From positions 434,001-498,000 of the forward strand of contig NZ_AP017558.1 of NCBI RefSeq assembly GCF_002355635.1: DNA of 64,000 nucleotides. Reading direction: 5' to 3'. Source of the DNA: Halopenitus persicus. GTDB lineage: Archaea > Halobacteriota > Halobacteria > Halobacteriales > Haloferacaceae. The notes beneath the pieces were generated by a model. It made no database searches. It was not told the origin of the DNA and saw only the letters and a list, made by a program, of their open reading frames with translations. The position numbers were made by a program, and so were the translations under genes. Of the stretch, positions 1 to 64,000 are shown piece by piece (position 1 is the stretch's first letter; each line of letters opens with the position of its first letter).

Positions 1-135
1 CCGCTCCTCCGCCGGGGTCCGCGCGAGCGCGACCGTGCGGTCGGGCAGGCGCTCACGGATCGCCTCGGCGTACGATTCCATCGACAGTCCCTCTGTCCCC
101 TCGCGGAGGACGACGACGTCCGGTTGCTCGGTCAT
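1..135 (-). CDS. D-2-hydroxyacid dehydrogenase, N-terminal part (cut by window edge)
   Basis: Only the first 45 codons are visible, starting with ATG at 133-135 (minus) and running off the left edge. The peptide starts MTEQPDVVVLREGTEG followed by an amphipathic helix. From memory this strand-helix opening matches haloarchaeal NAD-dependent D-2-hydroxyacid dehydrogenases, which oxidise or reduce 2-hydroxy/2-keto acids in the cytoplasm. Neither the NAD-binding loop nor the catalytic residues are in view, so the call rests on the N-terminus alone. It is divergent from the M20 gene at 247. The gap has AT-rich TATA candidates near 174-189 (for this gene) and 214-221 (for the M20 gene). Confidence 0.5.
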   Translation of the reverse strand, partial: MTEQPDVVVLREGTEGLSMESYAEAIRERLPDRTVALARTPAEER

Positions 136-246
136 GGTGATGGGTCGGGTACGGATCGATCCCGCGGGGGACGACTTATCCTTTTATGTATCCTTCGTCA
201 ACGGGAACTGTGTATTCTTAAGTTCGTCCGCGTGGTAGGGGGACCC

Positions 247-1566
247 ATGTCCACCCAAGCCACCGAGCGACTCGTCTCGTTGCGCCGGGGGTTCCACCGG
301 CACCCGGAACCGGCCTGGCGGGAGTTCTACACGACCCACCGGCTCGTCGAGGAGCTCCGCGACGTCGGCGTCGACGAGCTCGCGATCGGTCGCGAGGCAT
401 ACGACCCCAGCGACCGGATGGCGGTCCCCGATGAGGAATCGATCGCGGACTGGGCCGACCGCGCACGTGATCGCGGCGCCGACGAGGAGATCCTCGAGAA
501 GACCGGCGGCGGCGTCACCGGCTGCGTCGCGGTGCTAGAGTGCGGCGACGGCCCCGCGGTCGGCCTGCGGGTCGACATCGACGGCCTGTTCATCGACGAG
601 TCCGACGAGCCGGGTCACGTGCCCGCCGACGAGGGGTTCCGCTCGGAGATCGACGGGACGATGCACGCCTGCGGACACGACGCGCACATGACCTGGGGGC
701 TCGCCGCCATCGAGGCGATCAAGGCGAGCGACTTCGCCGGCCGGCTCGTCGTCTTCTTCCAGCCCGCCGAGGAGGCCGGCGGCGGCGGGCACCCGATGGC
801 CGAGAGCAGCTACATCGAGGACCTCGAGTACCTCTTCGCGGTCCACGTCGGCCTGGACCATCCGACCGGGCGCGTCGTGGCGGGCATCGAGCGCCCGCTG
901 GCGATGTGCCACGTCGACGCGACGATCGAGGGGACCTCGACCCACGCCGGCAAGACGCCAAACGAGGGCGACAACGCGATGCAGGCGCTCGGGACCGCGA
1001 TCCAGAACGCCTACGCGATCCCCAGACACGCCGACGGGATGACCCGCGTCAACGTCGGACGGGCGGAGTCGGGAACGGCGAGCAACGTCATCGCCGACCA
1101 CGCACACCTCGAGGCCGAGGCGCGCGGGGAGACGACCGAGCTGATGGAGTACATGAAGGGCCGCCTGAAGCGGACCCTCCGCAGCGCCGCCTCGATGCAC
1201 GGCTGCACGGTCGATATCGACGTGATAAGCGAGTCGCCGCGGGCCGACAGCGACCCCGAGCTGGTCGACCACGTCGCGGGCGTGGCCCGCGGGATCGACG
1301 GCGTGACCGAGGTCGTGCCGACCGCCGACTTCGGCGCGAGCGAGGACGCGACGTTCCTGATGAAGCGGGTCCAGGAGCACGGAGGGCTCGCGTCCTACCT
1401 GATCGTCGGGACCGACCACCCGACCGGCCACCACACGCCGACCTTCGACGTCGACGAGCGGAGCCTCCGGATCGGGACCGACGTGCTGACGGCGGCGATC
1501 TGCAGGGTCGAGGACGCGTTCGCTGGCCGAGGTCGATCGCCGACCGAACCGGCGACCGACCGATGA
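247..1566 (+). CDS. M20D-family amidohydrolase, AbgA-like (paralogue 1)
   Basis: A 439-residue cytoplasmic metal-dependent amidohydrolase. The MHACGHDAH motif places metal ligands Cys142 and His144. FQPAEE gives Glu175/Glu176, AVHVGL gives another ligand His, and the C-terminal TGHHTP supplies the last His. An insertion around residues 48-85 containing GREAYDPSDRMAVPDE resembles, from memory, the AbgA subunit of p-aminobenzoyl-glutamate hydrolase, so an N-acyl or N-aryl amino acid (amide bond to a carboxylated amine) is the likely substrate class. The exact substrate is unknown. ATG at 247 is preferred over upstream GTG/TTG codons because family members start just before the HRHPEP motif. The gene overlaps the next by 4 bases (ATGA), so the two are co-translated. 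A close paralogue lies at 9267-10547. Confidence 0.85.
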   Translation: MSTQATERLVSLRRGFHRHPEPAWREFYTTHRLVEELRDVGVDELAIGREAYDPSDRMAVPDEESIADWADRARDRGADEEILEKTGGGVTGCVAVLECGDGPAVGLRVDIDGLFIDESDEPGHVPADEGFRSEIDGTMHACGHDAHMTWGLAAIEAIKASDFAGRLVVFFQPAEEAGGGGHPMAESSYIEDLEYLFAVHVGLDHPTGRVVAGIERPLAMCHVDATIEGTSTHAGKTPNEGDNAMQALGTAIQNAYAIPRHADGMTRVNVGRAESGTASNVIADHAHLEAEARGETTELMEYMKGRLKRTLRSAASMHGCTVDIDVISESPRADSDPELVDHVAGVARGIDGVTEVVPTADFGASEDATFLMKRVQEHGGLASYLIVGTDHPTGHHTPTFDVDERSLRIGTDVLTAAICRVEDAFAGRGRSPTEPATDR

Positions 1567-2948
1567 CCGGGACGAACGACTCCGGGGCGAGGACGAACGA
1601 CTCCGGGGCGAGGACGAACGACTCCGGGGCGAGGACGGACGACCTCGAGGTGAGGGATGATGACACGGAGACGGGTGCGGACCGCTCCGCCGCGGACGTT
1701 CTCGTCCCCGAGGACGTCCGTGACGCACACGACCGGATCGCCGACGTCGTCCACCGGACGCCGCTCGACGGGTCGACCACGCTCGCCGAGGCCAGCGGCG
1801 CGGCGGCGGTCGGACTCAAGCTGGAGAACACCCAGCGGACCGGATCGTTCAAGATCCGCGGCGCGTACAACGCGATGGCCCAGCTCTCGCCGGCCGAGCG
1901 CGAGGCGGGCGTCATCGCCGCCAGCGCGGGCAATCACGCGCAGGGCGTCGCGCTCGCGGGCGAGTTGCTGGGGATCGACGCGGAGATCGTCGTTCCCGAG
2001 GTGACGCCCGCCTCCAAGATCGAGGCGACGCGCGGGTACGGCGCGACGGTGATCGTCGAGGGCGACATCTACGAGCGCTCCTACGAACACGCCCTCGAGC
2101 GCGCCGAGGAGACGGGTCGGACCTTCGTCCACCCCTTCGACGACGCCGCGATCATGGCCGGCCAGGGGACGGTCGGCCTCGAGATCGCCGAGCAGATGCC
2201 CGACGTCGACACGGTCCTCGTCTCGATCGGCGGCGGCGGGCTGATCTCCGGGATCGCGACCGCGCTGCCGGCCGCACTCGACGACGACGTCCGCGTGGTC
2301 GGCGTCCAGCCGGAGGGGGCGCTCCACGCCAAGCCCTCCCTCGAGCGCGATGCGATCCACGAACTGCCGGACGTCGACACGGTCGCGGAGGGGATCGCCG
2401 ACACCCGGCTTCTCGAGCGAACGTGGACCGTGCTCCGGGAACGCGTCGACGACGTGGTCGCCGTGTCCGACCGCGAGCTCGCCGTCGCCGTCACCCTGTT
2501 GGCCGAACGCGCCAAGACGGTCGCGGAGGCCGCCGGCGCCGCCCCGGTCGCCGCGCTGCGATCCGACGCCCTCGACGTGACCGACGAGCACGTCGCTACG
2601 GTGGTCTCCGGCGGGAACGTCAACCTCACCGAACACGCCGAACTGACGCGAACCGGCCTGATCGAGCTGGGCCGCTACGCCGAGGCGCGCCTCCACGTCG
2701 ACGGTTGGCCGACCGCGATCGCCGACGTCGCCGAGACGATCGCGTCCCACGGCGCCGAGCTGGACGGCCTCGAACGCGACGACCGGAGCGCGGTCGACCA
2801 CCCCAATCGCGTTCCCGTGACGGTCGGGATCGAGGGCAGCGGCCCCGAGCATCTGCGGGAGGTCCTCGACGCGCTCGCGTCGCTGGAGGCGGTCGAGGTG
2901 GCCGACGAATCGCTCGTGGACCGCGATCCGGACGTCGAGCGTCGGTAG
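1563..2948 (+). CDS. ilvA: Threonine ammonia-lyase-type PLP enzyme with C-terminal ACT-like domain
   Basis: A fold-type-II PLP enzyme of 461 residues. The PLP lysine is Lys97 in TGSFKIRG, and the phosphate-binding glycine loop is SIGGGGLISG. Residues ~375-455 resemble the ACT domain of haloarchaeal threonine dehydratases. Threonine or serine deamination to a 2-keto acid via an enamine is the family reaction. The gene overlaps the M20 amidohydrolase stop by 4 bases, suggesting it acts on the amino acid released there rather than in isoleucine synthesis. The first ~45 residues are extra compared with the usual ~400-residue enzymes. They contain three perfect TNDSGAR repeats encoded by a 21-bp tandem repeat (1571-1633) and are acidic and probably disordered. 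A GTG at 1650 is a possible alternative start that would skip the repeats. RidA at 10682-11071 could hydrolyse its enamine product. Confidence 0.8.
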   Translation: MTGTNDSGARTNDSGARTNDSGARTDDLEVRDDDTETGADRSAADVLVPEDVRDAHDRIADVVHRTPLDGSTTLAEASGAAAVGLKLENTQRTGSFKIRGAYNAMAQLSPAEREAGVIAASAGNHAQGVALAGELLGIDAEIVVPEVTPASKIEATRGYGATVIVEGDIYERSYEHALERAEETGRTFVHPFDDAAIMAGQGTVGLEIAEQMPDVDTVLVSIGGGGLISGIATALPAALDDDVRVVGVQPEGALHAKPSLERDAIHELPDVDTVAEGIADTRLLERTWTVLRERVDDVVAVSDRELAVAVTLLAERAKTVAEAAGAAPVAALRSDALDVTDEHVATVVSGGNVNLTEHAELTRTGLIELGRYAEARLHVDGWPTAIADVAETIASHGAELDGLERDDRSAVDHPNRVPVTVGIEGSGPEHLREVLDALASLEAVEVADESLVDRDPDVERR

Positions 2949-3162
2949 CCCGAACGGGGTCCGGACCGCGGTTCGAGGCTTCGGCTCGTGCGTGCCACCG
3001 CCCGACCGGTCAGAGGGCCGGCGACGACCGGGATGGACGACGCGTCTCCCGATTCACCCGCGATGATCCGGCTTAATTCGGGATAAAGATCCCTGCAATC
3101 GCCTGAATTCGGGTTCACGTTTTTACCCCCTTATCTGGGTGGCCGTCCGAGCGGCGGATGCA

Positions 3163-3690
3163 ATGAACGCGAAACGACCCATCACGATCGCGATCGCGGC
3201 GATGTTCCTGATCGGCGGCGTGGCGGCGGTCGGTGCCGCCAGTCCGGCCGACGCGGCGGATCAACACGCGACCAACGCATCGAACGGGACGACACCTGAG
3301 GCTACCACGCCGAACGAGACGGCGCACGATGGCGAGAACGAGACGGCACACGACGGTGAGAACGTGAGCGACGAACGCGCGGGGAACGCCGACGAACGCG
3401 CGGGGAACGCCGACGAACGCGCTGATACCGCGGATGGCGTCGGACCGAACGCCGGCCTGCCCGAACAGGTCCCCGACCGAGTGGGCGAGATCCACGACAC
3501 CATCGATTCGTTCCGAAACGGCTCGATCGACGGGCTCGGAGACTCGTTGAGTGACCTGCTGTCGGGCGAGGATGCGGCCGACGGGAACGCTGACGACGCC
3601 ACCGAGACCGACGGTAGTGACGCCACCGAAACCGACGGTAGTGACGCCACCGAAACCGACGATGAAAACGGCGCCGAGGAAACGGCATAG
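3163..3690 (+). CDS. Secreted acidic protein with internal repeats, function unknown
   Basis: A 175-residue protein with a Sec-type signal peptide: MNAKRP followed by a hydrophobic stretch to about residue 27, then ASPADAAD as the probable cleavage region. The mature part is low-complexity. It contains two NETAHDGE-type repeats, nearly three NADERAG repeats (21-bp DNA repeats at 3370-3411) and a C-terminal ATETDGSD repeat (24-bp units at 3598-3660). The only ordered-looking part is a short central segment (~residues 100-140). ATG at 3163 is chosen because it directly precedes the signal peptide; a GTG at 3139 is possible. A T-rich TATA candidate is at 3119-3126. No family recognised. It probably belongs with the two following exported proteins. 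Confidence 0.65.
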   Translation: MNAKRPITIAIAAMFLIGGVAAVGAASPADAADQHATNASNGTTPEATTPNETAHDGENETAHDGENVSDERAGNADERAGNADERADTADGVGPNAGLPEQVPDRVGEIHDTIDSFRNGSIDGLGDSLSDLLSGEDAADGNADDATETDGSDATETDGSDATETDDENGAEETA

Positions 3691-3728
3691 CGCTTGAGAC
3701 TTCAATCCGGATAACCACAGGAAATACT

Positions 3729-4355
3729 ATGAGTGATCTACCAATGGACAGACGGACGTATCTCACGGGCGCGGCGACGGCTGGAACGATCGGCTTCGCG
3801 GGCTGTCTCGGCGGCGGCGGCGAAACCGGGACGCTCGCGGCGCAGGTCACTGACCAGCCGGGCGACATCGCGGACTTCGAATCGTGCGTCGTCACCATCG
3901 TCGGGATGTGGCTCGGGACCGGCGATGCCGGAACCGAAAACCCCGAAACCGAAGATTCCGGAACCGAAGACGCCGAAACCGAAGCCGATGCGGACGACGC
4001 GGACGAGGAGTCCGGCCGCGAGTACTACGAGTACGACGAGCCGCAGGAGGCGGACCTCGTCGACCTGCAGGGCGACAGCACGCAGCTGGTCGACGAGCGC
4101 GAGATCGACGTCGCCACCTACGAGTACCTCCAGCTGGACACCGACGGCGTCGACGCGACCCTCGATGGGGGGGACTCCGCGACCGTCGAGGTTCCGGGCG
4201 AGGCGCCGCTGACGTTCAACCGGGAGTTCGAGATCCGAGCGGACGCCCGCACGGTCTTCACCGCCGACTTCACCCCGGTTCGGCGTGGACGAACCGGCAA
4301 GTACCTCCTGCAACCCGTTCCCGACGGGATCACCGTCGAGTACGAGGACGAGTAA
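3729..4355 (+). CDS. DUF4382-type lipoprotein with Tat-like signal
   Basis: A 208-residue exported lipoprotein. The N-terminus MDRRTYLTGAATAGTIGFAGC has a twin-arginine-like motif and a lipobox cysteine (FAGC), so it should be anchored on the outer face of the membrane. The mature protein resembles DUF4382: it opens with AAQVTDQPGDIADFESCVVTI, matches the family's pattern of a beta-strand after 'LTDAP', and ends with a strand-rich region. Between them is an acidic insertion of repeated ENPETEDSGTEDAET-type sequence (about residues 62-100). Function is unknown; the family is found on archaeal and bacterial cell surfaces. It lies 38 bases after the secreted protein and 21 bases before the next gene, consistent with one transcription unit. 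Confidence 0.7.
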   Translation: MSDLPMDRRTYLTGAATAGTIGFAGCLGGGGETGTLAAQVTDQPGDIADFESCVVTIVGMWLGTGDAGTENPETEDSGTEDAETEADADDADEESGREYYEYDEPQEADLVDLQGDSTQLVDEREIDVATYEYLQLDTDGVDATLDGGDSATVEVPGEAPLTFNREFEIRADARTVFTADFTPVRRGRTGKYLLQPVPDGITVEYEDE

Positions 4356-4376
4356 CGCCCGGAGCGTGAGCCTCGA

Positions 4377-4925
4377 ATGAACTGGAAACACGGTCTGACC
4401 GTCGGAATCGTCGTGCTCGCTCTCGCCGTCGCAGTCGGAGCGGCGGTGTATACCGGCGTCGGGCCCGCCCCCGGAAGCGATTCGGGCGAGCCCATCGAGG
4501 AGTTTCCCACGGAGGAGCCGTCCACGGAACAGCCGGAAGACGACGACGCGTCGACCACGACGTCGACACCCGACACGGAGCCGTTCTCGTTCACGATCGA
4601 CGAGACCGAGGAGTGCGGGACGACCTGTCGGGACGTCACCGCGACGCTGTACAACGAGCAGGACGAGACCGCGACCGGAACCACCACGTACATCCGGATC
4701 TTCGCGGGCGAGGACAACGTCGACACGGACGACGTCGTCTGGGAGGGGACCGTGGACGTCGGCACGCTCGAGGCCGGCGCGTCCCACACGACGACCGAGC
4801 GCGTCGAACTCTCGCTGCAGGAGGCACGAAAGGTCGACCGGAACGACGGCTGGATCACCATTCAAACGACCGTCGAATCGGACGACACGACGGTGACGTT
4901 CCGGAACAGCGAACGGGTGGCCTGA
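4377..4925 (+). CDS. Membrane-anchored extracellular protein, haloarchaeal conserved
   Basis: A 182-residue protein with one N-terminal hydrophobic helix (about residues 7-28) and no lipobox. It is expected to be tethered with its C-terminal domain outside. An acidic Ser/Thr/Pro linker (residues 38-68) precedes a beta-rich domain (about 70-182) containing two close cysteines (ECGTTCRDV) and alternating strands typical of an immunoglobulin-like or 'DUF-type' haloarchaeal surface domain. No enzymatic motif. It is the last gene of the three exported proteins and ends before a convergent aminotransferase gene. Function unknown. Confidence 0.65.
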   Translation: MNWKHGLTVGIVVLALAVAVGAAVYTGVGPAPGSDSGEPIEEFPTEEPSTEQPEDDDASTTTSTPDTEPFSFTIDETEECGTTCRDVTATLYNEQDETATGTTTYIRIFAGEDNVDTDDVVWEGTVDVGTLEAGASHTTTERVELSLQEARKVDRNDGWITIQTTVESDDTTVTFRNSERVA

Positions 4926-4975
4926 AGGACCACCGGGCCGGTGGCTCGGGAGTCGTCCCGCAGCCCTGAACGGCC

Positions 4976-5029
4976 ACCGTTTTTATAAACCGGAGCGGCT
5001 GATCGCTTGACGCTTTATAAACCGCGAGC
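4976..5029. terminator. AT-rich convergent intergenic segment with two TTTATAAACCG copies
   Basis: Between two convergent genes lie two copies of TTTATAAACCG (about 4983-4993 and 5015-5025), each following or containing a T-run (GTTTTTAT). T-rich tracts after the stop codon are the usual archaeal termination signal, so a bidirectional terminator is the simplest reading. The sequence also resembles TATA boxes, but no gene starts at the right distance. Confidence 0.35.
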
Positions 5030-5049
5030 GATCGCGGACGGACGATTCC

Positions 5050-6417
5050 CTACGCCGTCGCCGCGGCCGTGTCCGCGGCCTCGACCGCCTCGAGGAAGAT
5101 GGAGGTGCCGAGCTCGATCTCGCGTTCGGTCGCGTCCAGCGGGGGGAGCAGCCGGATCGTCTTCTTCCCGCAGCCGAGCGTGAGCAGGCCGCGCTCGAGC
5201 GCCTCGGCGACCACGGCATCGCGGCGGTCCGCGGTGTCGAACTCCACGGCGAGCATCAGGCCCTTGCCGCGAACGTCCACGACGGAGTCGGGCGCGTCGT
5301 CGCCGAGCAGCTCCCGTGCCTGCCGGCCGCGGTCGGTCGCGTTCGCGAGCAGGTCGTGTTCCGCGATCGCCTCGAGGGTGAACGAGCCCATCATCGAGGC
5401 GAGCACGTCGCCGCCGCCGAACGTGGAGCCGAGGCGGTTCTTCTCGCTCGGGAAGACGTCCGACCGGGAGATCGTCGCGCCCACGCGCAGCGCCTTCGCG
5501 CTCGCGATGACGTCGGGCTCGACGGGGTAGTGGTCGACCGCCCACATCTCGCCGGTCCGGCCGATCCCCGACTGGATCTCGTCGACCACCAGCGGGATGT
5601 CGTACTCGTCGCTGACCGCGCCGACCTCGGCCATGAACTCCTCGCTGGGGAATCGGTAGCCGCCGACGCCCTGGATCGGCTCGAGGATCAGGAACGCGAT
5701 CTCGGCGGGGTCGACGTGGCCGCCCTCCGGCGCGAGCGCGTTCCGGAGCTGTGACCCCGCGCCGCCGTCGGTGAAGAACCCGCACTCGCAGGTCGCCGAC
5801 GAACAGCCGCGGTCGTCGCAGAACGGGACCGTTCGGATGCCGGCGATCTCCGGGTAGTGGCGGGTGTAGACCTCCTTCGACCGGGTGACCGAGAGCGTGC
5901 CGAGCGTCCGCCCGTGGAAGCTGCCGGAGAACGCGTAGCCGTATTTGGCGGCCGGCGTGGCGTCGTGGGTGATCTTCATCGCGTTCTCGACCGCCTCCGC
6001 CCCGGAGTTCGAGAGGAAGACCGTGTCCATCCCGTAGTGGCTCGAGACGTCCGTCAGTTGCTCCATCAGGTGGCTCGATCCGGGAAACGGCGCGTCCTCG
6101 GGGTCCGGCCCCGATCCGAAGTACATGTCCTGGCCGGCGATCTTCATCGGCTCGACGAGGTCGAACTCTCGGAGCTTTCCGAGGACCTTCTCGTTGTTGT
6201 ATCCCAGGGGCGCCGCCCCGATGTGACAGGTGAAATCCAGCAGGACGTTTCCGTCGACGTCGGTCACGAACGGCCCGTCGGCCTCCGCGGTGACGTCCCA
6301 GACGAACTCGTGGGAGTACTCGCTGGGCGCCGCGTGCTCCCCGTGGAAGCTCACCCAGCGCTCGGCGTTCGGCCCCGGCAGTGCGTCCGCGTCGGGCTCG
6401 GCGGTATCCCTATCCAT
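5050..6417 (-). CDS. Class-III (GABA/ornithine-type) aminotransferase with Cys cluster
   Basis: A 455-residue PLP aminotransferase. Recognisable parts are SNSGAEAVENAMK (residues ~136-148), FHGRTLGTLS (~167-176), the VVDEIQSGIGRTG segment (277-289) and the PLP lysine Lys308 in SAKALRVG. A feature rare in the family is a cysteine cluster C-x4-C-x4-C-x-C (Cys200, 205, 210, 212) in the loop after strand TVPF, spaced like a metal or FeS site. Substrate is not predictable; omega-amino acids or diamines are typical. ATG at 6417 is supported by a TATA candidate (complement of CATTAAATGT, 6441-6450) about 29 bases upstream, giving a leaderless transcript. The neighbouring BCCT transporter and two M20 amidohydrolases suggest catabolism of an imported nitrogen compound. 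Confidence 0.85.
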   Translation of the reverse strand: MDRDTAEPDADALPGPNAERWVSFHGEHAAPSEYSHEFVWDVTAEADGPFVTDVDGNVLLDFTCHIGAAPLGYNNEKVLGKLREFDLVEPMKIAGQDMYFGSGPDPEDAPFPGSSHLMEQLTDVSSHYGMDTVFLSNSGAEAVENAMKITHDATPAAKYGYAFSGSFHGRTLGTLSVTRSKEVYTRHYPEIAGIRTVPFCDDRGCSSATCECGFFTDGGAGSQLRNALAPEGGHVDPAEIAFLILEPIQGVGGYRFPSEEFMAEVGAVSDEYDIPLVVDEIQSGIGRTGEMWAVDHYPVEPDVIASAKALRVGATISRSDVFPSEKNRLGSTFGGGDVLASMMGSFTLEAIAEHDLLANATDRGRQARELLGDDAPDSVVDVRGKGLMLAVEFDTADRRDAVVAEALERGLLTLGCGKKTIRLLPPLDATEREIELGTSIFLEAVEAADTAAATA

Positions 6418-6428
6418 ACACAAATAGT

Positions 6429-6450
6429 GTATACCGCATACATTAAATGT
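6429..6450 (-). promoter_or_regulatory. Promoter of the Cys-cluster aminotransferase with GTATAC palindromes
   Basis: TATA-like ATTTAATG (minus strand, 6441-6450) lies about 29 bases from the ATG at 6417. Between them GTATACCGCATAC (6429-6441) is an imperfect inverted repeat. It occupies the expected transcription start region, where a repressor could act. Confidence 0.4.
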
Positions 6451-6548
6451 TAGTATCGGGCGGGGATCTTCGAACCGGAACCCATCGATCCGCGACCGCC
6501 CAGGAGGGGCGATCACCGGCGGGCGGTCAGTCGCCGGTCAGTCGCCGG

Positions 6549-8183
6549 TCAGTCGTCGTCACTCAGCTCGGCCGCCGACGGTTCGTTCTTGGGACCGGCT
6601 CCGAACAGCCAGGAGTCCTCCTGCAACAGCACTCGGCTGCCGTCGGAGACGAACTCCCGGATGAGGCCGATCATCGTGAACAGGCAGACGAACGCGAACG
6701 GCGTGCCGGTGATGATCGCCGCGGACTGCAGGGCGTTGACGCCGCCGAGCGTCATCAGGATCGCGGCCATCATTCCGAGGAGGACGCCCCAGAAGACCCG
6801 GTTGATGTTCGAGGGTTCGGCCTTGCCGCCGGTCGTCATCATCGAGACGGCCAGCGTCGAGGAGTCGGCGGAGGTGATGAAGAAGGTGGTCACCAGTATC
6901 ATGAACGCGAGGATGAAGACCGTTCCCAACGGGAACGTCTCGAAGAGAATGAACCCGGAGACCTCCGCGCCGGCCTCGCCCGCGATGACCGCGCCGAAGT
7001 CGGCGATCCCGTTGTGGTGGCTCCAGACGGCGGTGCCGCCGACGAAGATGAACCACGGGATGGAGGCCGCCGAGGTCGCGGCGATCCCGGTGAAGGCCAC
7101 TTCACGGACGGTTCGACCCTTCGAGATCCGTGCGATGAACAGACCGGCGAACGGGGACCACGAGAGCGCCCACGCCCAGTAGAAGACGGTCCAGGAGTTC
7201 ATCCACGTGGTCCCCCCGTCGACCCCCGCACCGGTGAACAGGCTCATCGCGACGAAGTCGTTGAACATCCCGCCGAGCGCCTGCGTCCCGACCAACACGA
7301 GGAACGCCGTCGGCCCCACGATCAGGGTCGCGACCATCAGGATCACGAACAGGATCATGTTGAAGTTCGAGAGCCGCCGGATGCCCCGGTCGACCCCGAG
7401 CACCATCGAGATCGTAAACGCGAGCGTCATGGCGGTCACCACGAGGATGATCCCGGTCGTGCCCAGGTCGATCCCCCACTGGTACTGGAGTCCCTCGATG
7501 AATTGGCTGCCGATGAACCCCAGCGACGTCGCCACGCCGCCGATCGTCGCGAACACCGCCATCACGTCGACGACCTTCGCGATCGGGCCATCGAGGTTTT
7601 TACGGCCCAAAAGCGGCGTCAGCGCCGAGGAGACCCGCAGCGGGACGTCCTCGTAGTTGTACGCGTAGTAGCCGATCCCGATCCCCATGATCGTAAACAC
7701 GGCCAGCTGCGGGACGGCCCAGTGGAACAACGTCTGCTGGATGGCGATCGTCATCGCCTCCGCGGTCCCGCCCTCCACGTCGAACAGCGGCGAGGGATTC
7801 GCGTAGTAGAACAGGGCCTCGGTCGGTCCCCAGAAGACGACGCCGGCGGCGAAGCCGGCCGAATACAGCATCGCGAAAAAGGAGAAGAAGCTGTACTCGG
7901 GCGATTCGTCGCCGAACCGGAGCCGCCCCCACGGCCCGAGGATCAGGTACACGAGGAAGGTGACGACGAGGAAGACGATGACCAGCAGCGCCCAGTTGAG
8001 GTACGAGTACATCACCGTTTCCCCGGCCGCGATCCCCCGTTGTACGAGCCCCGGATCGAGGAAGTACAACAGGATCAGCCCGATCGTCAGCCCCGCTCCG
8101 AACAGGAACACGACCGGGTCCAACTCCTCGCGGAACCGGCCGATCGCGCCGTCGGGCTCGCCGGCCCCGTCGACGTCGCTCAT
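6549..8183 (-). CDS. BCCT-family betaine/carnitine/choline-type transporter
   Basis: A 544-residue membrane protein with about twelve hydrophobic helices. The BCCT family hallmark is present: the aromatic-rich FYWAWALSWSPFAGLFIARI followed by SKGRTVRE. FFSFFAMLYSAGFAAGV and SADSSTLAVSMMTTGG are further conserved blocks. BCCT carriers bring trimethylammonium compounds or related osmolytes into the cell by sodium or proton symport. The N-terminus is short and there is no long regulatory C-terminal tail like that of osmosensing BetP, which argues for nutrient uptake more than osmostress response. ATG at 8183 begins MSDVDGAGEP. The upstream region (8184-8501) carries two inverted repeats. It lies between aminotransferase and amidohydrolase genes, so the imported compound probably feeds those enzymes. 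Confidence 0.9.
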   Translation of the reverse strand: MSDVDGAGEPDGAIGRFREELDPVVFLFGAGLTIGLILLYFLDPGLVQRGIAAGETVMYSYLNWALLVIVFLVVTFLVYLILGPWGRLRFGDESPEYSFFSFFAMLYSAGFAAGVVFWGPTEALFYYANPSPLFDVEGGTAEAMTIAIQQTLFHWAVPQLAVFTIMGIGIGYYAYNYEDVPLRVSSALTPLLGRKNLDGPIAKVVDVMAVFATIGGVATSLGFIGSQFIEGLQYQWGIDLGTTGIILVVTAMTLAFTISMVLGVDRGIRRLSNFNMILFVILMVATLIVGPTAFLVLVGTQALGGMFNDFVAMSLFTGAGVDGGTTWMNSWTVFYWAWALSWSPFAGLFIARISKGRTVREVAFTGIAATSAASIPWFIFVGGTAVWSHHNGIADFGAVIAGEAGAEVSGFILFETFPLGTVFILAFMILVTTFFITSADSSTLAVSMMTTGGKAEPSNINRVFWGVLLGMMAAILMTLGGVNALQSAAIITGTPFAFVCLFTMIGLIREFVSDGSRVLLQEDSWLFGAGPKNEPSAAELSDDD

Positions 8184-8306
8184 CGTCGACCACCTCCGGA
8201 CTCGAACCCTTCGGCCCGTTCAGTCCCGCGAGACGGCGGTTCGATGCACCGTGTTCGTCCCCATTCATCCATCGTGTCGAGTGATGGCATACCCAACAGA
8301 TCGTAT

Positions 8307-8365
8307 GTTTATGACATAAACGTTTCCCTATATCTGTTAGTGGTATCTACGAATTGTGTAGATAC
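8307..8365. promoter_or_regulatory. Two inverted repeats upstream of the BCCT transporter
   Basis: The 318-bp gap 8184-8501 holds no gene. It contains GTTTAT-GAC-ATAAAC (8307-8321, perfect 6-bp arms) and GTATCTAC-N7-GTAGATAC (8343-8365, perfect 8-bp arms). Both lie 120-185 bases upstream of the transporter start. They are AT-rich against a GC-rich background, as expected for operator or promoter elements. A minus-strand TATA candidate overlaps the first. A bound transcription factor is inferred; none is identified. Confidence 0.5.
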
Positions 8366-8501
8366 TCCGCGAAGGGGAACCGATTCACGAGCGAAACCAC
8401 GGAAAAACGGCACGACAACCGGATCGAAATCGGGTCCGGCCGGACTCGGGCTCGACCGACCGGATCCGCACTCCGATCGGCGACCCGACGGCCCGGCGGT
8501 A

Positions 8502-9152
8502 TCAGGGACGGTTCGTCAGTTCCTCGACGGCGCGCTCGCGCTCGGCCTCGCTCTCGTTGACCTTCCGCACGAACTCGCCGACGTTGTCCTTGATGGTCTC
8601 GCGCGTCTCGCTCGGCGAGAACTCCTCGGACATCGAGAGCAGCCGGACGAACGCCCGGAGCTCCTCGTCGGTGAGCTGGGCGAACTCGTCGTTTTCTATC
8701 TTCTCGACCACCTCGTCGACGTCGATCTGCCCGACCGGGTCGACGTTGAACTCGACGTTGACCATCCGGTAATCCGAGCCGGCGAGCCGCTGTTCGGCCG
8801 TGCCGACGCCCTCGGCGAGCATCTCCTTGAACGGCGTGTGATAGCCCATCGACCCGAGATGGAGGAACGCGAGCATGTCGATGATCCCCTGGGTGAACGC
8901 CTCTCGGTCCTCGTCTTTGGGATCGAAGACCGTCTCCCGGTCGCGCTGTTCGAGGTGTTCAAAGAGGATCGAGAAGTCGATGACCGCGTTGCGAACCCGC
9001 CGGCGAATGCGGTTTCGCTTCTGTTTCTTCGAGTGCTCGGTGTAGTCGGTCTTGCGACCCAGAAGGAAATCGCGGTCCGACGGGGTCAGGATGCCGCGGG
9101 GACGGTCGGCGTCCGCAGCCGTCTCCAGCGACTTCGGTACGTCCTCACTCAT
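8502..9152 (-). CDS. Conserved haloarchaeal protein of unknown function (helical)
   Basis: A 216-residue soluble, mostly helical protein. From memory, proteins with the opening DRPRGILTPSDRDFLLG are widespread in haloarchaea, usually with a basic segment after it (here KKQKRNRIRRRVRNAVIDF, residues ~42-60). The C-terminal half is acidic and helical. No catalytic motif or membrane segment is visible. The basic helix might contact nucleic acid or membrane, but this is speculation. It starts with ATG at 9152, 114 bases from the end of the M20 paralogue; no operon partner is evident. Confidence 0.7.
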   Translation of the reverse strand: MSEDVPKSLETAADADRPRGILTPSDRDFLLGRKTDYTEHSKKQKRNRIRRRVRNAVIDFSILFEHLEQRDRETVFDPKDEDREAFTQGIIDMLAFLHLGSMGYHTPFKEMLAEGVGTAEQRLAGSDYRMVNVEFNVDPVGQIDVDEVVEKIENDEFAQLTDEELRAFVRLLSMSEEFSPSETRETIKDNVGEFVRKVNESEAERERAVEELTNRP

Positions 9153-9266
9153 ACTCGGAGTACGGGGAGGGCGCGAATTAATCCTTGGGGTGCCCGTCCC
9201 GCGACGGGACCGACGAGCACGTCCGCGGCCGAGCTGTCGAGGGTGACGAGCCTCGAACCTCCCGTT

Positions 9267-10547
9267 TCAGGGGCGACGACGAGCGATCTCGCCGATCGTC
9301 TCCGCGATCACTTCGACGCCGACGTCGAGGCTCCGCTCGTCGATATCGAAGGTCGGCGTGTGGTGGTCGGTCGGGTGGTCCGTCCCGACGAGCAGATAGG
9401 ACGCGAGCCCACCGTTCTCCTGGACCCGCTCCATCAGATAGGCCACGTCCTCGCTCCAGCCGAACTCCTGTTCGGGCACGACCGTGTCGACGGTCGTGAT
9501 CCCGCGCGCGACCGAGCCGATCAGCTCCCGCAGCTCCGGGTCGCTGTCGGCCCGCGGCGACTCGCTGATGACCCGCAGCGTCACGTCGCAGTCGTGCATC
9601 TCCGCGGCGGCGTAGAGGACGCGCTCGAGCTCGGTTCGCGCGTACTCCATCAGGGCCGTGGTCTCGCCGCGGACCTCGCCGTCGATGGTGATCTCCTCGG
9701 CGATGACGTTGCTCGCCGTCCCGCCCTCGATCCGGCCGACGTTCACCCGCGTCATCCCGTCGCTGTGCCGCGGGATCGCGTACGCGTTCTGGATCGCGGT
9801 CGCGACCGCCTGCATCGCGTTCGCGCCGGCGTTCGGCGCGGTGCCGGCGTGGGCGCTGGCCCCCTCGAAGGTCGCGGTGAGGTGGGCCATCGCCAGGGGC
9901 TTTCGTATCCCGGAGACGACCGTTCCCGTCGGGTTTCCCAGGCCGACGTGCATCGCGAGCAGGTAGTCGACGTCGTCGACGTAGCCGCCCTCGACGAGGG
10001 GCTTTCCGCCGCCGGAGATCTCCTCGGCCGGCTGGAAGAACAGCTTGAACGTCCCCGAGAAGTCGCCGTGTTTGACCGCCTCGAGCACCCCGAGGGCGAT
10101 CGTCGGGTGCGCGTCGTGTCCGCAGGCGTGCATGAATCCCTCGTGTTCCGACCGGAATCCCTCGTCGGCGGGCACGTGACCCGGCTCGTCGGCCTCGGTC
10201 ATCGAGACGGCGTCGAGGTCGACCCGGAGGCCGACCGTCGGGCCGGGGCCGCACTCAAGCACCGCGACGCAGCCGGTGTGGCCGTCCGCGGTCCGCTCGA
10301 GCACGTCCTCGCGGACGTCCGCCTCGCGGGCTCGTTCCAGCCACGCGTCGAGCTCGTCCTGCTCGGGCACCGCCATTCGTGCGTCGCTCGCCAGCGCCTC
10401 GCGGCCGACCGCGAGCTCGTCGACGCCGATCCGTTCGGCTTCCTCGACGACCCGCTCGGTCGTCACGAACTCCCGCCACCCCGGTTCTGGGTGGCGATGG
10501 AACGCCCGACGGATCTCCGACAGGCGGTTGCGTACGTCGTGGGACAT
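9267..10547 (-). CDS. M20D-family amidohydrolase, AbgA-like (paralogue 2)
   Basis: A 426-residue paralogue of the 247-1566 protein with the same architecture and identical metal-ligand numbering: Cys142/His144 in MHACGHDAH, Glu175/Glu176 in FQPAEE, His in AMHVGL and in TDHHTP. The AbgA-like insertion GREALASDARMAVPEQ (48-63) is present. Both copies keep all ligands, so neither looks degenerate. They could be isoenzymes with different acyl specificities, or a heterodimer as AbgA/AbgB are in E. coli. The ATG at 10547 lies about 28 bases from a TATA candidate (complement of GGTACTTAA, 10573-10581), with a 17-bp perfect palindrome between them. RidA follows upstream on the same strand. Confidence 0.85.
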   Translation of the reverse strand: MSHDVRNRLSEIRRAFHRHPEPGWREFVTTERVVEEAERIGVDELAVGREALASDARMAVPEQDELDAWLERAREADVREDVLERTADGHTGCVAVLECGPGPTVGLRVDLDAVSMTEADEPGHVPADEGFRSEHEGFMHACGHDAHPTIALGVLEAVKHGDFSGTFKLFFQPAEEISGGGKPLVEGGYVDDVDYLLAMHVGLGNPTGTVVSGIRKPLAMAHLTATFEGASAHAGTAPNAGANAMQAVATAIQNAYAIPRHSDGMTRVNVGRIEGGTASNVIAEEITIDGEVRGETTALMEYARTELERVLYAAAEMHDCDVTLRVISESPRADSDPELRELIGSVARGITTVDTVVPEQEFGWSEDVAYLMERVQENGGLASYLLVGTDHPTDHHTPTFDIDERSLDVGVEVIAETIGEIARRRP

Positions 10548-10554
10548 CGATCTG

Positions 10555-10571
10555 CCGTCGATTGTCGACGG
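10555..10571. promoter_or_regulatory. 17-bp palindrome between TATA box and start of M20 paralogue 2
   Basis: CCGTCGA-TTG-TCGACGG is a perfect inverted repeat lying 8-24 bases before the ATG at 10547 and immediately downstream of the TATA candidate, covering the expected transcription start. This position is typical for archaeal repressor operators. No second copy was noticed near the other catabolic genes. Confidence 0.5.
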
Positions 10572-10620
10572 AGGTACTTAACCGTGCCCGGTGGGGCAAG
10601 GAAGGGTGACGCATAGCGAG

Positions 10621-10657
10621 CGGAAGCCCACCCCGTTAGGGGTGGGAGGACGTCAAG
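10621..10657 (+). mobile_element. Remnant end of an IS200/IS605-type element (hairpin plus GGAGGACGTCAA)
   Basis: A perfect 8-bp hairpin CCCACCCC-GTTA-GGGGTGGG (10627-10646) is followed by AGGACGTCAAG. From memory, haloarchaeal IS200/IS605 (tnpB) elements end in such a hairpin followed by GGAGGA(C/T)GTCAA. No tnpA or tnpB coding sequence remains here. The same 14 bases GGGAGGACGTCAAG occur inverted at 60664-60677. Interpreted as the scar of a decayed element or an excised guide-RNA end. Confidence 0.5.
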
Positions 10658-10681
10658 TCCGTGGGCGAGAACGTGGCCGCC

Positions 10682-11071
10682 TCAGCCGAGGGACGCGATC
10701 GCGTCCATCTCGACGTCGACGTCGTCCGGCAGCCGGGAGACCTCGACGCAGACCCGGGCCGGCGGGTCGCCCTCGAAGGCGGCACCGTAGGCCTCGTTGA
10801 CCGCCTGGTAGTCGTCGAGGTCGGTCAGGTAAACGGTCACCTTCACGACGTCTGCGAGCCCCTCGCCGCCGGCGGCGCTGACGACGGCGTCGACGTTCGC
10901 GAGGACCTGCTCGGTCCGGTCGGCGACGTCGCCGTCGACCGGCTCGCCGGTCTCGGGATCCGCGGGCCCGTAGCCGGAGACGTAGAGCCGGTCGCCGTCG
11001 CGGACGCCCTGCGAGTACGGGTTATCGTTGCGCGGTGCCTCGTCGGTGATCACGCGATCGGTGTCTGACAT
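10682..11071 (-). CDS. ridA: RidA family enamine/imine deaminase
   Basis: A 129-residue YjgF/RidA-type protein. It has the N-terminal PYSQGV motif, the LYVSGYGP strand and the conserved arginine in PPARVCVEVSRLP (about residue 106) that binds the substrate carboxylate. RidA hydrolyses reactive enamines/imines such as 2-aminoacrylate produced by PLP dehydratases. Here a threonine-dehydratase-type enzyme (1563-2948) and two aminotransferases are neighbours, fitting a detoxification or pathway role. It starts with ATG at 11071 and is downstream of, and co-directional with, the second aminotransferase (63-base gap). Confidence 0.9.
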   Translation of the reverse strand: MSDTDRVITDEAPRNDNPYSQGVRDGDRLYVSGYGPADPETGEPVDGDVADRTEQVLANVDAVVSAAGGEGLADVVKVTVYLTDLDDYQAVNEAYGAAFEGDPPARVCVEVSRLPDDVDVEMDAIASLG

Positions 11072-11100
11072 TGGTGACGTTGGGATGTGGTGTCGTGGCG

Positions 11101-11140
11101 GTCTGTGGTGTCGCTAGTCGGTCTGTGGTGTCGCTAGTCG
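11101..11140. repeat. 20-bp perfect tandem duplication at aminotransferase gene end
   Basis: GTCTGTGGTGTCGCTAGTCG occurs twice in tandem (11101-11120, 11121-11140). The second copy contains the stop codon of the aminotransferase gene, so the duplication created a second in-frame-looking stop context just downstream. Confidence 0.8.
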
Positions 11141-12495
11141 GTCTGTCGATCGATGGCGTCGGCGATGATCGTCATCGCCGTGTCGGCCAGTTCCTCGGTC
11201 AACACCAGCGGCGGGATGACGCGCAGGACGTTGCCGTGTCGGCCGGCCTTCCAGATCAGGACGCCGTGTTCGAAGCAGTCGGTCTGGATCGCGTCGACCG
11301 TCTCGTCGTCCGGCTGGCCGTTCTCGTCGGTGAACTCGACGCCGATGAACAGGCCCTTGCCGCGGATCTCGGCGATCGCGTCGTTCGAGTCGGCGATCTC
11401 GGCAAAGCGGCCGCGGATCTCCGCACCCAGATCGCGGGCGTGTGCCAGCAGGTTATGGTCCTGAATGTACTCGATCGCGCGGACGCCCGCCCGCATCGCC
11501 ACCACGTGGCCGCGGTACGTGCCCGCGTGGTCGCCCGACCCCCACGTGTCCAGGTCCTCGTGGTACATCAACCCCGACAGCGGGAAGCCCACCCCGCCCA
11601 GCGCTTTCGCGGTCGTCATCGCGTCCGGCGTCACGTCGTACCACTCGCTCGCCCACCACTCGCCCGTCCGGCCGAGCCCGGACTGGATCTCGTCGAACAC
11701 CAAGGGCACGTCGTTGTCCGTCGCCAGATCCCGCAGCCCTTGTAAAAAGCCCTCCGGCGGCGCGACGATCCCGCCCTCGCCCTGGATCGGCTCGACGATG
11801 ATCCCCGCCGGATTCGCCAGCCCGCCATAGGGGTCCTCGAGGATCGCTTTGACCTCCTCGAGGGAGTGCTCGACCGCCTCCTGGGGCGGCTTCTCCTGAT
11901 GAAGCGGGTTCGGATACGGCGCGTGCACCACGTCCGCCAGCAACGGCGTGTAGTGGTCCTTGAGCTTTTTATTGCCCGTGACGCTCATCGCCCCCGAAGA
12001 CGTGCCGTGATAGGCCCCGCGGAACGCGATCAGTCCGTCCCCGCCCGAGTTGTACTTCGCCAGCTTGATCGCCGCCTCGTTGGCGTCAGTCCCGGTCGGA
12101 CCGCCGAAGACGAAGCGGTTCTGGTCCTTGAGTCCGGGCGGCGCGATCTCGTTGAGCCGCTCGATCAGATCGAGGCGAGCCTCGGTCGGGAAGTCGATGG
12201 TGTGAACGAGCTTGTCGGCCTGCTCGTGGACGGCCTCGAGCACGTAGGGATTCGAATGGCCGACGTTCAACACGCCGATGCCGCCGAATAGATCGATGTA
12301 GGTGTTGCCGTCGGGGTCGCGAACGGTGGCGCCCTTCCCCTCCTCGAAGGCGACGGGAATGTCCTCGGGATACGCGACCGCGCTGGAATCGATCTCGCGC
12401 TGTTTCTCGAGCAGCTCCCGCGAGCGTGGCCCGGGGACGTCCCCGACTGACGGTGCGTCGTCGAAATGTAACTCCGCTATCGGTGGTCCGGCCAT
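11134..12495 (-). CDS. Class-III aminotransferase (GABA/diaminobutyrate type or amino-acid racemase type)
   Basis: A 453-residue PLP enzyme. Class-III landmarks include [31 protein letters not shown], the [11 protein letters not shown] segment, [13 protein letters not shown] and the PLP lysine in TTAKALGG. The ending [16 protein letters not shown] is typical of GABA and diaminobutyrate aminotransferases. Some archaeal members of this clade are amino-acid racemases, so transaminase specificity cannot be assumed. ATG at 12495 (MAGPPIAEL) is preferred over the upstream TTG because the latter lies inside the TATA candidate (ATATTTATT, minus, 12521-12530). Divergent from the triosephosphate-isomerase paralogue and upstream of ridA on the same strand. 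Confidence 0.85.
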
Positions 12496-12638
12496 GGATG
12501 CGGTAACGAACGACTTCAATAAATATCTGTCTACGGTTTTCAGGACTAACGTACACAGTTTCTGAAAACAGGTTCGGGAGCAACGTCGATTTCCATGATG
12601 AACGTCGGTTTATAAGTATAGCGGCCGGATCGGTCGAT
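12496..12638. promoter_or_regulatory. Divergent promoter region, aminotransferase / TIM paralogue
   Basis: The minus-strand TATA candidate ATATTTATT (12521-12530) sits about 28 bases from ATG 12495. The plus-strand TATA candidate GTTTATAAGTATA (12608-12620) sits about 27 bases from ATG 12639. Both spacings predict leaderless transcripts. The 75 bases between are moderately AT-rich with no clear palindrome. Confidence 0.5.
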
Positions 12639-13346
12639 ATGGCGCTTCCCACCCCCGCCTTTCTCTGTAGCTTCAAGACGTATCCGGGGACCGCCGGTCG
12701 TGACGGTCTCGAACTCGCGCGGTCGCTCTCGCGTGCCGCGAGCCGCGCGGCGGAACGAACGGAATCGTCCCCGATCCGACTCGCCGTCGCTCCGCAGACG
12801 CCCGACGTCCGCCTCCTCTCGGGGGAGACCGACCTCCCGGTGATCGCGCAGGCAGCCGACGCCGCGGAGCCGGGCGAAGGGACCGGCGACGTGCTCGTCG
12901 GGACGCTGGCCGATGCCGGGGCCGACGCCGTCTTCGTGAACCACCCGGAACGCGAGCAGTCGCTGGCCGCGACGCGGACGCTGATCGATCGGTGTTCGGA
13001 CGCCGGGATGGACGCGATCGTCTGCGTGCGACGCGTCGAGGAGGGGATCGCGGGCGTGGAACTGGGCGCCGACTGGCTCCTGTTCGAGAAGCCCGCGGAC
13101 GTCGCCTCCGGGGACCCGCTCGTGCGGCGTCACCCGGCCCGCGTCCGAACGTTCGTCGATCGGGTTCGATCGGCGGCCGAGGCACACGAACGGGACGTCG
13201 CGATCGCGGTCGGTGGCGGGATATCGCGGCCCGCGGACGTGGCCGACGCCTTCGGTCTCGGCGTCGACGCGGTCGGCGCGGCCTCGAGCGTCGTCACCGC
13301 CGCGGATCCGGCTGCCCGACTCGAAACGCTGTTGTCAGGAGCGTAA
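12639..13346 (+). CDS. Triosephosphate-isomerase-family protein (divergent paralogue)
   Basis: A 235-residue TIM-barrel protein. TIM-like catalytic positions are recognisable: lysine in CSFKTYPG (~residue 13), histidine in FVNHPERE (~residue 104), glutamate in LLFEKPADVASGD (~residue 149) and the phosphate-binding loop VGGGIS (~190). It is longer than the usual ~214-residue haloarchaeal TpiA. The loop after the catalytic Glu (EKPADVASGDP instead of EPPELIGTG) and the N-terminus are atypical, so it may isomerise another small phosphosugar (for example a tetrulose phosphate) rather than triose phosphate. Leaderless start at 12639. It is alone between divergent and convergent neighbours. Confidence 0.7.
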   Translation: MALPTPAFLCSFKTYPGTAGRDGLELARSLSRAASRAAERTESSPIRLAVAPQTPDVRLLSGETDLPVIAQAADAAEPGEGTGDVLVGTLADAGADAVFVNHPEREQSLAATRTLIDRCSDAGMDAIVCVRRVEEGIAGVELGADWLLFEKPADVASGDPLVRRHPARVRTFVDRVRSAAEAHERDVAIAVGGGISRPADVADAFGLGVDAVGAASSVVTAADPAARLETLLSGA

Positions 13347-13377
13347 TCGCGACGTTGTTCGTGCGGCGACCGACCAA

Positions 13378-13623
13378 CTAGGACTCGACCGCTGCAGCCG
13401 CGTCGTCGTCATTCACGGGAGCCGCGGACGTGTACAGGCCGGCAAGCCCCAGCAGCACGAAGATCGCGCCCTCGATCCGTGCGGCGGTGTACACCCACTC
13501 CCGGGTCTCGAACTCGTCGGGCGTTCGATACGCCAACCGCGTCGCGACGGCGACGACGGGGCGAGGACACAGGAGTTCCACGAGGCCGAACAGTCCGATC
13601 AGGAGTTCGATGTGACGGCGCAT
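13378..13623 (-). CDS. Small haloarchaeal membrane protein, two predicted helices
   Basis: An 81-residue protein with hydrophobic segments at about residues 5-28 and 48-67 and an acidic C-terminal tail. The loop contains TREWVYTAARIEGAIF. From memory, similar 75-85-residue proteins occur across haloarchaea without known function. ATG at 13623. The stop lies 32 bases from the end of the convergent TIM paralogue. Confidence 0.6.
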   Translation of the reverse strand: MRRHIELLIGLFGLVELLCPRPVVAVATRLAYRTPDEFETREWVYTAARIEGAIFVLLGLAGLYTSAAPVNDDDAAAAVES

Positions 13624-13737
13624 ACGTCACGATACGCGGGCGGCGGACAAAAAGCGCGCGGGTGCGCCTCCGGTCCCGCCGTTTACTGCACCCGGTCCCT
13701 CCGTTTACTGCACCCGGTCGGCCTGGTTCCCGGCCAC

Positions 13738-13789
13738 GGATCCAGGCTACGGATCCAGGCTACGGATCCAGGCTACGGATCCAGGTCAC
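13738..13789. repeat. 13-bp tandem repeat, four units
   Basis: GGATCCAGGCTAC is repeated three times exactly, followed by a fourth diverged unit, within the 183-bp gap 13624-13806. A second short duplication, CCGTTTACTGCACCCGGTC, occurs twice just before it (about 13679-13720). No gene or promoter is evident in the array itself. Confidence 0.85.
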
Positions 13790-13806
13790 CCGGATACCGG
13801 AAGAAA

Positions 13807-14106
13807 TCACCGCCTCGGGTCGGTCGTCACGCACCCGCCGTACACCGAGGGCGTGAGCCGGACCACGTCGCCGTCCCGCAGCGGCGTCTCCGGTCCCTCG
13901 AGGTGTCGGATGTTCTTCCTGTTTCGGGTGACGGCAACCTCTCCGACCAGCGATCCGTCGGCGATCAGCCGCCCTCCAAGCGACGGATAGCGGTTCTCCA
14001 GTTCCGCAAGGAGGTCGCCGTACGTCGCCGCGCCGGTCTCGATCTCGACCGACCGCTCGCCGACGTCCTCCCGGAACGGCCCGAAGAATCGACATTCGAC
14101 CTGCAC
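13807..14106 (-). CDS. MoaD/ThiS/SAMP-type ubiquitin-like protein with C-terminal extension past Gly-Gly
   Basis: A 99-residue beta-grasp protein: CRFFGPFREDVGE opening, LLAELENRYPSLGGRL helix and DGDVVRLTPSVYGG ending. Family members act as sulfur carriers (molybdopterin, thiolation) or archaeal protein modifiers and must end in Gly-Gly to be adenylated by an E1-like enzyme. Here Gly90-Gly91 are followed by eight residues, CVTTDPRR. The codon after Gly-Gly is TGC (13831-13833), one base from TGA, so a stop-loss mutation would explain the tail. Alternatively the tail is removed by a JAMM-type protease, or the protein is not conjugated. Divergent from the SfnG-like gene. Confidence 0.75.
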   Translation of the reverse strand: MQVECRFFGPFREDVGERSVEIETGAATYGDLLAELENRYPSLGGRLIADGSLVGEVAVTRNRKNIRHLEGPETPLRDGDVVRLTPSVYGGCVTTDPRR

Positions 14107-14261
14107 GCGGACGAGTACGGCCGTCCCCGGCTTTTACCCGTCGATCGGCGGGACGCGAACGCGTCCACGGTACCGACAGGTATTGCCGACGGGATCGAGC
14201 GGAGACAGGAATCGCCATAATCATCCTGCATAAAGTGATGGAGTTTATATTAGCATCCGTT

Positions 14262-15416
14262 ATGGACACGGAGTTCGCCTACTGGGTGCCGAACGTCAGC
14301 GGAGGCCTCGTGGTCTCCGATTGGGAGATGGACACGGACTGGACCTACGAGTACAACCTCGAGCTTGCCCGCACCGCCGAGGAGGTCGGGTTCGAGTACG
14401 CGCTCGCGCAGGCGCGGTTCTTCGGAAGCTACGGCGCGGACCGACAGCTGGAGGCGCTCTCGGTCGCCAACGCGCTGGCCGCACAGACCGAGGAGCTGCA
14501 CGTCATCGGCGCGGTCCATCCCGGCCTCTGGGAGCCCGGGCCGCTCGCGAACTTCATCTCGACGGCCGACCGGATCAGCAACGGCCGGTTCTCGATCAAC
14601 GTGGTCAGCGGTTGGTTTAAAGGGGAGTTCACCGGCTTCGGGCAGCCGTGGCTCGAACACGACGAGCGCTACGCGCGCTCCGAGGAGTTCATCGAGGTGC
14701 TCAAGCGGCTCTGGACCGAGGAGTACGCCACCTATGACGGGCGCTTTTATACGATCGGGAAGGACATCAACGGCTTCGAGGGCGCGCCGATGCAGCCGAA
14801 GCCGGTCCAGGAGCCGTACCCGCAGGTCTTCCAGGGCGGGAACTCGAAGGCCGCACGGAAGATGGCGGCGCGGCAGGCCGACGTGCTGTTCATCAACGGC
14901 GGCAGCCTCGAGACGATCCGCGGGATCATCGAGGACGTCGAGTCCTACGCCGAGGAGTTCGGCACCGAGCCGCCGCGGTTCGCCGCGAACGGCTTCGTCA
15001 TCCAGCGCGACACCGAGGCCGAGGCCAAGGAGACGCTGGAGGGCATCATCGAGAACGCCACCGACGAGGCCGTCGAGGCGTTCCGCGAGCAGGTCAAACA
15101 GGCCGGCCAGTCCTCCGCCGAGGGCGAGGGGATGTGGGACGACTCCGACTTCGAGGACCTGGTCCAGTACAACGACGGGTTCAAGACCGGCCTCATCGGC
15201 ACGAACGAACAGATCGTCGAGCGGATCCGCAAGCTCGACGCGATCGGCATCGACATCGTGCTCGCCGGGTTCCTCCACTACGACACCGAACTCGAGCAGT
15301 TCGGCGAGGAGATCATTCCGGCCGTCCGGGAGGCGGACCCCCTCGAAGTCGACGACGTCGAGGACGTGATCGACGAGGACGTCGAATCGATCGGCGGGGC
15401 GGAGGTCGCCCGATAG
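14262..15416 (+). CDS. sfnG: Dimethylsulfone monooxygenase-like FMNH2-dependent oxygenase (SfnG type)
   Basis: A 384-residue luciferase-like flavin monooxygenase. The opening FAYWVPNVSGGLVVS, the block FSINVVSGWFKGEF and WLEHDERYARSEEF, PYPQVFQGGNSKAARKMA, and the late block EDLVQYNDGFKTGLIGT closely match bacterial SfnG from memory. SfnG oxidises dimethyl sulfone to methanesulfinate plus formaldehyde using reduced FMN. The stop codon directly abuts the ATG of an FMN reductase, giving the two-component partner. Start 14262 is chosen over ATG 14238 and GTG 14235. A TATA candidate (CATAAAGT, 14229-14236) lies about 28 bases upstream, and family members start just before FAYWVPN. The acidic C-terminal extension (~25 residues) is a halophile feature. 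Confidence 0.85.
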   Translation: MDTEFAYWVPNVSGGLVVSDWEMDTDWTYEYNLELARTAEEVGFEYALAQARFFGSYGADRQLEALSVANALAAQTEELHVIGAVHPGLWEPGPLANFISTADRISNGRFSINVVSGWFKGEFTGFGQPWLEHDERYARSEEFIEVLKRLWTEEYATYDGRFYTIGKDINGFEGAPMQPKPVQEPYPQVFQGGNSKAARKMAARQADVLFINGGSLETIRGIIEDVESYAEEFGTEPPRFAANGFVIQRDTEAEAKETLEGIIENATDEAVEAFREQVKQAGQSSAEGEGMWDDSDFEDLVQYNDGFKTGLIGTNEQIVERIRKLDAIGIDIVLAGFLHYDTELEQFGEEIIPAVREADPLEVDDVEDVIDEDVESIGGAEVAR

Positions 15417-16058
15417 ATGGCGGCGGACCGAACCGTGCTGGGGATCGTCGGCAGCGTGTCGGACCCCTCAAAGACGGCCACCGCGGTCGATCGAGCGCTC
15501 GAGGCGGCTGCGGAGCGGGACGGCGTCACCGCCGAGACGCTCCGGCTGTCCGACCACGATCTCGTCACCGCCGACGGGCGGACGCTGGACGCCTACGAGG
15601 GCGACACCGCGGCGGCCCTCGAGGCGGTCGTCGAGGCCGATGCCTACGTCGTCGGAACGCCGGTCTACCGCGGATCCCTCTCGGGCGCGCTGAAGAACCT
15701 GTTCGATATGGTCCCGCGCGGGATGTGGCAGGCCGACGTCGCGCCCTTCGAGGACGCCGCCGTCGGGCTCGTCGCGACCGGCGCGACGAACCACCACTAC
15801 CTCGCGATCGACCAGGAGCTTCGCCCGATCTTCGGCTTCTTCGGCGCCCACACGGTCGGGGGGAGCGTCTACGCGACCGACGACCACTTCGAATCGGTTG
15901 CGAGCGACGACGGGAGCGACACCGATGGCACCGGCGGCTATGCGATCACCGACGACGCCGTCGACGAGCGACTCGCCGATCTCGGGCGTGCGACGGTCGA
16001 GCTCGACGCCGCGCTGGCGGACGCGGACGCCCTCACCGACCTGGGTCCGCAGTTCTAA
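15417..16058 (+). CDS. NADPH-dependent FMN reductase (MsuE/SsuE type), partner of SfnG
   Basis: A 213-residue flavodoxin-fold reductase. It starts with GIVGSVSDPSKT (phosphate-binding loop), followed by VVGTPVYRGSLSGALKNLFDMV and LVATGATNHHYLAIDQELRP, typical of SsuE/MsuE-like NAD(P)H:FMN reductases. The ATG follows the SfnG stop with no spacer (TAG|ATG), so translation is coupled. It supplies FMNH2 to the monooxygenase. An acidic insertion (SDDGSDTDGTGG, ~residues 163-174) is halophile-type. Together the pair would let the organism use dimethyl sulfone or a related sulfone/sulfonate as sulfur source. Confidence 0.85.
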   Translation: MAADRTVLGIVGSVSDPSKTATAVDRALEAAAERDGVTAETLRLSDHDLVTADGRTLDAYEGDTAAALEAVVEADAYVVGTPVYRGSLSGALKNLFDMVPRGMWQADVAPFEDAAVGLVATGATNHHYLAIDQELRPIFGFFGAHTVGGSVYATDDHFESVASDDGSDTDGTGGYAITDDAVDERLADLGRATVELDAALADADALTDLGPQF

Positions 16059-16187
16059 TCGGATCGCCGTTCCCGTCGATCCGGGTCCGGAGTACCAGTC
16101 AGGCCGCAGGTCCGCGTCGCTTCTCGGTCACCAGTCGGCGCCGTCCAGACGCCGAGGTTTAAGTCGGATCGCGAGCGAGCGACGGGT

Positions 16188-16811
16188 ATGAGCCGGGAGC
16201 CGGGCGGGAGGACGACTGACGGCGGCAACGCGACGACGGAGAACGGAGCGGTGCTGCAGGACGTCCCCGACGCGCTCGTCGACGGTCGATGGACGGGCGA
16301 GGAGCCGATCGAGGCCATCGTCGGCGACGTGCTCCGCGACCGGGACGAAACGCTCGCCACAGCGGAGTCGCTGACCGGCGGGCTGATCGGGTCGACGGTC
16401 ACCGACGTACCGGGCTCGAGCGACTACTTCGATCGCGGCTTCGTGACCTACGCCTATGACGCCAAACGGGCGGAGCTGGCCGTCCCCCGCGAAGCGCTCG
16501 ACGCCCACGGCGCCGTCAGCGAGCCGGTCGCCGAGGCGATGGCTCGGGGCGCACGCGACCGTGCCGACACGTCGTGGGGCTTGTCGGCGACTGGGGTCGC
16601 CGGTCCCGGCGGCGGTCGGGACGAGAAGCCGGTCGGGCTCGTCTACGTGGGCGTGGCGTACGCGGCCCCGTGGGGGACCGAGGCGTCGTTCGTTCGGTCC
16701 CGCCGGTTCACCTTCGACGGGGACCGGGCGGCGATCAAGCGGAAGTCGGTCGAGTCGGCGCTCGCGACCCTCGCGGCGACGATCGGGGGGCTGGACGCCG
16801 ATCCCGACTGA
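16188..16811 (+). CDS. CinA C-terminal-domain protein (NMN deamidase-like)
   Basis: A 207-residue protein made of an acidic N-terminal extension (~1-45) and one CinA C-terminal domain. Signatures are TLATAESLTGGLIGSTVTDVPGSS, FVTYAYDAK, the GVAGPGGG loop and KPVGLVYVGV. The domain in bacteria deamidates nicotinamide mononucleotide in the pyridine-nucleotide salvage cycle. The molybdopterin-like N-terminal CinA domain is absent. A TATA candidate GTTTAAGTC (16157-16165) lies 27 bases upstream of the ATG. No operon partner. Confidence 0.8.
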   Translation: MSREPGGRTTDGGNATTENGAVLQDVPDALVDGRWTGEEPIEAIVGDVLRDRDETLATAESLTGGLIGSTVTDVPGSSDYFDRGFVTYAYDAKRAELAVPREALDAHGAVSEPVAEAMARGARDRADTSWGLSATGVAGPGGGRDEKPVGLVYVGVAYAAPWGTEASFVRSRRFTFDGDRAAIKRKSVESALATLAATIGGLDADPD

Positions 16812-16851
16812 AACGCCCGTAACGGGCCGATTCGAGCCACGTCGGCCGCGG

Positions 16852-17736
16852 TCAGTCCGCGACGAGCGGCGGCCGGGTTGTCGACCCCTCGGCGTCGACG
16901 ATCACGACGATCGTCGGCTCCTCGCGCGAGACGTCACAGTCCGTGCCGCGCTCGACCGCGAACGTCATCGACCCGTCGTCGGTCGCGTTCGCGCGAACGG
17001 GGAGCTCGGCGGTGACGGCGTGGGTCCGCTCGGCGCCGCCGCCGATCCGGTCGGCCCGTTCGTAGCTTCGCTGCGCGTATCGGATCGAGGCGCCGCGGTT
17101 CGACGGGGCCGCGTCGGTCCCGACGACGCACCCGCGCATCGATGGGAGATCGACCGGTTGCGTGAACGGGCCGCCGTTTCGAACGGTCAGCGTCCCGATC
17201 CGTCCACGGAGCGGAACGATGTCGGAGTCCTCGGCGTCGGCGGCGATTCGACCCGGAACCGTGAGCGTCGCCTCCTCGTCCAGCTCCGCGGTGTAGTCGA
17301 CCTCGGCGCTGGCGACGTCGACCCCGACCAGGAGGACGCCGACGCCGACGATCCCGACGAGCGCGTACCGAACCGTCCGGTCCGGAACCGCGACGCCGCC
17401 CTGTCGAACCACGTAGCCAAGTCCGACGAACAGGGCCGCGGAGAGGGTGAACAGCAGGAAGATACCGGTCTCGGAGGGATCGTACCGGCTGATGACGTAC
17501 CCGAGGAAGACGACGTACGCCAGCGACGCGATCGCGTACGCCACCACGTCGAGCGCGTCCCGGTCGATCCACAGCCCGACGAGCAGGAACGCCAGGAACG
17601 TCAGGAACAGGAGGGCGGCTTTCACCGTGATGGAGAGCCCGAACACGACGTCACGGATGAAGTAGACCAACGCGCCGAGCGCGAACAGCACGCCGAGCGC
17701 GTAGAGGACCTTGCCGCCGTCGATCTGGAAGTTCAT
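16852..17736 (-). CDS. Haloarchaeal multi-pass membrane protein with C-terminal extracellular domain
   Basis: A 294-residue protein with about five hydrophobic helices in residues 10-165 (for example VLYALGVLFALGALVYFIRD and YALVGIVGVGVLLVGVDVAS). A soluble beta-rich domain of ~125 residues follows, with two cysteines (MRGC and GTDCDV). From memory, homologues are common in haloarchaea as a domain of unknown function. ATG at 17736 (MNFQIDGGKVLYALG). The two cysteines in the probable extracellular domain could form a disulfide. No catalytic motif seen. Confidence 0.65.
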   Translation of the reverse strand: MNFQIDGGKVLYALGVLFALGALVYFIRDVVFGLSITVKAALLFLTFLAFLLVGLWIDRDALDVVAYAIASLAYVVFLGYVISRYDPSETGIFLLFTLSAALFVGLGYVVRQGGVAVPDRTVRYALVGIVGVGVLLVGVDVASAEVDYTAELDEEATLTVPGRIAADAEDSDIVPLRGRIGTLTVRNGGPFTQPVDLPSMRGCVVGTDAAPSNRGASIRYAQRSYERADRIGGGAERTHAVTAELPVRANATDDGSMTFAVERGTDCDVSREEPTIVVIVDAEGSTTRPPLVAD

Positions 17737-17837
17737 ACGGAGGACCGGGTTGTCGATCGGAGCGGACCGCCATCAGCATTGTGGTCGGATCGATGGATTG
17801 ACATATCATCCGCGACCGGTGGTCGATGGTCGGAGCG

Positions 17838-18248
17838 TCAGTCCCGAACGTGGATCGACGACCCGAAATACTGGTGGAGGACCGTCTCCGCGTCCGCGGC
17901 CGCGAACGGACTCGGGTCGGACTCGATCGTCGCACGAAGGGACTGCAGGTACGCCTCGTCGGTCCGGAGCTCCCGGAACGCGACCCCGTCGACCGCGACC
18001 CCAGGGGCGTCGCCCAGCCCGAGGACCTCCCGAACGGTCGGATGGAACCGCTCCGGGTCGCCGAGCTCGCCGTGCCAGAGCCGGTCGCGAAAGAGCAGCC
18101 AGCCGTCCGTTCCGGGCTCCGGTGCGGGCACCCGGACCGTCGTCTCGAATCGATCAGGGGAGACCTCGGCGGCGGCTGGATCGAACCGAAGCGTCACTCG
18201 GAACACGTAGGCCGCATTCCCGCGACCGGGGTCGCCATCGGTGATCAT
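17838..18248 (-). CDS. LWR-salt protein (haloarchaeal, function unknown)
   Basis: A 136-residue soluble protein matching the haloarchaeal family named LWR-salt protein. It opens AAYVFRVTLRFDPAA, has the eponymous segment LFRDRLWHGELGD (His in place of the usual Arg after LW), and ends with an HQYFGSSIHVRD motif. Biochemical role is unknown. ATG at 18248. It is separated by ~100 bases from the membrane protein on the same strand. Confidence 0.75.
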   Translation of the reverse strand: MITDGDPGRGNAAYVFRVTLRFDPAAAEVSPDRFETTVRVPAPEPGTDGWLLFRDRLWHGELGDPERFHPTVREVLGLGDAPGVAVDGVAFRELRTDEAYLQSLRATIESDPSPFAAADAETVLHQYFGSSIHVRD

Positions 18249-18329
18249 CGAGACGTCGGTTGGTACGTCAGTCGAGACGTCGGTTGGTGCGTTCTCGGGG
18301 ACTTTCGGTCGTGGACCCCTGCGACGTGG

Positions 18330-18605
18330 TCAGAACTCGTCGTTCACGAGGTCGGCGAGCCGCAGATCACTTTCGGTGATCCCGTCGGCCTCGTGGGTGG
18401 TGAATCGCACCTCGACCTCCTGGTAGCCGATCCGGATCTCCGGGTGGTGAAACTCCTCGTCGGCGACCTCGCCGACGTTCGCGGCGAAGGCGATTCCGTC
18501 GAGGTAGTCGCTGAACTCGTAGACGCGGCGGATCTCGTCGTCGTCGCGTTCCCACCCGTCCGGGAGGCCTCGCTCGATTTCCTCGTCTGATAGGACGTTC
18601 GACAT
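18330..18605 (-). CDS. 4a-hydroxytetrahydrobiopterin dehydratase (pterin carbinolamine dehydratase)
   Basis: A 91-residue PCD/DCoH-family enzyme. It has the GWERDDDEIRRVYEF opening strand and the signature EEFHHPEIRIGYQEVEVRFTTHEADGIT, with the catalytic histidine pair. It dehydrates 4a-carbinolamine pterins formed by aromatic amino-acid hydroxylases, or plays an uncharacterised pterin role in archaea. ATG at 18605 is chosen because it fits the family N-terminus and lies about 27 bases from a TATA candidate (complement of CTGTTAAG, 18627-18634). Confidence 0.85.
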   Translation of the reverse strand: MSNVLSDEEIERGLPDGWERDDDEIRRVYEFSDYLDGIAFAANVGEVADEEFHHPEIRIGYQEVEVRFTTHEADGITESDLRLADLVNDEF

Positions 18606-18691
18606 ACTCGACGTCTCGGCCTCCGCTCTGTTAAGTGTTCCCGAGATCGTCACTCAAAAGACACATATCATCCGCCCCCGTTGTCATACCC

Positions 18692-19624
18692 GTGCTGGAG
18701 CGCTGTCGATCGTGGTTCGAGTCGGCCTACGAGCGGTTGCTCCGCCGCGAGATCGGCGCACCGCCGACGCACGTCGCCATCATTCAGGACGGGAACCGCC
18801 GATACGCCCGGGAACGCGGGGAAGCGGCGTCCGAGGGGCACCGCGCCGGCGCCTCGACGACCGAACGGGTGCTCGAGTGGTGTGGCGACCTCGGGATCGA
18901 GGAGCTGACGCTGTACGCGTTCTCGACGGAGAACTTCGACCGACCCGACGAGGAGCTCGAGCCGCTGTTCGACCTGCTCGCGGAGAAGCTCCGGGAGTTC
19001 GCGGATTCGGACCGCGTTCACCAGGAGGGCGTCCGGATCCACGCGATCGGCGACGTCGACCGGCTTCCCCAGCGCGTCCGGGAAGCGGTCCGATACGCCG
19101 AGACGCAAACCGCGGCGAACGACGGCTTCCGTCTCAACGTCGCGATCGCCTACGGCGGCCGGAACGAGCTGCTCAGGGCGGCCCGTGACGTCGCGACCGA
19201 CGTCGCCGCGGGCGCGCTCGACCCCACGAACGTCGACGTGGCCGAGGTCGAATCCCGGCTGTATCGCGAGCCGGTCCGCGACGTCGATCTCATCGTGCGC
19301 ACCGGCGGCGACGAGCGCACCTCGAACTTCCTCCCGTGGCATGCCAACGGCAACGAGGCGGCGGTCTACTTCTGTGCGCCCTACTGGCCGGAGTTCTCCC
19401 GGGTGGACTTTCTCCGCGCCGTCCGGACCTACGAGTCACGCGAGGAGTCCTGGCAGCGGACCCGGACCGACCGCGCGACCGCGCTCGTCCGCGCCGTGGC
19501 CGAGATCGAGGTCGCGGAGGCGCGGTCGGTCGCCCGTCGGCTCCGGGACCACCTCCCGGGGGGAACGCCCGATCTCGTGGCCGAACCGTCGGGAACCGAG
19601 CCCGAGCCCGAATCGGCCGATTGA
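18692..19624 (+). CDS. uppS: Cis-prenyltransferase (undecaprenyl diphosphate synthase family)
   Basis: A 310-residue polyprenyl diphosphate synthase. Conserved regions are HVAIIQDGNRRYARERG (catalytic Asp), EGHRAGASTTERVLEW, LTLYAFSTENFDRP, VDLIVRTGGDERTSNFLPW and YWPEFSRVDFLRA. It condenses isopentenyl units in cis to make the long polyprenyl carrier used in archaeal N-glycosylation. The GTG at 18692 is chosen because a TATA candidate ACATATCAT (18662-18670) lies about 26 bases upstream, giving a leaderless GTG start. The longer frame upstream lacks homology. An acidic tail ends the protein. Confidence 0.9.
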   Translation: MLERCRSWFESAYERLLRREIGAPPTHVAIIQDGNRRYARERGEAASEGHRAGASTTERVLEWCGDLGIEELTLYAFSTENFDRPDEELEPLFDLLAEKLREFADSDRVHQEGVRIHAIGDVDRLPQRVREAVRYAETQTAANDGFRLNVAIAYGGRNELLRAARDVATDVAAGALDPTNVDVAEVESRLYREPVRDVDLIVRTGGDERTSNFLPWHANGNEAAVYFCAPYWPEFSRVDFLRAVRTYESREESWQRTRTDRATALVRAVAEIEVAEARSVARRLRDHLPGGTPDLVAEPSGTEPEPESAD

Positions 19625-19664
19625 ACCGGCCGCAACCCCCGATCACTCGGGAGCCGAAACACCC

Positions 19665-19730
19665 GACGGACCCGAAACCGGTACTCGACGGACCCGAAAC
19701 CGGTACTCGACGGACCCGAAACCGGTATTC
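19665..19730. repeat. 22-bp tandem repeat, three units, upstream of aminopeptidase
   Basis: The unit GACGGACCCGAAACCGGTACTC occurs at 19665-19686, 19687-19708 and 19709-19730 (last unit one base different). The array ends 22 bases before the ATG of the M29 aminopeptidase, so it occupies the expected promoter region; no ordinary TATA box is visible there. Each unit contains the palindrome ACCGGT. Confidence 0.85.
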
Positions 19731-19752
19731 GATCGGAGCGGTCATCGGGGGT

Positions 19753-20838
19753 ATGGACCCACGGATCCGCGATCACGCCGCGACGATCGTCGACCACTCG
19801 ACCGGGATCGAGGAGGGTGACACCGTCGTCATCCAGCTGCCGCCGGAGGCCGAGGACCTCGCGGTCGCGCTCGCCGAGCTGTGCGGGGACCGCGGGGCAC
19901 AGCCGGTCTGGATCTCGAACTCCGACCGGTTCAGCCGCGCCTTCAAGCGGGCGGCCGAGGAGTTCGAGGAGGCCGCCCACAAGCTCGCGATGTACGAGGA
20001 GACGGACGTCTTCGTCATCGCCCGTGGCGGCGCGAACGTCACCGAGGGCGCCGACGTCGATCCGGAGACCAACGCGGCCTACAACCGTGCCCGGAAGGCG
20101 ATCAAGGAGGAACGGCTCTCGAAGACGTGGTGTCTCACGCAGGTGCCGACCTCGGGCCACGCCCAGCTCGCCGGGATGAGCACCGAAGCCTACGAGAACT
20201 TCGTCTACGACACGGTCTCGCTCGACTGGGACGCCCAGCGGGAGTTCCAGTCGAACCTCGTCGAGATCCTCGACGACGCGACCGAGGTACGGATCCGCTC
20301 CGGCGAGGAGACCGACATCACGATGTCGATCGCCGGCAACACGGCGCTCAACGACTTCGGCGAGGCGAACCTTCCCGGCGGGGAGGTCTTCACCGCGCCG
20401 GTCCGGGACGGCGTCGAGGGGCACGTCCACTTCGACCTCCCGTTATACCGGTACGGCCGCGAGATCGAGGACGTCAGGCTCACCTTCGAGGAGGGACGCG
20501 TCGTCGATCACTCCGCGGGCCGCAACGAGGACCTGCTGACCGCGATCCTCGAGACCGACGAGGGCTCACGGTACCTCGGCGAACTCGGGATCGGGATGAA
20601 CCGACAGATCGACCGGTTCACGTACAACATGCTCTTCGACGAGAAGATGGGTGACACGGTCCATATGGCGGTCGGATCAGCCTACGACGACTGCGTCGGC
20701 GAGGAGAACGAGGCCAACGAGTCCGCCGAACACGTCGACATGATCGTCGATATGAGCGAGGAGTCGGTCATCGAGGTGGACGGCGAGGTGGTCCAGCGGG
20801 ATGGGACGTTCGTCTTCGAGGACGGCTTCGAGGAATAG
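19753..20838 (+). CDS. M29-family aminopeptidase (thermophilic aminopeptidase type)
   Basis: A 361-residue metallo-aminopeptidase of the AmpS/PepS type. Recognisable are RDHAATIVDHSTGIEEGDTV, FSRAFKRAAEEF, the NLPGGEVFTAPVRDGVEGHV block with the metal-binding Glu, GRNEDLLTAILETDEGSRYLGELGIGMN, and HMAVGSAYDDCVG near the end, where the family usually has a 'HIAxGxxY' metal-ligand motif. It releases N-terminal residues from peptides in the cytoplasm. Length agrees with the family (~360-410). The ATG at 19753 directly follows a 22-bp repeat array. Confidence 0.85.
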   Translation: MDPRIRDHAATIVDHSTGIEEGDTVVIQLPPEAEDLAVALAELCGDRGAQPVWISNSDRFSRAFKRAAEEFEEAAHKLAMYEETDVFVIARGGANVTEGADVDPETNAAYNRARKAIKEERLSKTWCLTQVPTSGHAQLAGMSTEAYENFVYDTVSLDWDAQREFQSNLVEILDDATEVRIRSGEETDITMSIAGNTALNDFGEANLPGGEVFTAPVRDGVEGHVHFDLPLYRYGREIEDVRLTFEEGRVVDHSAGRNEDLLTAILETDEGSRYLGELGIGMNRQIDRFTYNMLFDEKMGDTVHMAVGSAYDDCVGEENEANESAEHVDMIVDMSEESVIEVDGEVVQRDGTFVFEDGFEE

Positions 20839-20888
20839 CTTCGAGAAGCCGGGACCGGCTCGTGGCCGCCGTTCCCGGCGTTCGGGCG

Positions 20889-21350
20889 TTACTCCTCGTT
20901 GAGATCGAGCTCGAACTGCTCGTTTTCCGTGACCGCGTTGAGCACGACTGAGGTGTTCGACTCCCGGATGTTTGCGTCCGTGAGCAGCGACTTGATCTGG
21001 TCGTTCATCCCGTCTGTGTCCTCGAACTTCCCGACGGCGATGACGTCGTAATCGCCGGTGACCTCGTAGACGGTGATCATCCGTTTCTCCTCACGGAGAC
21101 GGTCCGTGATTTCGGGCAGTGCGTCTCCCTCGACCTTGAGCTGGAGGATCGCGGTGACGTCGTAACCGAGGTTGCCGTAGTCGACGATGGGCGTGTATCC
21201 CTTGATAACGCCCTCGTCCTCGAGGTCGTTGAGGTGGTTCGAGACGGTCGTCACCGAGACGTCGAGCTCCTCGCCGAGGCTCCGCAGGCTCGCCCGGCCG
21301 TTCCCGAGGAGTTCGTTTATCAGCTTGGCATCGAGGTTTTCGTACGTCAT
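20889..21350 (-). CDS. lrp: Lrp/AsnC-family transcription regulator
   Basis: A 153-residue regulator with an N-terminal winged HTH ([48 protein letters not shown], residues ~5-52) and a C-terminal RAM/AsnC ligand domain (~62-145, containing [16 protein letters not shown]). It is divergent from glnA across a 126-base shared promoter region. In haloarchaea an lrp gene adjacent to glnA is conserved and thought to control it in response to amino acids. Autoregulation through the shared region is likely. ATG at 21350. Confidence 0.9.
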
Positions 21351-21476
21351 TACACCGGATCACGCTCCAGGGGGATTAGAACTTTACGAATATACAGTTT
21401 CGTTCCGAGCTCGGCGGGATATGCATCAATCGACAAGACCTTTATACTAGGGATATTCGGTTGGGGTGTCCAGAAA
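21351..21476. promoter_or_regulatory. Divergent lrp / glnA promoter region
   Basis: The plus TATA candidate CTTTATACTAG (21440-21450) is ~27 bases before the predicted glnA start site, leaving a leader of only a few bases before ATG 21477. The minus TATA candidate TTCTAATCC (complement, 21374-21382) is ~27 bases before the lrp ATG. The 60 bases between are AT-rich (TTTACGAATATACAG) and would be the natural Lrp-binding zone. Confidence 0.6.
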
Positions 21477-22844
21477 ATGACGGACGAACACACCATTTCG
21501 GACGGCGGCCTCTCCGCCGACGACCAGGCAGTCCTCAACCGCATCGAGGAGGAGAACATCGACTTCCTTCGGCTCCAGTTCACCGACATCCTCGGCGTCG
21601 TGAAGAACGTCTCCATCCCGGCCCATCAGGCCGAGAAGGCGCTGACCGATGGTATCTACTTCGACGGCTCCTCGATCGAGGGGTTCGTCCGGATCCAGGA
21701 GTCCGACATGCGTCTCATTCCCGATCCGGAGACGTTCGCGATCCTCCCCTGGCGCAACGACGGCGACGGCGGCGCCGCCCGACTCGTCTGTGACATCGTC
21801 GATACCGAGGGAGAGCCCTTCATCGGCGGGCCGCGGCAGGTTCTCAAGTCGGTCCTTGCGGAGGCCGAGGAGATGGGGTATTCCGTTTCCATCGGCCCCG
21901 AGCCGGAGTTCTTCCTCTTCGAGAAGGACGAGGACGGCAACGCGACGACGATCCCCCACGACAACGGCGGCTACTTCGACCTCGCACCCAAGGACCTCGC
22001 CTCCGACGTCCGTAAGGAGATCATCTTCACCCTCGAGAAGATGGGCTTCGAGATCGAGGCGAGCCACCACGAGGTCGCCGAGGGACAACACGAGATCAAC
22101 TTCAAGTACGACGACGCGCTCTCGACGGCGGACAACATCGTCACGTTCCGCGCGGTCGTCCGTGCGGTCGCCGAACAACACGACCTGCACGCGACCTTCA
22201 TGCCGAAGCCCATCGCGGAGATCAACGGCTCCGGGATGCACACCCACATCTCGCTGTTCGACGACGACGGCAACAACGCCTTCGCGGACGACGCCGACGA
22301 GTTCAACCTGAGCGAGACGGCCTACCAGTTCATGGGTGGACTCCTGAACCACGCCCCCGCGTTCACGGCCGTCACCAACCCGACCGTGAACTCCTACAAG
22401 CGGCTCGTCCCGGGCTACGAGGCGCCCATCTACGTCGCCTGGTCCGACACGAACCGTTCGGCGTTGATCCGCGTTCCGGATGCCGCCGGCGTCTCCGCGC
22501 GCTTCGAGGTTCGCAGTCCCGACCCGTCGTGTAACCCCTACCTCGCGCTCGCGACGCTCATCGCGTCCGGGCTCGACGGGATCAAAAACGACGCCGACCC
22601 CGGCGACCCGGTCCGTGAGGACATCTACGAGTTCGACGAACAGAAGCGCGAGGAGTACGGGATCGAGACGCTCCCGCCGAACCTCGGCAAGGCCGTCGAG
22701 GCACTGGAGGACGACGACGTGGTCCTCGACGCCCTCGGCCCACACACCTCGGAGAAGTTCCCCGAGGCCAAAAGCCAGGAGTTCGGCGAGTACCTGACGC
22801 AGGTCTCACAGTGGGAAGAGGACCGGTACCTCGAGACCTTCTGA
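21477..22844 (+). CDS. glnA: Glutamine synthetase type I
   Basis: A 455-residue GS-I enzyme making glutamine from glutamate, ammonia and ATP; it forms dodecamers in the cytoplasm. Signatures are [17 protein letters not shown], the catalytic [18 protein letters not shown], the ATP-binding [28 protein letters not shown] and the arginine motif NRSALIRVP. Length is typical for archaeal GS-I. ATG at 21477 matches the leaderless promoter at 21440. Neighbouring divergent lrp is its probable regulator. Downstream is a 152-bp repeat array. Confidence 0.97.
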
Positions 22845-22945
22845 ATCCGGCCGCCAAACGACTCCCGGTCGTTCCTTCGAGTCCCCGTGCCCGCCCGGTC
22901 GGTTGATGCCGGCCGTCGACGAGAGTCCGTGAGCCGGCCCGCCAG

Positions 22946-23097
22946 ACTGAACCAAGCCGATCCGACTGAACCAAGCCGATCCGACTGAACCGAGCCGGTC
23001 CGGCTGAACCAAGCCGATCCGACTGAACCGAGCCGATCCGACTGAACCAAGCCGATCCGACTGAACCGAGCCGGTCCGGCTGAACCAAGCCGATCCG
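22946..23097. repeat. 19-bp tandem repeat, eight contiguous units
   Basis: Eight head-to-tail 19-bp units of ACTGAACCAAGCCGATCCG and close variants (AA/GA and AT/GT alternations, one to three differences) run from 22946 to 23097 with no spacers. The array stops exactly where the stop codon of the 39-residue membrane protein gene (minus, 23099-23101) begins. Variants alternate in a higher-order pattern (units 3-4 match units 7-8), indicating duplication of multi-unit blocks. Confidence 0.9.
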
Positions 23098-23098
23098 A

Positions 23099-23218
23099 CT
23101 AGACGAAGAACGCGAGTCCCACGGCGGTCACGATCACCAGGGTCAGCCAGCCGACACAGATGATCCCCATCTGTCGAGGCGTGAGCGATTCACCTTCGAG
23201 CACCTTTCCGGCGTTCAT
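23099..23218 (-). CDS. 39-residue single-helix membrane protein
   Basis: A very short protein MNAGKVLEGESLTPRQMGII followed by a hydrophobic helix (about residues 18-37) ending AFFV. A polar N-terminus plus one C-terminal transmembrane helix is a pattern seen in small haloarchaeal membrane proteins. ATG at 23218. The reading frame is supported by the sharp hydrophobic composition rather than homology, and by its stop codon bordering the repeat array. Function unknown. Confidence 0.55.
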   Translation of the reverse strand: MNAGKVLEGESLTPRQMGIICVGWLTLVIVTAVGLAFFV

Positions 23219-23280
23219 TGTCCGAACCTCTCGGGCCGACGGAATTGAAGGGTACCGGGAGTTCCCAATGACTGAGAATC

Positions 23281-23343
23281 GCGGGCCGCGGTGATCGGAC
23301 TGCGGGCTGCGGCGATCGGACTGCGGGCCGCGGTGATCGGAGT
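23281..23343. repeat. 21-bp tandem repeat, three units
   Basis: The unit GCGGGCCGCGGTGATCGGACT is present three times (23281-23301, 23302-23322, 23323-23343) with two to three mismatches. It lies between the small membrane protein (upstream side) and the end of the S19e gene. Confidence 0.85.
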
Positions 23344-23408
23344 GAGGACTCGACGGGAGGGACGCGACGCTCGTCGGTGGCCGGAGATGACGTGGAGAAC
23401 GGGATCGA

Positions 23409-23864
23409 CTACGCGTAGCGTTCGAGCTCGGGGCGGTCGAGGTCCTCGAAGACCGAGTCGGCGACCTCGTTGAGGAAGGTGTGGCCCGCATCCGTGACGC
23501 GGCGTCCCTCGCCCTGGGCGGTCTCGATGAGGTCCTCCTCCTCGAGGGCCTGCAGCGACGCGCGGATGATCTTTCGGGAGCCGCCGGTGTGCGTGCCGGG
23601 CGCGACGATATAGCGGTTCGATCCGCGCTTTTTGCCGCCGTACTCGGTCGCGAGTCGCTCGATGCCGATCGGCTCGTTCTTCGCGACCTTCCGGAGCAGG
23701 CTCGCCGATCGGACGAACCAGAAGTCCTCCTGCTCGGGCGGGAGTTCGCGGTCGGCGCCGGATTTCGTGAACTGGACCCACTCCGGCTCGTCGATGCGGT
23801 CCGCGAGCCGGTCGGCCGCCTCCTCGATGAGGGCGTCCGCCGGGACGTCGTAGAGACTTACCAT
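23409..23864 (-). CDS. rps19e: 30S ribosomal protein S19e
   Basis: A 151-residue archaeal/eukaryotic-type small-subunit protein. It shows VSLYDVPADALIEEAADRL, the core FWFVRSASLLRKVAKNEPIGIERLATEYGGKKRGSNR and HTGGSRKIIRASLQALEEEDLIE, all characteristic of S19e. It functions in 40S/30S head assembly. ATG at 23864 (MVSLYDVP) gives the family N-terminus. A TATA candidate (complement of GGTTAAAG, 23890-23897) is 27 bases upstream, so the longer frame from 23900 is not used. Divergent from thiL. Confidence 0.95.
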   Translation of the reverse strand: MVSLYDVPADALIEEAADRLADRIDEPEWVQFTKSGADRELPPEQEDFWFVRSASLLRKVAKNEPIGIERLATEYGGKKRGSNRYIVAPGTHTGGSRKIIRASLQALEEEDLIETAQGEGRRVTDAGHTFLNEVADSVFEDLDRPELERYA

Positions 23865-24016
23865 TGGGGAGTGATTCTGCCCTGCCAAGGTTAAAGGCAT
23901 CGTCTCGCGGAGGCGCCGTGTGAAGCGGTTTCACGCCCGATCCGGAACGCACGGCCGATCCAGTCCTCCCCGAGGGCGTCGAACCTTTTTAACTCACGGA
24001 ACCGGAGAGGGGCTCG

Positions 24017-24940
24017 ATGGACGAACGCGAGGCGCTGTCCCGAATCGCCGCGACTCTGCCGGACGCGGGCGACGACGCCGCGGTGGTCGGATCGACCGTG
24101 ATAACCACGGATATGCTCCACGACCGGACCGATTTCCCGGCGGGAACGACGCGATACACGGCGGGTTGGCGTGCGGTCGGTGCCTCCCTGTCGGACGTCG
24201 CGGCGATGGGCGCGGACGCGACGGCGGCGGTCGCCGTCTACGCCGACGCCGACTTCGATCCCGACGCACTGACCGCGTTCATCGACGGCGCCGCGGACGT
24301 CTGTGCCGCCGTCGACGGGCGATACGTCGGCGGCGACCTCGACCGACATTCGGAGTTCACCGCCGCCACGACTGCCATCGGCGAGACCGACGATCCGGTG
24401 AGACGGTCCGGAGCGACTCCCGGCGAGGCGGTCTGCGTCACGGGAACGCTTGGCCGGAGCGCGGCCGCGGTCGAGCTGTTCGACGCTGCCGCGACGGGCG
24501 ACGGCGAGGAAGTGGCTTCCGACCGTCTCGACCGCGCGAACGAGCTGTTCCGGTTCCCTCCACGGATCGCAGCGGGCCGCGCCCTCGCCGGCCACGCGAC
24601 GGCGATGATGGACTCCTCGGACGGACTGGCCCGGTCGGTCCATCAGCTCGCTGAAGCCAGCGACGTGGGCTTCGCGCTCGACCGGGCAGCCGTCCCGATC
24701 GACCCCACAGTCGACGACGTCACGGAAACGGCCGAGGACCGCTGGCGACTGGCCACGCGGTTCGGCGAGGACTTCGAGCTCGTCTGTACGGTGCCTGAGG
24801 CGGCTCTGGAGTCGGCCGTCGACAGATGCCCGACCGATCTGACCCGGATCGGATCGGTCGTGCCCGCCGATCGTGGCGTCACGGTCGACGGCGAGCCGCT
24901 TCCCGACCGCGGCTACACCCACGGTGACGAGGGATCGTAG
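24017..24940 (+). CDS. thiL: Thiamine-monophosphate kinase
   Basis: A 307-residue AIR-synthase-fold enzyme phosphorylating thiamine monophosphate to thiamine diphosphate, the last step of cofactor synthesis. Seen motifs: DAGDDAAVVGSTVITTDMLHDRTDF (Mg-ATP binding aspartates), WRAVGASLSDVAAMGA, YVGGDLDRHSEFT, MMDSSDGLARSVHQLAE and FGEDFELVCTV. It is slightly shorter than bacterial ThiL because of a reduced N-terminus. A TATA candidate CTTTTTAACTC (23985-23995) is about 27 bases upstream of ATG 24017. Confidence 0.9.
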   Translation: MDEREALSRIAATLPDAGDDAAVVGSTVITTDMLHDRTDFPAGTTRYTAGWRAVGASLSDVAAMGADATAAVAVYADADFDPDALTAFIDGAADVCAAVDGRYVGGDLDRHSEFTAATTAIGETDDPVRRSGATPGEAVCVTGTLGRSAAAVELFDAAATGDGEEVASDRLDRANELFRFPPRIAAGRALAGHATAMMDSSDGLARSVHQLAEASDVGFALDRAAVPIDPTVDDVTETAEDRWRLATRFGEDFELVCTVPEAALESAVDRCPTDLTRIGSVVPADRGVTVDGEPLPDRGYTHGDEGS

Positions 24941-24986
24941 CGTCCACTCCGGTCGGAGCCGGCCGTGGTCGGAGCCGGCCGCGAGG

Positions 24987-26129
24987 TCAGGCCGCGACGA
25001 CCTGTACCGGCACGAGCATGAAACACGTCGCGCCGACGAGGAACGTCGCGATCCCGACGATCAGCCGCGGCCATCCCAGCTCCGACTCGTCGAGCGGAGT
25101 CGCGGAGCCGGAGACGGCGATGACCGTCGCGAACAGCCCCCAAAAGGCCCACAGCCCGACGGATTCGTTGATCCCGTAATCGAGGACGAGATGGAGGTAC
25201 GCCGCGATCGAGAACAGTGCGCCCGGAACCAGGGCGGCGAGCGTCTCCTGGCGTTCGCCGAGCATCGCCCGCGTCATGTGGCCGCCGTCAAGCTGGCCGA
25301 CCGGAAGCAGGTTCAACAACGTGAAGAACATTCCGACCCAGCCGCCGATGACGACCGGATGGACCGCCTTGGTGGGATCCTCGTATCCGGTCGGCCGGCC
25401 GAGCGCGTCCGCGATCCACGCCAGCAGCGGCGGGTCGTTGAAGACGATGACCTCCCCGGATCGCTGTAACACCCGTTCGGGAACCGCGATCGGGTCCAGC
25501 GAGAGGCCGATCGCCGTCACCACGACCGTGGCGAGCAGCCCCGCGATCGGTCCGGCGGCGCCGATGTCGAACAGGACCCGACGCGAGGGGATCCGCCCCT
25601 TCATGCGGATGATGGCTCCGAGCGTTCCGAAGGGAAAGACGAACGGGATCACGTACGGCAGCGAGACGTTGACCCCGTAGTACCGCCCGGCGACGTAATG
25701 GCCGAGCTCGTGGGTCAACAGGACCCCGAGAACCGCCGCGGTGAACGGCCACGCCTGGAGCATCGTCAACGGATTCGACCGGATCGTCGAGAGCGGAACG
25801 TAATACCAACCGTAAGCCCCGACGAACAGCGTCGTGAGCACGGTCGCGATCAACAGGCCGAGGTTGGCCCATGGGATCCCGTCCGGACGCGTCCCGATCG
25901 GTCGCGCCAGGAGGACGTGGCCCCCCTCGACCTGCCGGAGGTCGACCTCATAGCCCGCCTCGTAGAACGCCGGTGCCACCCGGTCGAGGAGCGCCCGTTC
26001 CGGCACGAGCGACTCGCCGACGTACTGGAGCGTCTCGCCGTCGCGGCGAACGTCGACCAGATGAAAGAACGACTCGAGCTCTTCGGGTCGCGGGACGGGA
26101 TCCGGGTCCACGTCCTCGCTGTCTGCCAT
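24987..26129 (-). CDS. Site-2-protease-family intramembrane metalloprotease
   Basis: A 380-residue membrane protease. The zinc motif HELGH is at residues 140-144 (LLTHELGHYVAGRYYGV), and the distal aspartate lies in LLPVGQLDGGHMTRAM. About six to seven hydrophobic helices surround these. The N-terminal ~80 residues are soluble and acidic, resembling the regulatory domain seen in other haloarchaeal S2P homologues. The enzyme cleaves transmembrane segments of membrane-bound regulators; its substrate here is unknown. ATG at 26129; a duplicated core promoter lies just upstream (26141-26188). Confidence 0.9.
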   Translation of the reverse strand: MADSEDVDPDPVPRPEELESFFHLVDVRRDGETLQYVGESLVPERALLDRVAPAFYEAGYEVDLRQVEGGHVLLARPIGTRPDGIPWANLGLLIATVLTTLFVGAYGWYYVPLSTIRSNPLTMLQAWPFTAAVLGVLLTHELGHYVAGRYYGVNVSLPYVIPFVFPFGTLGAIIRMKGRIPSRRVLFDIGAAGPIAGLLATVVVTAIGLSLDPIAVPERVLQRSGEVIVFNDPPLLAWIADALGRPTGYEDPTKAVHPVVIGGWVGMFFTLLNLLPVGQLDGGHMTRAMLGERQETLAALVPGALFSIAAYLHLVLDYGINESVGLWAFWGLFATVIAVSGSATPLDESELGWPRLIVGIATFLVGATCFMLVPVQVVAA

Positions 26130-26140
26130 TGCCCGCGGTA

Positions 26141-26188
26141 CGTCGTCCGATCCTATAAACCCCGCGTCGTCCGATCCTATAAACCCCG
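26141..26188 (-). promoter_or_regulatory. Tandemly duplicated core promoter of the S2P gene
   Basis: A perfect 24-bp tandem duplication (26141-26164 and 26165-26188) carries, on the minus strand, GGGGTTTATAGGATCGG, a strong TATA-like box with a preceding G-rich BRE-like stretch. The proximal TATA is ~28 bases from the ATG (leaderless start); the distal copy would give a ~24-base leader. The duplication therefore yields two potential start sites. Confidence 0.65.
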
Positions 26189-26210
26189 CGTCGAAGCCAC
26201 GACCCGCCGG

Positions 26211-27236
26211 TCACGACTGCGTGGCGTCGTCGTTCGACTGGTCCCGTTCGATGATCCGGCGGACGCCCGCGTCGAGCTCCACGAGGTGACACAGCGGATT
26301 CCCGGGATAGACGACGGGATTCTCGAGGATTCCGACGAGCAGACCGGTGAACGGCGCCTCGACGGTGGCGTCGTCGTTTTTGAACGGGTTCGTGATCGTC
26401 GCGATCCGGTCACCCTCGTGCACCAGCGACCCGCGCTCGTAGTGCATATCCACGATCCCGCCCGTGTCCGCGCGGATCCACGTCTTCTCGTCGGACCCGG
26501 AGATGATCGTTCGCCAGCCGGGCCATCGAACCGACGCTCGCTCACGGAGTCCGTACTCGGCGAACGCCGAATCGACTCCCTCGAGCGCCTCGTCGATCAG
26601 ACCCCGCTGAAACCGGTGGGCCTCGCCCATCTCGATCGTGATCGTCGGGATGTCAGCCGCGGTCGCCTCCCCCCGGAGCGTCCCGTTCGGCCCCTCGCTG
26701 TCGATCACGACGTTGGAGCCGAACGAGAGCGCGAGTCGGTGCACGTCCGGGTCGGCCATATCCGCACGTACGTGGAGCATATTCGTCCGTCCGCGGGTGG
26801 AGGTGTGGAAATCGAGCCCGACGTCACAGGGCTCGATGAAGTTGGTGAAGATCCGGTGGGCCATCCGTTTCGAGCTCGTCGACCCCTCCTTACCCGGGAA
26901 CGACCGGTTGAGGTCGCGGTCGTAGACGGGGAGATACCGCTGTTGGGCGAGAAATCCCGGCACGTTCAGCACGGGAAGACACACGAGCGTGCCGGCCAAC
27001 TCCGACGGGTCCAACTCGCTGGCGACCTCACGGACGACCTCGATGCCGTTGAGCTCGTCACCGTGGGCCGCGGCCGAGAGGAACGCCGTGGTTCCGGGCC
27101 GCTCGCCGTTGATGATGGTCACGGGGATCCGAACCGGGTCGCCGAGGTAGGTCTCGCTGATCCCGTACCGAATGTTCTGCCGCTCGCCGGGGCCGACTCG
27201 CCCTCCGTTATAGGTGAAGGCCTCGTCGTCGCTCAT
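26211..27236 (-). CDS. Succinylglutamate desuccinylase/aspartoacylase-family hydrolase (AstE-like)
   Basis: A 341-residue M14-like zinc hydrolase. The metal site is recognisable: HGDELNGIEVVREV (His and Glu ligands), the VYDRDLNRSFPG motif, and GLDFHTSTRGRTN with the third ligand His; the catalytic Glu is likely in TITIEMGEAHRFQ. The C-terminal ~90 residues form a beta-rich lipoyl-like domain (ADTGGIVDMHYERGSLVHEGD). The family hydrolyses N-acyl or gamma-glutamyl amide bonds. It is divergent from a RimK-type glutamate ligase fused to a retropepsin domain, suggesting it reverses or processes that enzyme's product. A TATA candidate ATATATAAACC (minus, 27259-27268) gives a leaderless start at 27236. 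Confidence 0.85.
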   Translation of the reverse strand: MSDDEAFTYNGGRVGPGERQNIRYGISETYLGDPVRIPVTIINGERPGTTAFLSAAAHGDELNGIEVVREVASELDPSELAGTLVCLPVLNVPGFLAQQRYLPVYDRDLNRSFPGKEGSTSSKRMAHRIFTNFIEPCDVGLDFHTSTRGRTNMLHVRADMADPDVHRLALSFGSNVVIDSEGPNGTLRGEATAADIPTITIEMGEAHRFQRGLIDEALEGVDSAFAEYGLRERASVRWPGWRTIISGSDEKTWIRADTGGIVDMHYERGSLVHEGDRIATITNPFKNDDATVEAPFTGLLVGILENPVVYPGNPLCHLVELDAGVRRIIERDQSNDDATQS

Positions 27237-27422
27237 ACGTCCCCGAGCGCGGGCGGCGGTTTATATATGCCGTCGTGGGGATGGCCGCGTGAACGGATAC
27301 CGTCGTGGGGACGACCACGTGACGTGCCCACGAGACACGTCCTGTGAGCAGTCCAGATATCACGATCGATACCGGGATTGATACCGGACGTTTTTACCCG
27401 GGTCCGGTCGAGCGATCGATCG
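27237..27422. promoter_or_regulatory. Divergent promoter region, AstE-like / RimK-retropepsin
   Basis: The minus TATA (GGCATATATAAACCG, 27256-27270) and plus TATA (CGTTTTTACCC, 27389-27399) each lie about 27 bases from their ATG. Between them an approximate duplication, CCGTCGTGGGGA(C/T)G, occurs at ~27271 and ~27300, and CACGATCGATACCGGGATTGATACCGG contains two GATACCGG copies (27358-27386). Confidence 0.5.
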
Positions 27423-28772
27423 ATGACCGGGGACACCGCTCGCGTCGGGGTACTGTCGCTACACAACAGCAAGGAGACGAAGGCGATCCTGAACGCCGTC
27501 GAGGACCTGGGCCACGAGCCGTTCTGGCTGCGCAAGGAGAACACCGCGATCGAGGTCACCGACGGGCACGTCAGCATCGAGCCGGACGTCGACGTGGTGC
27601 TCAACCGGCTGCTGCTCTCGAACACCGACCAGCCCGCCGAACACCTCGGCCTCGCGACCACCTTCGAACGGATCCGGCCGATGCTGAACGAGCCCGATGC
27701 CGTCCTCGCCGCGATCCACAAGTTCGCGGCCGCGGCGACCCTCGCCGACTGGAACGTTCCGGTCCCGGACGCCCTGCTCGCGCTCTCGAACGACCGGCTC
27801 AACCAGGGCCGCGAACGGTTCGGCGACGTGGGCGTGTACAAGACGGCGATCGGCACCCACGGGGGCGGGACCTGGAAGGTCGATCTCACCGAGGCCGTCA
27901 ACCCCAAGGTGGGCAACCGCCAGGCGTTCCTCCAGAAGCTCATCGAGCGCGACGACGAACGCCACCGTGACCTCCGCGTCTACGTCGTCGGCGAGTCGAT
28001 CGTCGGCGCGATGTACCGCTACGCGCCGGAAGGCGACTGGCGGACGAACGTCGCCCTGGGCGGCGACGTGGAGAACGCCCTCGATGATATGCCCGACGAG
28101 GCGGCCGAGATGGCCCTGTATGCGGCCGAGGTAATGGGGCTCGATTACGCCGGCGTCGACCTCATCGAGGGGTACGACGGCTGGTACGTGCTCGAGGTCA
28201 ACCCGACGGCCGGATTCAAGGGGCTGTTCGAGGCGACCGGCATCTCGCCGGCACCACACATCGCCAAGCTTGCGATCGAGGAAGCCGGCGGGACGGTCGA
28301 CGACGACCGCGTCGAGACCATCGCCGGCACCCTCGACGACTCGCGTCCCTCGTGCGCGCCGCCGCTGTCGAAATCGCCCTTCGAGGAGGCACCGATCATC
28401 GGCTACATCGAGGAGGTCGTCGCGACGGGGACCTCCGGCTCCACCCAGGCGCTCGCGAAATCCGACACCGGCGCCACGCGGACGAGCATCGATACGCAGC
28501 TCGCCGCCGAGATCGGCGCCGGCCCGATAAAGAGCATGACGCGAGTCAAGTCGGGAAGCGTCAAGTCCGGCAAGGCGCGGCCGGTCGTCGACCTGGTGAT
28601 CGGTATCGGCGGGACACAACACACCGTAACCGCCAGCGTCGAGGACCGTGGCCATATGGAGTACCCGCTGTTGCTCGGCCGCGACATCCTCGAACACTAC
28701 CGTGTGGACGTCCGCAAGCGGGTCGACGAGGAGCGTCCCGACGCGGCGGATCCGGAACTGCTCGAGGAGTAG
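27423..28772 (+). CDS. rimK: RimK-type ATP-grasp glutamate ligase fused to a retropepsin-like (RimB/PF05618-type) domain
   Basis: A 449-residue two-domain protein. Residues ~1-290 are a RimK-family ATP-grasp amidoligase: VGVLSLHNSKETKAI start, DVGVYKTAIGTHGGGTWKV ATP loop, LRVYVVGESIVGAMYR, and Mg-binding YVLEVNPTAGFKGLFEATG. Residues ~322-435 match the 'ATP-dependent zinc protease' family, which is really a retropepsin fold: KSDTGATRTSIDT holds the active-site Asp348-Thr-Gly, and YPLLLGRDILEHY is the typical closing motif. In bacteria these are usually separate genes near an AstE-like hydrolase. Here they are fused and the AstE-like gene is divergent. RimK adds glutamate to carboxylates or protein tails; archaea lack ribosomal S6, so the substrate is different. 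Start 27423 fits the promoter. Confidence 0.85.
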   Translation: MTGDTARVGVLSLHNSKETKAILNAVEDLGHEPFWLRKENTAIEVTDGHVSIEPDVDVVLNRLLLSNTDQPAEHLGLATTFERIRPMLNEPDAVLAAIHKFAAAATLADWNVPVPDALLALSNDRLNQGRERFGDVGVYKTAIGTHGGGTWKVDLTEAVNPKVGNRQAFLQKLIERDDERHRDLRVYVVGESIVGAMYRYAPEGDWRTNVALGGDVENALDDMPDEAAEMALYAAEVMGLDYAGVDLIEGYDGWYVLEVNPTAGFKGLFEATGISPAPHIAKLAIEEAGGTVDDDRVETIAGTLDDSRPSCAPPLSKSPFEEAPIIGYIEEVVATGTSGSTQALAKSDTGATRTSIDTQLAAEIGAGPIKSMTRVKSGSVKSGKARPVVDLVIGIGGTQHTVTASVEDRGHMEYPLLLGRDILEHYRVDVRKRVDEERPDAADPELLEE

Positions 28773-29014
28773 CCCTTCACGGGGTTGCCTCCCTCCAGAG
28801 TACGGCTCTCTCCCGACCCGCTTGCCGAGGTTTATCCCGGATGCCGACCCACCCCGCGGCGTGATCTAACCACGACCGCGCGGCGGTTCGCGGGTGTCCG
28901 GTATCCCCGTCGCGTGTCCGCTCCATCCCGGTCCGGTATCGCTCGGAACCTCCCCCGTCGACGCCGTGGCCGTTCGGTAGGTCGATACCGACCGTTCGAT
29001 ACCGGCTGTTCGAT
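28773..29014. other. Convergent intergenic region, no gene seen
   Basis: The 242 bases between the RimK fusion and the glycosylase gene contain no convincing coding sequence. GATACCGG(T/C)-type words recur near 28935 and 28986-29003. No terminator hairpin was identified. Confidence 0.4.
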
Positions 29015-29620
29015 TCACCGCTCGTAGGCAGCCCACACGTATCGCGTCCCGTAGCTCCGGTACGGTCGCCACGCCTCCGCGATCTCACGCATCTCCGCAC
29101 GCGCCAGGTCGTCGCCGTCCGCGTACAGCTGCTCGATCCCCTTCCGAACGGCCAGGTCCCCGAGCGGCAGCACGTCCTCGCGGCCGAGCACGAAGATGAG
29201 ATACATCCGGGCGGTCCAGTCCCCAACGCCGCGGATCCGGGTGAGCTCGTCGATCGCCGCTTCGTCGGACGCGTTCGCCAGCCCCGCCGGGGTGAGATCC
29301 CGCTCGCGGAACGCCTCGGCCGCCGACCGGAGGTAATCGACCTTCGTCCGGCTCAGTCCGGCCTCCCGTAGCCGGTCCTCCTCGATCGCCAACACCGACC
29401 CCGGTGTGACGTCGTCGTCGAGCGCGTCGAACGTTCGCGACCGGATGGCGTCGGCCGACGCCGTCGAGAGCTGCTGGTTGATGATCGACGTACAGAGTCG
29501 CCGGAAGGGCTCCTCGGCGGGCGTGACGTGGAGCGGTCCGTGCCGGTCGATGAGCGGACTCACGACCGGATCCGCCCGAAGCGTCTCCTCGACCGTCGGC
29601 GGGAGTGGATCCGTGTTCAC
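29015..29620 (-). CDS. HhH-GPD DNA glycosylase (AlkA/3-methyladenine type)
   Basis: A 201-residue base-excision repair glycosylase. Motifs: FRRLCTSIINQQLSTASADAI (helix pair), the helix-hairpin-helix LTRIRGVGDWTARMYLIF and the catalytic aspartate in DVLPLGDLAVRKGI. It lacks the C-terminal FeS cysteines of endonuclease III/MutY, so alkylated-base removal (DNA-3-methyladenine glycosylase II) is the best match. The start is a GTG at 29618-29620; no in-frame ATG lies upstream, and the N-terminus otherwise matches family length. Confidence 0.85.
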   Translation of the reverse strand: MNTDPLPPTVEETLRADPVVSPLIDRHGPLHVTPAEEPFRRLCTSIINQQLSTASADAIRSRTFDALDDDVTPGSVLAIEEDRLREAGLSRTKVDYLRSAAEAFRERDLTPAGLANASDEAAIDELTRIRGVGDWTARMYLIFVLGREDVLPLGDLAVRKGIEQLYADGDDLARAEMREIAEAWRPYRSYGTRYVWAAYER

Positions 29621-29704
29621 GGGGGCGGTTGGAGTCGAGCCGCAATGACCGTTTCGTGCTCGTGTCCTCGGGTTCGGACCGCCGGCATACGCCCGGATCG
29701 AACT

Positions 29705-29792
29705 GCAGTCACGCCCAAGTCGGACGGACCGCAGTCACGCCCAAGTCGGACGGACCGCAGTCACGCCCAAGTCGGACGGACCGCAGTCACGC
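29705..29792. repeat. 26-bp tandem repeat, three units plus partial
   Basis: The unit GCAGTCACGCCCAAGTCGG followed by ACGGACC is perfectly repeated at 29705-29730, 29731-29756 and 29757-29782, with a fourth partial copy (29783-29792). It lies in the divergent gap between the glycosylase and the FadB-like gene, about 76 bases before the latter's ATG. Confidence 0.9.
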
Positions 29793-29867
29793 GAGATTCA
29801 CACCGGCACCACACCGGGGTCGCGTGACGGGGAAACGTTGAACCGGGGGCGGCGCAACCGGTCGAGC

Positions 29868-31865
29868 ATGCGCATTACCGACGTCGACCGAGTGACCGTC
29901 CTCGGGGCGGGGAATATGGGACACGGGATCGCCGAGATAGCCGCGCTCGCCGGCTACGAAGTACGACTGCGCGACATCAACGAGGAGTTCGTCCGGAACG
30001 GGTACGACCGCGTCGAGTGGTCGCTCGAGAAGCTGGTCGAGAAGGGGCAGATCGACGACGTCGACGCCGAGGCGGCCCTCGACCGGCTCACGCCGCTCGT
30101 CGACCTCGAGGCGGCCGTCGAGGGAACCGACGTCGTGGTCGAGGCCGTTCCCGAACGGATGGAGATCAAGAAGGACGTCTACGCCGAACTCGAGCGGCAC
30201 GCACCCGACGACGCGATCGTCGCGTCGAACACGTCCAGCCTCTCGATCACCACACTCTCCGAGTTGACCGACCGCCCGGAGCGGTTCTGCGGGATGCACT
30301 TCTTCAACCCGCCCGTCCGGATGCAGCTCGTCGAGGTCATCGCGGGTGCCCACACCGACCCGGACGTCCTCGAGTTGATCGAGGACCTCGCCGAGGAGTT
30401 CGGGAAGACGCCGGTCCGCGTTCGGAAGGACGTCCCCGGGTTCATCGTGAACCGGATCCTCGTTCCGTTGCTGAACGAGGCCGCGTGGATCGTGAACGAG
30501 GGCGACGCGTCGATCGAGACGGTCGACTCGACGGCGAAGTTCGACGTTGGGCTCCCGATGGGTGCCTTCGAGCTGGCCGACCAGATCGGCATCGACGTCG
30601 GGTATCACGTCCTCGAGTACCTCTACGAGGAGCTCGGCGACGCGTATCGGCCATGTCCGCTGATCGTGGAGAAGGTGGAAGCCGACGAGCTCGGCCGGAA
30701 ATCGGACGTCGGTTTCTACGACTACGAGGACGGCGGGGCGACGATCCCGAGCGATGCCGGCGACGAGGCGGTTCGCCGCCGGCTGCTCGCGGTGATGGCC
30801 AACGAGGTCGCCGGCCTCCTCGACCAGGACGTCGCCGACGTCGAGGCGATCGACGAGGCCGTCACCCTCGGCGCCGGCTTCCCGGAGGGTCCGGGGCGGC
30901 TGGCCGACGCGGCGGGCGTCGACGTCCTTCTCGAGACGCTGCGGGACCTGTACGCGGACACCGACGCGGAACGGTATCGACCGCGGGACGAGCTGGTCGC
31001 GATCGCCGAGCGAGGCGGGTTCTACGCCCACGTCGGGGACCCCAACGAAGACGACGCGACCGGTTCCGTTTCTGAAACGAGGTACGAGACGCTCGACGTT
31101 CAGGTCACCGAGGAGGGCGTCGGCCGGATCACGCTCGACCGTCCCCATCGGATGAACACGGTCACCGAGGAGCTGCTCGCGGAGTTCGGGGCGGCGATCG
31201 ACGCCCTCGCCGCGGACGAGTCGGCGCGCGCGGTCCTCATCACGGGTGCCGGCGACCGTGCCTTCTCGGCCGGCGCGGACGTTCAGAGCATCGCCGCCGG
31301 CGGGGCCGACCCGGTCGCGATCACGGAGCTCTCGAAGACGGGCCAGGAGACGTTCGGAAAGCTCGAAGCGATCGATATGCCGGTCGTAGCCGGCATCGAC
31401 GGCTACTGCCTGGGCGGCGGGATGGAACTGGCCGCCGCCGCGGACGTCCGGATCGCGGCGGAGGGCTCCGAGTTCGGGCAGACCGAGCACAACCTCGGAA
31501 TCATGCCAGGCTGGGGCGGGACCCAGCGACTCCCCCGGATCGTCGGCGAGGGTCGCGCGAAGGAGATCATCTTCACGGCCGACCGGTACGATGCCGAGAC
31601 GATGGCGGAGTACGGCTTCCTCAACGAGGTCACCGGGACCGCGGAGCTCGAGGACCGGGCGCTCTCGTTCGCGGCCGACCTCGCCGCCGGCCCGCCGATC
31701 GCGCAGCGCTACACGAAACGGGCGATCCACGCGGGACGCACCGACGCCGAGGCCGGGCTGGCCGTCGAGTCGCAGGCGTTCGGCCAGCTGATGAGCACGG
31801 AGGACGTGATGACCGGGATGACTGCCTTTATGAGCGACGAGGAGCCCGAGTTCGAGGGGAAGTGA
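29868..31865 (+). CDS. Bifunctional 3-hydroxyacyl-CoA dehydrogenase / enoyl-CoA hydratase
   Basis: A 665-residue fatty-acid beta-oxidation enzyme with the domain order dehydrogenase then hydratase. Residues ~5-300: the NAD loop VTVLGAGNMGHGIAEIA, VPERMEIKKDVYAEL, SNTSSLSITTLSE, the catalytic-His region GMHFFNPPVRMQLVEV and VPGFIVNRILVPLLNEA. A second dehydrogenase C-domain repeat (GAGFPEGPGRLAD) follows to ~385. Residues ~400-665: crotonase fold with oxyanion-hole FSAGADVQSI and GYCLGGGMELAAAADVRIA, then catalytic Glu in FGQTEHNLGIMPGWGGTQRL. ATG 29868 begins MRITDVDRVTVLGAG. It stands alone between a repeat array and tRNA-Glu. Confidence 0.95.
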   Translation: MRITDVDRVTVLGAGNMGHGIAEIAALAGYEVRLRDINEEFVRNGYDRVEWSLEKLVEKGQIDDVDAEAALDRLTPLVDLEAAVEGTDVVVEAVPERMEIKKDVYAELERHAPDDAIVASNTSSLSITTLSELTDRPERFCGMHFFNPPVRMQLVEVIAGAHTDPDVLELIEDLAEEFGKTPVRVRKDVPGFIVNRILVPLLNEAAWIVNEGDASIETVDSTAKFDVGLPMGAFELADQIGIDVGYHVLEYLYEELGDAYRPCPLIVEKVEADELGRKSDVGFYDYEDGGATIPSDAGDEAVRRRLLAVMANEVAGLLDQDVADVEAIDEAVTLGAGFPEGPGRLADAAGVDVLLETLRDLYADTDAERYRPRDELVAIAERGGFYAHVGDPNEDDATGSVSETRYETLDVQVTEEGVGRITLDRPHRMNTVTEELLAEFGAAIDALAADESARAVLITGAGDRAFSAGADVQSIAAGGADPVAITELSKTGQETFGKLEAIDMPVVAGIDGYCLGGGMELAAAADVRIAAEGSEFGQTEHNLGIMPGWGGTQRLPRIVGEGRAKEIIFTADRYDAETMAEYGFLNEVTGTAELEDRALSFAADLAAGPPIAQRYTKRAIHAGRTDAEAGLAVESQAFGQLMSTEDVMTGMTAFMSDEEPEFEGK

Positions 31866-32001
31866 GGACTCGACGACGGCGCGCCCGACAACGATGTCGC
31901 CCCCGTGAGCGGGTGAGGGTGACCGGCAGTGTGTCCGACCCGCACGGCGAACGCGAGTAACGGGATTTATTACTCTCCCCACACTCCGTCAGAATGCCGA
32001 C

Positions 32002-32076
32002 GCTCGGTTGGTGTAGTCCGGCCAATCATGTTGGCCTTTCGAGCCGACGACCAGGGTTCAAATCCCTGACCGAGCA
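32002..32076 (+). tRNA. tRNA-Glu (anticodon UUC)
   Basis: 75 nt. Acceptor GCTCGGT pairs with ACCGAGC; the discriminator is A. The anticodon stem TTGGC/GCCGA encloses loop CTTTCGA with anticodon TTC. The T-arm is CAGGG-TTCAAAT-CCCTG. No intron and no encoded CCA. A TATA candidate (GATTTATTA, 31964-31972) lies about 30 bases upstream. Its 3' end is duplicated downstream (see repeat 32055-32194). Confidence 0.95.
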
Positions 32077-32194
32077 TTCTTCGGTGGCGTTCACGACGAA
32101 GGGGTACGCGAGGGATTTGAATCAGGGAGCAGCTTCGCTGCGACCGTGGTTCAAATCCCTGACCGAGCATTCTTCGGTGGCGTTCACGACGAAG
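32055..32194. repeat. 47-bp direct repeat of tRNA-Glu 3' end with inverted fragment between
   Basis: A perfect 47-bp sequence starting GGTTCAAATCCCTGACCGAG covers the last 22 bases of tRNA-Glu plus 25 bases of flank (32055-32101). It recurs at 32148-32194. The 46-bp spacer contains AGGGATTTGAATCAGGG (32111-32127), an inverted imperfect copy of the T-arm. This has the appearance of an attachment-site duplication around a tRNA, but with no element left inside. Confidence 0.85.
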
Positions 32195-32296
32195 AGCCGC
32201 CGGTCGGTCAAACCGCCGGCAGTTCGGCACTCGATCGCTGCAACGCTCGTCGCGGCGTTCTGGAGCTTTTATCCCTCCACCGGATCGATCGTGGGT

Positions 32297-32731
32297 ATGC
32301 GTGTCCGTTCCGTTCTCGGCGCCTGTACGATCGTGGCCGCGGTCGCCACGGCCGGCAGCCTCTGGTTCAGCGAGGGGCTCGGACTCGTTCCCTGCGAGCT
32401 CTGCTGGTACCAGCGGATCCTGATGTATCCGCTCGTCGTGATCCTCGGCGTGGGCACCCTCGAGAACCGGACCGGGACGTGGCGAACCGCACTTCCGCTC
32501 GCCGGTCTCGGGATCGGCGTCTCGGCGTACCACGTCGCGATCCAGCTCTCCCCGGGGGCCACGTGCGGCCTCGACGGGGCCTGTACCGCGGTCCAGTGGC
32601 GCGGATTCGGCGTCTTCACGATCCCGCGGCTCTCGCTGACCGCGTTCCTCCTCGTGACGATCGGGCTGCTCGCCCTGGCGCTTGCCGAACGCGGAACCGC
32701 CGGCGCGTTCCGGAGCGATGCCGACCGCTGA
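32297..32731 (+). CDS. DsbB-family disulfide bond formation protein
   Basis: A 144-residue membrane protein with four hydrophobic helices. It has the DsbB active-site pair CELCWYQR in the first extracellular loop and a second cysteine pair (CGLDGAC) in the second. DsbB passes electrons from a DsbA-like thiol oxidase to quinone. ATG at 32297 places the first helix immediately after the start; the preceding open frame runs back into tRNA repeats and is not coding. A TATA candidate CTTTTATCC lies at 32267-32275. Confidence 0.9.
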   Translation: MRVRSVLGACTIVAAVATAGSLWFSEGLGLVPCELCWYQRILMYPLVVILGVGTLENRTGTWRTALPLAGLGIGVSAYHVAIQLSPGATCGLDGACTAVQWRGFGVFTIPRLSLTAFLLVTIGLLALALAERGTAGAFRSDADR

Positions 32732-32794
32732 GATGGTGATGGCGGACGTGGTGGCGAACGCGGGGCTTTCAACCGCTCGCGATCAACGACCGGT

Positions 32795-33205
32795 ATGAAC
32801 CTCCCTGATCTCCCCGAGGGCTGGCGTGTCTGGAACGAGGAGCCGAACGGGCGCGCGATCGTGGCGTTCCGCCCCGACGTCTTCACCGAGGACGACTTCC
32901 CGGCCGCGTGCCTACCGACGATCTACCTGACGAACGGCTCGCGCGCCGCTCGTCCCGGCGCGGGCCAGTATCAGACGGACGAGTGGCACGTCGTCCTGTT
33001 CCTCGAGCCGGAGGTCGAGGTCACCACCCGGACGTACGACGAGCGCGAGGCGGCCGTCGAGGCGCTCCTCGATCTGGCCTCCCGGTTCGCAGACGGCGCG
33101 ATCGACTACCGCGAGCCGTATCAGGTGCCCCGCGAGGCGTACCTCGCGGAACTCGATCGTCTCACCGGCGATCCGGCTGCTGACGATCACGTCGCCGACG
33201 AGTAG
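32795..33205 (+). CDS. Haloarchaeal conserved protein (DUF5820-like)
   Basis: A 136-residue soluble protein with the conserved run GWRVWNEEPNGRAIVAFRPDVF, FPAACLPTIYLTNGSR, DEWHVVLFLEPEV and the C-terminal PYQVPREAYLAELD. From memory this is the DUF5820 family, restricted to haloarchaea, with no known function. It follows the DsbB gene by 63 bases on the same strand. ATG at 32795. Confidence 0.65.
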   Translation: MNLPDLPEGWRVWNEEPNGRAIVAFRPDVFTEDDFPAACLPTIYLTNGSRAARPGAGQYQTDEWHVVLFLEPEVEVTTRTYDEREAAVEALLDLASRFADGAIDYREPYQVPREAYLAELDRLTGDPAADDHVADE

Positions 33206-33257
33206 GAAGTCTCGCCGAGTCCCACGGTGCGACCGGCTCGATCGGAGTGCGATCGGT

Positions 33258-35186
33258 TCACTCGAGAACGACGAGCGGGTCGCCCATATCGACGCTGTCC
33301 CCCTCGGCGACGTGCACGCTCGCGACCGTGCCGCCGCGCTCGGCGACGACGTCGTTCTCCATCTTCATCGCCTCCAGCACGCAGACGACCTCGCCCGCTG
33401 CGACCTCCTGGCCCTCCGTCACGTCGACCGAGAGGATCGTCCCCTGCATCTCGGCGTCGATCGCCTCGCCGCCCTCGGCGACTTCGACCGTGTCGTCGGC
33501 CGGCTCCCCAGATCCAGTCGACCCGTCCGCGCCGGCGGCGTCACTGCCCCCGGCGTGTGGGGGCCGACCGCTTCCGCCGGCCGTGCCGGCGGCACCGGCG
33601 CTTCCGGCGGCGCCGAGGTCCTCGATCGCGGGGATCGTCGGGGCGCCCCGTTCCTCGAGGGAGACCTCGAAGCGTTTGCCGTTCACCTCGACCGTGAACT
33701 CGCGCTCGCTGGTCTCGGCGTCGTCCGCGTCGTCCGCGTCGTCCCCACCGGCGGTCCCGTCGGTCGCGTCTCCCCATCGATCCTGGGCGGCGTCGATCCG
33801 GTCGGGATCCAGGTCCTCGTCGAGGTAGGTCGTGGTGTGAGTTCCGTCGCGGAACCGGTCGTCCTCGACCATCAACCGGTGGAACGGGAGGATGGTGGTG
33901 ACGCCCTCGACGTCGTACTCGGCGAGCGCGCGCCGCGAACGGTCGAGACACTCCTCACGGTCGTTCCCCCAGACGATGAGCTTCGCGACCATCGAGTCGT
34001 AGTCGGTGACCAACTCGTCGCCCTGCCTGAGCGCGTCGTCGACGCGGACGCCGATCCCGCCCGGCGGGTCGTAGGTCTCGAGACGACCGCCGCTGGCCGG
34101 CGCGAACTCCGCGGCGGCGTTCTCCGCGTTGATCCGGAACTCGATCGCATGGCCGTGGAGGTCGACGGCGTCCTGGTCGACGGAGAGCCCCTCGCCGGCG
34201 GCGACGCGGATCTGCTCGGCCACGATGTCGATCCCGGTGAGCGCCTCGGTCACGGTGTGTTCGACCTGGATCCGGGTGTTCACCTCGAGGAAGTAGAAGT
34301 CGGTCTCGGGCCCCAACGGTTCCGCGGGGTCCCGGTCGGGGTCCTCCTCGACGAGGAACTCGACGGTGCCCGCGTTGGTGTAGTCGGCGGCTGCGACGCC
34401 GCGACGAGCGGCCTCGGCGATCGACTCCCGGAGCTCGGGCGAGAGCGCGGGAGAGGGACCCTCCTCGACCACCTTCTGGTGGCGGCGCTGGAGCGAACAG
34501 TCCCGCTCGCCGAGGTGGACGACGGTGCCGTCGCGGTCGGCGATCACCTGCACCTCGACGTGTCGTGGGGAGTCGAGGTAGCGCTCGAGGTAGACGGAGT
34601 CGTTCGAGAAGTACGCCTCGCCCTCCCGCTTTGCCGACGCCAGCTGGTCTTCGGCCTCGTCGGCTCCCTCGACAACCTTCATCCCGCGGCCGCCGCCGCC
34701 ACCCTCGGCCTTGATCGCGACGGGATAGCCGTGTTTCTCGCCGAACGTCCGGACCGCCTCGGCGTCGGCGACCGGCTCGGTGGTTCCGGGGACGATCGGG
34801 ACGTCGGCGTCCCGCATCACGCGACGGGCGTGGGTCTTCTCGCCGAGCCGCTCCATCGCGGCCGCCGAGGGGCCGATCCACGTGATCCCGTCGGCCGCCT
34901 GGACGCGCTCGGCGAACGAGGCGTTCTCCGCCAGGAAGCCGTATCCGGGGTGGATCGCGTCCGCGTCGGCCGCGCGTGCGGCATCGAGGATCGCCTCCTG
35001 GTCGAGATAGGAGTCGGCCGCCCGCGCGGGCCCGACGTTGTAGGCGACGTCGGCGTACCGGACGTGACCGGCGTCCGCGTCGGCCTCGCTGTAGACCGCG
35101 ACGGTCTCGATCCCCAGCTCCTCGCACGCGCGCATCACCCGAACCGCGATCTCGCCGCGGTTCGCCACGAGAACCCTATCGAACAT
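33258..35186 (-). CDS. Acyl-CoA carboxylase biotin carboxylase / biotin carrier subunit
   Basis: A 642-residue alpha subunit of an acetyl/propionyl-CoA carboxylase. The biotin-carboxylase part (~1-450) has [21 protein letters not shown], the ATP loop [31 protein letters not shown], and [12 protein letters not shown] with its catalytic residues. A Gly/Ala/Ser-rich acidic linker (~530-565) leads to a C-terminal biotinyl domain with the biotinylated lysine in EAMKMEN. It carboxylates biotin using bicarbonate and ATP; a separate carboxyltransferase beta subunit, not in this window, completes the reaction. The same class is used in haloarchaeal propionyl-CoA assimilation. Confidence 0.95.
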
Positions 35187-35281
35187 CCTTGCACGGCCAT
35201 TTCCCCAGCCGATACCTCATTCTATCGGTTCATCGTGGAACAGCAGTTCGACGATCGTCTACATTTCCGCGTGGGATGCGT

Positions 35282-35533
35282 TCAGTCCGCGTCGACGACG
35301 TCGCCGGCGTCGGTCCGTTTCGCGTACGCGAAGACGAGAACCGCGGTCAGAAACCAGACCGGCGCCCCGACGCGGATCGCGAAGGCGACCCGGGCACCCC
35401 ACGACGGGAGCGTGACCTGCGTGGACGCCAGCGCGACGAGCGGGGCGCCGACGAGGATGGTCACGACGAACGTCGTCTGCATCACCCAGCCGTAATCGAC
35501 GCCCTCGACCTCGCTCCGTTCGACCGGTTGCAC
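35282..35533 (-). CDS. Small haloarchaeal membrane protein (DUF5822-like)
   Basis: An 83-residue protein with two hydrophobic helices (about 17-40 and 48-70). It has the motif VDYGWVMQTTFVVTILVGAP followed by LPSWGARVAFAIRVGAPVWFLTA and ends in charged AYAKRTDAG. From memory this is DUF5822. It starts with GTG at 35531-35533; no ATG is available in frame. The gene lies between the carboxylase and YchF genes on the same strand, without tight spacing. Confidence 0.65.
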   Translation of the reverse strand: MQPVERSEVEGVDYGWVMQTTFVVTILVGAPLVALASTQVTLPSWGARVAFAIRVGAPVWFLTAVLVFAYAKRTDAGDVVDAD

Positions 35534-35607
35534 GCCGCGGCGTTCGGTCCCGTCGGTTAAGAACCTCCCGGGACGGGGATGCCAGTCTCTCGGCGGTCAG
35601 AACCGAG

Positions 35608-36810
35608 CTACGCGGTCATCTGCTTCGTGGAGACCAGCTCGATCACGTCCCGGTGGCTGAGGTCATGGTCCTTCGACACCTGTCTGTCCGCTCGACAGTC
35701 GATCCCGTGGAGGAGCCCCTCGCCGATGTCCGAGTGGATATGGTAGGCGAAGTCCTCGGTGGTCGACCCCTCCGGAAGGATGAAGCAGTCGCGGAAGACG
35801 CCCTTCTCGTCGCTCGGGCCGTTGGCTGAGCCGGGGAAGACCGCGATGCAGCCGAGCACGTCGAAGACGGCAGCCTCGAGCGACTCCTGGACGCCGGTCC
35901 CGCCGTACTCCTCGAGGAACTCCTCGATCCGATCGAGGCCGGCGGCCTGCTCCTCGGGGAGGTCCTCGCGGACCTCGAACTCGGCCGCGCCGGCGGTGTA
36001 GTCGATCGCGTCGGCCGCATCGGCGTTCTTGAGCGCCTTCTCCGCGTGGGCGCTGGTGGCCACAAACGTGAGATGGTCGTAGTCGGGATCGGTCGTGATC
36101 GCCTCCCAGTTCTCCTGCGCCGCCGGCGTGTCCATCTTGTTGGCCGCGACGATCATCGGCTTGGTGCGCTTGCGGATCTCCCTGGCGAGCGCCTCGCGGT
36201 CGGCGTCGTCCCACGTCGCGGGGTCGAGCTCGAGGCCCTCGGCGAGGATCACCTGCTTCACCCCGTCCTTCGAGATCCCGAACGCGGAGAGCTGCTCGGC
36301 GAGTTCGACCTCGATGGCCGCCTCCGACCCGTGGTATCTGGTCTCGTATTTGTCGATCCCCTTCTCGAGGACGTCGAGGTACCACTGGTCGAGTTCCTCC
36401 TCGAGGAAGTCGATGTCCTCGCGCGGGTCGTGTCCCTCGGTCGCCTCCCCCTCGATGTCTGTCGTCCCCGAGAAGTCGACGACGTGGACCAGTACGTCCG
36501 TCTCGTTCAGGTCGGTGAGGAACTGGTTCCCGAGGCCGCGCCCCTCGTGTGCCCCCGGCACGAGCCCGGCCACGTCGACGAGCCGAACGGGCACGAACCG
36601 CGTTCCCGACTTACAGACGCCGACGTTCGGCGTACACGTCTCGTCGAACTCCGGCGCCGCACACGGCACCCTGACGTACGCCTCGCCCACGCTCGGGTCG
36701 ATCGTCGTGAACGGGTAGGCCCCCTCGGGCACGTCGTTCATCGTCGCCGCGTTGAAGAAGGTCGATTTGCCCACCGAGGGCTTGCCGACCAGGCCGATCC
36801 GATAACTCAT
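35608..36810 (-). CDS. ychF: Redox-regulated ATPase YchF (OLA1-type Obg family)
   Basis: A 400-residue Obg-family P-loop protein. G1 is GLVGKPSVGKSTFFNAAT, followed by YPFTTIDPSVGEAYVRV, the G3 region VDVAGLVPGAHEGRGLGNQFL, and AANKMD where most YchF proteins have NxxE. A coiled helical insertion (~150-190) and the C-terminal TGS domain (GCIAVFPGSANGPSDEKGVFRDCF onward) complete the architecture. YchF binds ribosomes or proteasomes and hydrolyses ATP. ATG at 36810 (MSYRIGLVGK) agrees with archaeal orthologues; the frame upstream is shadow. The NKMD motif suggests guanine preference may be retained. Confidence 0.95.
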   Translation of the reverse strand: MSYRIGLVGKPSVGKSTFFNAATMNDVPEGAYPFTTIDPSVGEAYVRVPCAAPEFDETCTPNVGVCKSGTRFVPVRLVDVAGLVPGAHEGRGLGNQFLTDLNETDVLVHVVDFSGTTDIEGEATEGHDPREDIDFLEEELDQWYLDVLEKGIDKYETRYHGSEAAIEVELAEQLSAFGISKDGVKQVILAEGLELDPATWDDADREALAREIRKRTKPMIVAANKMDTPAAQENWEAITTDPDYDHLTFVATSAHAEKALKNADAADAIDYTAGAAEFEVREDLPEEQAAGLDRIEEFLEEYGGTGVQESLEAAVFDVLGCIAVFPGSANGPSDEKGVFRDCFILPEGSTTEDFAYHIHSDIGEGLLHGIDCRADRQVSKDHDLSHRDVIELVSTKQMTA

Positions 36811-36995
36811 TACCCACGGTGGACGCTCGGGGAGTAAAAGCGGTGCGAGACGGCTCGTGGTGTGGGATCTGCGGGCATGGATCGAACGTTGCGACCGCCG
36901 GGATCGGCCGTCCGGGACGGGACCGACGGTTTCACTCCTCGCCGGACCCACCGTCGTCCGCGATCTCTCCCAGCTGCTCGCCCACCGTCAGTCAG

Positions 36996-38531
36996 TCAGT
37001 CATCCGGCTTCGGTTCGTCACCGGTCCCCGCTTCATCGTCCGTCCCCGCTTCATCGTCCGTCTCCGCTTCATCATCCGCTTCCCCTTCGTCGGCGGCCCC
37101 CGCTTCGTCCTCGAACGGCGACCCGGCGATGTCGGGCTCGTGGCCCTCGAGGCTGACGACGTTCTCGCGGCCCACGCGAAGCTTCGAGACGGTCCCCTCG
37201 TCGGTCATCTCCGAGAGCAGGACGCTCACCTTCGATTTCGACCAGTCGGTCCGGTCGACGATCCGGGACTGTTTCACCCGACCGCCGTGTTCCCGAAGGA
37301 TCCGGACGACGCGGTCCTCGTCGGAGAGCAGCTCCTCGTCGGGGATCGACGGGGCCGGCGCCGGGACACCCGTCTCGCCGGGCGCCGCGGATTCTTCACG
37401 GCGATCGGTCGGCGTGCCACCGCGATCGGTCGACGACCCCTCGGTGGTCTCGTCGATCGATCCGCTTCCTGCCGCCGCACCCTCGGCTGCGTCCGTCCCA
37501 CCTCCTTCCGCCGCACCGGTTGCCCTCCCGCCGGTTCCGTCCGTGTCGCGGTGCGTCTCGCTGGCGGCAGTTCCGTCGTCGCCGTGCTCTCTCGATGAGG
37601 CCGCCTCCTCGGCGCCGAAACGGCGCCACGCGACGACGCCGGCGATCAACACCGCCGCTCCGAGGACCACGAGCGGGAGCGGGCCACCGTCGCCGGCGTT
37701 CGTTCCCTCGGCACCGTTCGTCGGTCCGGTCGGCGTGGCGGTCTCCGAACCGGTTCCGGGCTGCTCCGTGTCGGTCGCGGATCCCGTTCCGCCCGACGCG
37801 TTCGTCCCGTTTACGTCGGTCGCGTTCGCCGGCGCGAAGACCGCCCACGGCCGTCGGTCGGTGAACTGGCGTTCGCCCTCCCAGGTGACCGATGCGCTGT
37901 CCGCCAACGAGTCCGGGTTCGACTGCGTTCCCGGCGGCTCGACCGATCGGAAGGCGAGCGACTCGCCGGGCCTGAACACGAGTTCCTGGCCGGGGCCGAC
38001 GTAGAAGCCGCCCTCGAAGACGTCCCCGACGGTGACCGTCCGATCCGCGACCACGCCCAATCCGTGCCAGGTGAACCGCAGCTCGACGACGCCGATGTCG
38101 TTGCTGATCCGCGACCGGACGAACGCGTCGCGTTCGAAGCCGTCCGCCGCCATCTCCCGATCGGTCGCGTTCTCGCCGGCCGAGACCAGCGCCCTCGCGT
38201 CCGTACGGAACCCCCGATAGAGGTCAGTCTCCTCCTCGCGGAACCGCGTCGCGAACTCCTCGAAGGACTCCCGCTCGTCCGTCGACTCGAGCACGCGCTC
38301 GTATCGAAGCGTCCAGACGCCGCGTCCGTCGCGATGGACCGTTATCTCGAACACGCTTCGATCGAACCCGCCGGACTCGGCCTGGGGCTCGTGGGGGATC
38401 GGGCCGATCGCCTCCGGGCCCGTGCTCCCGGCGGTTCCCGGTCCTGCGGCGGCTGGAGCGACGGCTCCCGCAAGCCCCGCGAGGAGGACGACGAGACAGC
38501 AGCCGATCCTGACCGATGCCGATCCCCGCAT
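36996..38531 (-). CDS. Membrane-anchored wHTH protein with large extracellular domain
   Basis: A 511-residue type-I membrane protein. It has a signal peptide (~1-30), an extracellular beta-rich domain (~50-235; FEITVHRDGRGVWTLRYERVLES is typical of haloarchaeal DUF7345-like domains), a Thr/Gly-rich linker, and one transmembrane helix (~285-305, PLPLVVLGAAVLIAGVVAW). A long disordered acidic linker leads to a cytoplasmic winged helix (~405-465, DRVVRILREHGGRVKQSRIVDRTDWSKSKVSVLLSEM). The C-terminus ends in DDEAGT repeats. The layout implies transmembrane signalling to DNA, possibly after proteolytic release; a site-2 protease is encoded at 24987-26129. Haloarchaeal families of this kind are uncharacterised. 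Confidence 0.8.
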   Translation of the reverse strand: MRGSASVRIGCCLVVLLAGLAGAVAPAAAGPGTAGSTGPEAIGPIPHEPQAESGGFDRSVFEITVHRDGRGVWTLRYERVLESTDERESFEEFATRFREEETDLYRGFRTDARALVSAGENATDREMAADGFERDAFVRSRISNDIGVVELRFTWHGLGVVADRTVTVGDVFEGGFYVGPGQELVFRPGESLAFRSVEPPGTQSNPDSLADSASVTWEGERQFTDRRPWAVFAPANATDVNGTNASGGTGSATDTEQPGTGSETATPTGPTNGAEGTNAGDGGPLPLVVLGAAVLIAGVVAWRRFGAEEAASSREHGDDGTAASETHRDTDGTGGRATGAAEGGGTDAAEGAAAGSGSIDETTEGSSTDRGGTPTDRREESAAPGETGVPAPAPSIPDEELLSDEDRVVRILREHGGRVKQSRIVDRTDWSKSKVSVLLSEMTDEGTVSKLRVGRENVVSLEGHEPDIAGSPFEDEAGAADEGEADDEAETDDEAGTDDEAGTGDEPKPDD

Positions 38532-38650
38532 TCGTTCGGAAGGGTTCGCCCGTGAGTAAAAGCGCTTGCGTCCCGAGGTCGGCCGCGGTCCGTCTCGGGA
38601 TCGGTCGGGCGACGTACGGTTCGAGATCTGCCGTCCGTAACGTGGTGACG

Positions 38651-39487
38651 CTACTCGTCAGCGTCGGCGTCGTCGGCTGCGTCGCCAGCGTCCTCGTCAG
38701 CGTCGGCGTCGTCCGGATCGGCGTCCTCCTCGTCGGCGTCCTCGTCGGCGCTCGCATCGGCGGCTGCGTCGTCGACCGGAAGGTCGGGAACGATGTCCGC
38801 GGCGTCCTCGTCCGACACGAGGCGGTAGCCGTCGGCCGCAGTGATGGTCGCGATCGACAGATCCGCCGCCGTCAGGTCCTCGGCGTACTCGCCGAGCGCC
38901 GCGACCGCGAGCTCGATTCCCTCCTCAAGGCTCAGCGAGTCGGTCCACTCCGCCTCGAGGGTCGACTGGATCTCCTCGCGGCCGTCGCCGATGACGGTCG
39001 CCTTCCACTCGTGCGGCGTTCCGGAGGGATCGGCGCCGAACAGGCGCGGTTCGCCGTTCTCGATCCCGCCGATGAGCAGCGCGGCCCCGTAGGGACGCGT
39101 GCCGCCGAGCTGCGTGTTCTCCTGGATGTGATCGGTGACGTGTTTCGTGAGCGTCTCGATGCCGATCGGCTCGCCGTACCGCAGCTGGTTGACCTGGGTC
39201 TGCCGGCGGGCCAGATCGATCAGCTTGCGGGCGTCGGCGACGTGGCCGGCGGAGGCCGTCGCGACGTGGTCGTCGAGCTTGTGGAGCTTCTCGATGCTCT
39301 CGGCCTCCATCAGCGGCGAGGAGGTCCGACTCATCGCCGCCAGGACGATCCCGTCGGCGGTGCGGATCCCCACGCTCGGCGCGCCCCGCGAGACCGCCTC
39401 GCGGGCGTACTCGACCTGGTAGATCCGGCCGTCGGGGGAGAACAGCGACGTCCCGCGGTCGTACGCCTGCTGGTCGTTACCTCTCAT
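38651..39487 (-). CDS. psmA: 20S proteasome alpha subunit (alpha2/PsmC-like variant)
   Basis: A 278-residue alpha-type subunit. The gate/N-helix signature YDRGTSLFSPDGRIYQVEYAREA is intact, with VGIRTADGIVLAAMSRTSSPLMEAESIEKLHK and RRQTQVNQLRYGEPIGIETL. The TADG and SLFSPDGR variants resemble, from memory, the second haloarchaeal alpha subunit (PsmC) more than PsmA. The last ~45 residues are an Asp/Glu/Ala-only tail, longer than usual. Alpha subunits form the outer rings and gate the 20S core; alternative alphas are used under different growth states. No beta subunit or PAN ATPase is in this window. Confidence 0.9.
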   Translation of the reverse strand: MRGNDQQAYDRGTSLFSPDGRIYQVEYAREAVSRGAPSVGIRTADGIVLAAMSRTSSPLMEAESIEKLHKLDDHVATASAGHVADARKLIDLARRQTQVNQLRYGEPIGIETLTKHVTDHIQENTQLGGTRPYGAALLIGGIENGEPRLFGADPSGTPHEWKATVIGDGREEIQSTLEAEWTDSLSLEEGIELAVAALGEYAEDLTAADLSIATITAADGYRLVSDEDAADIVPDLPVDDAAADASADEDADEEDADPDDADADEDAGDAADDADADE

Positions 39488-39634
39488 CGCTCCCCACCTC
39501 GTCGTCGCACTCCGTAGTCGATCATTACCTCTCGATAGCGTCTCGGCGGGGAAAAACCCTCCTTATTGGGAGGACGATGCCGGGAGTTCGTCGGGAAGCT
39601 CGTCAGGCGATTCGTGTGCCGTACCGGAGCCCAA

Positions 39635-40207
39635 TCACCGGCGACGATACGTCCGGAACGTGAGCTCGTCACGCTCGTTCCGGTCCGTTTCCGTCCACTC
39701 GTCGGCGTCCCACTCCGGAAAGCGCGTGTCGCCCGCGTAGGACTCGTGGATCTCCGTGAGCACCAGCTCGTCCGCCAGCGGGAGGAACGCCTCGTAGATC
39801 GTCGCACCGCCGGCGACGTAGACGGTTGCAACGCCCAGCTCGGCGGCGGCCGCCGCGGCGCGGTCGAGCGCGTCGTCGATCCCGTCCGCGCCGACGGCGC
39901 CGTCCGGGAGGTCGAGATCGGACCGCGAGAGCACGATGGAGACTCGATCGGGGAGCGGCCCCCCGAGCTCGGCCGCGATGCTCTCGTAGGTCCGCCGGCC
40001 GAGGATCACGGGGTGGCCCGTGGTCGTGCTCTTAAAGTGTTCCAGGTCCGCGGGGTAGTGCCAGGGCATCCCGCCGGAATCGCCGATCACGCCGTTCTCG
40101 GCCACCGCGGCGATGAGCGAGACCGTGAGGCCGTCCGGCACGTCGCCGTTGGACGGCGCGTCGACGTCGGTTGGATCGTTAGCCTGACCGGCAGTCGTAT
40201 CACCCAT
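39635..40207 (-). CDS. hdrA: Dihydrofolate reductase
   Basis: A 190-residue DHFR reducing dihydrofolate to tetrahydrofolate with NADPH. Seen: SLIAAVAENGVIGDSGGMPWHYPADLEHFKSTT (substrate pocket), VILGRRTYESI (NADPH), VYVAGGATIYEAFLPLADELVLTEI and a C-terminal FRTYRRR strand. The first ~28 residues are an acidic extension (alternative downstream starts cannot be excluded). It lies 7 bases after thymidylate synthase on the same strand; that enzyme generates the dihydrofolate this one recycles, so they form an operon. Confidence 0.93.
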   Translation of the reverse strand: MGDTTAGQANDPTDVDAPSNGDVPDGLTVSLIAAVAENGVIGDSGGMPWHYPADLEHFKSTTTGHPVILGRRTYESIAAELGGPLPDRVSIVLSRSDLDLPDGAVGADGIDDALDRAAAAAAELGVATVYVAGGATIYEAFLPLADELVLTEIHESYAGDTRFPEWDADEWTETDRNERDELTFRTYRRR

Positions 40208-40214
40208 TCGACGC

Positions 40215-41237
40215 TCACTCCGCGACCGCGAACGTGATCCCGTCCGCGGAGTCGTAGTCGTGGAGCTCGACGTCGTCGGACGTGAGCTCGTCGAGCGGCT
40301 TGTCGGCGATCTCGATGCGGGGTCGCGACCGCGGCTCCCGTGAGAGCTGCTCGAGGAGGCCGGGGACGTGGTCGTATCCCTCCCGGTCGGCCGGCTCATC
40401 GGGCGCCGCCTGCTCGAGCCACGTCTTGACGTCGCGGTAGTCGGCCGTCGTCTCCACGTCCGTGAGCCGGTCCTGCAGCCGGTCGAGGTTGTCCGCGTAC
40501 CACGCGCCGCGGTCGCCCTCGCCGCAGTAGACGTGCGCGTCGACGATGCTGTGGCCGAACTGCCCCACCTCGAAGCCCGTCCGCTGGGCGATCGCGGTGG
40601 CCAAAAGCGAGTAGGCGGCGATGTTGAACGGCACACCGAGCGCGATGTCGCCGGACCGCTGGGTGAGATGGAGGTTGAGCCGGCCGCCCTGGACGTTCAC
40701 GACGAACGTGTAGTGACACGGCGGCAGCGTCGAGACGGCCGCGTTGGCGGGGTGCCAGGCGTTCACGACCATCCGGCGGGAGCGCGGGCTCTCCTCGAGG
40801 GTGTCGAGGACGTACTGGATCTGGTCGAACGTCCGGCGGCGGGTTCCGTCGGCGTCCTCCTCGACGGTCACCCAGCGCTGGGCGTCCTCGGGCCAGCTCT
40901 CGCCCTCCAGGCCGCCCTCGGGGATCGGGTAGCGCCGCCAGAAGCGTCCGTACGCCGTGTCGAGCCGCCCCTCGTCGTCGGCCCACGCGTCCCAGATCGC
41001 GGTGTGGTCCCGGAGGTTCCGGACGTGTTCTTCCCCGGAGAGGTACCAGAGCACCTCGTGAATGAGCGAGTTCCACCGGTAGCCGTCGAGCCGCTTCGTG
41101 GTCAACAGCGGGAACCCCTCGGCCAGGTCGACGGTGTACTGGCCGCTGAAACTCGCGATCGTGTCCACGCCGGTGCGGTTCGGCTTATAAACGCCCTCCG
41201 AGAGGGTCTCGTCGACGAGATCGAGGTACTGTTGCAT
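40215..41237 (-). CDS. thyA: Thymidylate synthase (ThyA type)
   Basis: A 340-residue ThyA. It has VYKPNRTGVDTIASF, FPLLTTKRLDGYRWNSLIHEVLWYLSG, the catalytic cysteine in LPPCHYTFVVNVQ, and LHLTQRSGDIALGVPFNIAAYS. It methylates dUMP to dTMP with methylene-tetrahydrofolate. It is longer than E. coli ThyA (264) owing to insertions such as residues ~88-130 and the linker ~255-275. Followed by hdrA after 7 bases. A minus-strand TATA (TTTTTATAAT, 41362-41371) predicts a ~100-base leader containing a 14-bp palindrome. Confidence 0.95.
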   Translation of the reverse strand: MQQYLDLVDETLSEGVYKPNRTGVDTIASFSGQYTVDLAEGFPLLTTKRLDGYRWNSLIHEVLWYLSGEEHVRNLRDHTAIWDAWADDEGRLDTAYGRFWRRYPIPEGGLEGESWPEDAQRWVTVEEDADGTRRRTFDQIQYVLDTLEESPRSRRMVVNAWHPANAAVSTLPPCHYTFVVNVQGGRLNLHLTQRSGDIALGVPFNIAAYSLLATAIAQRTGFEVGQFGHSIVDAHVYCGEGDRGAWYADNLDRLQDRLTDVETTADYRDVKTWLEQAAPDEPADREGYDHVPGLLEQLSREPRSRPRIEIADKPLDELTSDDVELHDYDSADGITFAVAE

Positions 41238-41321
41238 GGTGGATCGAGGTCGGTCCGTCGCCGACCGGCGGCGTGGGCCGGGGCGTCCCGGGTGTCCCGA
41301 CGCGCTAGCGTGACCCGGCGT

Positions 41322-41371
41322 GCCGACCGGTCGGCGGTCGTCGTTTCCAACAGCGGCGCCGATTATAAAAA
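41322..41371 (-). promoter_or_regulatory. thyA-hdrA promoter with 14-bp palindrome in the leader
   Basis: TATA-like TTTTTATAAT (minus, 41362-41371) is the only strong candidate upstream of thyA. It predicts transcription start near 41339, just before GCCGACCGGTCGGC (41322-41335), a perfect palindrome. GCCGACCGGCGG recurs at ~41260-41271. The ~100-base leader is unusual here, since most genes in the window look leaderless. Confidence 0.45.
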
Positions 41372-41414
41372 GGTCGTCGGGTCGCTGCTCGCTGCCGTAT
41401 CGGCCCGTGGTGGG

Positions 41415-42428
41415 TCACCCGTTCACGTCCGACTCCGCGGTGAAGGCGTCCGTCAGGTCGTCCGCGATCGCCTCGATCGCCGCCGCCGCGGCGTCGATGT
41501 CGTCGGTCAGGCCGACGAAATCGTGAATCTGTCCCCCGTAGTGGCGCCGAACGACGGGGACGCCGTCCGCCTCGAGTGCGTCGGCGTACGCGCCCCCCTC
41601 GTCACGGAGCGGATCGTATCCCGCGGTGAGTATCGTCGCGGACGGGAGGCCGGACAGATCGTCCGCCTGCAGCGGGAACGCGTACGCGTTCCGGTAGTCG
41701 ACCGGGTCCTCGATGTACGCCTCGTAGAACAGCCGCATGCTCCCCATCGTGAGCCAGTACCCGCTGCCGACCGTCCCGTAGCTCTCGAAGGATCGGAGGC
41801 GCTCCGCGTTCACGACGGGATACAGGAGCACCTGCTGGTCGATCTCCGGGCCGCCCCGGTCGCGGGCCATGAGCGAGACGACCGTCGCGAGAGTGCCGCC
41901 CGCCGAGTTCCCGACGACCGCGAGCCGGTCGGGGTCGCCGCCGAAGTCCGCCGCGTTCTCGGCGACCCACTCCGTGGCGGCGTAGCAGTCCGTCACGGCG
42001 GCTGGAAATGGATGTTCGGGCGCCCGCCGGTAGCCGACCGAGACGACGATACATCCCGACTCGTTCGTCAACCGCGTACAGAGATTGTCGAAGCAGTCGA
42101 GATCGCCGAGCACCCACCCGCCGCCGTGGAAGAACACCACGACCGGACGCTGCCCATCGCGGTCGAGTTGGTTTTCGTGGTCGAGCTGCCCCTCGCCGTC
42201 GAGTCGGTCCTCACTATCCGGATGGTACGTCCGGATGGGGACGTCCGAGTCCGGCCCGGGAATGGCGAAATCCTGTATCCGCCCCACCGGCTCGTTCGAC
42301 TGGTGGGCGAACAGGTCGCGAAACTGCTCGCGGTACGTCGCTATCGAGAGGGTATGAGCTTGGGGACGGGTCTCGCCGCTTCGCTCATCGAGCACCGCCT
42401 TCGCCTGCGGATCCATATCGTTCGCCAT
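41415..42428 (-). CDS. Alpha/beta-hydrolase esterase (hormone-sensitive-lipase family)
   Basis: A 337-residue carboxylesterase-type hydrolase. It has the oxyanion-hole motif HGGGW (VVFFHGGGWVLGD), the nucleophile serine in VVGNSAGGTLATVV, the acid in AGYDPLRDEG and the catalytic His in GGQIHDFVGL. It hydrolyses short acyl esters; substrate unknown. Start 42428 (MANDMDPQAK) is chosen because TATA-like GTTTATGC (minus, 42452-42459) is ~27 bases upstream; ATGs at 42455 and 42473 overlap or precede that box. A linker with repeated (L)D-x-E/D-x-Q segments (residues ~75-92) is poorly conserved and acidic. Confidence 0.88.
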   Translation of the reverse strand: MANDMDPQAKAVLDERSGETRPQAHTLSIATYREQFRDLFAHQSNEPVGRIQDFAIPGPDSDVPIRTYHPDSEDRLDGEGQLDHENQLDRDGQRPVVVFFHGGGWVLGDLDCFDNLCTRLTNESGCIVVSVGYRRAPEHPFPAAVTDCYAATEWVAENAADFGGDPDRLAVVGNSAGGTLATVVSLMARDRGGPEIDQQVLLYPVVNAERLRSFESYGTVGSGYWLTMGSMRLFYEAYIEDPVDYRNAYAFPLQADDLSGLPSATILTAGYDPLRDEGGAYADALEADGVPVVRRHYGGQIHDFVGLTDDIDAAAAAIEAIADDLTDAFTAESDVNG

Positions 42429-42505
42429 GCCGAACCGGTTTTCGACTGACTGCATAAACGTTCGTGCGGACAAACCTTCAGGGACGTCGAGTCCGTGCCC
42501 GACGT

Positions 42506-44020
42506 ATGGACCTGTTCTGGCACCGACGCGACCTCCGTGTCACGGACAACGTCGGCCTGTCGGCGGCCGCCGACCGTGGGCCGGTCGTTCCGTGTTTCGT
42601 CCTCGACGACGCCGTTCTCGAGCACGCCGGCCCGCCCCGCGTCCGGTACCTGCTCGGGTCCCTCGCGGAGCTCCGGGATGCCTACCGGGAGCGCGGGAGC
42701 GACCTGATCGTCGGCCACGGCGACCCGGCCGAGATCCTCCCGCGGCTCGCGAACGCGGTCGACGCCGATCGGGTCGTCTGGAACCGCGGCTACTCCGGGT
42801 TGGCGCGCGAGCGCGACGCCCGGGTCGAGGAATCGATCGCGGAGTCGGGCGGAACCGAGTCGCTCGCCGTCGAGACGTATCACGACGCGGTCCTGCACGA
42901 CCCGGACTCGATCCGGACCAACAAGGGTGATCCCTACTCCGTGTTCACCTACTACTGGAAGAAGTGGCGCGATCGTGAGAAAGCGGCCCCGGAACCGGCA
43001 CCGTCCGCGGCCGACCTCCTCGACGCGGAGCGGCTGCAGGTGGTCGTCGACGACGTGGCGGCGGATCTCCGGGCGGACGACGCGACGATCGCCGCCGGAA
43101 CCCTTCCCACGATCACGGACCTCGGGTTCGCGGAGCCGGCGGCCGAGTCGATCCCCGCCGGCACCTCCGGCGCACGTGATCGGTTGTCGTCGTTCCGTGA
43201 GGAGGACGTCTTCCGCTACGAGACGCTCCGGGACGTGCCCGCAGCGTCGGTCACCTCCGGGCTCTCACAGGACCTCTCGTTCGGCACGATCGGTCCCCGC
43301 GAGGTGTACGCCGCCACCGAGGACGCGATGGCGCGCGCCGAGGCCGGCGACGCCGATGCGGCCGTCTCGGATCTGGAGGACGCCGACCCCGTCTCGAGCG
43401 TCACGGAGTTCCGGAGCCAGCTCGCCTGGCGGGAGTTCTACCTCCAGGTCCTGTTTCACAACCCGGAGACGGTCTCACGGAACTACAAAACGTACGAGAA
43501 CCCGATCGACTGGCGCGAGGACCCGGACGCGCTCGCCGCCTGGAAACGCGGCGAGACCGGGTACCCCATCGTCGACGCCGGGATGCGCCAGCTTCGTGCG
43601 GAGGCGTTTATGCACAACCGTGTCCGGATGATCGTCGCGTCGTTCCTCACGAAGGATCTGCTACTCGACTGGCGTGCGGGCTACGCTCACTTCCGCGAGC
43701 ACCTCCGGGACCACGACACCGCCAACGACGTCGGCGGGTGGCAGTGGGCCGCCTCCACCGGGACCGACGCGCAGCCCTACTTCCGGATCTTCAACCCGAT
43801 GACGCAGGGCGAACGCTACGACCCCGACGCCGAGTACGTCACGACGTACGTCCCCGAACTCCGGGGCGTCGACCCCGACCTGATCCATTCGTGGCACGAA
43901 CTCGACCCGGAGCGTCGCGGGTCGGTCGCCCCCGAGTACCCCGCGCCGATCGTCGACCACGCCGAGCGTCGCGAGGAAGCCCTAGCGACCTTCGAGGCGG
44001 CGCGGGGCGAGGACTCGTGA
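42506..44020 (+). CDS. phr: Deoxyribodipyrimidine (CPD) photolyase
   Basis: A 504-residue class-I photolyase/cryptochrome-family flavoprotein. The antenna domain starts LFWHRRDLRVTDNVGL. The FAD domain contains WREFYLQVLFHNPETVS, the signature TGYPIVDAGMRQLRAEAFMHNRVRMIVASFLTKDLLLDWR, and WQWAASTGTDAQPYFRIFNP. It splits cyclobutane dimers with blue light, important for sun-exposed halophiles. ATG at 42506 begins MDLFWHRRD as in orthologues. Divergent from the esterase and convergent with the HAD phosphatase. Confidence 0.95.
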   Translation: MDLFWHRRDLRVTDNVGLSAAADRGPVVPCFVLDDAVLEHAGPPRVRYLLGSLAELRDAYRERGSDLIVGHGDPAEILPRLANAVDADRVVWNRGYSGLARERDARVEESIAESGGTESLAVETYHDAVLHDPDSIRTNKGDPYSVFTYYWKKWRDREKAAPEPAPSAADLLDAERLQVVVDDVAADLRADDATIAAGTLPTITDLGFAEPAAESIPAGTSGARDRLSSFREEDVFRYETLRDVPAASVTSGLSQDLSFGTIGPREVYAATEDAMARAEAGDADAAVSDLEDADPVSSVTEFRSQLAWREFYLQVLFHNPETVSRNYKTYENPIDWREDPDALAAWKRGETGYPIVDAGMRQLRAEAFMHNRVRMIVASFLTKDLLLDWRAGYAHFREHLRDHDTANDVGGWQWAASTGTDAQPYFRIFNPMTQGERYDPDAEYVTTYVPELRGVDPDLIHSWHELDPERRGSVAPEYPAPIVDHAERREEALATFEAARGEDS

Positions 44021-44091
44021 CGAGCTCCGAACCCGGCAGTGGGCGAGGTCGATCCGCTGAATGGAGAGGGTCGGCCGACGCCGTCGTTTAA

Positions 44092-44134
44092 CGGTCTATT
44101 TAAAAAGTCTTTTTAAAAGGGAATTTAAAAACGT
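44092..44134. terminator. Candidate bidirectional terminator with TTTAAAA tracts
   Basis: Between the convergent photolyase and phosphatase genes lie ATTTAAAAAG, CTTTTTAAAAG and ATTTAAAAAC within 35 bases (44096-44132). Palindromic A/T tracts on both strands fit oligo-T termination for both genes. They are strikingly AT-rich in a GC-rich genome. Confidence 0.55.
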
Positions 44135-44147
44135 CGTCGAAACGCAG

Positions 44148-44825
44148 TCACCGGCCCGCGGCGATCAGCGCCTCGAGCACGTTCGCGGTGCCGTCCATAT
44201 ACGCGTCCGCGAGCACCGTGTCGGCCGCCTCGCGCGCGGCGTCGTCCGCGTTGGCCACGGCGTACGACTCGCCGGCGACCGCGAACGTCGAGGCGTCGTT
44301 CTCGCTGTCGCCGACCGCGACGAACGCGTCGGGGTCGTACTCCAGGATCGAGCAGAGTTCCTCGAAGGCCTCGCCCTTCGAGACGTCCGGCGAGGTGACG
44401 TGATAGGCGTAGCCCGTGTCGACGACGGTCTGACCGTGCTCGACCGCAATGGTTCGGAGGAGTTCCTCGTCGGCGTCCATCGAGATCGCGACCTCGGTCT
44501 CGCGCCACCGGTTGACCGTCGTCCGGCCGCCCCAGCCCAGGTCGCCGCCGCGCTCGACGAACTCCTCGGCGACCGCCCAGCAGGCGTCCGGATCGCCGGT
44601 GAACCGGGTTTCGCCGTCGGCGTAGACGACGCCGCCGTTCTCCGCGATCACGTGTTCGGGCAGCCCCAGAAAGTGGGCGAGCGCGACCGGATACGGGAAC
44701 GCCTTCCCGGTCGCGAACACGACCGGCGCCTCCCAGCTCGGCAGCAGCTCGAAGGCACGGGGGTCGATCCGGTGATCGGCGGTGGTCAGCGTCCCGTCAA
44801 TGTCGAGGACGAGCGGCGGCACCAT
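44148..44825 (-). CDS. HAD-family phosphatase (archaeal phosphoglycolate phosphatase type)
   Basis: A 225-residue HAD hydrolase with a type-IIB cap. Motif I is LVLDIDGTLTTAD, motif II is FATGKAF, and the GDSENDASTFAVAG box gives the Mg-binding acidic residues. VSKGEAFEELCSIL holds the conserved lysine. This pattern matches archaeal phosphoglycolate phosphatases (TA0175-like). It recycles 2-phosphoglycolate from DNA repair or metabolism, or has a related sugar-phosphate role. ATG at 44825 directly precedes motif I, as expected; 31 bases separate it from the stop of the UbiA-lycopene cyclase gene on the same strand. Confidence 0.85.
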   Translation of the reverse strand: MVPPLVLDIDGTLTTADHRIDPRAFELLPSWEAPVVFATGKAFPYPVALAHFLGLPEHVIAENGGVVYADGETRFTGDPDACWAVAEEFVERGGDLGWGGRTTVNRWRETEVAISMDADEELLRTIAVEHGQTVVDTGYAYHVTSPDVSKGEAFEELCSILEYDPDAFVAVGDSENDASTFAVAGESYAVANADDAAREAADTVLADAYMDGTANVLEALIAAGR

Positions 44826-44856
44826 ACCGACACCCCGAGCGCGCGGGACAACGACC

Positions 44857-46155
44857 TTACGATCCGGCACCGCCGTCGGACGGCCCGTCCCTCGCCGCCG
44901 ATCCGGGTTCGGCTTCCGCATCGGAGCCGGTTTCGACCCCCGCTTCAGCACCCATTGGTCCGTGCATCGACCGGATCGTCTCGTGGACGCCGAGGACGAA
45001 CGCGGGGACGACGATCATGAAGACGTGCTCCTCGATCGGGATCCCGAACAGGTCGTAACCGGTCCGGGTCACGATCGCGAAGACGCCGACCTCGAGGGTG
45101 TACCAGTCCCAGACGTACGCGACCGGATAGATCACGGCGATCGTGGCTCCCGCTCGCCGCAGAGCGTTCACCCGGTATAAGAGCACGAAGGCCACCGTCC
45201 CGAAGACGGCCTCGGTGGCCAGATACGTTGCCGGTCCGAGCGCCGTGACGTCCGGCAGGCCGACCGGATCCAGGGGGCGGTACCACGTCGCGACCACCAA
45301 CAGCGCGAGGAAGAGGTACGTCCCGCGGATCAGCAGCATCGTCGCCAGATCCGACGGCGCCCGGTAGGCGACGACCGCGACGGTCGCGAAGACCGCTACG
45401 GCGGCGGGCGCGGACGCGGAAAAGACGCCGGAGACGGTCCCCCACAGGACCATCGTTCCGCCGAGCGCGAAGAGTCCGTAGGCGATCTGACGGGCTCGTG
45501 CCGGGCCGACGAGGACCGCGACGGTCCGCTTGTCGATGCTGGCGTCGTAGTCGTGGTCGGACTCGTCGTCGACGACCTTCACGCCGGTGAGAACGACCAG
45601 GAAGACGGCCGCGAACGCGAGGATCGTCGGCGGCGCACCGGCTCCCTCGATGCCGACGGGCACGGTGCTCGCGGCGGTGCCGGCCTGAACGACGGAGCCG
45701 CCGACCATCGCGACCGCGATCCCGGTCGGATAGCCCATCGTCGCGCCGATCGGCGTGGTGTCGAGCTGCGGCGCGTGCAGGTAGCCGATGATCCACATCG
45801 GCAGGGTGAGCGCGGCCGCTACCGGGCCGGCGAGGATCCAGACGCCGACCAGACAGCCGAGAAACCCCAGGCTCGCTCCGAGGAGGGCGATCCGACAGCC
45901 GCCCGCGGTCATCGGATGGTCGTCGTCCTCGCCGCGCAGGTGGAAGTCGACGTAGCCGTCCTTCACGTGGGCGGTGTACACGGCGAAGAAGGCGGCGAGC
46001 GCGTGGACGGCGCCGGCCGGGATCGACGGCGCGCCGGCGACGATCGCACCGAACCACGAGGCCGCGATCGGCGGCAGCATGAAGACGGGGTGGACCTGGG
46101 AGGCGAGTGCCCCGACGTCGGCCCGGAGCCCGGTCGCCGTTCTGGCGAAGACCAT
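44857..46155 (-). CDS. UbiA-type prenyltransferase fused to lycopene-cyclase domain
   Basis: A 432-residue integral membrane protein with two parts. Residues ~15-290 are UbiA-like: first Asp motif HVKDGYVDFHLRGEDDDHP (Asp66, Asp70) and second motif VVDDESDHDYDASIDKRTVAV (Asp196-Asp204), with about eight helices. Residues ~305-395 match the heterodimeric-type lycopene cyclase domain: YPVAYVWDWYTLEVGVFAIV (Trp349-Asp-Trp) and FGIPIEEHVFMIV (Pro-Ile-Glu-Glu 373-376). UbiA relatives add prenyl units to lycopene in bacterioruberin synthesis; the cyclase domain closes carotene end rings. One chain carrying both suggests chain elongation plus cyclisation of a carotenoid. The C-terminus is an acidic tail. 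Leaderless start at 46155, with a TATA candidate near 46183. Confidence 0.8.
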   Translation of the reverse strand: MVFARTATGLRADVGALASQVHPVFMLPPIAASWFGAIVAGAPSIPAGAVHALAAFFAVYTAHVKDGYVDFHLRGEDDDHPMTAGGCRIALLGASLGFLGCLVGVWILAGPVAAALTLPMWIIGYLHAPQLDTTPIGATMGYPTGIAVAMVGGSVVQAGTAASTVPVGIEGAGAPPTILAFAAVFLVVLTGVKVVDDESDHDYDASIDKRTVAVLVGPARARQIAYGLFALGGTMVLWGTVSGVFSASAPAAVAVFATVAVVAYRAPSDLATMLLIRGTYLFLALLVVATWYRPLDPVGLPDVTALGPATYLATEAVFGTVAFVLLYRVNALRRAGATIAVIYPVAYVWDWYTLEVGVFAIVTRTGYDLFGIPIEEHVFMIVVPAFVLGVHETIRSMHGPMGAEAGVETGSDAEAEPGSAARDGPSDGGAGS

Positions 46156-46197
46156 ATGCGTGTTACCACGTGACACTCGACCTTAGTGTTTGTCGGC

Positions 46198-46306
46198 GAC
46201 CGTCTCGGTCGAGCCCCGTCAGCGGAACGGACCGTCTCGGTCGAGCCCCGTCAGCGAAACGGACCGTCTCGGTCGAGCCCCGTCAGCGAAACGGACCGTC
46301 TCGGTC
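46198..46306. repeat. 32-bp tandem repeat, three units plus partial
   Basis: Units start at 46198, 46230 and 46262 with GACCGTCTCGGTCGAGCCCC followed by GTCAGCG(A/G)AAC(G). A fourth partial unit (13 bases) starts at 46294. The array sits in the divergent gap between the UbiA fusion and the bactofilin-like gene. GACCG(T/A)...CGGTC pairs give each unit a small palindrome. Confidence 0.9.
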
Positions 46307-46385
46307 ATGGCCAACACCGCCGCCGCGTCAGCCGATCGTCGGACGCCCCGGTCAACTTATACCGTCGCGCGGTCTGTGACCGGAC

Positions 46386-47231
46386 GTGTCACTGGGACCG
46401 GACCCGCTCGACGAGCTCGCCGTCCCGGACGGAACGACGGTCGAGGAGCACGACGTCGTGACTGACGGGGACGCTTTGATCGGCGGGCAGGCGACCGTGG
46501 AGCTCGGGATCCGCGGCCGGACCGTTGCGGCCGGCGAGCGCGTGACCGTCGACGGGGACATCGAGGCCGCCGGCGACTGCCGGCTCGATATGCTCTGTTC
46601 GGTCGACGGCAACGTGCTGGTCGGCGAGGACGCCTATCTCGGCGAGCGCGTGCACGTCGCCGGCCGGCTGATGGTCTCCGGCGACCTTGACATCGGCGAC
46701 GACGTCGAGGTCGACGAGGGGTTCGACGCGAACGGCTGGATCGTCGTCCGCAACCCGGTTCCCACGATCGTCTTCTACTTCATCGTCCTCTCCCAGCTGC
46801 TGCGGGCCGGCGATCGGGAGGCGGCCGACGAACTCGCGGCCGCGCTCGCCGACGACGAGGACGTCGAGGACCCGTTGATCATCCCCCGCGGCGCCACCGT
46901 TTCCGACGACGCCTGGCGCGTCTCGACGCCGGCGACGATCGGCGACGACTGCCGGCTCCACGGCAACGTTCGGGCGGAGTCCATCACGGTCGGGACCGGG
47001 AACACGGTCTTCGGGTCGCTTCGCGCCCGCGAGGACGTCTCCGTCGGCGCCGGCACGGCGATCCACGGGGACGTGACGACCCGCGGCGGAACGGCAACGA
47101 TCGCGGCCGGCGCCCACGTCCGCGGCGACGTCTCGGCGCGGGACATCGACGTCCACGAGGACGCGACCGTCGACGGTGCGCTCCGCGCTCGCGGGGAGCT
47201 CACGCTCCGCCGATCGGCGGATGATTTATAA
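46386..47231 (+). CDS. Bactofilin-like polymer-forming protein
   Basis: A 281-residue protein made of two beta-helix blocks. The first (~30-110; GGQATVELGIRGRTVAAGERVTVDGDIEAAGDCRL) and second (~185-275; ATIGDDCRLHGNVRAESITVGTGNTVFGSL) have the Gly-x-hydrophobic periodicity of bactofilins. They are separated by a helical linker (VPTIVFYFIVLSQLLRAGDREAADELAAAL). Bactofilins form cytoplasmic filaments shaping cells; the tandem duplication is not unusual in haloarchaea. The GTG at 46386 is a leaderless start, with TATA-like CTTATACC (46355-46362) ~27 bases upstream. It stands alone and unlinked to cell-shape genes. Confidence 0.7.
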   Translation: MSLGPDPLDELAVPDGTTVEEHDVVTDGDALIGGQATVELGIRGRTVAAGERVTVDGDIEAAGDCRLDMLCSVDGNVLVGEDAYLGERVHVAGRLMVSGDLDIGDDVEVDEGFDANGWIVVRNPVPTIVFYFIVLSQLLRAGDREAADELAAALADDEDVEDPLIIPRGATVSDDAWRVSTPATIGDDCRLHGNVRAESITVGTGNTVFGSLRAREDVSVGAGTAIHGDVTTRGGTATIAAGAHVRGDVSARDIDVHEDATVDGALRARGELTLRRSADDL

Positions 47232-47255
47232 TCCCTGCCCGAGCCGTTTCGGGGT

Positions 47256-47630
47256 ATGTGCGGTGGGACGCGCTCGACGTACTGGGAGACGGTCGCCGAC
47301 GTCGTCGAGCGTGCCCGCCGTCGCCACGAGCGGTTCGACCCCGCGGGCGACGACCCCACGACCGCGATCGACGAGGGCATCCGGCCGATCGTCGCGGTGT
47401 ATGCCCGTGCTCGCCGGGACGGCGTTGCGCTGTCGGCGGTCGAGCGGTCGCTGCTCGAGGGCGTGTTGAACGACTGGCTCGCCGCCTACGCCGGCTGTGT
47501 GGGCCGGACGATCGAGAACTCCTACTCGATTCACGAGGTCGCGCGAACCTGTCGGGACTACGGAACGGTCGTCGACGCCGTCGAAGCGATCGTCGCGCCG
47601 CGGGGAGACCACACGTCGTCGGGGCCGTGA
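47256..47630 (+). CDS. Conserved haloarchaeal hypothetical protein
   Basis: A 124-residue helical protein beginning MCGGTRSTYWETVADVVERARRRHERFDP. It has no transmembrane segment and three scattered cysteines (Cys2, Cys81, Cys98) without a zinc-finger pattern. The TATA candidate GATTTATAATC (47223-47233) is about 27 bases before ATG 47256, supporting a real leaderless gene. From memory, similar ~115-residue proteins with TTAIDEGIRPIV occur in related genomes. Function unknown. It follows the bactofilin gene by 24 bases, so the TATA box overlaps that gene's stop codon. Confidence 0.55.
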   Translation: MCGGTRSTYWETVADVVERARRRHERFDPAGDDPTTAIDEGIRPIVAVYARARRDGVALSAVERSLLEGVLNDWLAAYAGCVGRTIENSYSIHEVARTCRDYGTVVDAVEAIVAPRGDHTSSGP

Positions 47631-47732
47631 TACCACACGTCGTCGGGGCCGTGATCGATGTCCTCGCGTTCTCGACCACGGTCCGTCGCAAGGGGGAGTT
47701 TTTACACGGTCCCTCCCGTATCGTCGATCGAG

Positions 47733-48164
47733 ATGTACGATCAGATCCTGGTTCCGACCGACGGCAGCCCGGCAGCCACCGCGGCGATCGACCACGCGAT
47801 CGACCTCGCGAAGCGATACGACGCGCGGATCCACGCGCTGTACGTCGTCGACGGGTCGGCCTATTCGACGCTGGAGGCCGGCTCGGAGATCGTCCTCGAG
47901 GCCCTGGAATCGGAGGGGGCCGAAGCGACCGAACGCGTCGCCGAGGCGGCCACCGAGGCCGGCGTCGACTCGGTCACCAGCGTCGTCAACGGGACCGCGT
48001 ACCGGACGATCACCGAATACGTCGACGACAACGGGATCGATCTGATCGTGATGGGGACCCACGGCCGCCAGGGAATCGACCGATACCTCCTCGGATCGGT
48101 GACCGAGCGCGTGGTTCGCACGGCCGAGGTGCCCGTTTTGACGGTCCACAAGGACGAGGATTGA
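47733..48164 (+). CDS. Universal stress protein (UspA family)
   Basis: A 143-residue single-domain Usp. It shows YDQILVPTDGSPAATAAIDHAI and the ATP-binding GTHGRQGIDRYLLGSVTERVVR motif with a GHGRxG-type loop. It probably binds ATP and dimerises; Usp proteins are numerous in haloarchaea and act in stress adaptation. ATG at 47733 is supported by TATA-like AGTTTTTACAC (47697-47707). A 24-bp duplication (CCACACGTCGTCGGGGCCGTGA, about 47610-47631 and 47633-47654) lies upstream, at the end of the preceding gene. Confidence 0.9.
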   Translation: MYDQILVPTDGSPAATAAIDHAIDLAKRYDARIHALYVVDGSAYSTLEAGSEIVLEALESEGAEATERVAEAATEAGVDSVTSVVNGTAYRTITEYVDDNGIDLIVMGTHGRQGIDRYLLGSVTERVVRTAEVPVLTVHKDED

Positions 48165-48244
48165 GACCGGTCGAAGCGATCCCCCGAACGCGACGAATGC
48201 CACCGATCACAAGACAGTAGTCACCGCCGTCACATACCCGGGGT

Positions 48245-50389
48245 ATGCGCGACTGGCTCACCCACCGCGTCGCCGCCGCGCCGGACGCGACCGCACTCGT
48301 GCGGGCGGCCGACGGCGAGGCGTGGACGTACGCGGACCTCGACCGGCTCGTCGAGGAAACCGCGGGCCGACTGGCCTCTCGGGGGGTCGATTCAGGGACG
48401 CACCTCGGCGTCCACCTCTCGCCACGGGTCGGCTACGTCGGCCTCGTTCACGCCGCGATGCGGCTCGGGGCGACGCTCGTTCCGATCGGACACCAGCTTA
48501 CCCCGCGCGAGATCGGCGTCCGTCTCGATCGGGCGGACGTCGACGTGCTGGTCTGCGATGCCGAAACGCAGTCGACCGCGGTGGCGGGGGCGGCGGGAAC
48601 CGGGATACCGATCCTCTCGGTGGACGCGCCGACCCCTCCGGACGCCACGGACGAGTCGTCAGGATCGGACGCCTCGGAACAGTCAGGTTCGACCGATTCG
48701 ACCGATTCGACCGATTCGACCGATTCGACCGATTCGACCGCCTCGAACGGACTCGAGGATTTAAATACCCCGACCGACCCCGAGGATTCGGACGTCGTCA
48801 CCGCCCTCCACGACGCCGATCCGGAACCGGTCACGACCTCGACGTGGGACCTCGAGGAGCGGCTCTGCGTGCTCTTCACCTCCGGAACGAGCGGCCGGCC
48901 GAAGGCGGTGGAGATCACCGCCGGCAACGTCCTCTTCTCGGCGATCGCCTCCGCGTTCCGGCTCGGCGTTCACCCCGACGACCGGTGGCTCGTGACGCTG
49001 CCGCTGCATCACGCCGGCGGCCTCTCGCCCATCTACCGGTCGGCCCTCACCGGGACGACCATCGTGTTGCGTGAGGACTTCGATCCGGGCGAGGCCGCCG
49101 ACGACATCGACCGCTACGACGTCACCGGCGTCTCGCTCGTCCCGACGATGCTTACCCGAATGCTCGACCGCCGCGGGACGCTGTCGGACTCGCTGCGGAC
49201 GGTCCTGCTCGGCGGTGCCCCCGCCTCGGAGCGCCTGATCGAGCGGTGTGAAAACTACTCGGTCCCGGTGTATCCGACCTACGGGATGACCGAGACCGCC
49301 TCCCAGATCGCGACCGCGACGCCCGCGGAGGCCTTCAAAAACCCCGAGACCGTGGGTCGGCCGATCTTCTGGACGGAACTCACGGTCATCGGCGATGACG
49401 GCGATCCGGTCGAACGCGGCGAGACCGGCGAGCTCGTCGTCGCCGGCCCGACCGTTTCGCCGGGCTATTACGGCGATCCGGAGGCGACCGCGGCCGCGAC
49501 CGGCGACCACGGCCTTCACACCGGCGACGTCGGTCGGATCGACGAGGACGGTCGCGTTCACGTGATCAACAGGCTCGACGACCGGATCGTCACCGGCGGG
49601 GAGAACGTCGACCCCGGCGAGGTCGCCGGCATCCTCGCCGACCACGAGGCCGTGCGCGAGGTGGCCGTGCTCGGGCTGCCCGACGAGACGTGGGGCGAGC
49701 GCGTCGGCACGCTGATCGTCCCCGCAGATCAACCCGGCCCGGCGGAGGACTCGTCGAACGGCGAAGGTGGCGGGGGCTCATCCGACGCGTCCGACGAGCC
49801 CGACGCTGATGCGTCGATCGATGCGACGGCCGACGCGGGGATGGACGCGACCGACGCTGCCGACGATACCACCGATGTGACCGACTCGGACGCGACCGAA
49901 CCGAAGGCGACTCCCGGAACGGATGCGGAACGCGATCCCCCGATCGACGAGCGGGCCCTCCTCGAGTACGCCCGCGAGCGGCTTTCGGGGTTCAAGATCC
50001 CGCGGACGATCGCCTACGTCGAGGAGCTTCCGCGAACCGTCTCGGGAACCGTCGATCGAGAGGCGGCGCGCGACCGATTGATCGAGGACGGCGTCGATCC
50101 GTCGATCCCGGCGGCCGAGTTCGACCGCGCGGGATTCGAGCCGGCCGATCCCGAGCCGGTCGCCGATACGGAATCGGATGACGCCTCGGAATCGGATGAC
50201 GCCTCGGAATCGGATGACGCCTCGAAGTCGGACCCGAACGACGACTCGAAGTCGGACCCGAACGACGTCTCCGAATCGGAAGCGGGATCGGACGGTGCCG
50301 ATGGAACCGGTGATGGGTCCGGGGACGGAACGAACGGGACCGAAACCGGCGACGCCGACCCGGGCGGCGATGCCGGAGCCGACCGGTGA
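48245..50389 (+). CDS. menE: O-succinylbenzoate-CoA ligase (MenE-type AMP-ligase) with acidic insertions
   Basis: A 714-residue ANL-superfamily enzyme. AMP-binding motifs: LFTSGTSGRPKAVEIT (P-loop), YPTYGMTETASQIAT, and GYYGDPEATAAATGDHGLHTGDVGRIDEDGRVHVINRLDDRIVTGGENVDP. The catalytic lysine is in ELPRTVSGTVDR, where the canonical enzyme has Lys (here the region KIPRTIAYVEELPRTVSGTVDR, consistent with MenE). It is ~200 residues longer than usual owing to three acidic insertions: residues ~135-180 with a (STD)n repeat (9-bp DNA units, 48688-48741), residues ~500-560, and the C-terminal tail ~645-714 with DDASESD repeats (18-bp units, 50170-50223). It makes OSB-CoA for menaquinone. Confidence 0.85.
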   Translation: MRDWLTHRVAAAPDATALVRAADGEAWTYADLDRLVEETAGRLASRGVDSGTHLGVHLSPRVGYVGLVHAAMRLGATLVPIGHQLTPREIGVRLDRADVDVLVCDAETQSTAVAGAAGTGIPILSVDAPTPPDATDESSGSDASEQSGSTDSTDSTDSTDSTDSTASNGLEDLNTPTDPEDSDVVTALHDADPEPVTTSTWDLEERLCVLFTSGTSGRPKAVEITAGNVLFSAIASAFRLGVHPDDRWLVTLPLHHAGGLSPIYRSALTGTTIVLREDFDPGEAADDIDRYDVTGVSLVPTMLTRMLDRRGTLSDSLRTVLLGGAPASERLIERCENYSVPVYPTYGMTETASQIATATPAEAFKNPETVGRPIFWTELTVIGDDGDPVERGETGELVVAGPTVSPGYYGDPEATAAATGDHGLHTGDVGRIDEDGRVHVINRLDDRIVTGGENVDPGEVAGILADHEAVREVAVLGLPDETWGERVGTLIVPADQPGPAEDSSNGEGGGGSSDASDEPDADASIDATADAGMDATDAADDTTDVTDSDATEPKATPGTDAERDPPIDERALLEYARERLSGFKIPRTIAYVEELPRTVSGTVDREAARDRLIEDGVDPSIPAAEFDRAGFEPADPEPVADTESDDASESDDASESDDASKSDPNDDSKSDPNDVSESEAGSDGADGTGDGSGDGTNGTETGDADPGGDAGADR

Positions 50390-50404
50390 CCGAGGCGGCA
50401 GCGG

Positions 50405-51589
50405 TTACTCGTTGTCGGGACTGCTCGGGTGGTAATCGGTGTCGTACTCGCCGGGGCGATCGTCGATCCGGTCGGGATTGATCCGGCCGCCGAGCAGCAT
50501 AAAGTCGAGGACGGTGACGTAGAGCATCGCCTCGACCACGGGGACGGCACGCGGCGGGAGGACGGGGTCGTGGCGGCCGACGACCTGGATCTCCTTCTCC
50601 TCGCCGGTCTCCCAGTCGGCGGTGCGCTGTTTTTTCGGGATGGAGGTCGGCGCGTGCCAGGTCACCTCGCCGTAGATCGGCTCGCCGGTCGTGATTCCGC
50701 CCTGGAGACCGCCGTGGTCGTTGCCGACCGGAACCGGATCGCCAGGCTCGCTGACCGTCTCCGGGTGGTCGCCCTCGTCGAATTCCCAATCCTCGTTGCG
50801 CTCCTTGCCGGTCACCTCGACCGCGTCGGTTCCGAGTCCGAACTCGAAGGCCGTCGTCGCGGGGATCGACATCATCGCCTGCCCCAGCCGGGACGGAACG
50901 CCGTCGAATCGAGGGGCTCCCAGTCCGCGAGGGACCCCGCGGGCCTCGAAGTAGATCGACCCGCCGATCGAGTCGCCCTCCTCCTGGTATTCCTCGATGC
51001 GTTCCTGCATCCGGTCGGCGGTCTCGGGGTCCGCACACCGGACGTCGTTCTCCTCGGACCGCTCGAGGATCTGCTCGAAGGAGACTGCTGGAGCCTCGAT
51101 GTCGTCGATCCGGTTGACGTGGGCCTTGATCTCGACGTCGTGGTCGGAGGCGTCGAGGATCGCCTTCGCGACCGCGCCCGCCGCCACCCAGTTCACCGTC
51201 TCCCGGGCCGAGGAGCGACCGCCGCCGCCCCAGTTGCGCGTTCCGAACTTCGCCGAGTAGGTGTAGTCGCCGTGTGAGGGACGCGGTGCGGTGACGTACG
51301 GCTCGTATTTCCCCGAGCGCGCGTCCTTGTTCTGGATCACCATTCCGATCGGCGTCCCCGTGGTGTAGCCGTCCTGGACGCCGGAGTTGATCGTCACCTC
51401 GTCGGGTTCCCCTCGGGAGGTGGTGATCATCGACTGGCCGGGCTTGCGCCGGTCGAGGTCGCGCTGGATCAGGTCCTCGTCGAGCTCGACGCCGGCGGGG
51501 CAGCCCGAGACCGTGACGCCCATCGCCTCGCCGTGACTCTCGCCGTAGGTGGTCACCTGGAAGAGGCGACCGAACCGGTTGCCGTTCAT
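50405..51589 (-). CDS. aroC: Chorismate synthase
   Basis: A 394-residue enzyme converting EPSP to chorismate with reduced FMN. It has FQVTTYGESHGEAMGVTVSGCPAG, DLDRRKPGQSMITTSRGEPDEV, RPSHGDYTYSAKFGTRNWGGGGRSSARET, and VPVGNDHGGLQGGITTGEPI. The ending includes LPPRAVPVVEAMLYVTVLDFMLL. Start 51589 is preferred because the TATA candidate ACGTATATATGCC (minus, 51610-51622) is ~27 bases upstream, making the transcript leaderless; the longer frame extends into repeat DNA. Convergent with menE (15 bases apart). Confidence 0.96.
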   Translation of the reverse strand: MNGNRFGRLFQVTTYGESHGEAMGVTVSGCPAGVELDEDLIQRDLDRRKPGQSMITTSRGEPDEVTINSGVQDGYTTGTPIGMVIQNKDARSGKYEPYVTAPRPSHGDYTYSAKFGTRNWGGGGRSSARETVNWVAAGAVAKAILDASDHDVEIKAHVNRIDDIEAPAVSFEQILERSEENDVRCADPETADRMQERIEEYQEEGDSIGGSIYFEARGVPRGLGAPRFDGVPSRLGQAMMSIPATTAFEFGLGTDAVEVTGKERNEDWEFDEGDHPETVSEPGDPVPVGNDHGGLQGGITTGEPIYGEVTWHAPTSIPKKQRTADWETGEEKEIQVVGRHDPVLPPRAVPVVEAMLYVTVLDFMLLGGRINPDRIDDRPGEYDTDYHPSSPDNE

Positions 51590-51636
51590 TACGCACACGT
51601 GTGGCTCGGGGGCATATATACGTTGTATCTCGGCAT

Positions 51637-51686
51637 AGTGGCGCGGCGAAGGTGGTTTTCGACACAGTGGCGCGGCGAAGGTGGTT
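51637..51686. repeat. 21-bp duplication, period 29, in the aroC/wHTH gap
   Basis: AGTGGCGCGGCGAAGGTGG plus TT occurs at 51637-51657 and 51666-51686. They are separated by TTCGACAC, in the divergent gap between aroC and the wHTH membrane protein. On the minus strand the copies read AACCACCTTCGCCGCGCCACT, upstream of the aroC TATA box. Confidence 0.75.
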
Positions 51687-51754
51687 CCTGGGTCGGGACG
51701 GACTTCGCGTCGAACGACACAAGGGATTTGTAGGCCGCTGTATGAGTGTCGGGT

Positions 51755-52564
51755 ATGTCCCGGCTGCTGCCCTCCCCTCCCGACGTCTCCCTCGGCGACC
51801 GGGAACCGCGGGTCGTCGACGTCGACGACGAAAACGCCGACGAGCTGTTCGCGGCGCTGTCCTCCGAGACCGCCCGGTCCCTGCTCTCGACGCTCCACGA
51901 GGAGCCGGCGACGACCTCCGAGCTCGCCGAGGCAACCGACACGTCGCTGCAGAACGTCCAGTACCACCTCGGAAACCTCTCGGATGCCGAACTCGTCGAG
52001 GTCGCCGACACGGTCTACTCCGAGAAGGGCCGCGAGATGAACGTCTATGCGCCCACGAGCGACCCGCTCGTCCTGTTCGCGGGCGAGTCGAGCCACAGCG
52101 ACGGGATCAAGACCGCCCTCAAGCGACTGCTCGGCGGCTACGGGATCCTCGGACTCTCGGCGCTCGCCGTCCAGCGGCTGCTGTCGGTTACGGTCCCGAC
52201 CGGCGGTCCAGGAACCGACGGCTACACGGCTTCAGACTCCGGATCCGGTGGGAACGGTGCTGGCGGCGATGGCGGCGACGCCGCGGGCGTTGAGTCCGCC
52301 GACGGCGGCGGGGACGTCGGCGTGATGCAAACCGAGGCCCCGGAGGCGACGGGGGGCCCGATGACGACGACCGAGGGCGGCGGCGGCGGTGACGTCGTCG
52401 AGGTGATGTTCGACGGGGCCGCCGCCGAGCGCGCCGAGGCGGCCGCCGAGCACGCCGTCTCGCTGCTGGAACCCGGCGTCGTCTTCTTTCTGGGGGCGGC
52501 GATCGTCTTCACGCTCGCGTGGACCTACTGGCACTACAATCTGGGGTACTTCGAGGACGAGTGA
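51755..52564 (+). CDS. ArsR-type wHTH membrane protein
   Basis: A 269-residue protein with an N-terminal ArsR-like winged helix (~30-95; LFAALSSETARSLLSTLHEEPATTSELAEATDTSLQNVQYHLGNL) and a beta-wing (VADTVYSEKGREMNVYAP). A hydrophobic segment follows (~130-148, GGYGILGLSALAVQRLLSV), then a Gly/Asp-rich linker (~155-225) and a C-terminal helix (VFFLGAAIVFTLAWTYW). DNA-binding and membrane-anchored regulators of this class are common in haloarchaea; targets unknown. Start 51755 is preferred over GTG 51746 by a TATA candidate GGATTTGTAGG at 51724-51734, giving a leaderless transcript. Confidence 0.8.
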   Translation: MSRLLPSPPDVSLGDREPRVVDVDDENADELFAALSSETARSLLSTLHEEPATTSELAEATDTSLQNVQYHLGNLSDAELVEVADTVYSEKGREMNVYAPTSDPLVLFAGESSHSDGIKTALKRLLGGYGILGLSALAVQRLLSVTVPTGGPGTDGYTASDSGSGGNGAGGDGGDAAGVESADGGGDVGVMQTEAPEATGGPMTTTEGGGGGDVVEVMFDGAAAERAEAAAEHAVSLLEPGVVFFLGAAIVFTLAWTYWHYNLGYFEDE

Positions 52565-52648
52565 CGTCTCCCCCGGCCCGGTCGGCGTTCCGCCCCAGTC
52601 CGGCGCGAACAGGGGTAGGTACAAACCGGCGGGGGACGTATCCCCGAT

Positions 52649-53302
52649 ATGAACCATCAGGCAGAGGTCGTCGCGATCGGCGCCGGGACCGGTGCCGGCG
52701 GCGAGGAGGTCCCGGCGGTGCTCCTCGCGGCCCGCGGGGAGATCGTTCCCATCTTCGTCACGCCGGACCAGGCGAACTCGATCGGGATGACCCTCGAGGG
52801 CGAGCCCTTCGAGCGACCGCTCACCCACGACCTGCTCGTGGACGTGCTCACCGAGTTCGGCGGCGCGGTCGACCGCGTTCGCATCGACGACCTGAGCGAG
52901 GGGACCTTCTACGCGAAGGTCGACGTCGAGCGGTACGACGGCGGCGAGGCGGAGCGGTTCGTCTTCGACGCCCGACCCTCCGACGCGCTCGCGGTCGGCG
53001 TTCGCGTCGAGTGTCCGATCGTCATCGCCGACGCCGTGGTCGACGAGGCCGGCCAGCCCGCCGAGGCGTTCGGGTTCGACGTCGAGCCGGCCGGCGAGCA
53101 CGAGGGGCCGTTCGATGACCCCGACCGGTCCGGCGATGCCGGCCCGTTCGGAGACCCGGGTCGGTCCGGCGCCGGTGGCCCGGTCGGCGGTCACGATCCC
53201 GTCGATCCCGAGGAGTCAGATGATTCCGACGCCGCCGCAGGCCCGGACGACCTGCCGACCGAGTGGACCGAGGACGCGGACGATCGCGAGGATCGCGAGT
53301 AG
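52649..53302 (+). CDS. Bifunctional nuclease domain protein (DUF151 family)
   Basis: A 217-residue protein with a DUF151/BFN domain in residues ~5-140 (VPAVLLAARGEIVPIFVTPDQANSIGMTLEGEPFERPLTHDLLVDVL and the FDARPSDALAVGVRVECPI motif). Members act as nucleases or are stress-linked. The last ~75 residues are an acidic Gly/Pro/Asp-rich tail (DPDRSGDAGPFGDPGRSGAGG) with a repeated GP-x-GDPxRSG pattern. Upstream (52621-52636) is no obvious TATA; the closest AT-rich element is GTACAAACC at ~52619. The thioesterase follows 49 bases later. Confidence 0.8.
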   Translation: MNHQAEVVAIGAGTGAGGEEVPAVLLAARGEIVPIFVTPDQANSIGMTLEGEPFERPLTHDLLVDVLTEFGGAVDRVRIDDLSEGTFYAKVDVERYDGGEAERFVFDARPSDALAVGVRVECPIVIADAVVDEAGQPAEAFGFDVEPAGEHEGPFDDPDRSGDAGPFGDPGRSGAGGPVGGHDPVDPEESDDSDAAAGPDDLPTEWTEDADDREDRE

Positions 53303-53351
53303 CGCTCGTCAAACCGAACGGTTCAACCGGCTCGGGGGAGTGCGTCGGCGT

Positions 53352-53789
53352 ATGCCAGACCTGATGGATACCTACCTGGAAAACCGGTGGTTCGTCCAGC
53401 CCGACCAGGCGAACAACCTGGAGACCGCCCACGGCGGGCACGTCCTCAAGTGGATGGACGAGCTCGGCGCGATGTGTTCAATGCGCTTCTCGGGCGAGAC
53501 CTGCGTCACCGCCCATATGGACGAGGTGAACTTCAGACGTCCCGTGCCGGTCGGCGGCATCGCGGTCGTGAAGGCGTACGTCTACGACACCGGCGAGACG
53601 AGCATCAAGATCCGAACGCGCGTCTTTCGGGAGGACCCCGAAACCGGCACGGAGGAGCTCACCGCCGAGTCATACATGGTCTTCGTCGCGATCGACGACG
53701 ACCGAAACCCGATTCCGGTGCCCGAGCTGACCGTCTCCTCCGACCGCGGGCAGGAGCTGCTCGACGCCGCCCTCGAAAGCGCGCCGTAG
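53352..53789 (+). CDS. Acyl-CoA thioesterase (hotdog fold)
   Basis: A 145-residue hotdog thioesterase of the BFIT/ACOT (COG1607) type. It shows NLETAHGGHVLKWMDELGAMCSMRFSGETCVTAHMDEVNFRRPVPVG with the catalytic Asp/Glu in MDELGA, and KAYVYDTGETSIKIRTRVF. It hydrolyses acyl-CoAs. ATG at 53352 (MPDLMDTYLENR) is chosen for the hotdog N-terminus; the upstream frame is shadow from the nuclease gene. Confidence 0.9.
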   Translation: MPDLMDTYLENRWFVQPDQANNLETAHGGHVLKWMDELGAMCSMRFSGETCVTAHMDEVNFRRPVPVGGIAVVKAYVYDTGETSIKIRTRVFREDPETGTEELTAESYMVFVAIDDDRNPIPVPELTVSSDRGQELLDAALESAP

Positions 53790-53837
53790 GCCGAGGCTCG
53801 GGAGTTCGCTTCCGGTCACGGCCCGCCGATCCGCTTT

Positions 53838-54245
53838 TCAGACGTTCGCGTGCGCGTTCTCCACGGCGGTCTGCATCGGTTCGACGTCGGCTCTCCGAGC
53901 GAGGTGGCTCGCACACCCGCAGTCGGAGGCGCCGAATCCGGGAACCGGTCCCTCGCCCAGTCGTCCAGCGACCGCACACTCCACGTCCCGCTCGTCGGTT
54001 CGGACGACGTCGGCGATCTCGACGGTCGAGTGTCCGAGCAGGTAGTCGACGTGCCAGTGGCGCGTTTCGCGCTCGCCGGCGGCGAGCTCCCGGTGGCGAT
54101 CCACGCGGGCGAACCCGCCGCTCCCGAGCGCGCTCCCCGTGTACGCGTAGCCGCCCGCGGGAAGCCGGTGACCCCCGAGCGCGCCGATCGTGATCGCGAT
54201 CGGCTCCGGTACCGAGAGCACGAGCGTATAGGTCCCTCCGGTCAT
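53838..54245 (-). CDS. DUF123/GIY-YIG-type endonuclease-domain protein
   Basis: A 135-residue DUF123 protein. It has TYTLVLSVPEPIAITIGALGGHRLPAGGYAYTGSALGSGGFARVDRH, where YAYTGSA is the GIY-YIG-like core, then HWHVDYLLGHSTV and CECxVAGRLGEGPVPGFGASDCGCASHL-like cysteines. DUF123 proteins are GIY-YIG-like and are often linked to endonuclease III in archaea. ATG at 54245 (MTGGTYTLV) is chosen as the family start. The gene is isolated, convergent with the thioesterase. Confidence 0.75.
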   Translation of the reverse strand: MTGGTYTLVLSVPEPIAITIGALGGHRLPAGGYAYTGSALGSGGFARVDRHRELAAGERETRHWHVDYLLGHSTVEIADVVRTDERDVECAVAGRLGEGPVPGFGASDCGCASHLARRADVEPMQTAVENAHANV

Positions 54246-54628
54246 CGATCGGAGGAACGGCGCGACCGACCATACGGATTCGGATCGGTTCGACCGACCA
54301 TACGGATTCGGATCGCTCCGACGGCCGTGACGGCCGGACGCGTCCAACCCATCCCGGCCGGGAACGTAACCGTCGAACGGTTCGTTGGGCTGATCGGGGG
54401 AACGAACGCCGCTCACCGACCGTACGGCATGAATGTCGGTTTTCGTTCCGGGACGTCCCGGTCTCCTGCGTTCGATCCCGACGCCTCCACGTCGACGTCG
54501 CTTTCGTGGCGCGTTGGCGACTGTTCCTCGCAGGAGATGCGTCCGAGGACGTAATCGATCGCGGACGTAACCAATAGTGGTTGAGCGGAAGCGGAACCTA
54601 TATTTGGTGTCAGTTCGACGGTGTTTCT
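54246..54628. other. 383-bp gap with 25-bp duplication and TupA promoter
   Basis: No convincing gene. It holds CGACCGACCATACGGATTCG followed by GATCG, twice (54263-54287 and 54291-54315, period 28), and an inverted repeat AACCA-ATAG-TGGTT (54569-54582). Downstream is TATA-like ACCTATATTTGG (54596-54607) spaced ~27 bases from the tupA ATG. The inverted repeat lies where an operator for a tungstate/molybdate regulator would be. Confidence 0.55.
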
Positions 54629-55564
54629 ATGGCGATACATCGACGGAAGTTCATCACGGCGGTCGGCGCGGCAACCATCGCGAGCACGGCCGGCTGTGCC
54701 CAGCTCGGGAATAACAGCAACAGCGGCGAAGAAACGGCAGCGGTGGCCGGCGAGACGCTGACGCTAACGACCACGACGAGCACCTACGACACGGGACTGC
54801 TCGACGCGATCCACCCGGACTTCGAGGAAATGTACGGCGTCTCCGTCGACGCGGTCGCGCAGGGGACGGGCGCGGCCCTCGAGTCGGCCCGGAACGGGGA
54901 CTCCGACGTCGTGATGGTTCACGCGCGCGGCCTCGAGGACGAGTTCATGCGCAACGGCTACGGGGTCAATCGCCGCGACCTCATGTTCAACGACTTCGTC
55001 ATCGTCGGCCCCGAAAGCGATCCGGCGGGGATCGGGGGAATGGGCTCGGCGACGGAGGCGCTCACCGCCATCGCCGAGGCGGAGGCCACGTTCGTCTCGC
55101 GGGGAGACAACTCGGGAACCCACACGAAGGAGCTCAACCTCTGGGAGGCCGCGGGAACCGAGCCGGGCGGCGACTGGTATCAGGAGACCGGCACCGGGAT
55201 GGGCGAGGCGCTCAACGTCGCGAATCAGCAGGGTGCCTACACGCTCTCGGACCGCGGCACCTTCATCTCGCAGCGCTCCGAGATCGACCTCACCATTCTG
55301 GTACAGGGACCGATCGAGGGCGGTCCGGAGATCCTCTCGAACCCCTACGGAATCCTGGCCGTCAACCCGGGGGTCCACGAGAACGCCAACTACGACCTCG
55401 CGATGGCCTACATCGGGTGGATCACGAGTCCCGGCGCACAGGACGCCATCTCGAACTACGAGATGAACGGGGAGCAGCTGTTCTTCCCCGAGGCGGTCTC
55501 GGAGGATCCAGACTTCCAGCAGTACGTACCGGAAGGATGGAGTAGCAGCTCGTCCGACGCGTAA
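54629..55564 (+). CDS. tupA: Tungstate/molybdate-type ABC transporter substrate-binding lipoprotein
   Basis: A 311-residue solute-binding protein. The N-terminus [23 protein letters not shown] has a twin-arginine-like start and a lipobox (TAGC), so it is an exported lipoprotein. The mature domain starts [28 protein letters not shown], typical of TupA, with [29 protein letters not shown] and the oxyanion-contact [17 protein letters not shown]. It binds tungstate for tungsto-enzymes, which haloarchaea use in aldehyde ferredoxin oxidoreductase-type enzymes. Leaderless ATG at 54629 after TATA 54596-54607; ends 2 bases before tupB. Confidence 0.9.
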
Positions 55565-55566
55565 GC

Positions 55567-56283
55567 GTGCCGATCGAACCAGCCGCACAGCTGTTGCCCG
55601 CCGTCGTCGACCTCCCGTTCAGGGAGGGCTACGTCTCGAGCATCATCTACGTCTCGCTGTACGTGAGTCTCGCCGCGGTGGCGCTGAGCACCGCGTTCAG
55701 CGTTCCCGTGGCCATCCTGTTGGGGCTCGCCGACTTTCCCGGCAAGCAGTTCGTGAAGTCGGTCATCAATACGGGGATGGGCTTTCCCAGCGTGGTCGTC
55801 GGCCTCGTCGTGCTGTTCGCCGTCTCCAACCAGGGGCCGCTCGGGTCGCTGGAGCTCATCTTCACCAAGGAGGCGATGATCATGTCGCAGTTCGTGCTCG
55901 CGACGCCGCCGATCACGGCGATCAGCCTCGCGGCCATCGCCGGCGTGGACGAGCCCGTTCGCGACGCCGCCCACGCCCTCGGCGGCACTCGGTTCGACGT
56001 GGCGCTGGTGGTCCTCAAGGAGGCACGGTACGGGATCGCGACCGCGATCCTGGCCGGATTCGGCCGCGCCATCAGCGAGGTCGGGTCGGTGCTCATCGTC
56101 GGCGGCAACATCACGAGCGCGTCCGGAATCTCGAAGACGCGAACGCTGACGACCGCCATCCAGCTCGAGGCCCGACAGGGCCAGTACGAGACCGCGATGG
56201 TGCTGGGCGCGGTCCTCGTCACGCTCGTGTTGACGGTCAACGCCGTCGTCGTTCGCTTCGGCGATCGGGGGGTGAAACCCTGA
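55567..56283 (+). CDS. tupB: Tungstate-type ABC transporter permease
   Basis: A 238-residue inner-membrane permease with about five to six hydrophobic helices. The EAA-like motif [22 protein letters not shown] and [11 protein letters not shown] (here [25 protein letters not shown]) match the CysW/TupB type. It starts with GTG at 55567, two bases after the tupA stop, and its stop overlaps tupC by one base (TGATG), so translation is coupled. It forms the membrane channel for tungstate. Confidence 0.9.
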
Positions 56284-57047
56284 TGCTCCGAGCGACCGAC
56301 GTCGCACACGCCTACGGCGACGACCCGGTGTTCCGTGACCTCTCGATCGACGTCGACACCGGGGAGGTCCTCGCGGTCATCGGCCCCTCGGGCGTCGGCA
56401 AGACGACGCTGCTCCGGTTGCTCGCTCTGTCGTTCGAGCCGGACGACGGGACCGTCACCGTCGACGGGACGGACGCGTGGGCAGCCGATCCGGACGATCG
56501 CCTCTCGTTGCGGCGACGCATCGGGATGGTCTTTCAGGAGGCGAGCCTCTTCGACGCCCCGGTCGAGCGCAACGTCGAATACGGGCTGCGGATCCGGCGC
56601 TCGTGGTCCGACCGGCTGCGACACGAACTCCACTCGATAGTGAGCTCGAACGGAACCGCCGACGCCGTTCGCGACTCGCTCGACATCGTCGGGCTGACCG
56701 ACAAGATGGACCAGCACGCGGCGTCGCTTTCCGGCGGCGAGGCCCAGCGCGTGTCGTTCGCCCGCGCCGTGGCCTACGAGCCGGACGTCCTGCTGCTCGA
56801 CGAGCCGACGTCGGATCTGGACCCGCGAAACACCGCGGTCATCGAGGAGGCGATCGCCGCGGCGCGCGACCGCGGGATCGGCGTCGTCGTGGCGACGCAC
56901 GACATGCACCAGGCCGAGCGGATCGCCGACCGGGTCGCGGTGCTGCTCGACGAACGGATCACCGAGATCGGCCCGACGGCCGAGATATTCGAGGATCCCA
57001 CCGACGACCGCACCCGAAAGTTCATTTCGGGAGAACTGGTGTACTGA
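56283..57047 (+). CDS. tupC: Tungstate-type ABC transporter ATP-binding protein
   Basis: A 254-residue ABC ATPase: Walker A GPSGVGKTTLLRLL, Q-loop VFQEASLFDAPV, signature LSGGEAQRVSFARAV, Walker B VLLLDEPTSDLD and the H-loop ATHDMHQAERI. The short C-terminus (DRTRKFISGELVY) is a typical TupC/ModC end without the long molybdate-sensing domain. It overlaps tupB's stop by 1 base. It energises TupB. Confidence 0.93.
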   Translation: MLRATDVAHAYGDDPVFRDLSIDVDTGEVLAVIGPSGVGKTTLLRLLALSFEPDDGTVTVDGTDAWAADPDDRLSLRRRIGMVFQEASLFDAPVERNVEYGLRIRRSWSDRLRHELHSIVSSNGTADAVRDSLDIVGLTDKMDQHAASLSGGEAQRVSFARAVAYEPDVLLLDEPTSDLDPRNTAVIEEAIAAARDRGIGVVVATHDMHQAERIADRVAVLLDERITEIGPTAEIFEDPTDDRTRKFISGELVY

Positions 57048-57049
57048 CC

Positions 57050-57097
57050 TCGACGGGTGCTCAACGACCACCTTTCGACGGGTGCTCAACGACCACC
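57050..57097. repeat. 23-bp duplication, period 25, after tupC
   Basis: TCGACGGGTGCTCAACGACC plus ACC occurs at 57050-57072 and 57075-57097 (separated by TT). It lies right after the tupC stop codon. It has no coding potential and no hairpin. Confidence 0.8.
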
Positions 57098-57222
57098 GCG
57101 TCGCGTGACCCGTCCCTCCGGAGGGAAGCGACGATGCGTCCCGTGAGCCGGAATGCGTCCCGAGTCGAGTCCAACGAGGCGTATTCGCGAATACATATAC
57201 CGGTCCGCATTCAAAGGCACCC

Positions 57223-58089
57223 ATGAGCGGTCAACGTCCCGAACACACGGGATGGTTCACGGATCTCGATCCCGACGATCTCGACGGTGCCGCAACCGCG
57301 ATCACCGAGGGACGATCCGACCAGCCCCGGAAATGGCCGGAGCAAGCCGTCCAGGCGGGCTTTGCAACCGACGAAGCCGACTACTACGACGCCGTCCACG
57401 AGGCAACGGTCCACGCCACGCGCGAGGCCGTCCGGGCCCGAGAGGCGTCCGACGACCAACAGCTACAGCACGCGATCAAGGCGATGGACGACTGCGAGCG
57501 GACCGCAAATGAACTGGCCGAGCGCGCCGCCGAGTGGGCCGGGAGCCTCTTCGCGGACGTCGACGCCGGGATCGAAGGGGCCCGCGAGGTCGCGACGCGC
57601 GAGCCGGAGACCGAGGCCGAGGGGCGCGCTGTCTCGCTCGCCGATCGGGCCGTCGATCTGGCCGACGAGGCGGCCGCGATCCGCGGGTTCATCGAGCGAA
57701 CGGCGCCCAGCGTCGCGCCGAACCTCGCGGCGATGGCCGGGCCGGTGCTCGCGACCCGCCTGATCGCGCTCGCGGGCGGGCTCGAGTCGCTCGCGAAGAA
57801 GCCCTCGGGGACGGTGCAGGTGCTCGGCGCGGAGGACGCGCTGTTCGCCCACCTCGAGGGGCACGCCCCGTCGCCGAAACACGGGATCATCTTCACCCAC
57901 GAGTACGTGCGCGAGACCCGGCTGGAGGACCGCGGGTCCGCGGCACGGGCGGTCGCCGGAAAGCTGACGATCGCCGCCCGGATAGACCACTACAGCGGCG
58001 ATCTCCGCGAGGAGGTCCACGAGGACCTCCACGACCGCATCGCGACGATCCGCGCTCGGGCTGACGCCGACGAGGAGGACGACCGATGA
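57223..58089 (+). CDS. nop5: Nop5-family C/D-box RNP protein
   Basis: A 288-residue NOP-domain protein. The core motif AGPVLATRLIALAGGLESLAKKPSGTVQVLGAEDALFAHLEGHAPSPKHGIIFTHEYV is the RNA/L7Ae-contact NOP domain (~190-245), with a long coiled-coil helix preceding it (~70-180). It lacks the lysine-rich tail of eukaryotic Nop56/58. It scaffolds fibrillarin, L7Ae and C/D guide RNA for 2'-O-methylation. ATG at 57223 after a TATA candidate ATACATATACC (57191-57201). It overlaps flpA by 4 bases (ATGA). Confidence 0.92.
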   Translation: MSGQRPEHTGWFTDLDPDDLDGAATAITEGRSDQPRKWPEQAVQAGFATDEADYYDAVHEATVHATREAVRAREASDDQQLQHAIKAMDDCERTANELAERAAEWAGSLFADVDAGIEGAREVATREPETEAEGRAVSLADRAVDLADEAAAIRGFIERTAPSVAPNLAAMAGPVLATRLIALAGGLESLAKKPSGTVQVLGAEDALFAHLEGHAPSPKHGIIFTHEYVRETRLEDRGSAARAVAGKLTIAARIDHYSGDLREEVHEDLHDRIATIRARADADEEDDR

Positions 58090-58781
58090 GCGACGATCCA
58101 TCCGTAAGCGACGATGCCCCGACGAACGACGACACATCGACGAGCACCGACCCGGTCCTCCCGGCGGGCGTCGAGCGACGAACCATCGCCGGGACGGAGA
58201 CGCTCGCGACGCGCGGCGAGCCGGTCTACGGCGAGCCGACCGACGGCGACTGGCGCGCCTGGAACGCCTCGCGGTCGAAGCTGGGCGCGATGTTCGAGCT
58301 CGGGATGGAGACGGGACTTGCGGGCGGCGACCGCGTCCTCTATCTCGGCGCGGCCGCGGGGACGACCGTCAGCCACGTCGCCGACTTCGCGGGCCCGACC
58401 TACGCGGTCGAGTTCGCCCCGCGGCCGACCCGTGACCTGCTGGCGGTCGCCGAACCGCGCGACCGGCTCTTCCCGCTGTTGAAGGACGCGCGGTCGCCCG
58501 AGACGTACGCCCACGTGGTCGAGTCCGACCTCGACGCGATCGTCCAGGACGTCGCGACCAGGGGACAGGCCGACGTGGCCGTCCGCAACGCGCGGTTCCT
58601 GGCGGACGACGGCCGGCTGGTGGCGGCGATCAAGGCGCGCAGCGAGGACGTCACCGCCGACCCCGAGGCCGTCTTCGACCGGGCGGTCGACCGGCTCGAC
58701 GATGCCTACGAGGTGCTCGAACGCCGGCGGCTCGAGCCGTATCACGACGACCATCTCGCGGTCGTCGCGACGCCACGGTGA
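58086..58781 (+). CDS. flpA: Fibrillarin-like rRNA/tRNA 2'-O-methyltransferase
   Basis: A 231-residue SAM-dependent methyltransferase. It has YGEPTDGDWRAWNASRSKLGAM, the SAM loop VLYLGAAAGTTVSHVADFAG, YAVEFAPRPTRDLLAVAEPRD and DAIVQDVATRGQADVAVRNARFL. It lacks the glycine-arginine-rich domain, as archaeal fibrillarins do. The first ~25 residues are an acidic extension. Start overlaps nop5's end, giving an operon with its binding partner. Confidence 0.95.
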   Translation: MSDDPSVSDDAPTNDDTSTSTDPVLPAGVERRTIAGTETLATRGEPVYGEPTDGDWRAWNASRSKLGAMFELGMETGLAGGDRVLYLGAAAGTTVSHVADFAGPTYAVEFAPRPTRDLLAVAEPRDRLFPLLKDARSPETYAHVVESDLDAIVQDVATRGQADVAVRNARFLADDGRLVAAIKARSEDVTADPEAVFDRAVDRLDDAYEVLERRRLEPYHDDHLAVVATPR

Positions 58782-58915
58782 CGGCCCGCATCGCCGGGCT
58801 TCGTCATCCCGGCGCCGGAGCGGCCGCCATCGGCCGGCCAGCCGTCGTGCGCGCGGCCGCGTCCGACCGACCGCCTTCCGACCTTATATAGTGTCCCGCG
58901 AACAAGGGGGGATCG

Positions 58916-59998
58916 ATGGAACTGGGCTCGCGGGACGCGTTCGACCGGATGGGCACCCTCGGCATCGAGGAGGAATTCTTCATCGTCGACGAGGCCGGCC
59001 GCCCGACCTCCGGGATCGCGGACCTCGTCTACGGGCCCGACCCGCCGGAGCCGATCGCGGGCGCCGTCGACCACGAGCTGTTCGCCTGCACGATCGAGGT
59101 CCAGACGCCGCGCATCGAGGACCCCACGAACGCCCGCGAGGCCCTCATCGACGTTCGGAACGCGCTGATCGACCACGCGGAGTCCCAGGGGTACCGGATC
59201 GCGGGCGCCGGGCTCCACCCGGAGGCGCGCTGGCGCGAGCTCGACCACGCCGAAAAACCCCGGTACCGGTCACAGCTCGATCGGATCCAGTACCCCCAAC
59301 ACCGAAACACGACCGCGGGCGTCCACGTCCACGTGGGCGTCGACGACCCCGACGCCGCCGTCTGGATCGCCAACGAGCTGCGGTGGTATATGCCGGTCCT
59401 GCTGGCGCTGTCGGCGAACTCCCCGTTCTGGAACGGCTTCGACACCGGGCTCGCCTCCGCCCGGGCGAAGATCTTCGAGAACCTCCCGAACACCGGAATG
59501 CCGTCCCGGTTCGACGATTTCGATGCGTTCCAGCGGTACGAACGTCGGATGGTCGAGCACGGGTCGATCGAGGACCGCGGCGAGCTCTGGTTCGACGTCC
59601 GCCCCCACACCCAACACGGCACCGTGGAGGTCCGCGCCCCCGACGGGCAGCGGGACCCCGACCGAACCCTCGCGTTCGCCGAGTACGTCCACGCGCTCGT
59701 CGGCGACCTGGCCGAACGCTACGCGGACGGCGAGTCAGGCACCGACACCCGCCGCGAGCTCCTCGATGAGAACAAGTGGCGCGCGCTCCGACACGGCCAC
59801 GACGCCGCCTTCATCACGCCCGCCGGGGAGGACGTCGTCTCCCTTCCGGAGGTCGTCGACCGCGAATGCGACCGGCTCGGTGTCACCGGGATCCGCGAGG
59901 TCCTCGACGACGAGAGCGGCACCCAGCGACAGCGACGGATCCACGACGAGGAGGGGATCGAGGCGCTGTGTGCCGACCTTCAGCTTCGGCGGCGCTGA
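58916..59998 (+). CDS. gshA: Glutamate-cysteine ligase (gamma-glutamylcysteine synthetase), haloarchaeal type
   Basis: A 360-residue carboxylate-amine ligase. It opens [19 protein letters not shown] and contains [13 protein letters not shown], the [16 protein letters not shown] region and [27 protein letters not shown], all typical of the haloarchaeal GshA family. Haloarchaea make gamma-glutamylcysteine as their main low-molecular-weight thiol and lack glutathione synthetase; this is the responsible step. ATG at 58916 is supported by TATA-like CTTATATAGTG (58882-58892). Confidence 0.93.
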
Positions 59999-60043
59999 GG
60001 GGCGATTTAAAAGTGACGGCCTCGGAACCGGTACGTGAAACCG

Positions 60044-60535
60044 TTACTCGGAGGCGACCGAGACGGACGCCGACTCGGCGGCCGACTCGTCAACGAGCTC
60101 GATCGCGGTCGGCGTCGCGTTCTGGATGTTGTCGCCGACCGGGCAGCGCCGCTCGACGGCCGCGAGCCATTCCTGGAGCGTCTCCTCGTCGGCGTCGGTC
60201 TCGGCGTCGATCCGCACGCGGATCTCCTGATAGCCGGCGCGTTCGTCCTCGGAGATGCCCTGGAACGCTCGCGGGTCGAGGTCGCCCTCGATCGAGAGAT
60301 CCAGGGATTCGATCTCGATGTCGCGCTCGTCCGCGACCAGGTGGGCGACGACGTTGAGACAGCCGGCCCACGAGCCGAGCAGGTACTCGACCGGGGTCGG
60401 ACCCTCGTCGGTGCCGCCGGCCGCCTCGGGCTCGTCGACGACGAACTCGAATCCGCGCGTCTCGACCGCGGTTCGCGTCGAACTCTCGCTTTCCGCGTCG
60501 ATCCGGAACTGCTGTGTGGCGTCGGTTTCGCTCAT
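60044..60535 (-). CDS. OsmC-family peroxidase-like protein
   Basis: A 163-residue OsmC/Ohr-type protein with the two redox cysteines: YLLGSWAGCLNVVAHLV (~residue 59) and RRCPVGDN (~residue 131). These reduce organic hydroperoxides. ATG at 60535. It is preceded by AAGGAGGGATCG, which looks like a Shine-Dalgarno site, but a TATA candidate TTTTATAGTAAT (minus, 60559-60570) at ~27 bases predicts transcription starting next to the ATG, so the GGAGG is probably not used. Confidence 0.85.
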   Translation of the reverse strand: MSETDATQQFRIDAESESSTRTAVETRGFEFVVDEPEAAGGTDEGPTPVEYLLGSWAGCLNVVAHLVADERDIEIESLDLSIEGDLDPRAFQGISEDERAGYQEIRVRIDAETDADEETLQEWLAAVERRCPVGDNIQNATPTAIELVDESAAESASVSVASE

Positions 60536-60663
60536 CGATCCCTCCTTGGAGCCAGATTACTATAAAACATAGATTAGTAGCCAAGAATAACCGGTAGATA
60601 TGACGCCCGGCGAGACGGCTACCCATCGCCTGCCGTCTCCCGACGCTGATCGGTACGACCGCT

Positions 60664-60711
60664 CTTGACGTCCTCCCCGCACTGAAGCGCGAGGCTTTCG
60701 CCTCGATTTTT
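60664..60711 (-). mobile_element. Second IS200/IS605-end-like motif with hairpin
   Basis: CTTGACGTCCTCCC (60664-60677) is the exact inverse of the 14-bp motif at 10644-10657. Next come CGAGGC-TTTC-GCCTCG (60690-60705), a perfect 6-bp hairpin, and ATTTTT. This matches the hairpin/GGAGGACGTCAA pattern of IS605 ends; no transposase frame is present. It could double as a factor-independent-like terminator for a plus-strand transcript. The 283-bp gap 60536-60818 contains nothing else recognisable. Confidence 0.5.
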
Positions 60712-60818
60712 CCGTAACGAACGTCTCGTGGACGGTCAAGAACGCGGGACCGAACGACCGGCCGTCGGCTTCCGTCGATGACCGGGTATCTGCCGCCGGC
60801 AGGGCCGGAGCCGTCGAC

Positions 60819-60983
60819 TCAGTCGCGGTTGCGAAGGTTCTCGATGCGGTTCTCGAGGTCGTCTATGGCCTCTTCGACTTCGCGGCGAGCCGCCTCGCTC
60901 ATCTCCTCGGCTTCGTCCGCCGCTTCCTCGAACGTGCTTCGGACACGTGTGAGTGCCTCGTCGGTCGTATCGGAGTCACCCAT
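60819..60983 (-). CDS. 54-residue acidic coiled-coil protein
   Basis: MGDSDTTDEALTRVRSTFEE followed by a heptad-patterned helix (AADEAEEMSEAARREVEEAIDDLENRIENLRNR), predicted to be almost entirely coiled coil. ATG at 60983 lies a few bases downstream of the start predicted from TATA-like CTTTTATGAC (minus, 61013-61022). The clean helix and promoter support a real small gene. Similar short 'haloarchaeal coiled-coil' proteins exist; function unknown. Confidence 0.6.
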   Translation of the reverse strand: MGDSDTTDEALTRVRSTFEEAADEAEEMSEAARREVEEAIDDLENRIENLRNRD

Positions 60984-61060
60984 ATGCCATCGACTGCTGT
61001 GTTTCGCGAGTGTCATAAAAGTGGTGGCGAACCGGTGGCGAGGCACCGTCGTTCAGTGCA

Positions 61061-61461
61061 CGACTTCCGGGATTCAAATCCTCGGCTCACACCTGCTGCT
61101 CGCGACGTTGCTCACAGCAGGATGCGCGGGACCGGATTTGAACCGCGAGGACCCGCTTCGCTCGTCCTCTGGGCACAACTCCGGCCTGACTCCCTCGCTC
61201 ACGCCGTTCGCTCAGTGCGCGGGACCGGATTTGAACCTCAGTCACTCCGCTTCGCTCCGTTCCCTGCTTCGAATCCGCTCCTGCTCCCTCACTCAGTCGC
61301 TGCGCTCCTTCGCTCAGTGCGCGGGACCGGATTTGAACCGGAGGAAGACGTGCTCGCTCACGCCGTTCGCTGCGCGCGACTTCCGGGATTCAAATCCTCG
61401 ACTCACACCTGCTGCTCGCGACGTTGCTCACAGCAGGATGCGCGGGACCGGATTTGAACCG
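61061..61461. repeat. Direct repeats built from the 3' end of tRNA-Leu
   Basis: The 455-bp gap 60984-61438 holds no gene. An 85-bp block (61061-61145) recurs at 61377-61461 with a single mismatch (G61085 vs A61401). Its last 22-23 bases (TGCGCGGGACCGGATTTGAA and the following CC) are the complement of the tRNA-Leu 3' end. The same 22-mer also occurs at 61216-61237 and 61318-61339, so there are four copies including the one in the gene. The blocks also contain inverted copies CGGGATTCAAATCC. Between them are short CGCTTCGCTC / TCGCTCAGTGC repeats. Confidence 0.85.
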
Positions 61462-61522
61462 GCGGACCCCTACGGGATAGCGTCCTAAGCGCTACGCCGT
61501 TTCCGTGCTTGGCTACCCGCGC
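61439..61522 (-). tRNA. tRNA-Leu (anticodon UAG)
   Basis: 84 nt on the minus strand. The acceptor GCGCGGG pairs with CCCGCGC, with discriminator A. The anticodon stem TAGCG/CGCTA holds loop CTTAGGA, anticodon TAG (codon CUA). There is a long variable arm (TCCCGTAGGGG), as expected for a class-II tRNA, and a T-arm GCCGG-TTCAAAT-CCGGT. No intron and no CCA in the gene. A minus TATA candidate (GGTATATAAATG, 61571-61582), shared in reverse with the TFB-like gene, gives a ~27-base leader. The 3' end is copied three times downstream. Confidence 0.95.
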
Positions 61523-61603
61523 GCGCCGTGAGGTACTCGCAGGCTCCTCAAGAACCTGTCGAACTGCGGAATCATTTATATACCGGACGCCGCTAAGGGA
61601 GGT

Positions 61604-61912
61604 ATGTACCGGGCGAGCGACCACGTCGCCAACGAGAAGTGGATCGACCGGCTCGGCGAGGCAAGCGACGCCCTCGACCTCGACGAGACCGTGCGCACGA
61701 CGGCGGTGGACCTCTTCCTCTCGAACGTCCCCGACGCCGAGCGGTCGAAGGCGACCGTCGCCGCCGCCAGCCTCTATGCCGCGGCGCTGATCCGCGGAGA
61801 GGAACGCTCTCAGTCCGTGGTCGCCGACGCGATGTCGGTGACGCGACTCAGCGTCCACACGCACTGGAAAACCGTCCTCGAGGACGCCGGGTTCACGCCG
61901 CCGAAGTGGTAG
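61604..61912 (+). CDS. Short TFB-related protein with a single cyclin-like fold
   Basis: A 102-residue helical protein. NEKWIDRLGEASDALDLDETVRTTAVDLFLSNVPDAERSKATVAAASLYAAALIRGEERSQSVVADAMSVTRLSVHTHWKTVL follows the pattern of one TFIIB/TFB cyclin repeat (AAASLYAAALIRGEERSQ corresponds to the conserved cyclin helix). There is no N-terminal zinc ribbon or B-finger, and only one of the two cyclin repeats. A classical TATA CATTTATATACC (61571-61582) gives a leaderless ATG at 61604. It may regulate transcription by competing with full-length TFB, or bind DNA in another role. Likely named 'transcription initiation factor IIB family protein' in databases. Confidence 0.65.
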   Translation: MYRASDHVANEKWIDRLGEASDALDLDETVRTTAVDLFLSNVPDAERSKATVAAASLYAAALIRGEERSQSVVADAMSVTRLSVHTHWKTVLEDAGFTPPKW

Positions 61913-61952
61913 AGGGATCGACGGTTCCGGGGCCGCCTCGAGGGTGGCCGAG

Positions 61953-62447
61953 TCACTCCGGGCGAGTCGCCTCGCGCCCCTCGCGGTCCGGCGTGAGGGT
62001 TCCGTGCTCGTCGATCTCGCCCTTGACGATCCGGGTCGAGGAGATCCGCTGACCATCCTCTGCGGGAACGTGGTCGACGACGACCACCTCGAGGGGGTCG
62101 TGGCCGGCCTCGCGCCGGAGATCGTTGATCCGCTCCCCGCCGTCCTTCGTCTCCGGGGAGACGATCAGCGCGTCGAACTGCGGCTCGGTGGCGATGCCGG
62201 TCGGCTCCGTGAGCTCACGCACCGCGTACTCGCGGTCGTACTCCGCGGCGAGCGGCTCGAGTTCGGCCTCGAGGTCGCGTTCTCGCTCCGTGAACGGGCG
62301 GACGTACCGCTCGACGTGGCGCGTCTTCGGCGCGAGGTCGTCGCTCGTCAGCCCCACGGTCACGTCCCCGAGCTCGAAGGCGCGCTCGAACAGCTTCCGG
62401 TGGCCGTCGTGGATCGGATCGAACGTGCCACCTAACGCGACGTCCAT
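61953..62447 (-). CDS. coaD: Phosphopantetheine adenylyltransferase (archaeal type)
   Basis: A 164-residue nucleotidyltransferase with the GGTFDPIHDGHRKLFERAFEL motif (T/HxGH nucleotide-binding), GLTSDDLAPKTRHVERYVRPFTER and ISSTRIVKGEIDEHG (ISSTxI motif). It transfers AMP to phosphopantetheine in CoA synthesis. It is longer and diverged from the bacterial enzyme, as in other archaea. The TATA candidate CCTTTTAAGG (62472-62481) is ~27 bases upstream of the start on the minus strand. Confidence 0.92.
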   Translation of the reverse strand: MDVALGGTFDPIHDGHRKLFERAFELGDVTVGLTSDDLAPKTRHVERYVRPFTERERDLEAELEPLAAEYDREYAVRELTEPTGIATEPQFDALIVSPETKDGGERINDLRREAGHDPLEVVVVDHVPAEDGQRISSTRIVKGEIDEHGTLTPDREGREATRPE

Positions 62448-62520
62448 ACCCGCCCGTCGCGTCGGCGCACCTTAAAAGGTCCCGAACCGTCCTCGACGGT
62501 CAGGCCGAACGTCCTCGGCG

Positions 62521-63153
62521 CTAGGCCGTCTCGTCGGCGTCGGTCGCGTCGTCCGCATCGGCGCCCGTGTCGGCGTTCCCGTCGTCCGCATCGGTCTCCG
62601 CGGTCGCCTCGCTGCCCTCGACGGAGATCTGTACCGGCTCGCTGTCGGCGTCGCCGGGATCGTCGCCGAGTCGCTGGTCGAGGTTGAAGACCGTGTTCAG
62701 CTCCGACTGAACCTGCCCGACCACGCTACGGACGAGCTCGCTCGGGGCGATCGCCTCGTACTCGTAGGGGTTGTTCCCGGCGCCCTCGCTTTCCCGCTTC
62801 CCGCGCTCGACGGTCTCCTCCTCGTGGAGTTCCGCCAGCGCCTCCCGAACCGTGCTCGGGTACAGCCCGGTCCCGTCGGCGATCTCGTCGCTGGTGCTGT
62901 GCGGATGGTCGCGAAGGTAGACGTAGATCCGGGCGCGCGTCTCGGTATCGAGCACCCACGACAGCAGGTCGACGATCCCCTCATCGAACTCCTGGACCGC
63001 CTTGTCGGCGCCCTCGCCGAGCTTCTCGCGCGTCTTGCGGATCTCCTCGCGGGTGCGGTCCGTCGGGGAGGACTCCGCGTCGTCGTCGATGTCCGCGTCG
63101 CCATCGTCGATGCCCGCGTCGTCGGTCGGGGTCGTGTCCTCGTCGGGAGCCAT
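62521..63153 (-). CDS. TrmB/ArsR-like wHTH transcription regulator, haloarchaeal conserved
   Basis: A 210-residue regulator. An acidic N-terminus (~1-35) and a helix-rich linker (EEIRKTREKLGEGADKAVQEFDEGIVDLLSWVLDTETRARIYVYLRDHPH) lead to a winged helix (STSDEIADGTGLYPSTVREALAELHEEETVERGKRESEG). The NNPYEYEAIAPSELVRSVVGQVQSELNTVFNLD segment resembles, from memory, a widely conserved haloarchaeal protein that may bind DNA. The tail is acidic (DADDGNADTGADADDATDAD). Target unknown. ATG at 63153. Confidence 0.8.
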   Translation of the reverse strand: MAPDEDTTPTDDAGIDDGDADIDDDAESSPTDRTREEIRKTREKLGEGADKAVQEFDEGIVDLLSWVLDTETRARIYVYLRDHPHSTSDEIADGTGLYPSTVREALAELHEEETVERGKRESEGAGNNPYEYEAIAPSELVRSVVGQVQSELNTVFNLDQRLGDDPGDADSEPVQISVEGSEATAETDADDGNADTGADADDATDADETA

Positions 63154-63242
63154 TGTCTACCGGTACTCGCCGCTCGGCGGGGAAAAGGGTTTCTCGTCGT
63201 TTCGAAGGGGACGGAAAACGTCGGTCGCGTCGACGTCAACGT

Positions 63243-63283
63243 CGGCCGCGTCTCGCCCTCCATCGGCCGCGTCTCGCCCTCCA
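63243..63283. repeat. 20-bp duplication, period 21
   Basis: CGGCCGCGTCTCGCCCTCCA occurs at 63243-63262 and 63264-63283. The 177-bp gap 63154-63330 holds only this duplication and GC-rich flanks. Confidence 0.75.
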
Positions 63284-63330
63284 CTGGCCACATCGAGCCG
63301 TCTCCCGGTCGCTCCTCCGGGTCCGGATCG

Positions 63331-63642
63331 TCACTCCTCGACCGCCACGCTCTCGTCGATCCAGGCTGCGAAGGGGGCGTTGACGTCGGCGGCGTCGAAC
63401 CGTTCGATGCAGGGGACGTCGTGAGGATGGAGCTCCCGGATCCGGTCGCCGAGCGCGTCAGCCGCGTCGGCGGTCGTCTTGATCAGCAGGATCGTCTCCT
63501 CGTCGGCGACGACCTCACCGTCCCACCGATAGGTGGACCGACACCGGACGCGGTTCACGCAGGCCGCGAGCCGCTCCTCGACCACCGTCTCGGCGATCCG
63601 GGACGCGTGGTCACGCGGGGCGGTGACGTACAGCGTCGGCAT
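63331..63642 (-). CDS. cutA: CutA1 divalent-cation tolerance family protein
   Basis: A 103-residue trimeric CutA1 protein. It begins MPTLYVTAPRDHASRIAETVVEERLAACVNRV and contains the conserved YRWDGEVVADEETILLIKTT and HPHDVPCIERFDAADVNAPFAAWI. CutA1 is associated with metal tolerance in bacteria, but the physiological role is unsettled. ATG at 63642 gives the family N-terminus; it lies 8 bases after the HEWD gene stop, so the two are probably co-transcribed. Confidence 0.9.
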   Translation of the reverse strand: MPTLYVTAPRDHASRIAETVVEERLAACVNRVRCRSTYRWDGEVVADEETILLIKTTADAADALGDRIRELHPHDVPCIERFDAADVNAPFAAWIDESVAVEE

Positions 63643-63650
63643 CCCGTCAG

Positions 63651-63857
63651 TCACGGGTCGTGATCGTCCCCGACGTCGACGCCGTCCTCGACGTCCGCGT
63701 CCTCGAAGGGGACGAATTCGCCGTTGATGTCCCACTCGTGGATGCAGAAGGCGTCGCCGACGGCATCGATGCGCCAGGTCTCCCGGTCGTCGTCCCAGCG
63801 TTCGATCCGGCCACAGTTCTCGCAGATTCGTTCTCTCGGGGTTCGTAGTGCGGACAT
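63651..63857 (-). CDS. HEWD family protein (small haloarchaeal, Cys-containing)
   Basis: A 68-residue protein with a CENCGRIERWDDD and FCIHEWDINGEFVPFED motif. The CxxC and C-I-H could bind zinc. The HEWDING signature defines the haloarchaeal HEWD family (function unknown). ATG at 63857. It is 8 bases upstream of the cutA start codon on the same strand. Confidence 0.8.
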   Translation of the reverse strand: MSALRTPRERICENCGRIERWDDDRETWRIDAVGDAFCIHEWDINGEFVPFEDADVEDGVDVGDDHDP

Positions 63858-63905
63858 ATACCTGTCACAGGGGGACGCACCTCAAAAAACGTGTCTCCTC
63901 GCCGG

Positions 63906-64000
63906 TCAGGTCGCGTCCTCGACGATCCCGAGCCACTCCACCAGCTCCGCGAAGAGGAACGGCCGAACCGAACAGATCACGCCGAAGGAGGCGAGCAACA
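63906..64000 (-). CDS. C-terminal end of a membrane protein (cut by window edge)
   Basis: On the minus strand, TGA at 63906-63908 ends a frame whose last ~30 residues are LLASFGVICSVRPFLFAEL followed by VEWLGIVEDAT. They are hydrophobic with an acidic end, looking like a final transmembrane helix. The start lies beyond the window. No family can be assigned from this fragment. Confidence 0.5.
   Translation of the reverse strand, partial: LLASFGVICSVRPFLFAELVEWLGIVEDAT

Follow-up and report, generated by a model that had tools for sequence, protein, structure and literature searches.

It is through ribosomal protein S6 that polyglutamylation, together with a protease dedicated to it, is known from bacteria. 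What, then, would comparable machinery act upon in haloarchaea, a group without S6, where it proves to be near-universal? The question is raised by a locus in a window of 64,000 nucleotides of the Halopenitus persicus genome, in which a RimK-like ATP-grasp ligase and a retropepsin-like domain are fused in a new domain order. The fusion is kept or lost together with a zinc hydrolase partner, and its conserved glutamate tail suggests a target, such that the question of what RimK-type enzymes modify where S6 is absent can be put to a direct test in Haloferax species amenable to genetics. As originally predicted, S6 is lacking: the family (PF01250) was absent from all four archaeal genomes tested, this one included, and was found in 10 bacterial controls. 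A methanogen RimK (L080 1962-2864) passes the cut-off of the “S6--L-glutamate ligase” equivalog model and S6 was not found in that genome, so the label is an annotation trap.

The RimK-retropepsin fusion (P0001, 449 aa) occupies 27423..28772 on the forward strand and is a single open frame across haloarchaea; the AstE/aspartoacylase-type zinc hydrolase (P0002, 341 aa) occupies 26211..27236 on the reverse strand, starting at 27236 and transcribed divergently from the fusion. The coordinates and strands of the pair, and the position of Asp348 in the fusion, are all as the original prediction gave them. The preferred start of the fusion is ATG at 27423, not TTG at 27378. Between the two genes lie 186 bp (27237..27422) with a TATA-like box for each, TTTTTA for the fusion (27391-27396, forward strand, about 27 bp 5′ of ATG 27423) and TTTATATAT for the hydrolase (27260-27268, reverse strand, about 25 bp 5′ of its ATG). 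Since the boxes are found at similar distance in the inspected relatives, where the divergent layout is also kept, the region looks like two back-to-back promoters rather than the shared promoters that had been proposed, and both transcripts are probably leaderless. A direct repeat in the same region (CCGTCGTGGGGA..CC.CGTGA, window 27265-27325) was considered as a conserved regulatory site and rejected because it is not kept in other Halopenitus. On the other side of the hydrolase gene, a duplication of about 28 bp with CCTATAAA at window 26133-26190, 5′ of a site-2-protease-like gene (24987-26129, reverse strand), looks like a duplicated promoter.

Among 145 Halobacteria genomes with a completeness of at least 90%, both genes are present in 131 (counting two, G092 and G123, whose AstE match may be a paralogue since it is just 62% identical and far from the fusion), neither in 13, AstE alone in one and the fusion alone in none. 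With 131 of 145 genomes carrying it, the fusion is not a chance occurrence. The sole genome with AstE and without the fusion (L048, in G109) has none beside AstE. In 86 genomes the two genes diverge within 400 bp of each other, and in 121 they are no more than 6 kb apart. The pair is thus not separated in most genomes, and the predicted association stands, because the genes co-occur almost perfectly and usually as divergent neighbors. The 13 genomes with neither gene belong to nine genera; at least four genera (g3, g21, g34 and g40) also include a sister genome with both, from which it follows that joint loss has happened repeatedly. In one family (f4: L040 1457-4049, L043, L060 and L062), a GNAT-DUF5816 gene and/or a polysaccharide-type flippase gene lies between AstE and the fusion, upstream of the latter and co-directional with it; being limited to a minority of genomes, neither was accepted as a core part. 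No third gene consistently linked to the pair was seen beyond shared synteny, and viral contigs yielded no relative.

The ligase half of the fusion (residues 99-281; 27717..28265, forward strand) matches Pfam RimK with 84.5 bits (cut-off 21), and the modelled N-terminal half matches RimK structures in Foldseek with an E-value of about 1e-13. Its Mg- and ATP-binding residues K140, D246, E258 and N260 are present, such that the motifs are intact as had been claimed, and from these retained residues a glutamate ligase activity is predicted. The fusion passes the cut-off of the RimK family TIGR00768 (147.6 bits vs 143.4) and misses that of the S6--glutamate ligase RimK equivalog NF007764 (61 bits vs 331); its best score among the equivalog models is that of MptN, 128.7 bits, which is under the cut-off of 350. 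Phylogenetic analysis places the ligase domain in a separate clade (99/99) with a long stem, outside RimK (98/94), MptN and ArgX. The original naming of this half as RimK therefore calls for a correction, in that it falls apart from true RimK in the tree, and membership in MptN/CofF was discarded, given a score under the cut-off and a position outside the MptN clade. Of the seven residues by which RimK contacts polyglutamate, five (S7, R64, S68, R189 and N262) correspond to S12, R62, S66, R185 and N260 of the fusion, and two (R8 and S14) are without a match. MptN differs from RimK at S7 and S68; the window protein keeps both, plus R64. Because the clade falls outside RimK and two of the seven contacts are not kept, the amino acid that is ligated and the acceptor that receives it are uncertain.

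A RimB/RloA-type retropepsin domain follows at about residues 322-432 (28386..28718, forward strand), with a GRD motif at 419-421. It matches PF05618 with 34.3 bits (cut-off 27), its HMM finds the solved bacterial retropepsins 9g59 (E 7.6e-9), 9g58 and 2pma, and a profile alignment with methanogen RimB sets DTG on DTG (probability 66%, E 5.7e-5). It is important to stress that the predicted retropepsin fold rests on these profile matches, since the structure model of the domain is unusable (AlphaFold pLDDT 39.8 for the domain alone and below 35 within the full protein). The RimB equivalog NF052261 is absent among the matches of the fusion, and RloA3 reaches 35.4 bits vs a cut-off of 210. The predicted catalytic motif, Asp348-Thr-Gly, lies at 28464..28472 on the forward strand with K346 just ahead. 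In RloA, K46, R114 and R137 bind polyglutamate and D48 is catalytic; cleavage of polyglutamate needs K46/D48 together with R114 and R137, which are 23 residues apart, and the R114A and R137A substitutions harm it most (PMC12239564). All three binding residues have equivalents in the fusion, namely K346, R386 (28578..28580) and R409 (28647..28649), both arginines encoded on the forward strand and putatively polyglutamate-binding. K346, the DTG triplet with D348, R386 and R409 are invariant in both alignments that were used (A1, 24 rows; A2, 37 rows), the spacing of R386 and R409 is 23, and the longer motif DTGA is invariant in A2. The flap region, about 28 residues shorter than that of RloA, is net positive and the most positive stretch of a protein that is otherwise acidic. 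Two paralogues of the fusion (L071 and L078), located on other replicons or sites away from AstE, have DTG changed to AEP or ADP and have lost the arginine equivalent to R386; they are likely pseudo-proteases.

The divergently encoded partner matches AstE_AspA_cat (PF24827) with 150 bits (cut-off 25). Its HGDE zinc motif (H58 and E61; 27054..27065), the third zinc ligand H144 (26805..26807), a predicted substrate motif R107-D-L-N110-R111 (26904..26918) and the predicted catalytic glutamate E202 (26631..26633) are all encoded on the reverse strand, and H58, E61, H144, N110, R111 and E202 are invariant in 53 orthologues; the AstE/aspartoacylase-type zinc hydrolase that had been predicted is intact. 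The protein misses the equivalog cut-offs of DoeB (81.9 vs 402.7), AstE (19.7 vs 305.65) and aspartoacylase (30.3 vs 180). In the tree, a single clade (96/93), apart from DoeB, unites the AstEs that are linked to RimK, whether bacterial, methanogen or haloarchaeal; this clade also takes in four unlinked rows. R107 tracks linkage to RimK, being found in 19 of 19 RimK-linked rows and in one unlinked row; R188 is found in all RimK-linked rows and also in several unlinked ones. A second AstE paralogue (L182, G000:C1:741302-742282) is 57% identical, has no RimK neighbor and carries Gln in place of R107.

If S6 is not the acceptor, what is? A C-terminal glutamate is what the characterized ligases of the RimK superfamily load, as ArgW and RpsF both end in this residue: the C-terminus of P. 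fluorescens RpsF is DNADE, and the same genome as the fusion encodes ArgX, another RimK-family ligase, next to the carrier ArgW, which ends in ELEEDWGE. The terminal glutamate of ArgW is essential in another haloarchaeon (PMC10433800). The fusion itself closes with a variable C-terminal linker ending in ...DPELLEE (28722..28769, forward strand), a proposed acceptor tail with a conserved last glutamate. The last residue is Glu in 105 of 107 distinct fusions, and 86 of the 107 (80%) end in -EE, these tails not being independent, since the sequences are related; clustering at 85% identity gives 36 representatives, of which 35 have Glu as the last residue. The linker ahead of it varies in length and sequence among orthologues. 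For comparison, 18% of families of gene-like haloarchaeal ORFs end in E and 3% in EE, and -EE is the ending of 4 of 104 neighboring AstE proteins. Asp is never the last residue in the 107 fusions, which argues that the terminal Glu is not a matter of mere acidity. The last codon is GAG in 103 of the 105 Glu-ending fusions, and a DNA-level bias is therefore possible; because GAG is nearly constant while the stop codon varies, a constraint at the protein level is likely. Five or more consecutive encoded glutamates are missing from most tails. Among the RimK, RimB and RimBK proteins checked from bacteria and methanogens, none shows a comparable tail, and the conserved Glu tail of the fusion is a new finding here.

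No report of polyglutamate or of RimK activity in haloarchaea was found in the literature. Since archaea are without S6 and the characterized relatives modify a C-terminal glutamate, we propose a self-contained cycle in which the candidate target is the fusion's own C-terminus; polyglutamate as the product, self-modification and the physiological role are all things that we infer. That the locus encodes a haloarchaeal module for writing and trimming poly-alpha-glutamate has, in our estimate, about an even chance of being right, the own C-terminus being the most likely primer or acceptor because of its conserved encoded glutamates (-LEE/-EEE) on a flexible tail. Weighing against it are the ligase clade outside RimK with its two unmatched contacts, the shorter flap, the low-confidence model of the C-terminal domain, the relatedness and near-uniform GAG codon of the tails, the scarcity of encoded five-Glu runs and the lack of literature reports noted above. 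We hold more tentatively that this is a self-substrate enzyme, with writer, cutter and encoded acceptor tail in one chain and a self-contained polyglutamate cycle across haloarchaea. The ATP-grasp half would add glutamates to the alpha-carboxylate of the C-terminal Glu by ATP-dependent acyl-phosphate chemistry; the retropepsin half would act as a dimer to which each chain contributes one Asp348, and cut runs of about five or more glutamates; the AstE-type hydrolase, for which the bond cut is presumed, would take glutamate (or a terminal amide) off the short products. The fusion would thus extend and clip itself or a neighboring copy, the outcome being release of oligoglutamate and/or setting of the fusion's own activity. 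The writer-trimmer-eraser set of the original prediction stands as far as the existence of ligase, retropepsin and AstE is concerned, and its equation of the deacylase with the eraser is conjecture.

Several other readings of the same locus can be envisioned. The module may glutamylate the C-terminus of another archaeal protein, with the fusion tail regulating the ligase or protease as a pseudosubstrate or docking element instead of being an acceptor. The known RimK target is indeed a separate protein, one whose family is absent here, and a tail positioned close to the two active sites might inhibit or prime one or the other; yet no candidate target was seen, no further gene is consistently linked to the pair apart from shared synteny, and a Glu-ending tail resembles the known acceptors ArgW and RpsF, which leaves this reading rather unlikely. 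We consider it improbable that the ligase makes a small-molecule conjugate, e.g., F420 or folate capped with an alpha-glutamyl group in the manner of CofF and MptN, with the retropepsin and AstE providing turnover. Such a role would suit a ligase clade outside true RimK whose best equivalog score is to MptN (under the cut-off, as noted above), but the fusion does not group with MptN, two polyglutamate-contact positions match RimK and not MptN, and the residues for cutting polyglutamate are kept in a retropepsin without obvious use on a coenzyme cap.

More doubtful still is an ArgW-like carrier, in which the tail Glu would carry an amino acid through biosynthesis, for AstE to release in the manner of ArgE or LysK. 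A ligase and hydrolase pair fits this, and the RimK-family enzyme ArgX does load the terminal Glu of ArgW, but the retropepsin and the polyglutamate-binding residues are left unexplained, and a kinase, a reductase and an aminotransferase are all missing next door. That the fusion is a conserved but catalytically quiet relic, linked to AstE by ancestry only, seems very improbable: the two distant paralogues have lost the DTG motif and the arginine equivalent to R386, as such a relic might, but the catalytic residues are intact in the aligned main orthologues and the two genes have repeatedly been lost jointly.

The proposed polyglutamate module has several relatives. Methanogens carry rimB, rimK and an AstE-type gene unfused, in a single run that reads in one direction; gene order is the same in Salinivibrio and Acaryochloris, and it is rimK-AstE-rimB in Vibrio nigripulchritudo. 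Since unfused three-gene sets occur in methanogens and bacteria, the ligase/retropepsin/AstE set itself is neither archaeal nor new, and Iyer et al. 2009 reportedly described related linkages. The rimB-rimK-AstE operons contain the same three parts as the haloarchaeal locus, with an AstE of the same clade, but they are unfused and co-directional, and methanogen RimKs nest in bacterial RimK, whereas the fusion ligase does not. A Vibrio match that seemed to share the order of the fusion was rejected, being a pair of neighboring genes joined by reading across a stop codon. Mechanosensitive-channel genes adjoin such sets in a methanogen (L080 368-1261, judged by sequence only) and in two Vibrionaceae (L174 1390-2301 and L178 4438-5307), a hint of an osmotic link.

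The bacterial Rim system of Pseudomonas (PMC7343187, PMC11957791) likewise pairs an ATP-grasp glutamate ligase with a polyglutamate-cutting retropepsin, but RimK and RimB are products of separate genes and target S6, whereas the fusion is one chain, has no S6 and belongs to a different ligase clade; an AstE third member goes unmentioned for that system in the two papers. Pseudomonas RimB stimulates RimK, yielding free poly-alpha-glutamate, and a permanent fusion could therefore couple both activities. The original statement that the bacterial genes are separate agrees with the three-gene sets but not with a published bacterial RimB-RimK hybrid of opposite order, with RimB at the N-terminus (PMC11957791), from a survey that covered bacteria only. 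The Desulfotalea hybrid resembles the fusion in holding both domains in one chain, and the hybrid protease is active in vitro, but its RimB is N-terminal and the haloarchaeal retropepsin is C-terminal; given this reversed domain order, the fusion was not filed as a RimBK hybrid. In the hybrids of Thioclava and Aureibacter, RimB is N-terminal too; no AstE adjoins these two, and the C-termini are not Glu tails. RloA/RloC of Pseudomonas (PMC12239564) share with the fusion a RimB-like retropepsin with conserved Lys/Arg contacts to polyglutamate and an ATP-grasp partner; unlike the fusion, RloA is a secreted protease with a membrane partner, RloB, and no AstE. ArgW/ArgX (LysW/LysX), finally, combine a RimK-family ligase with an encoded C-terminal Glu, as the fusion does, and that Glu is loaded; there the acceptor is a separate small carrier and no retropepsin is involved, whereas the fusion carries both its own tail and a retropepsin.
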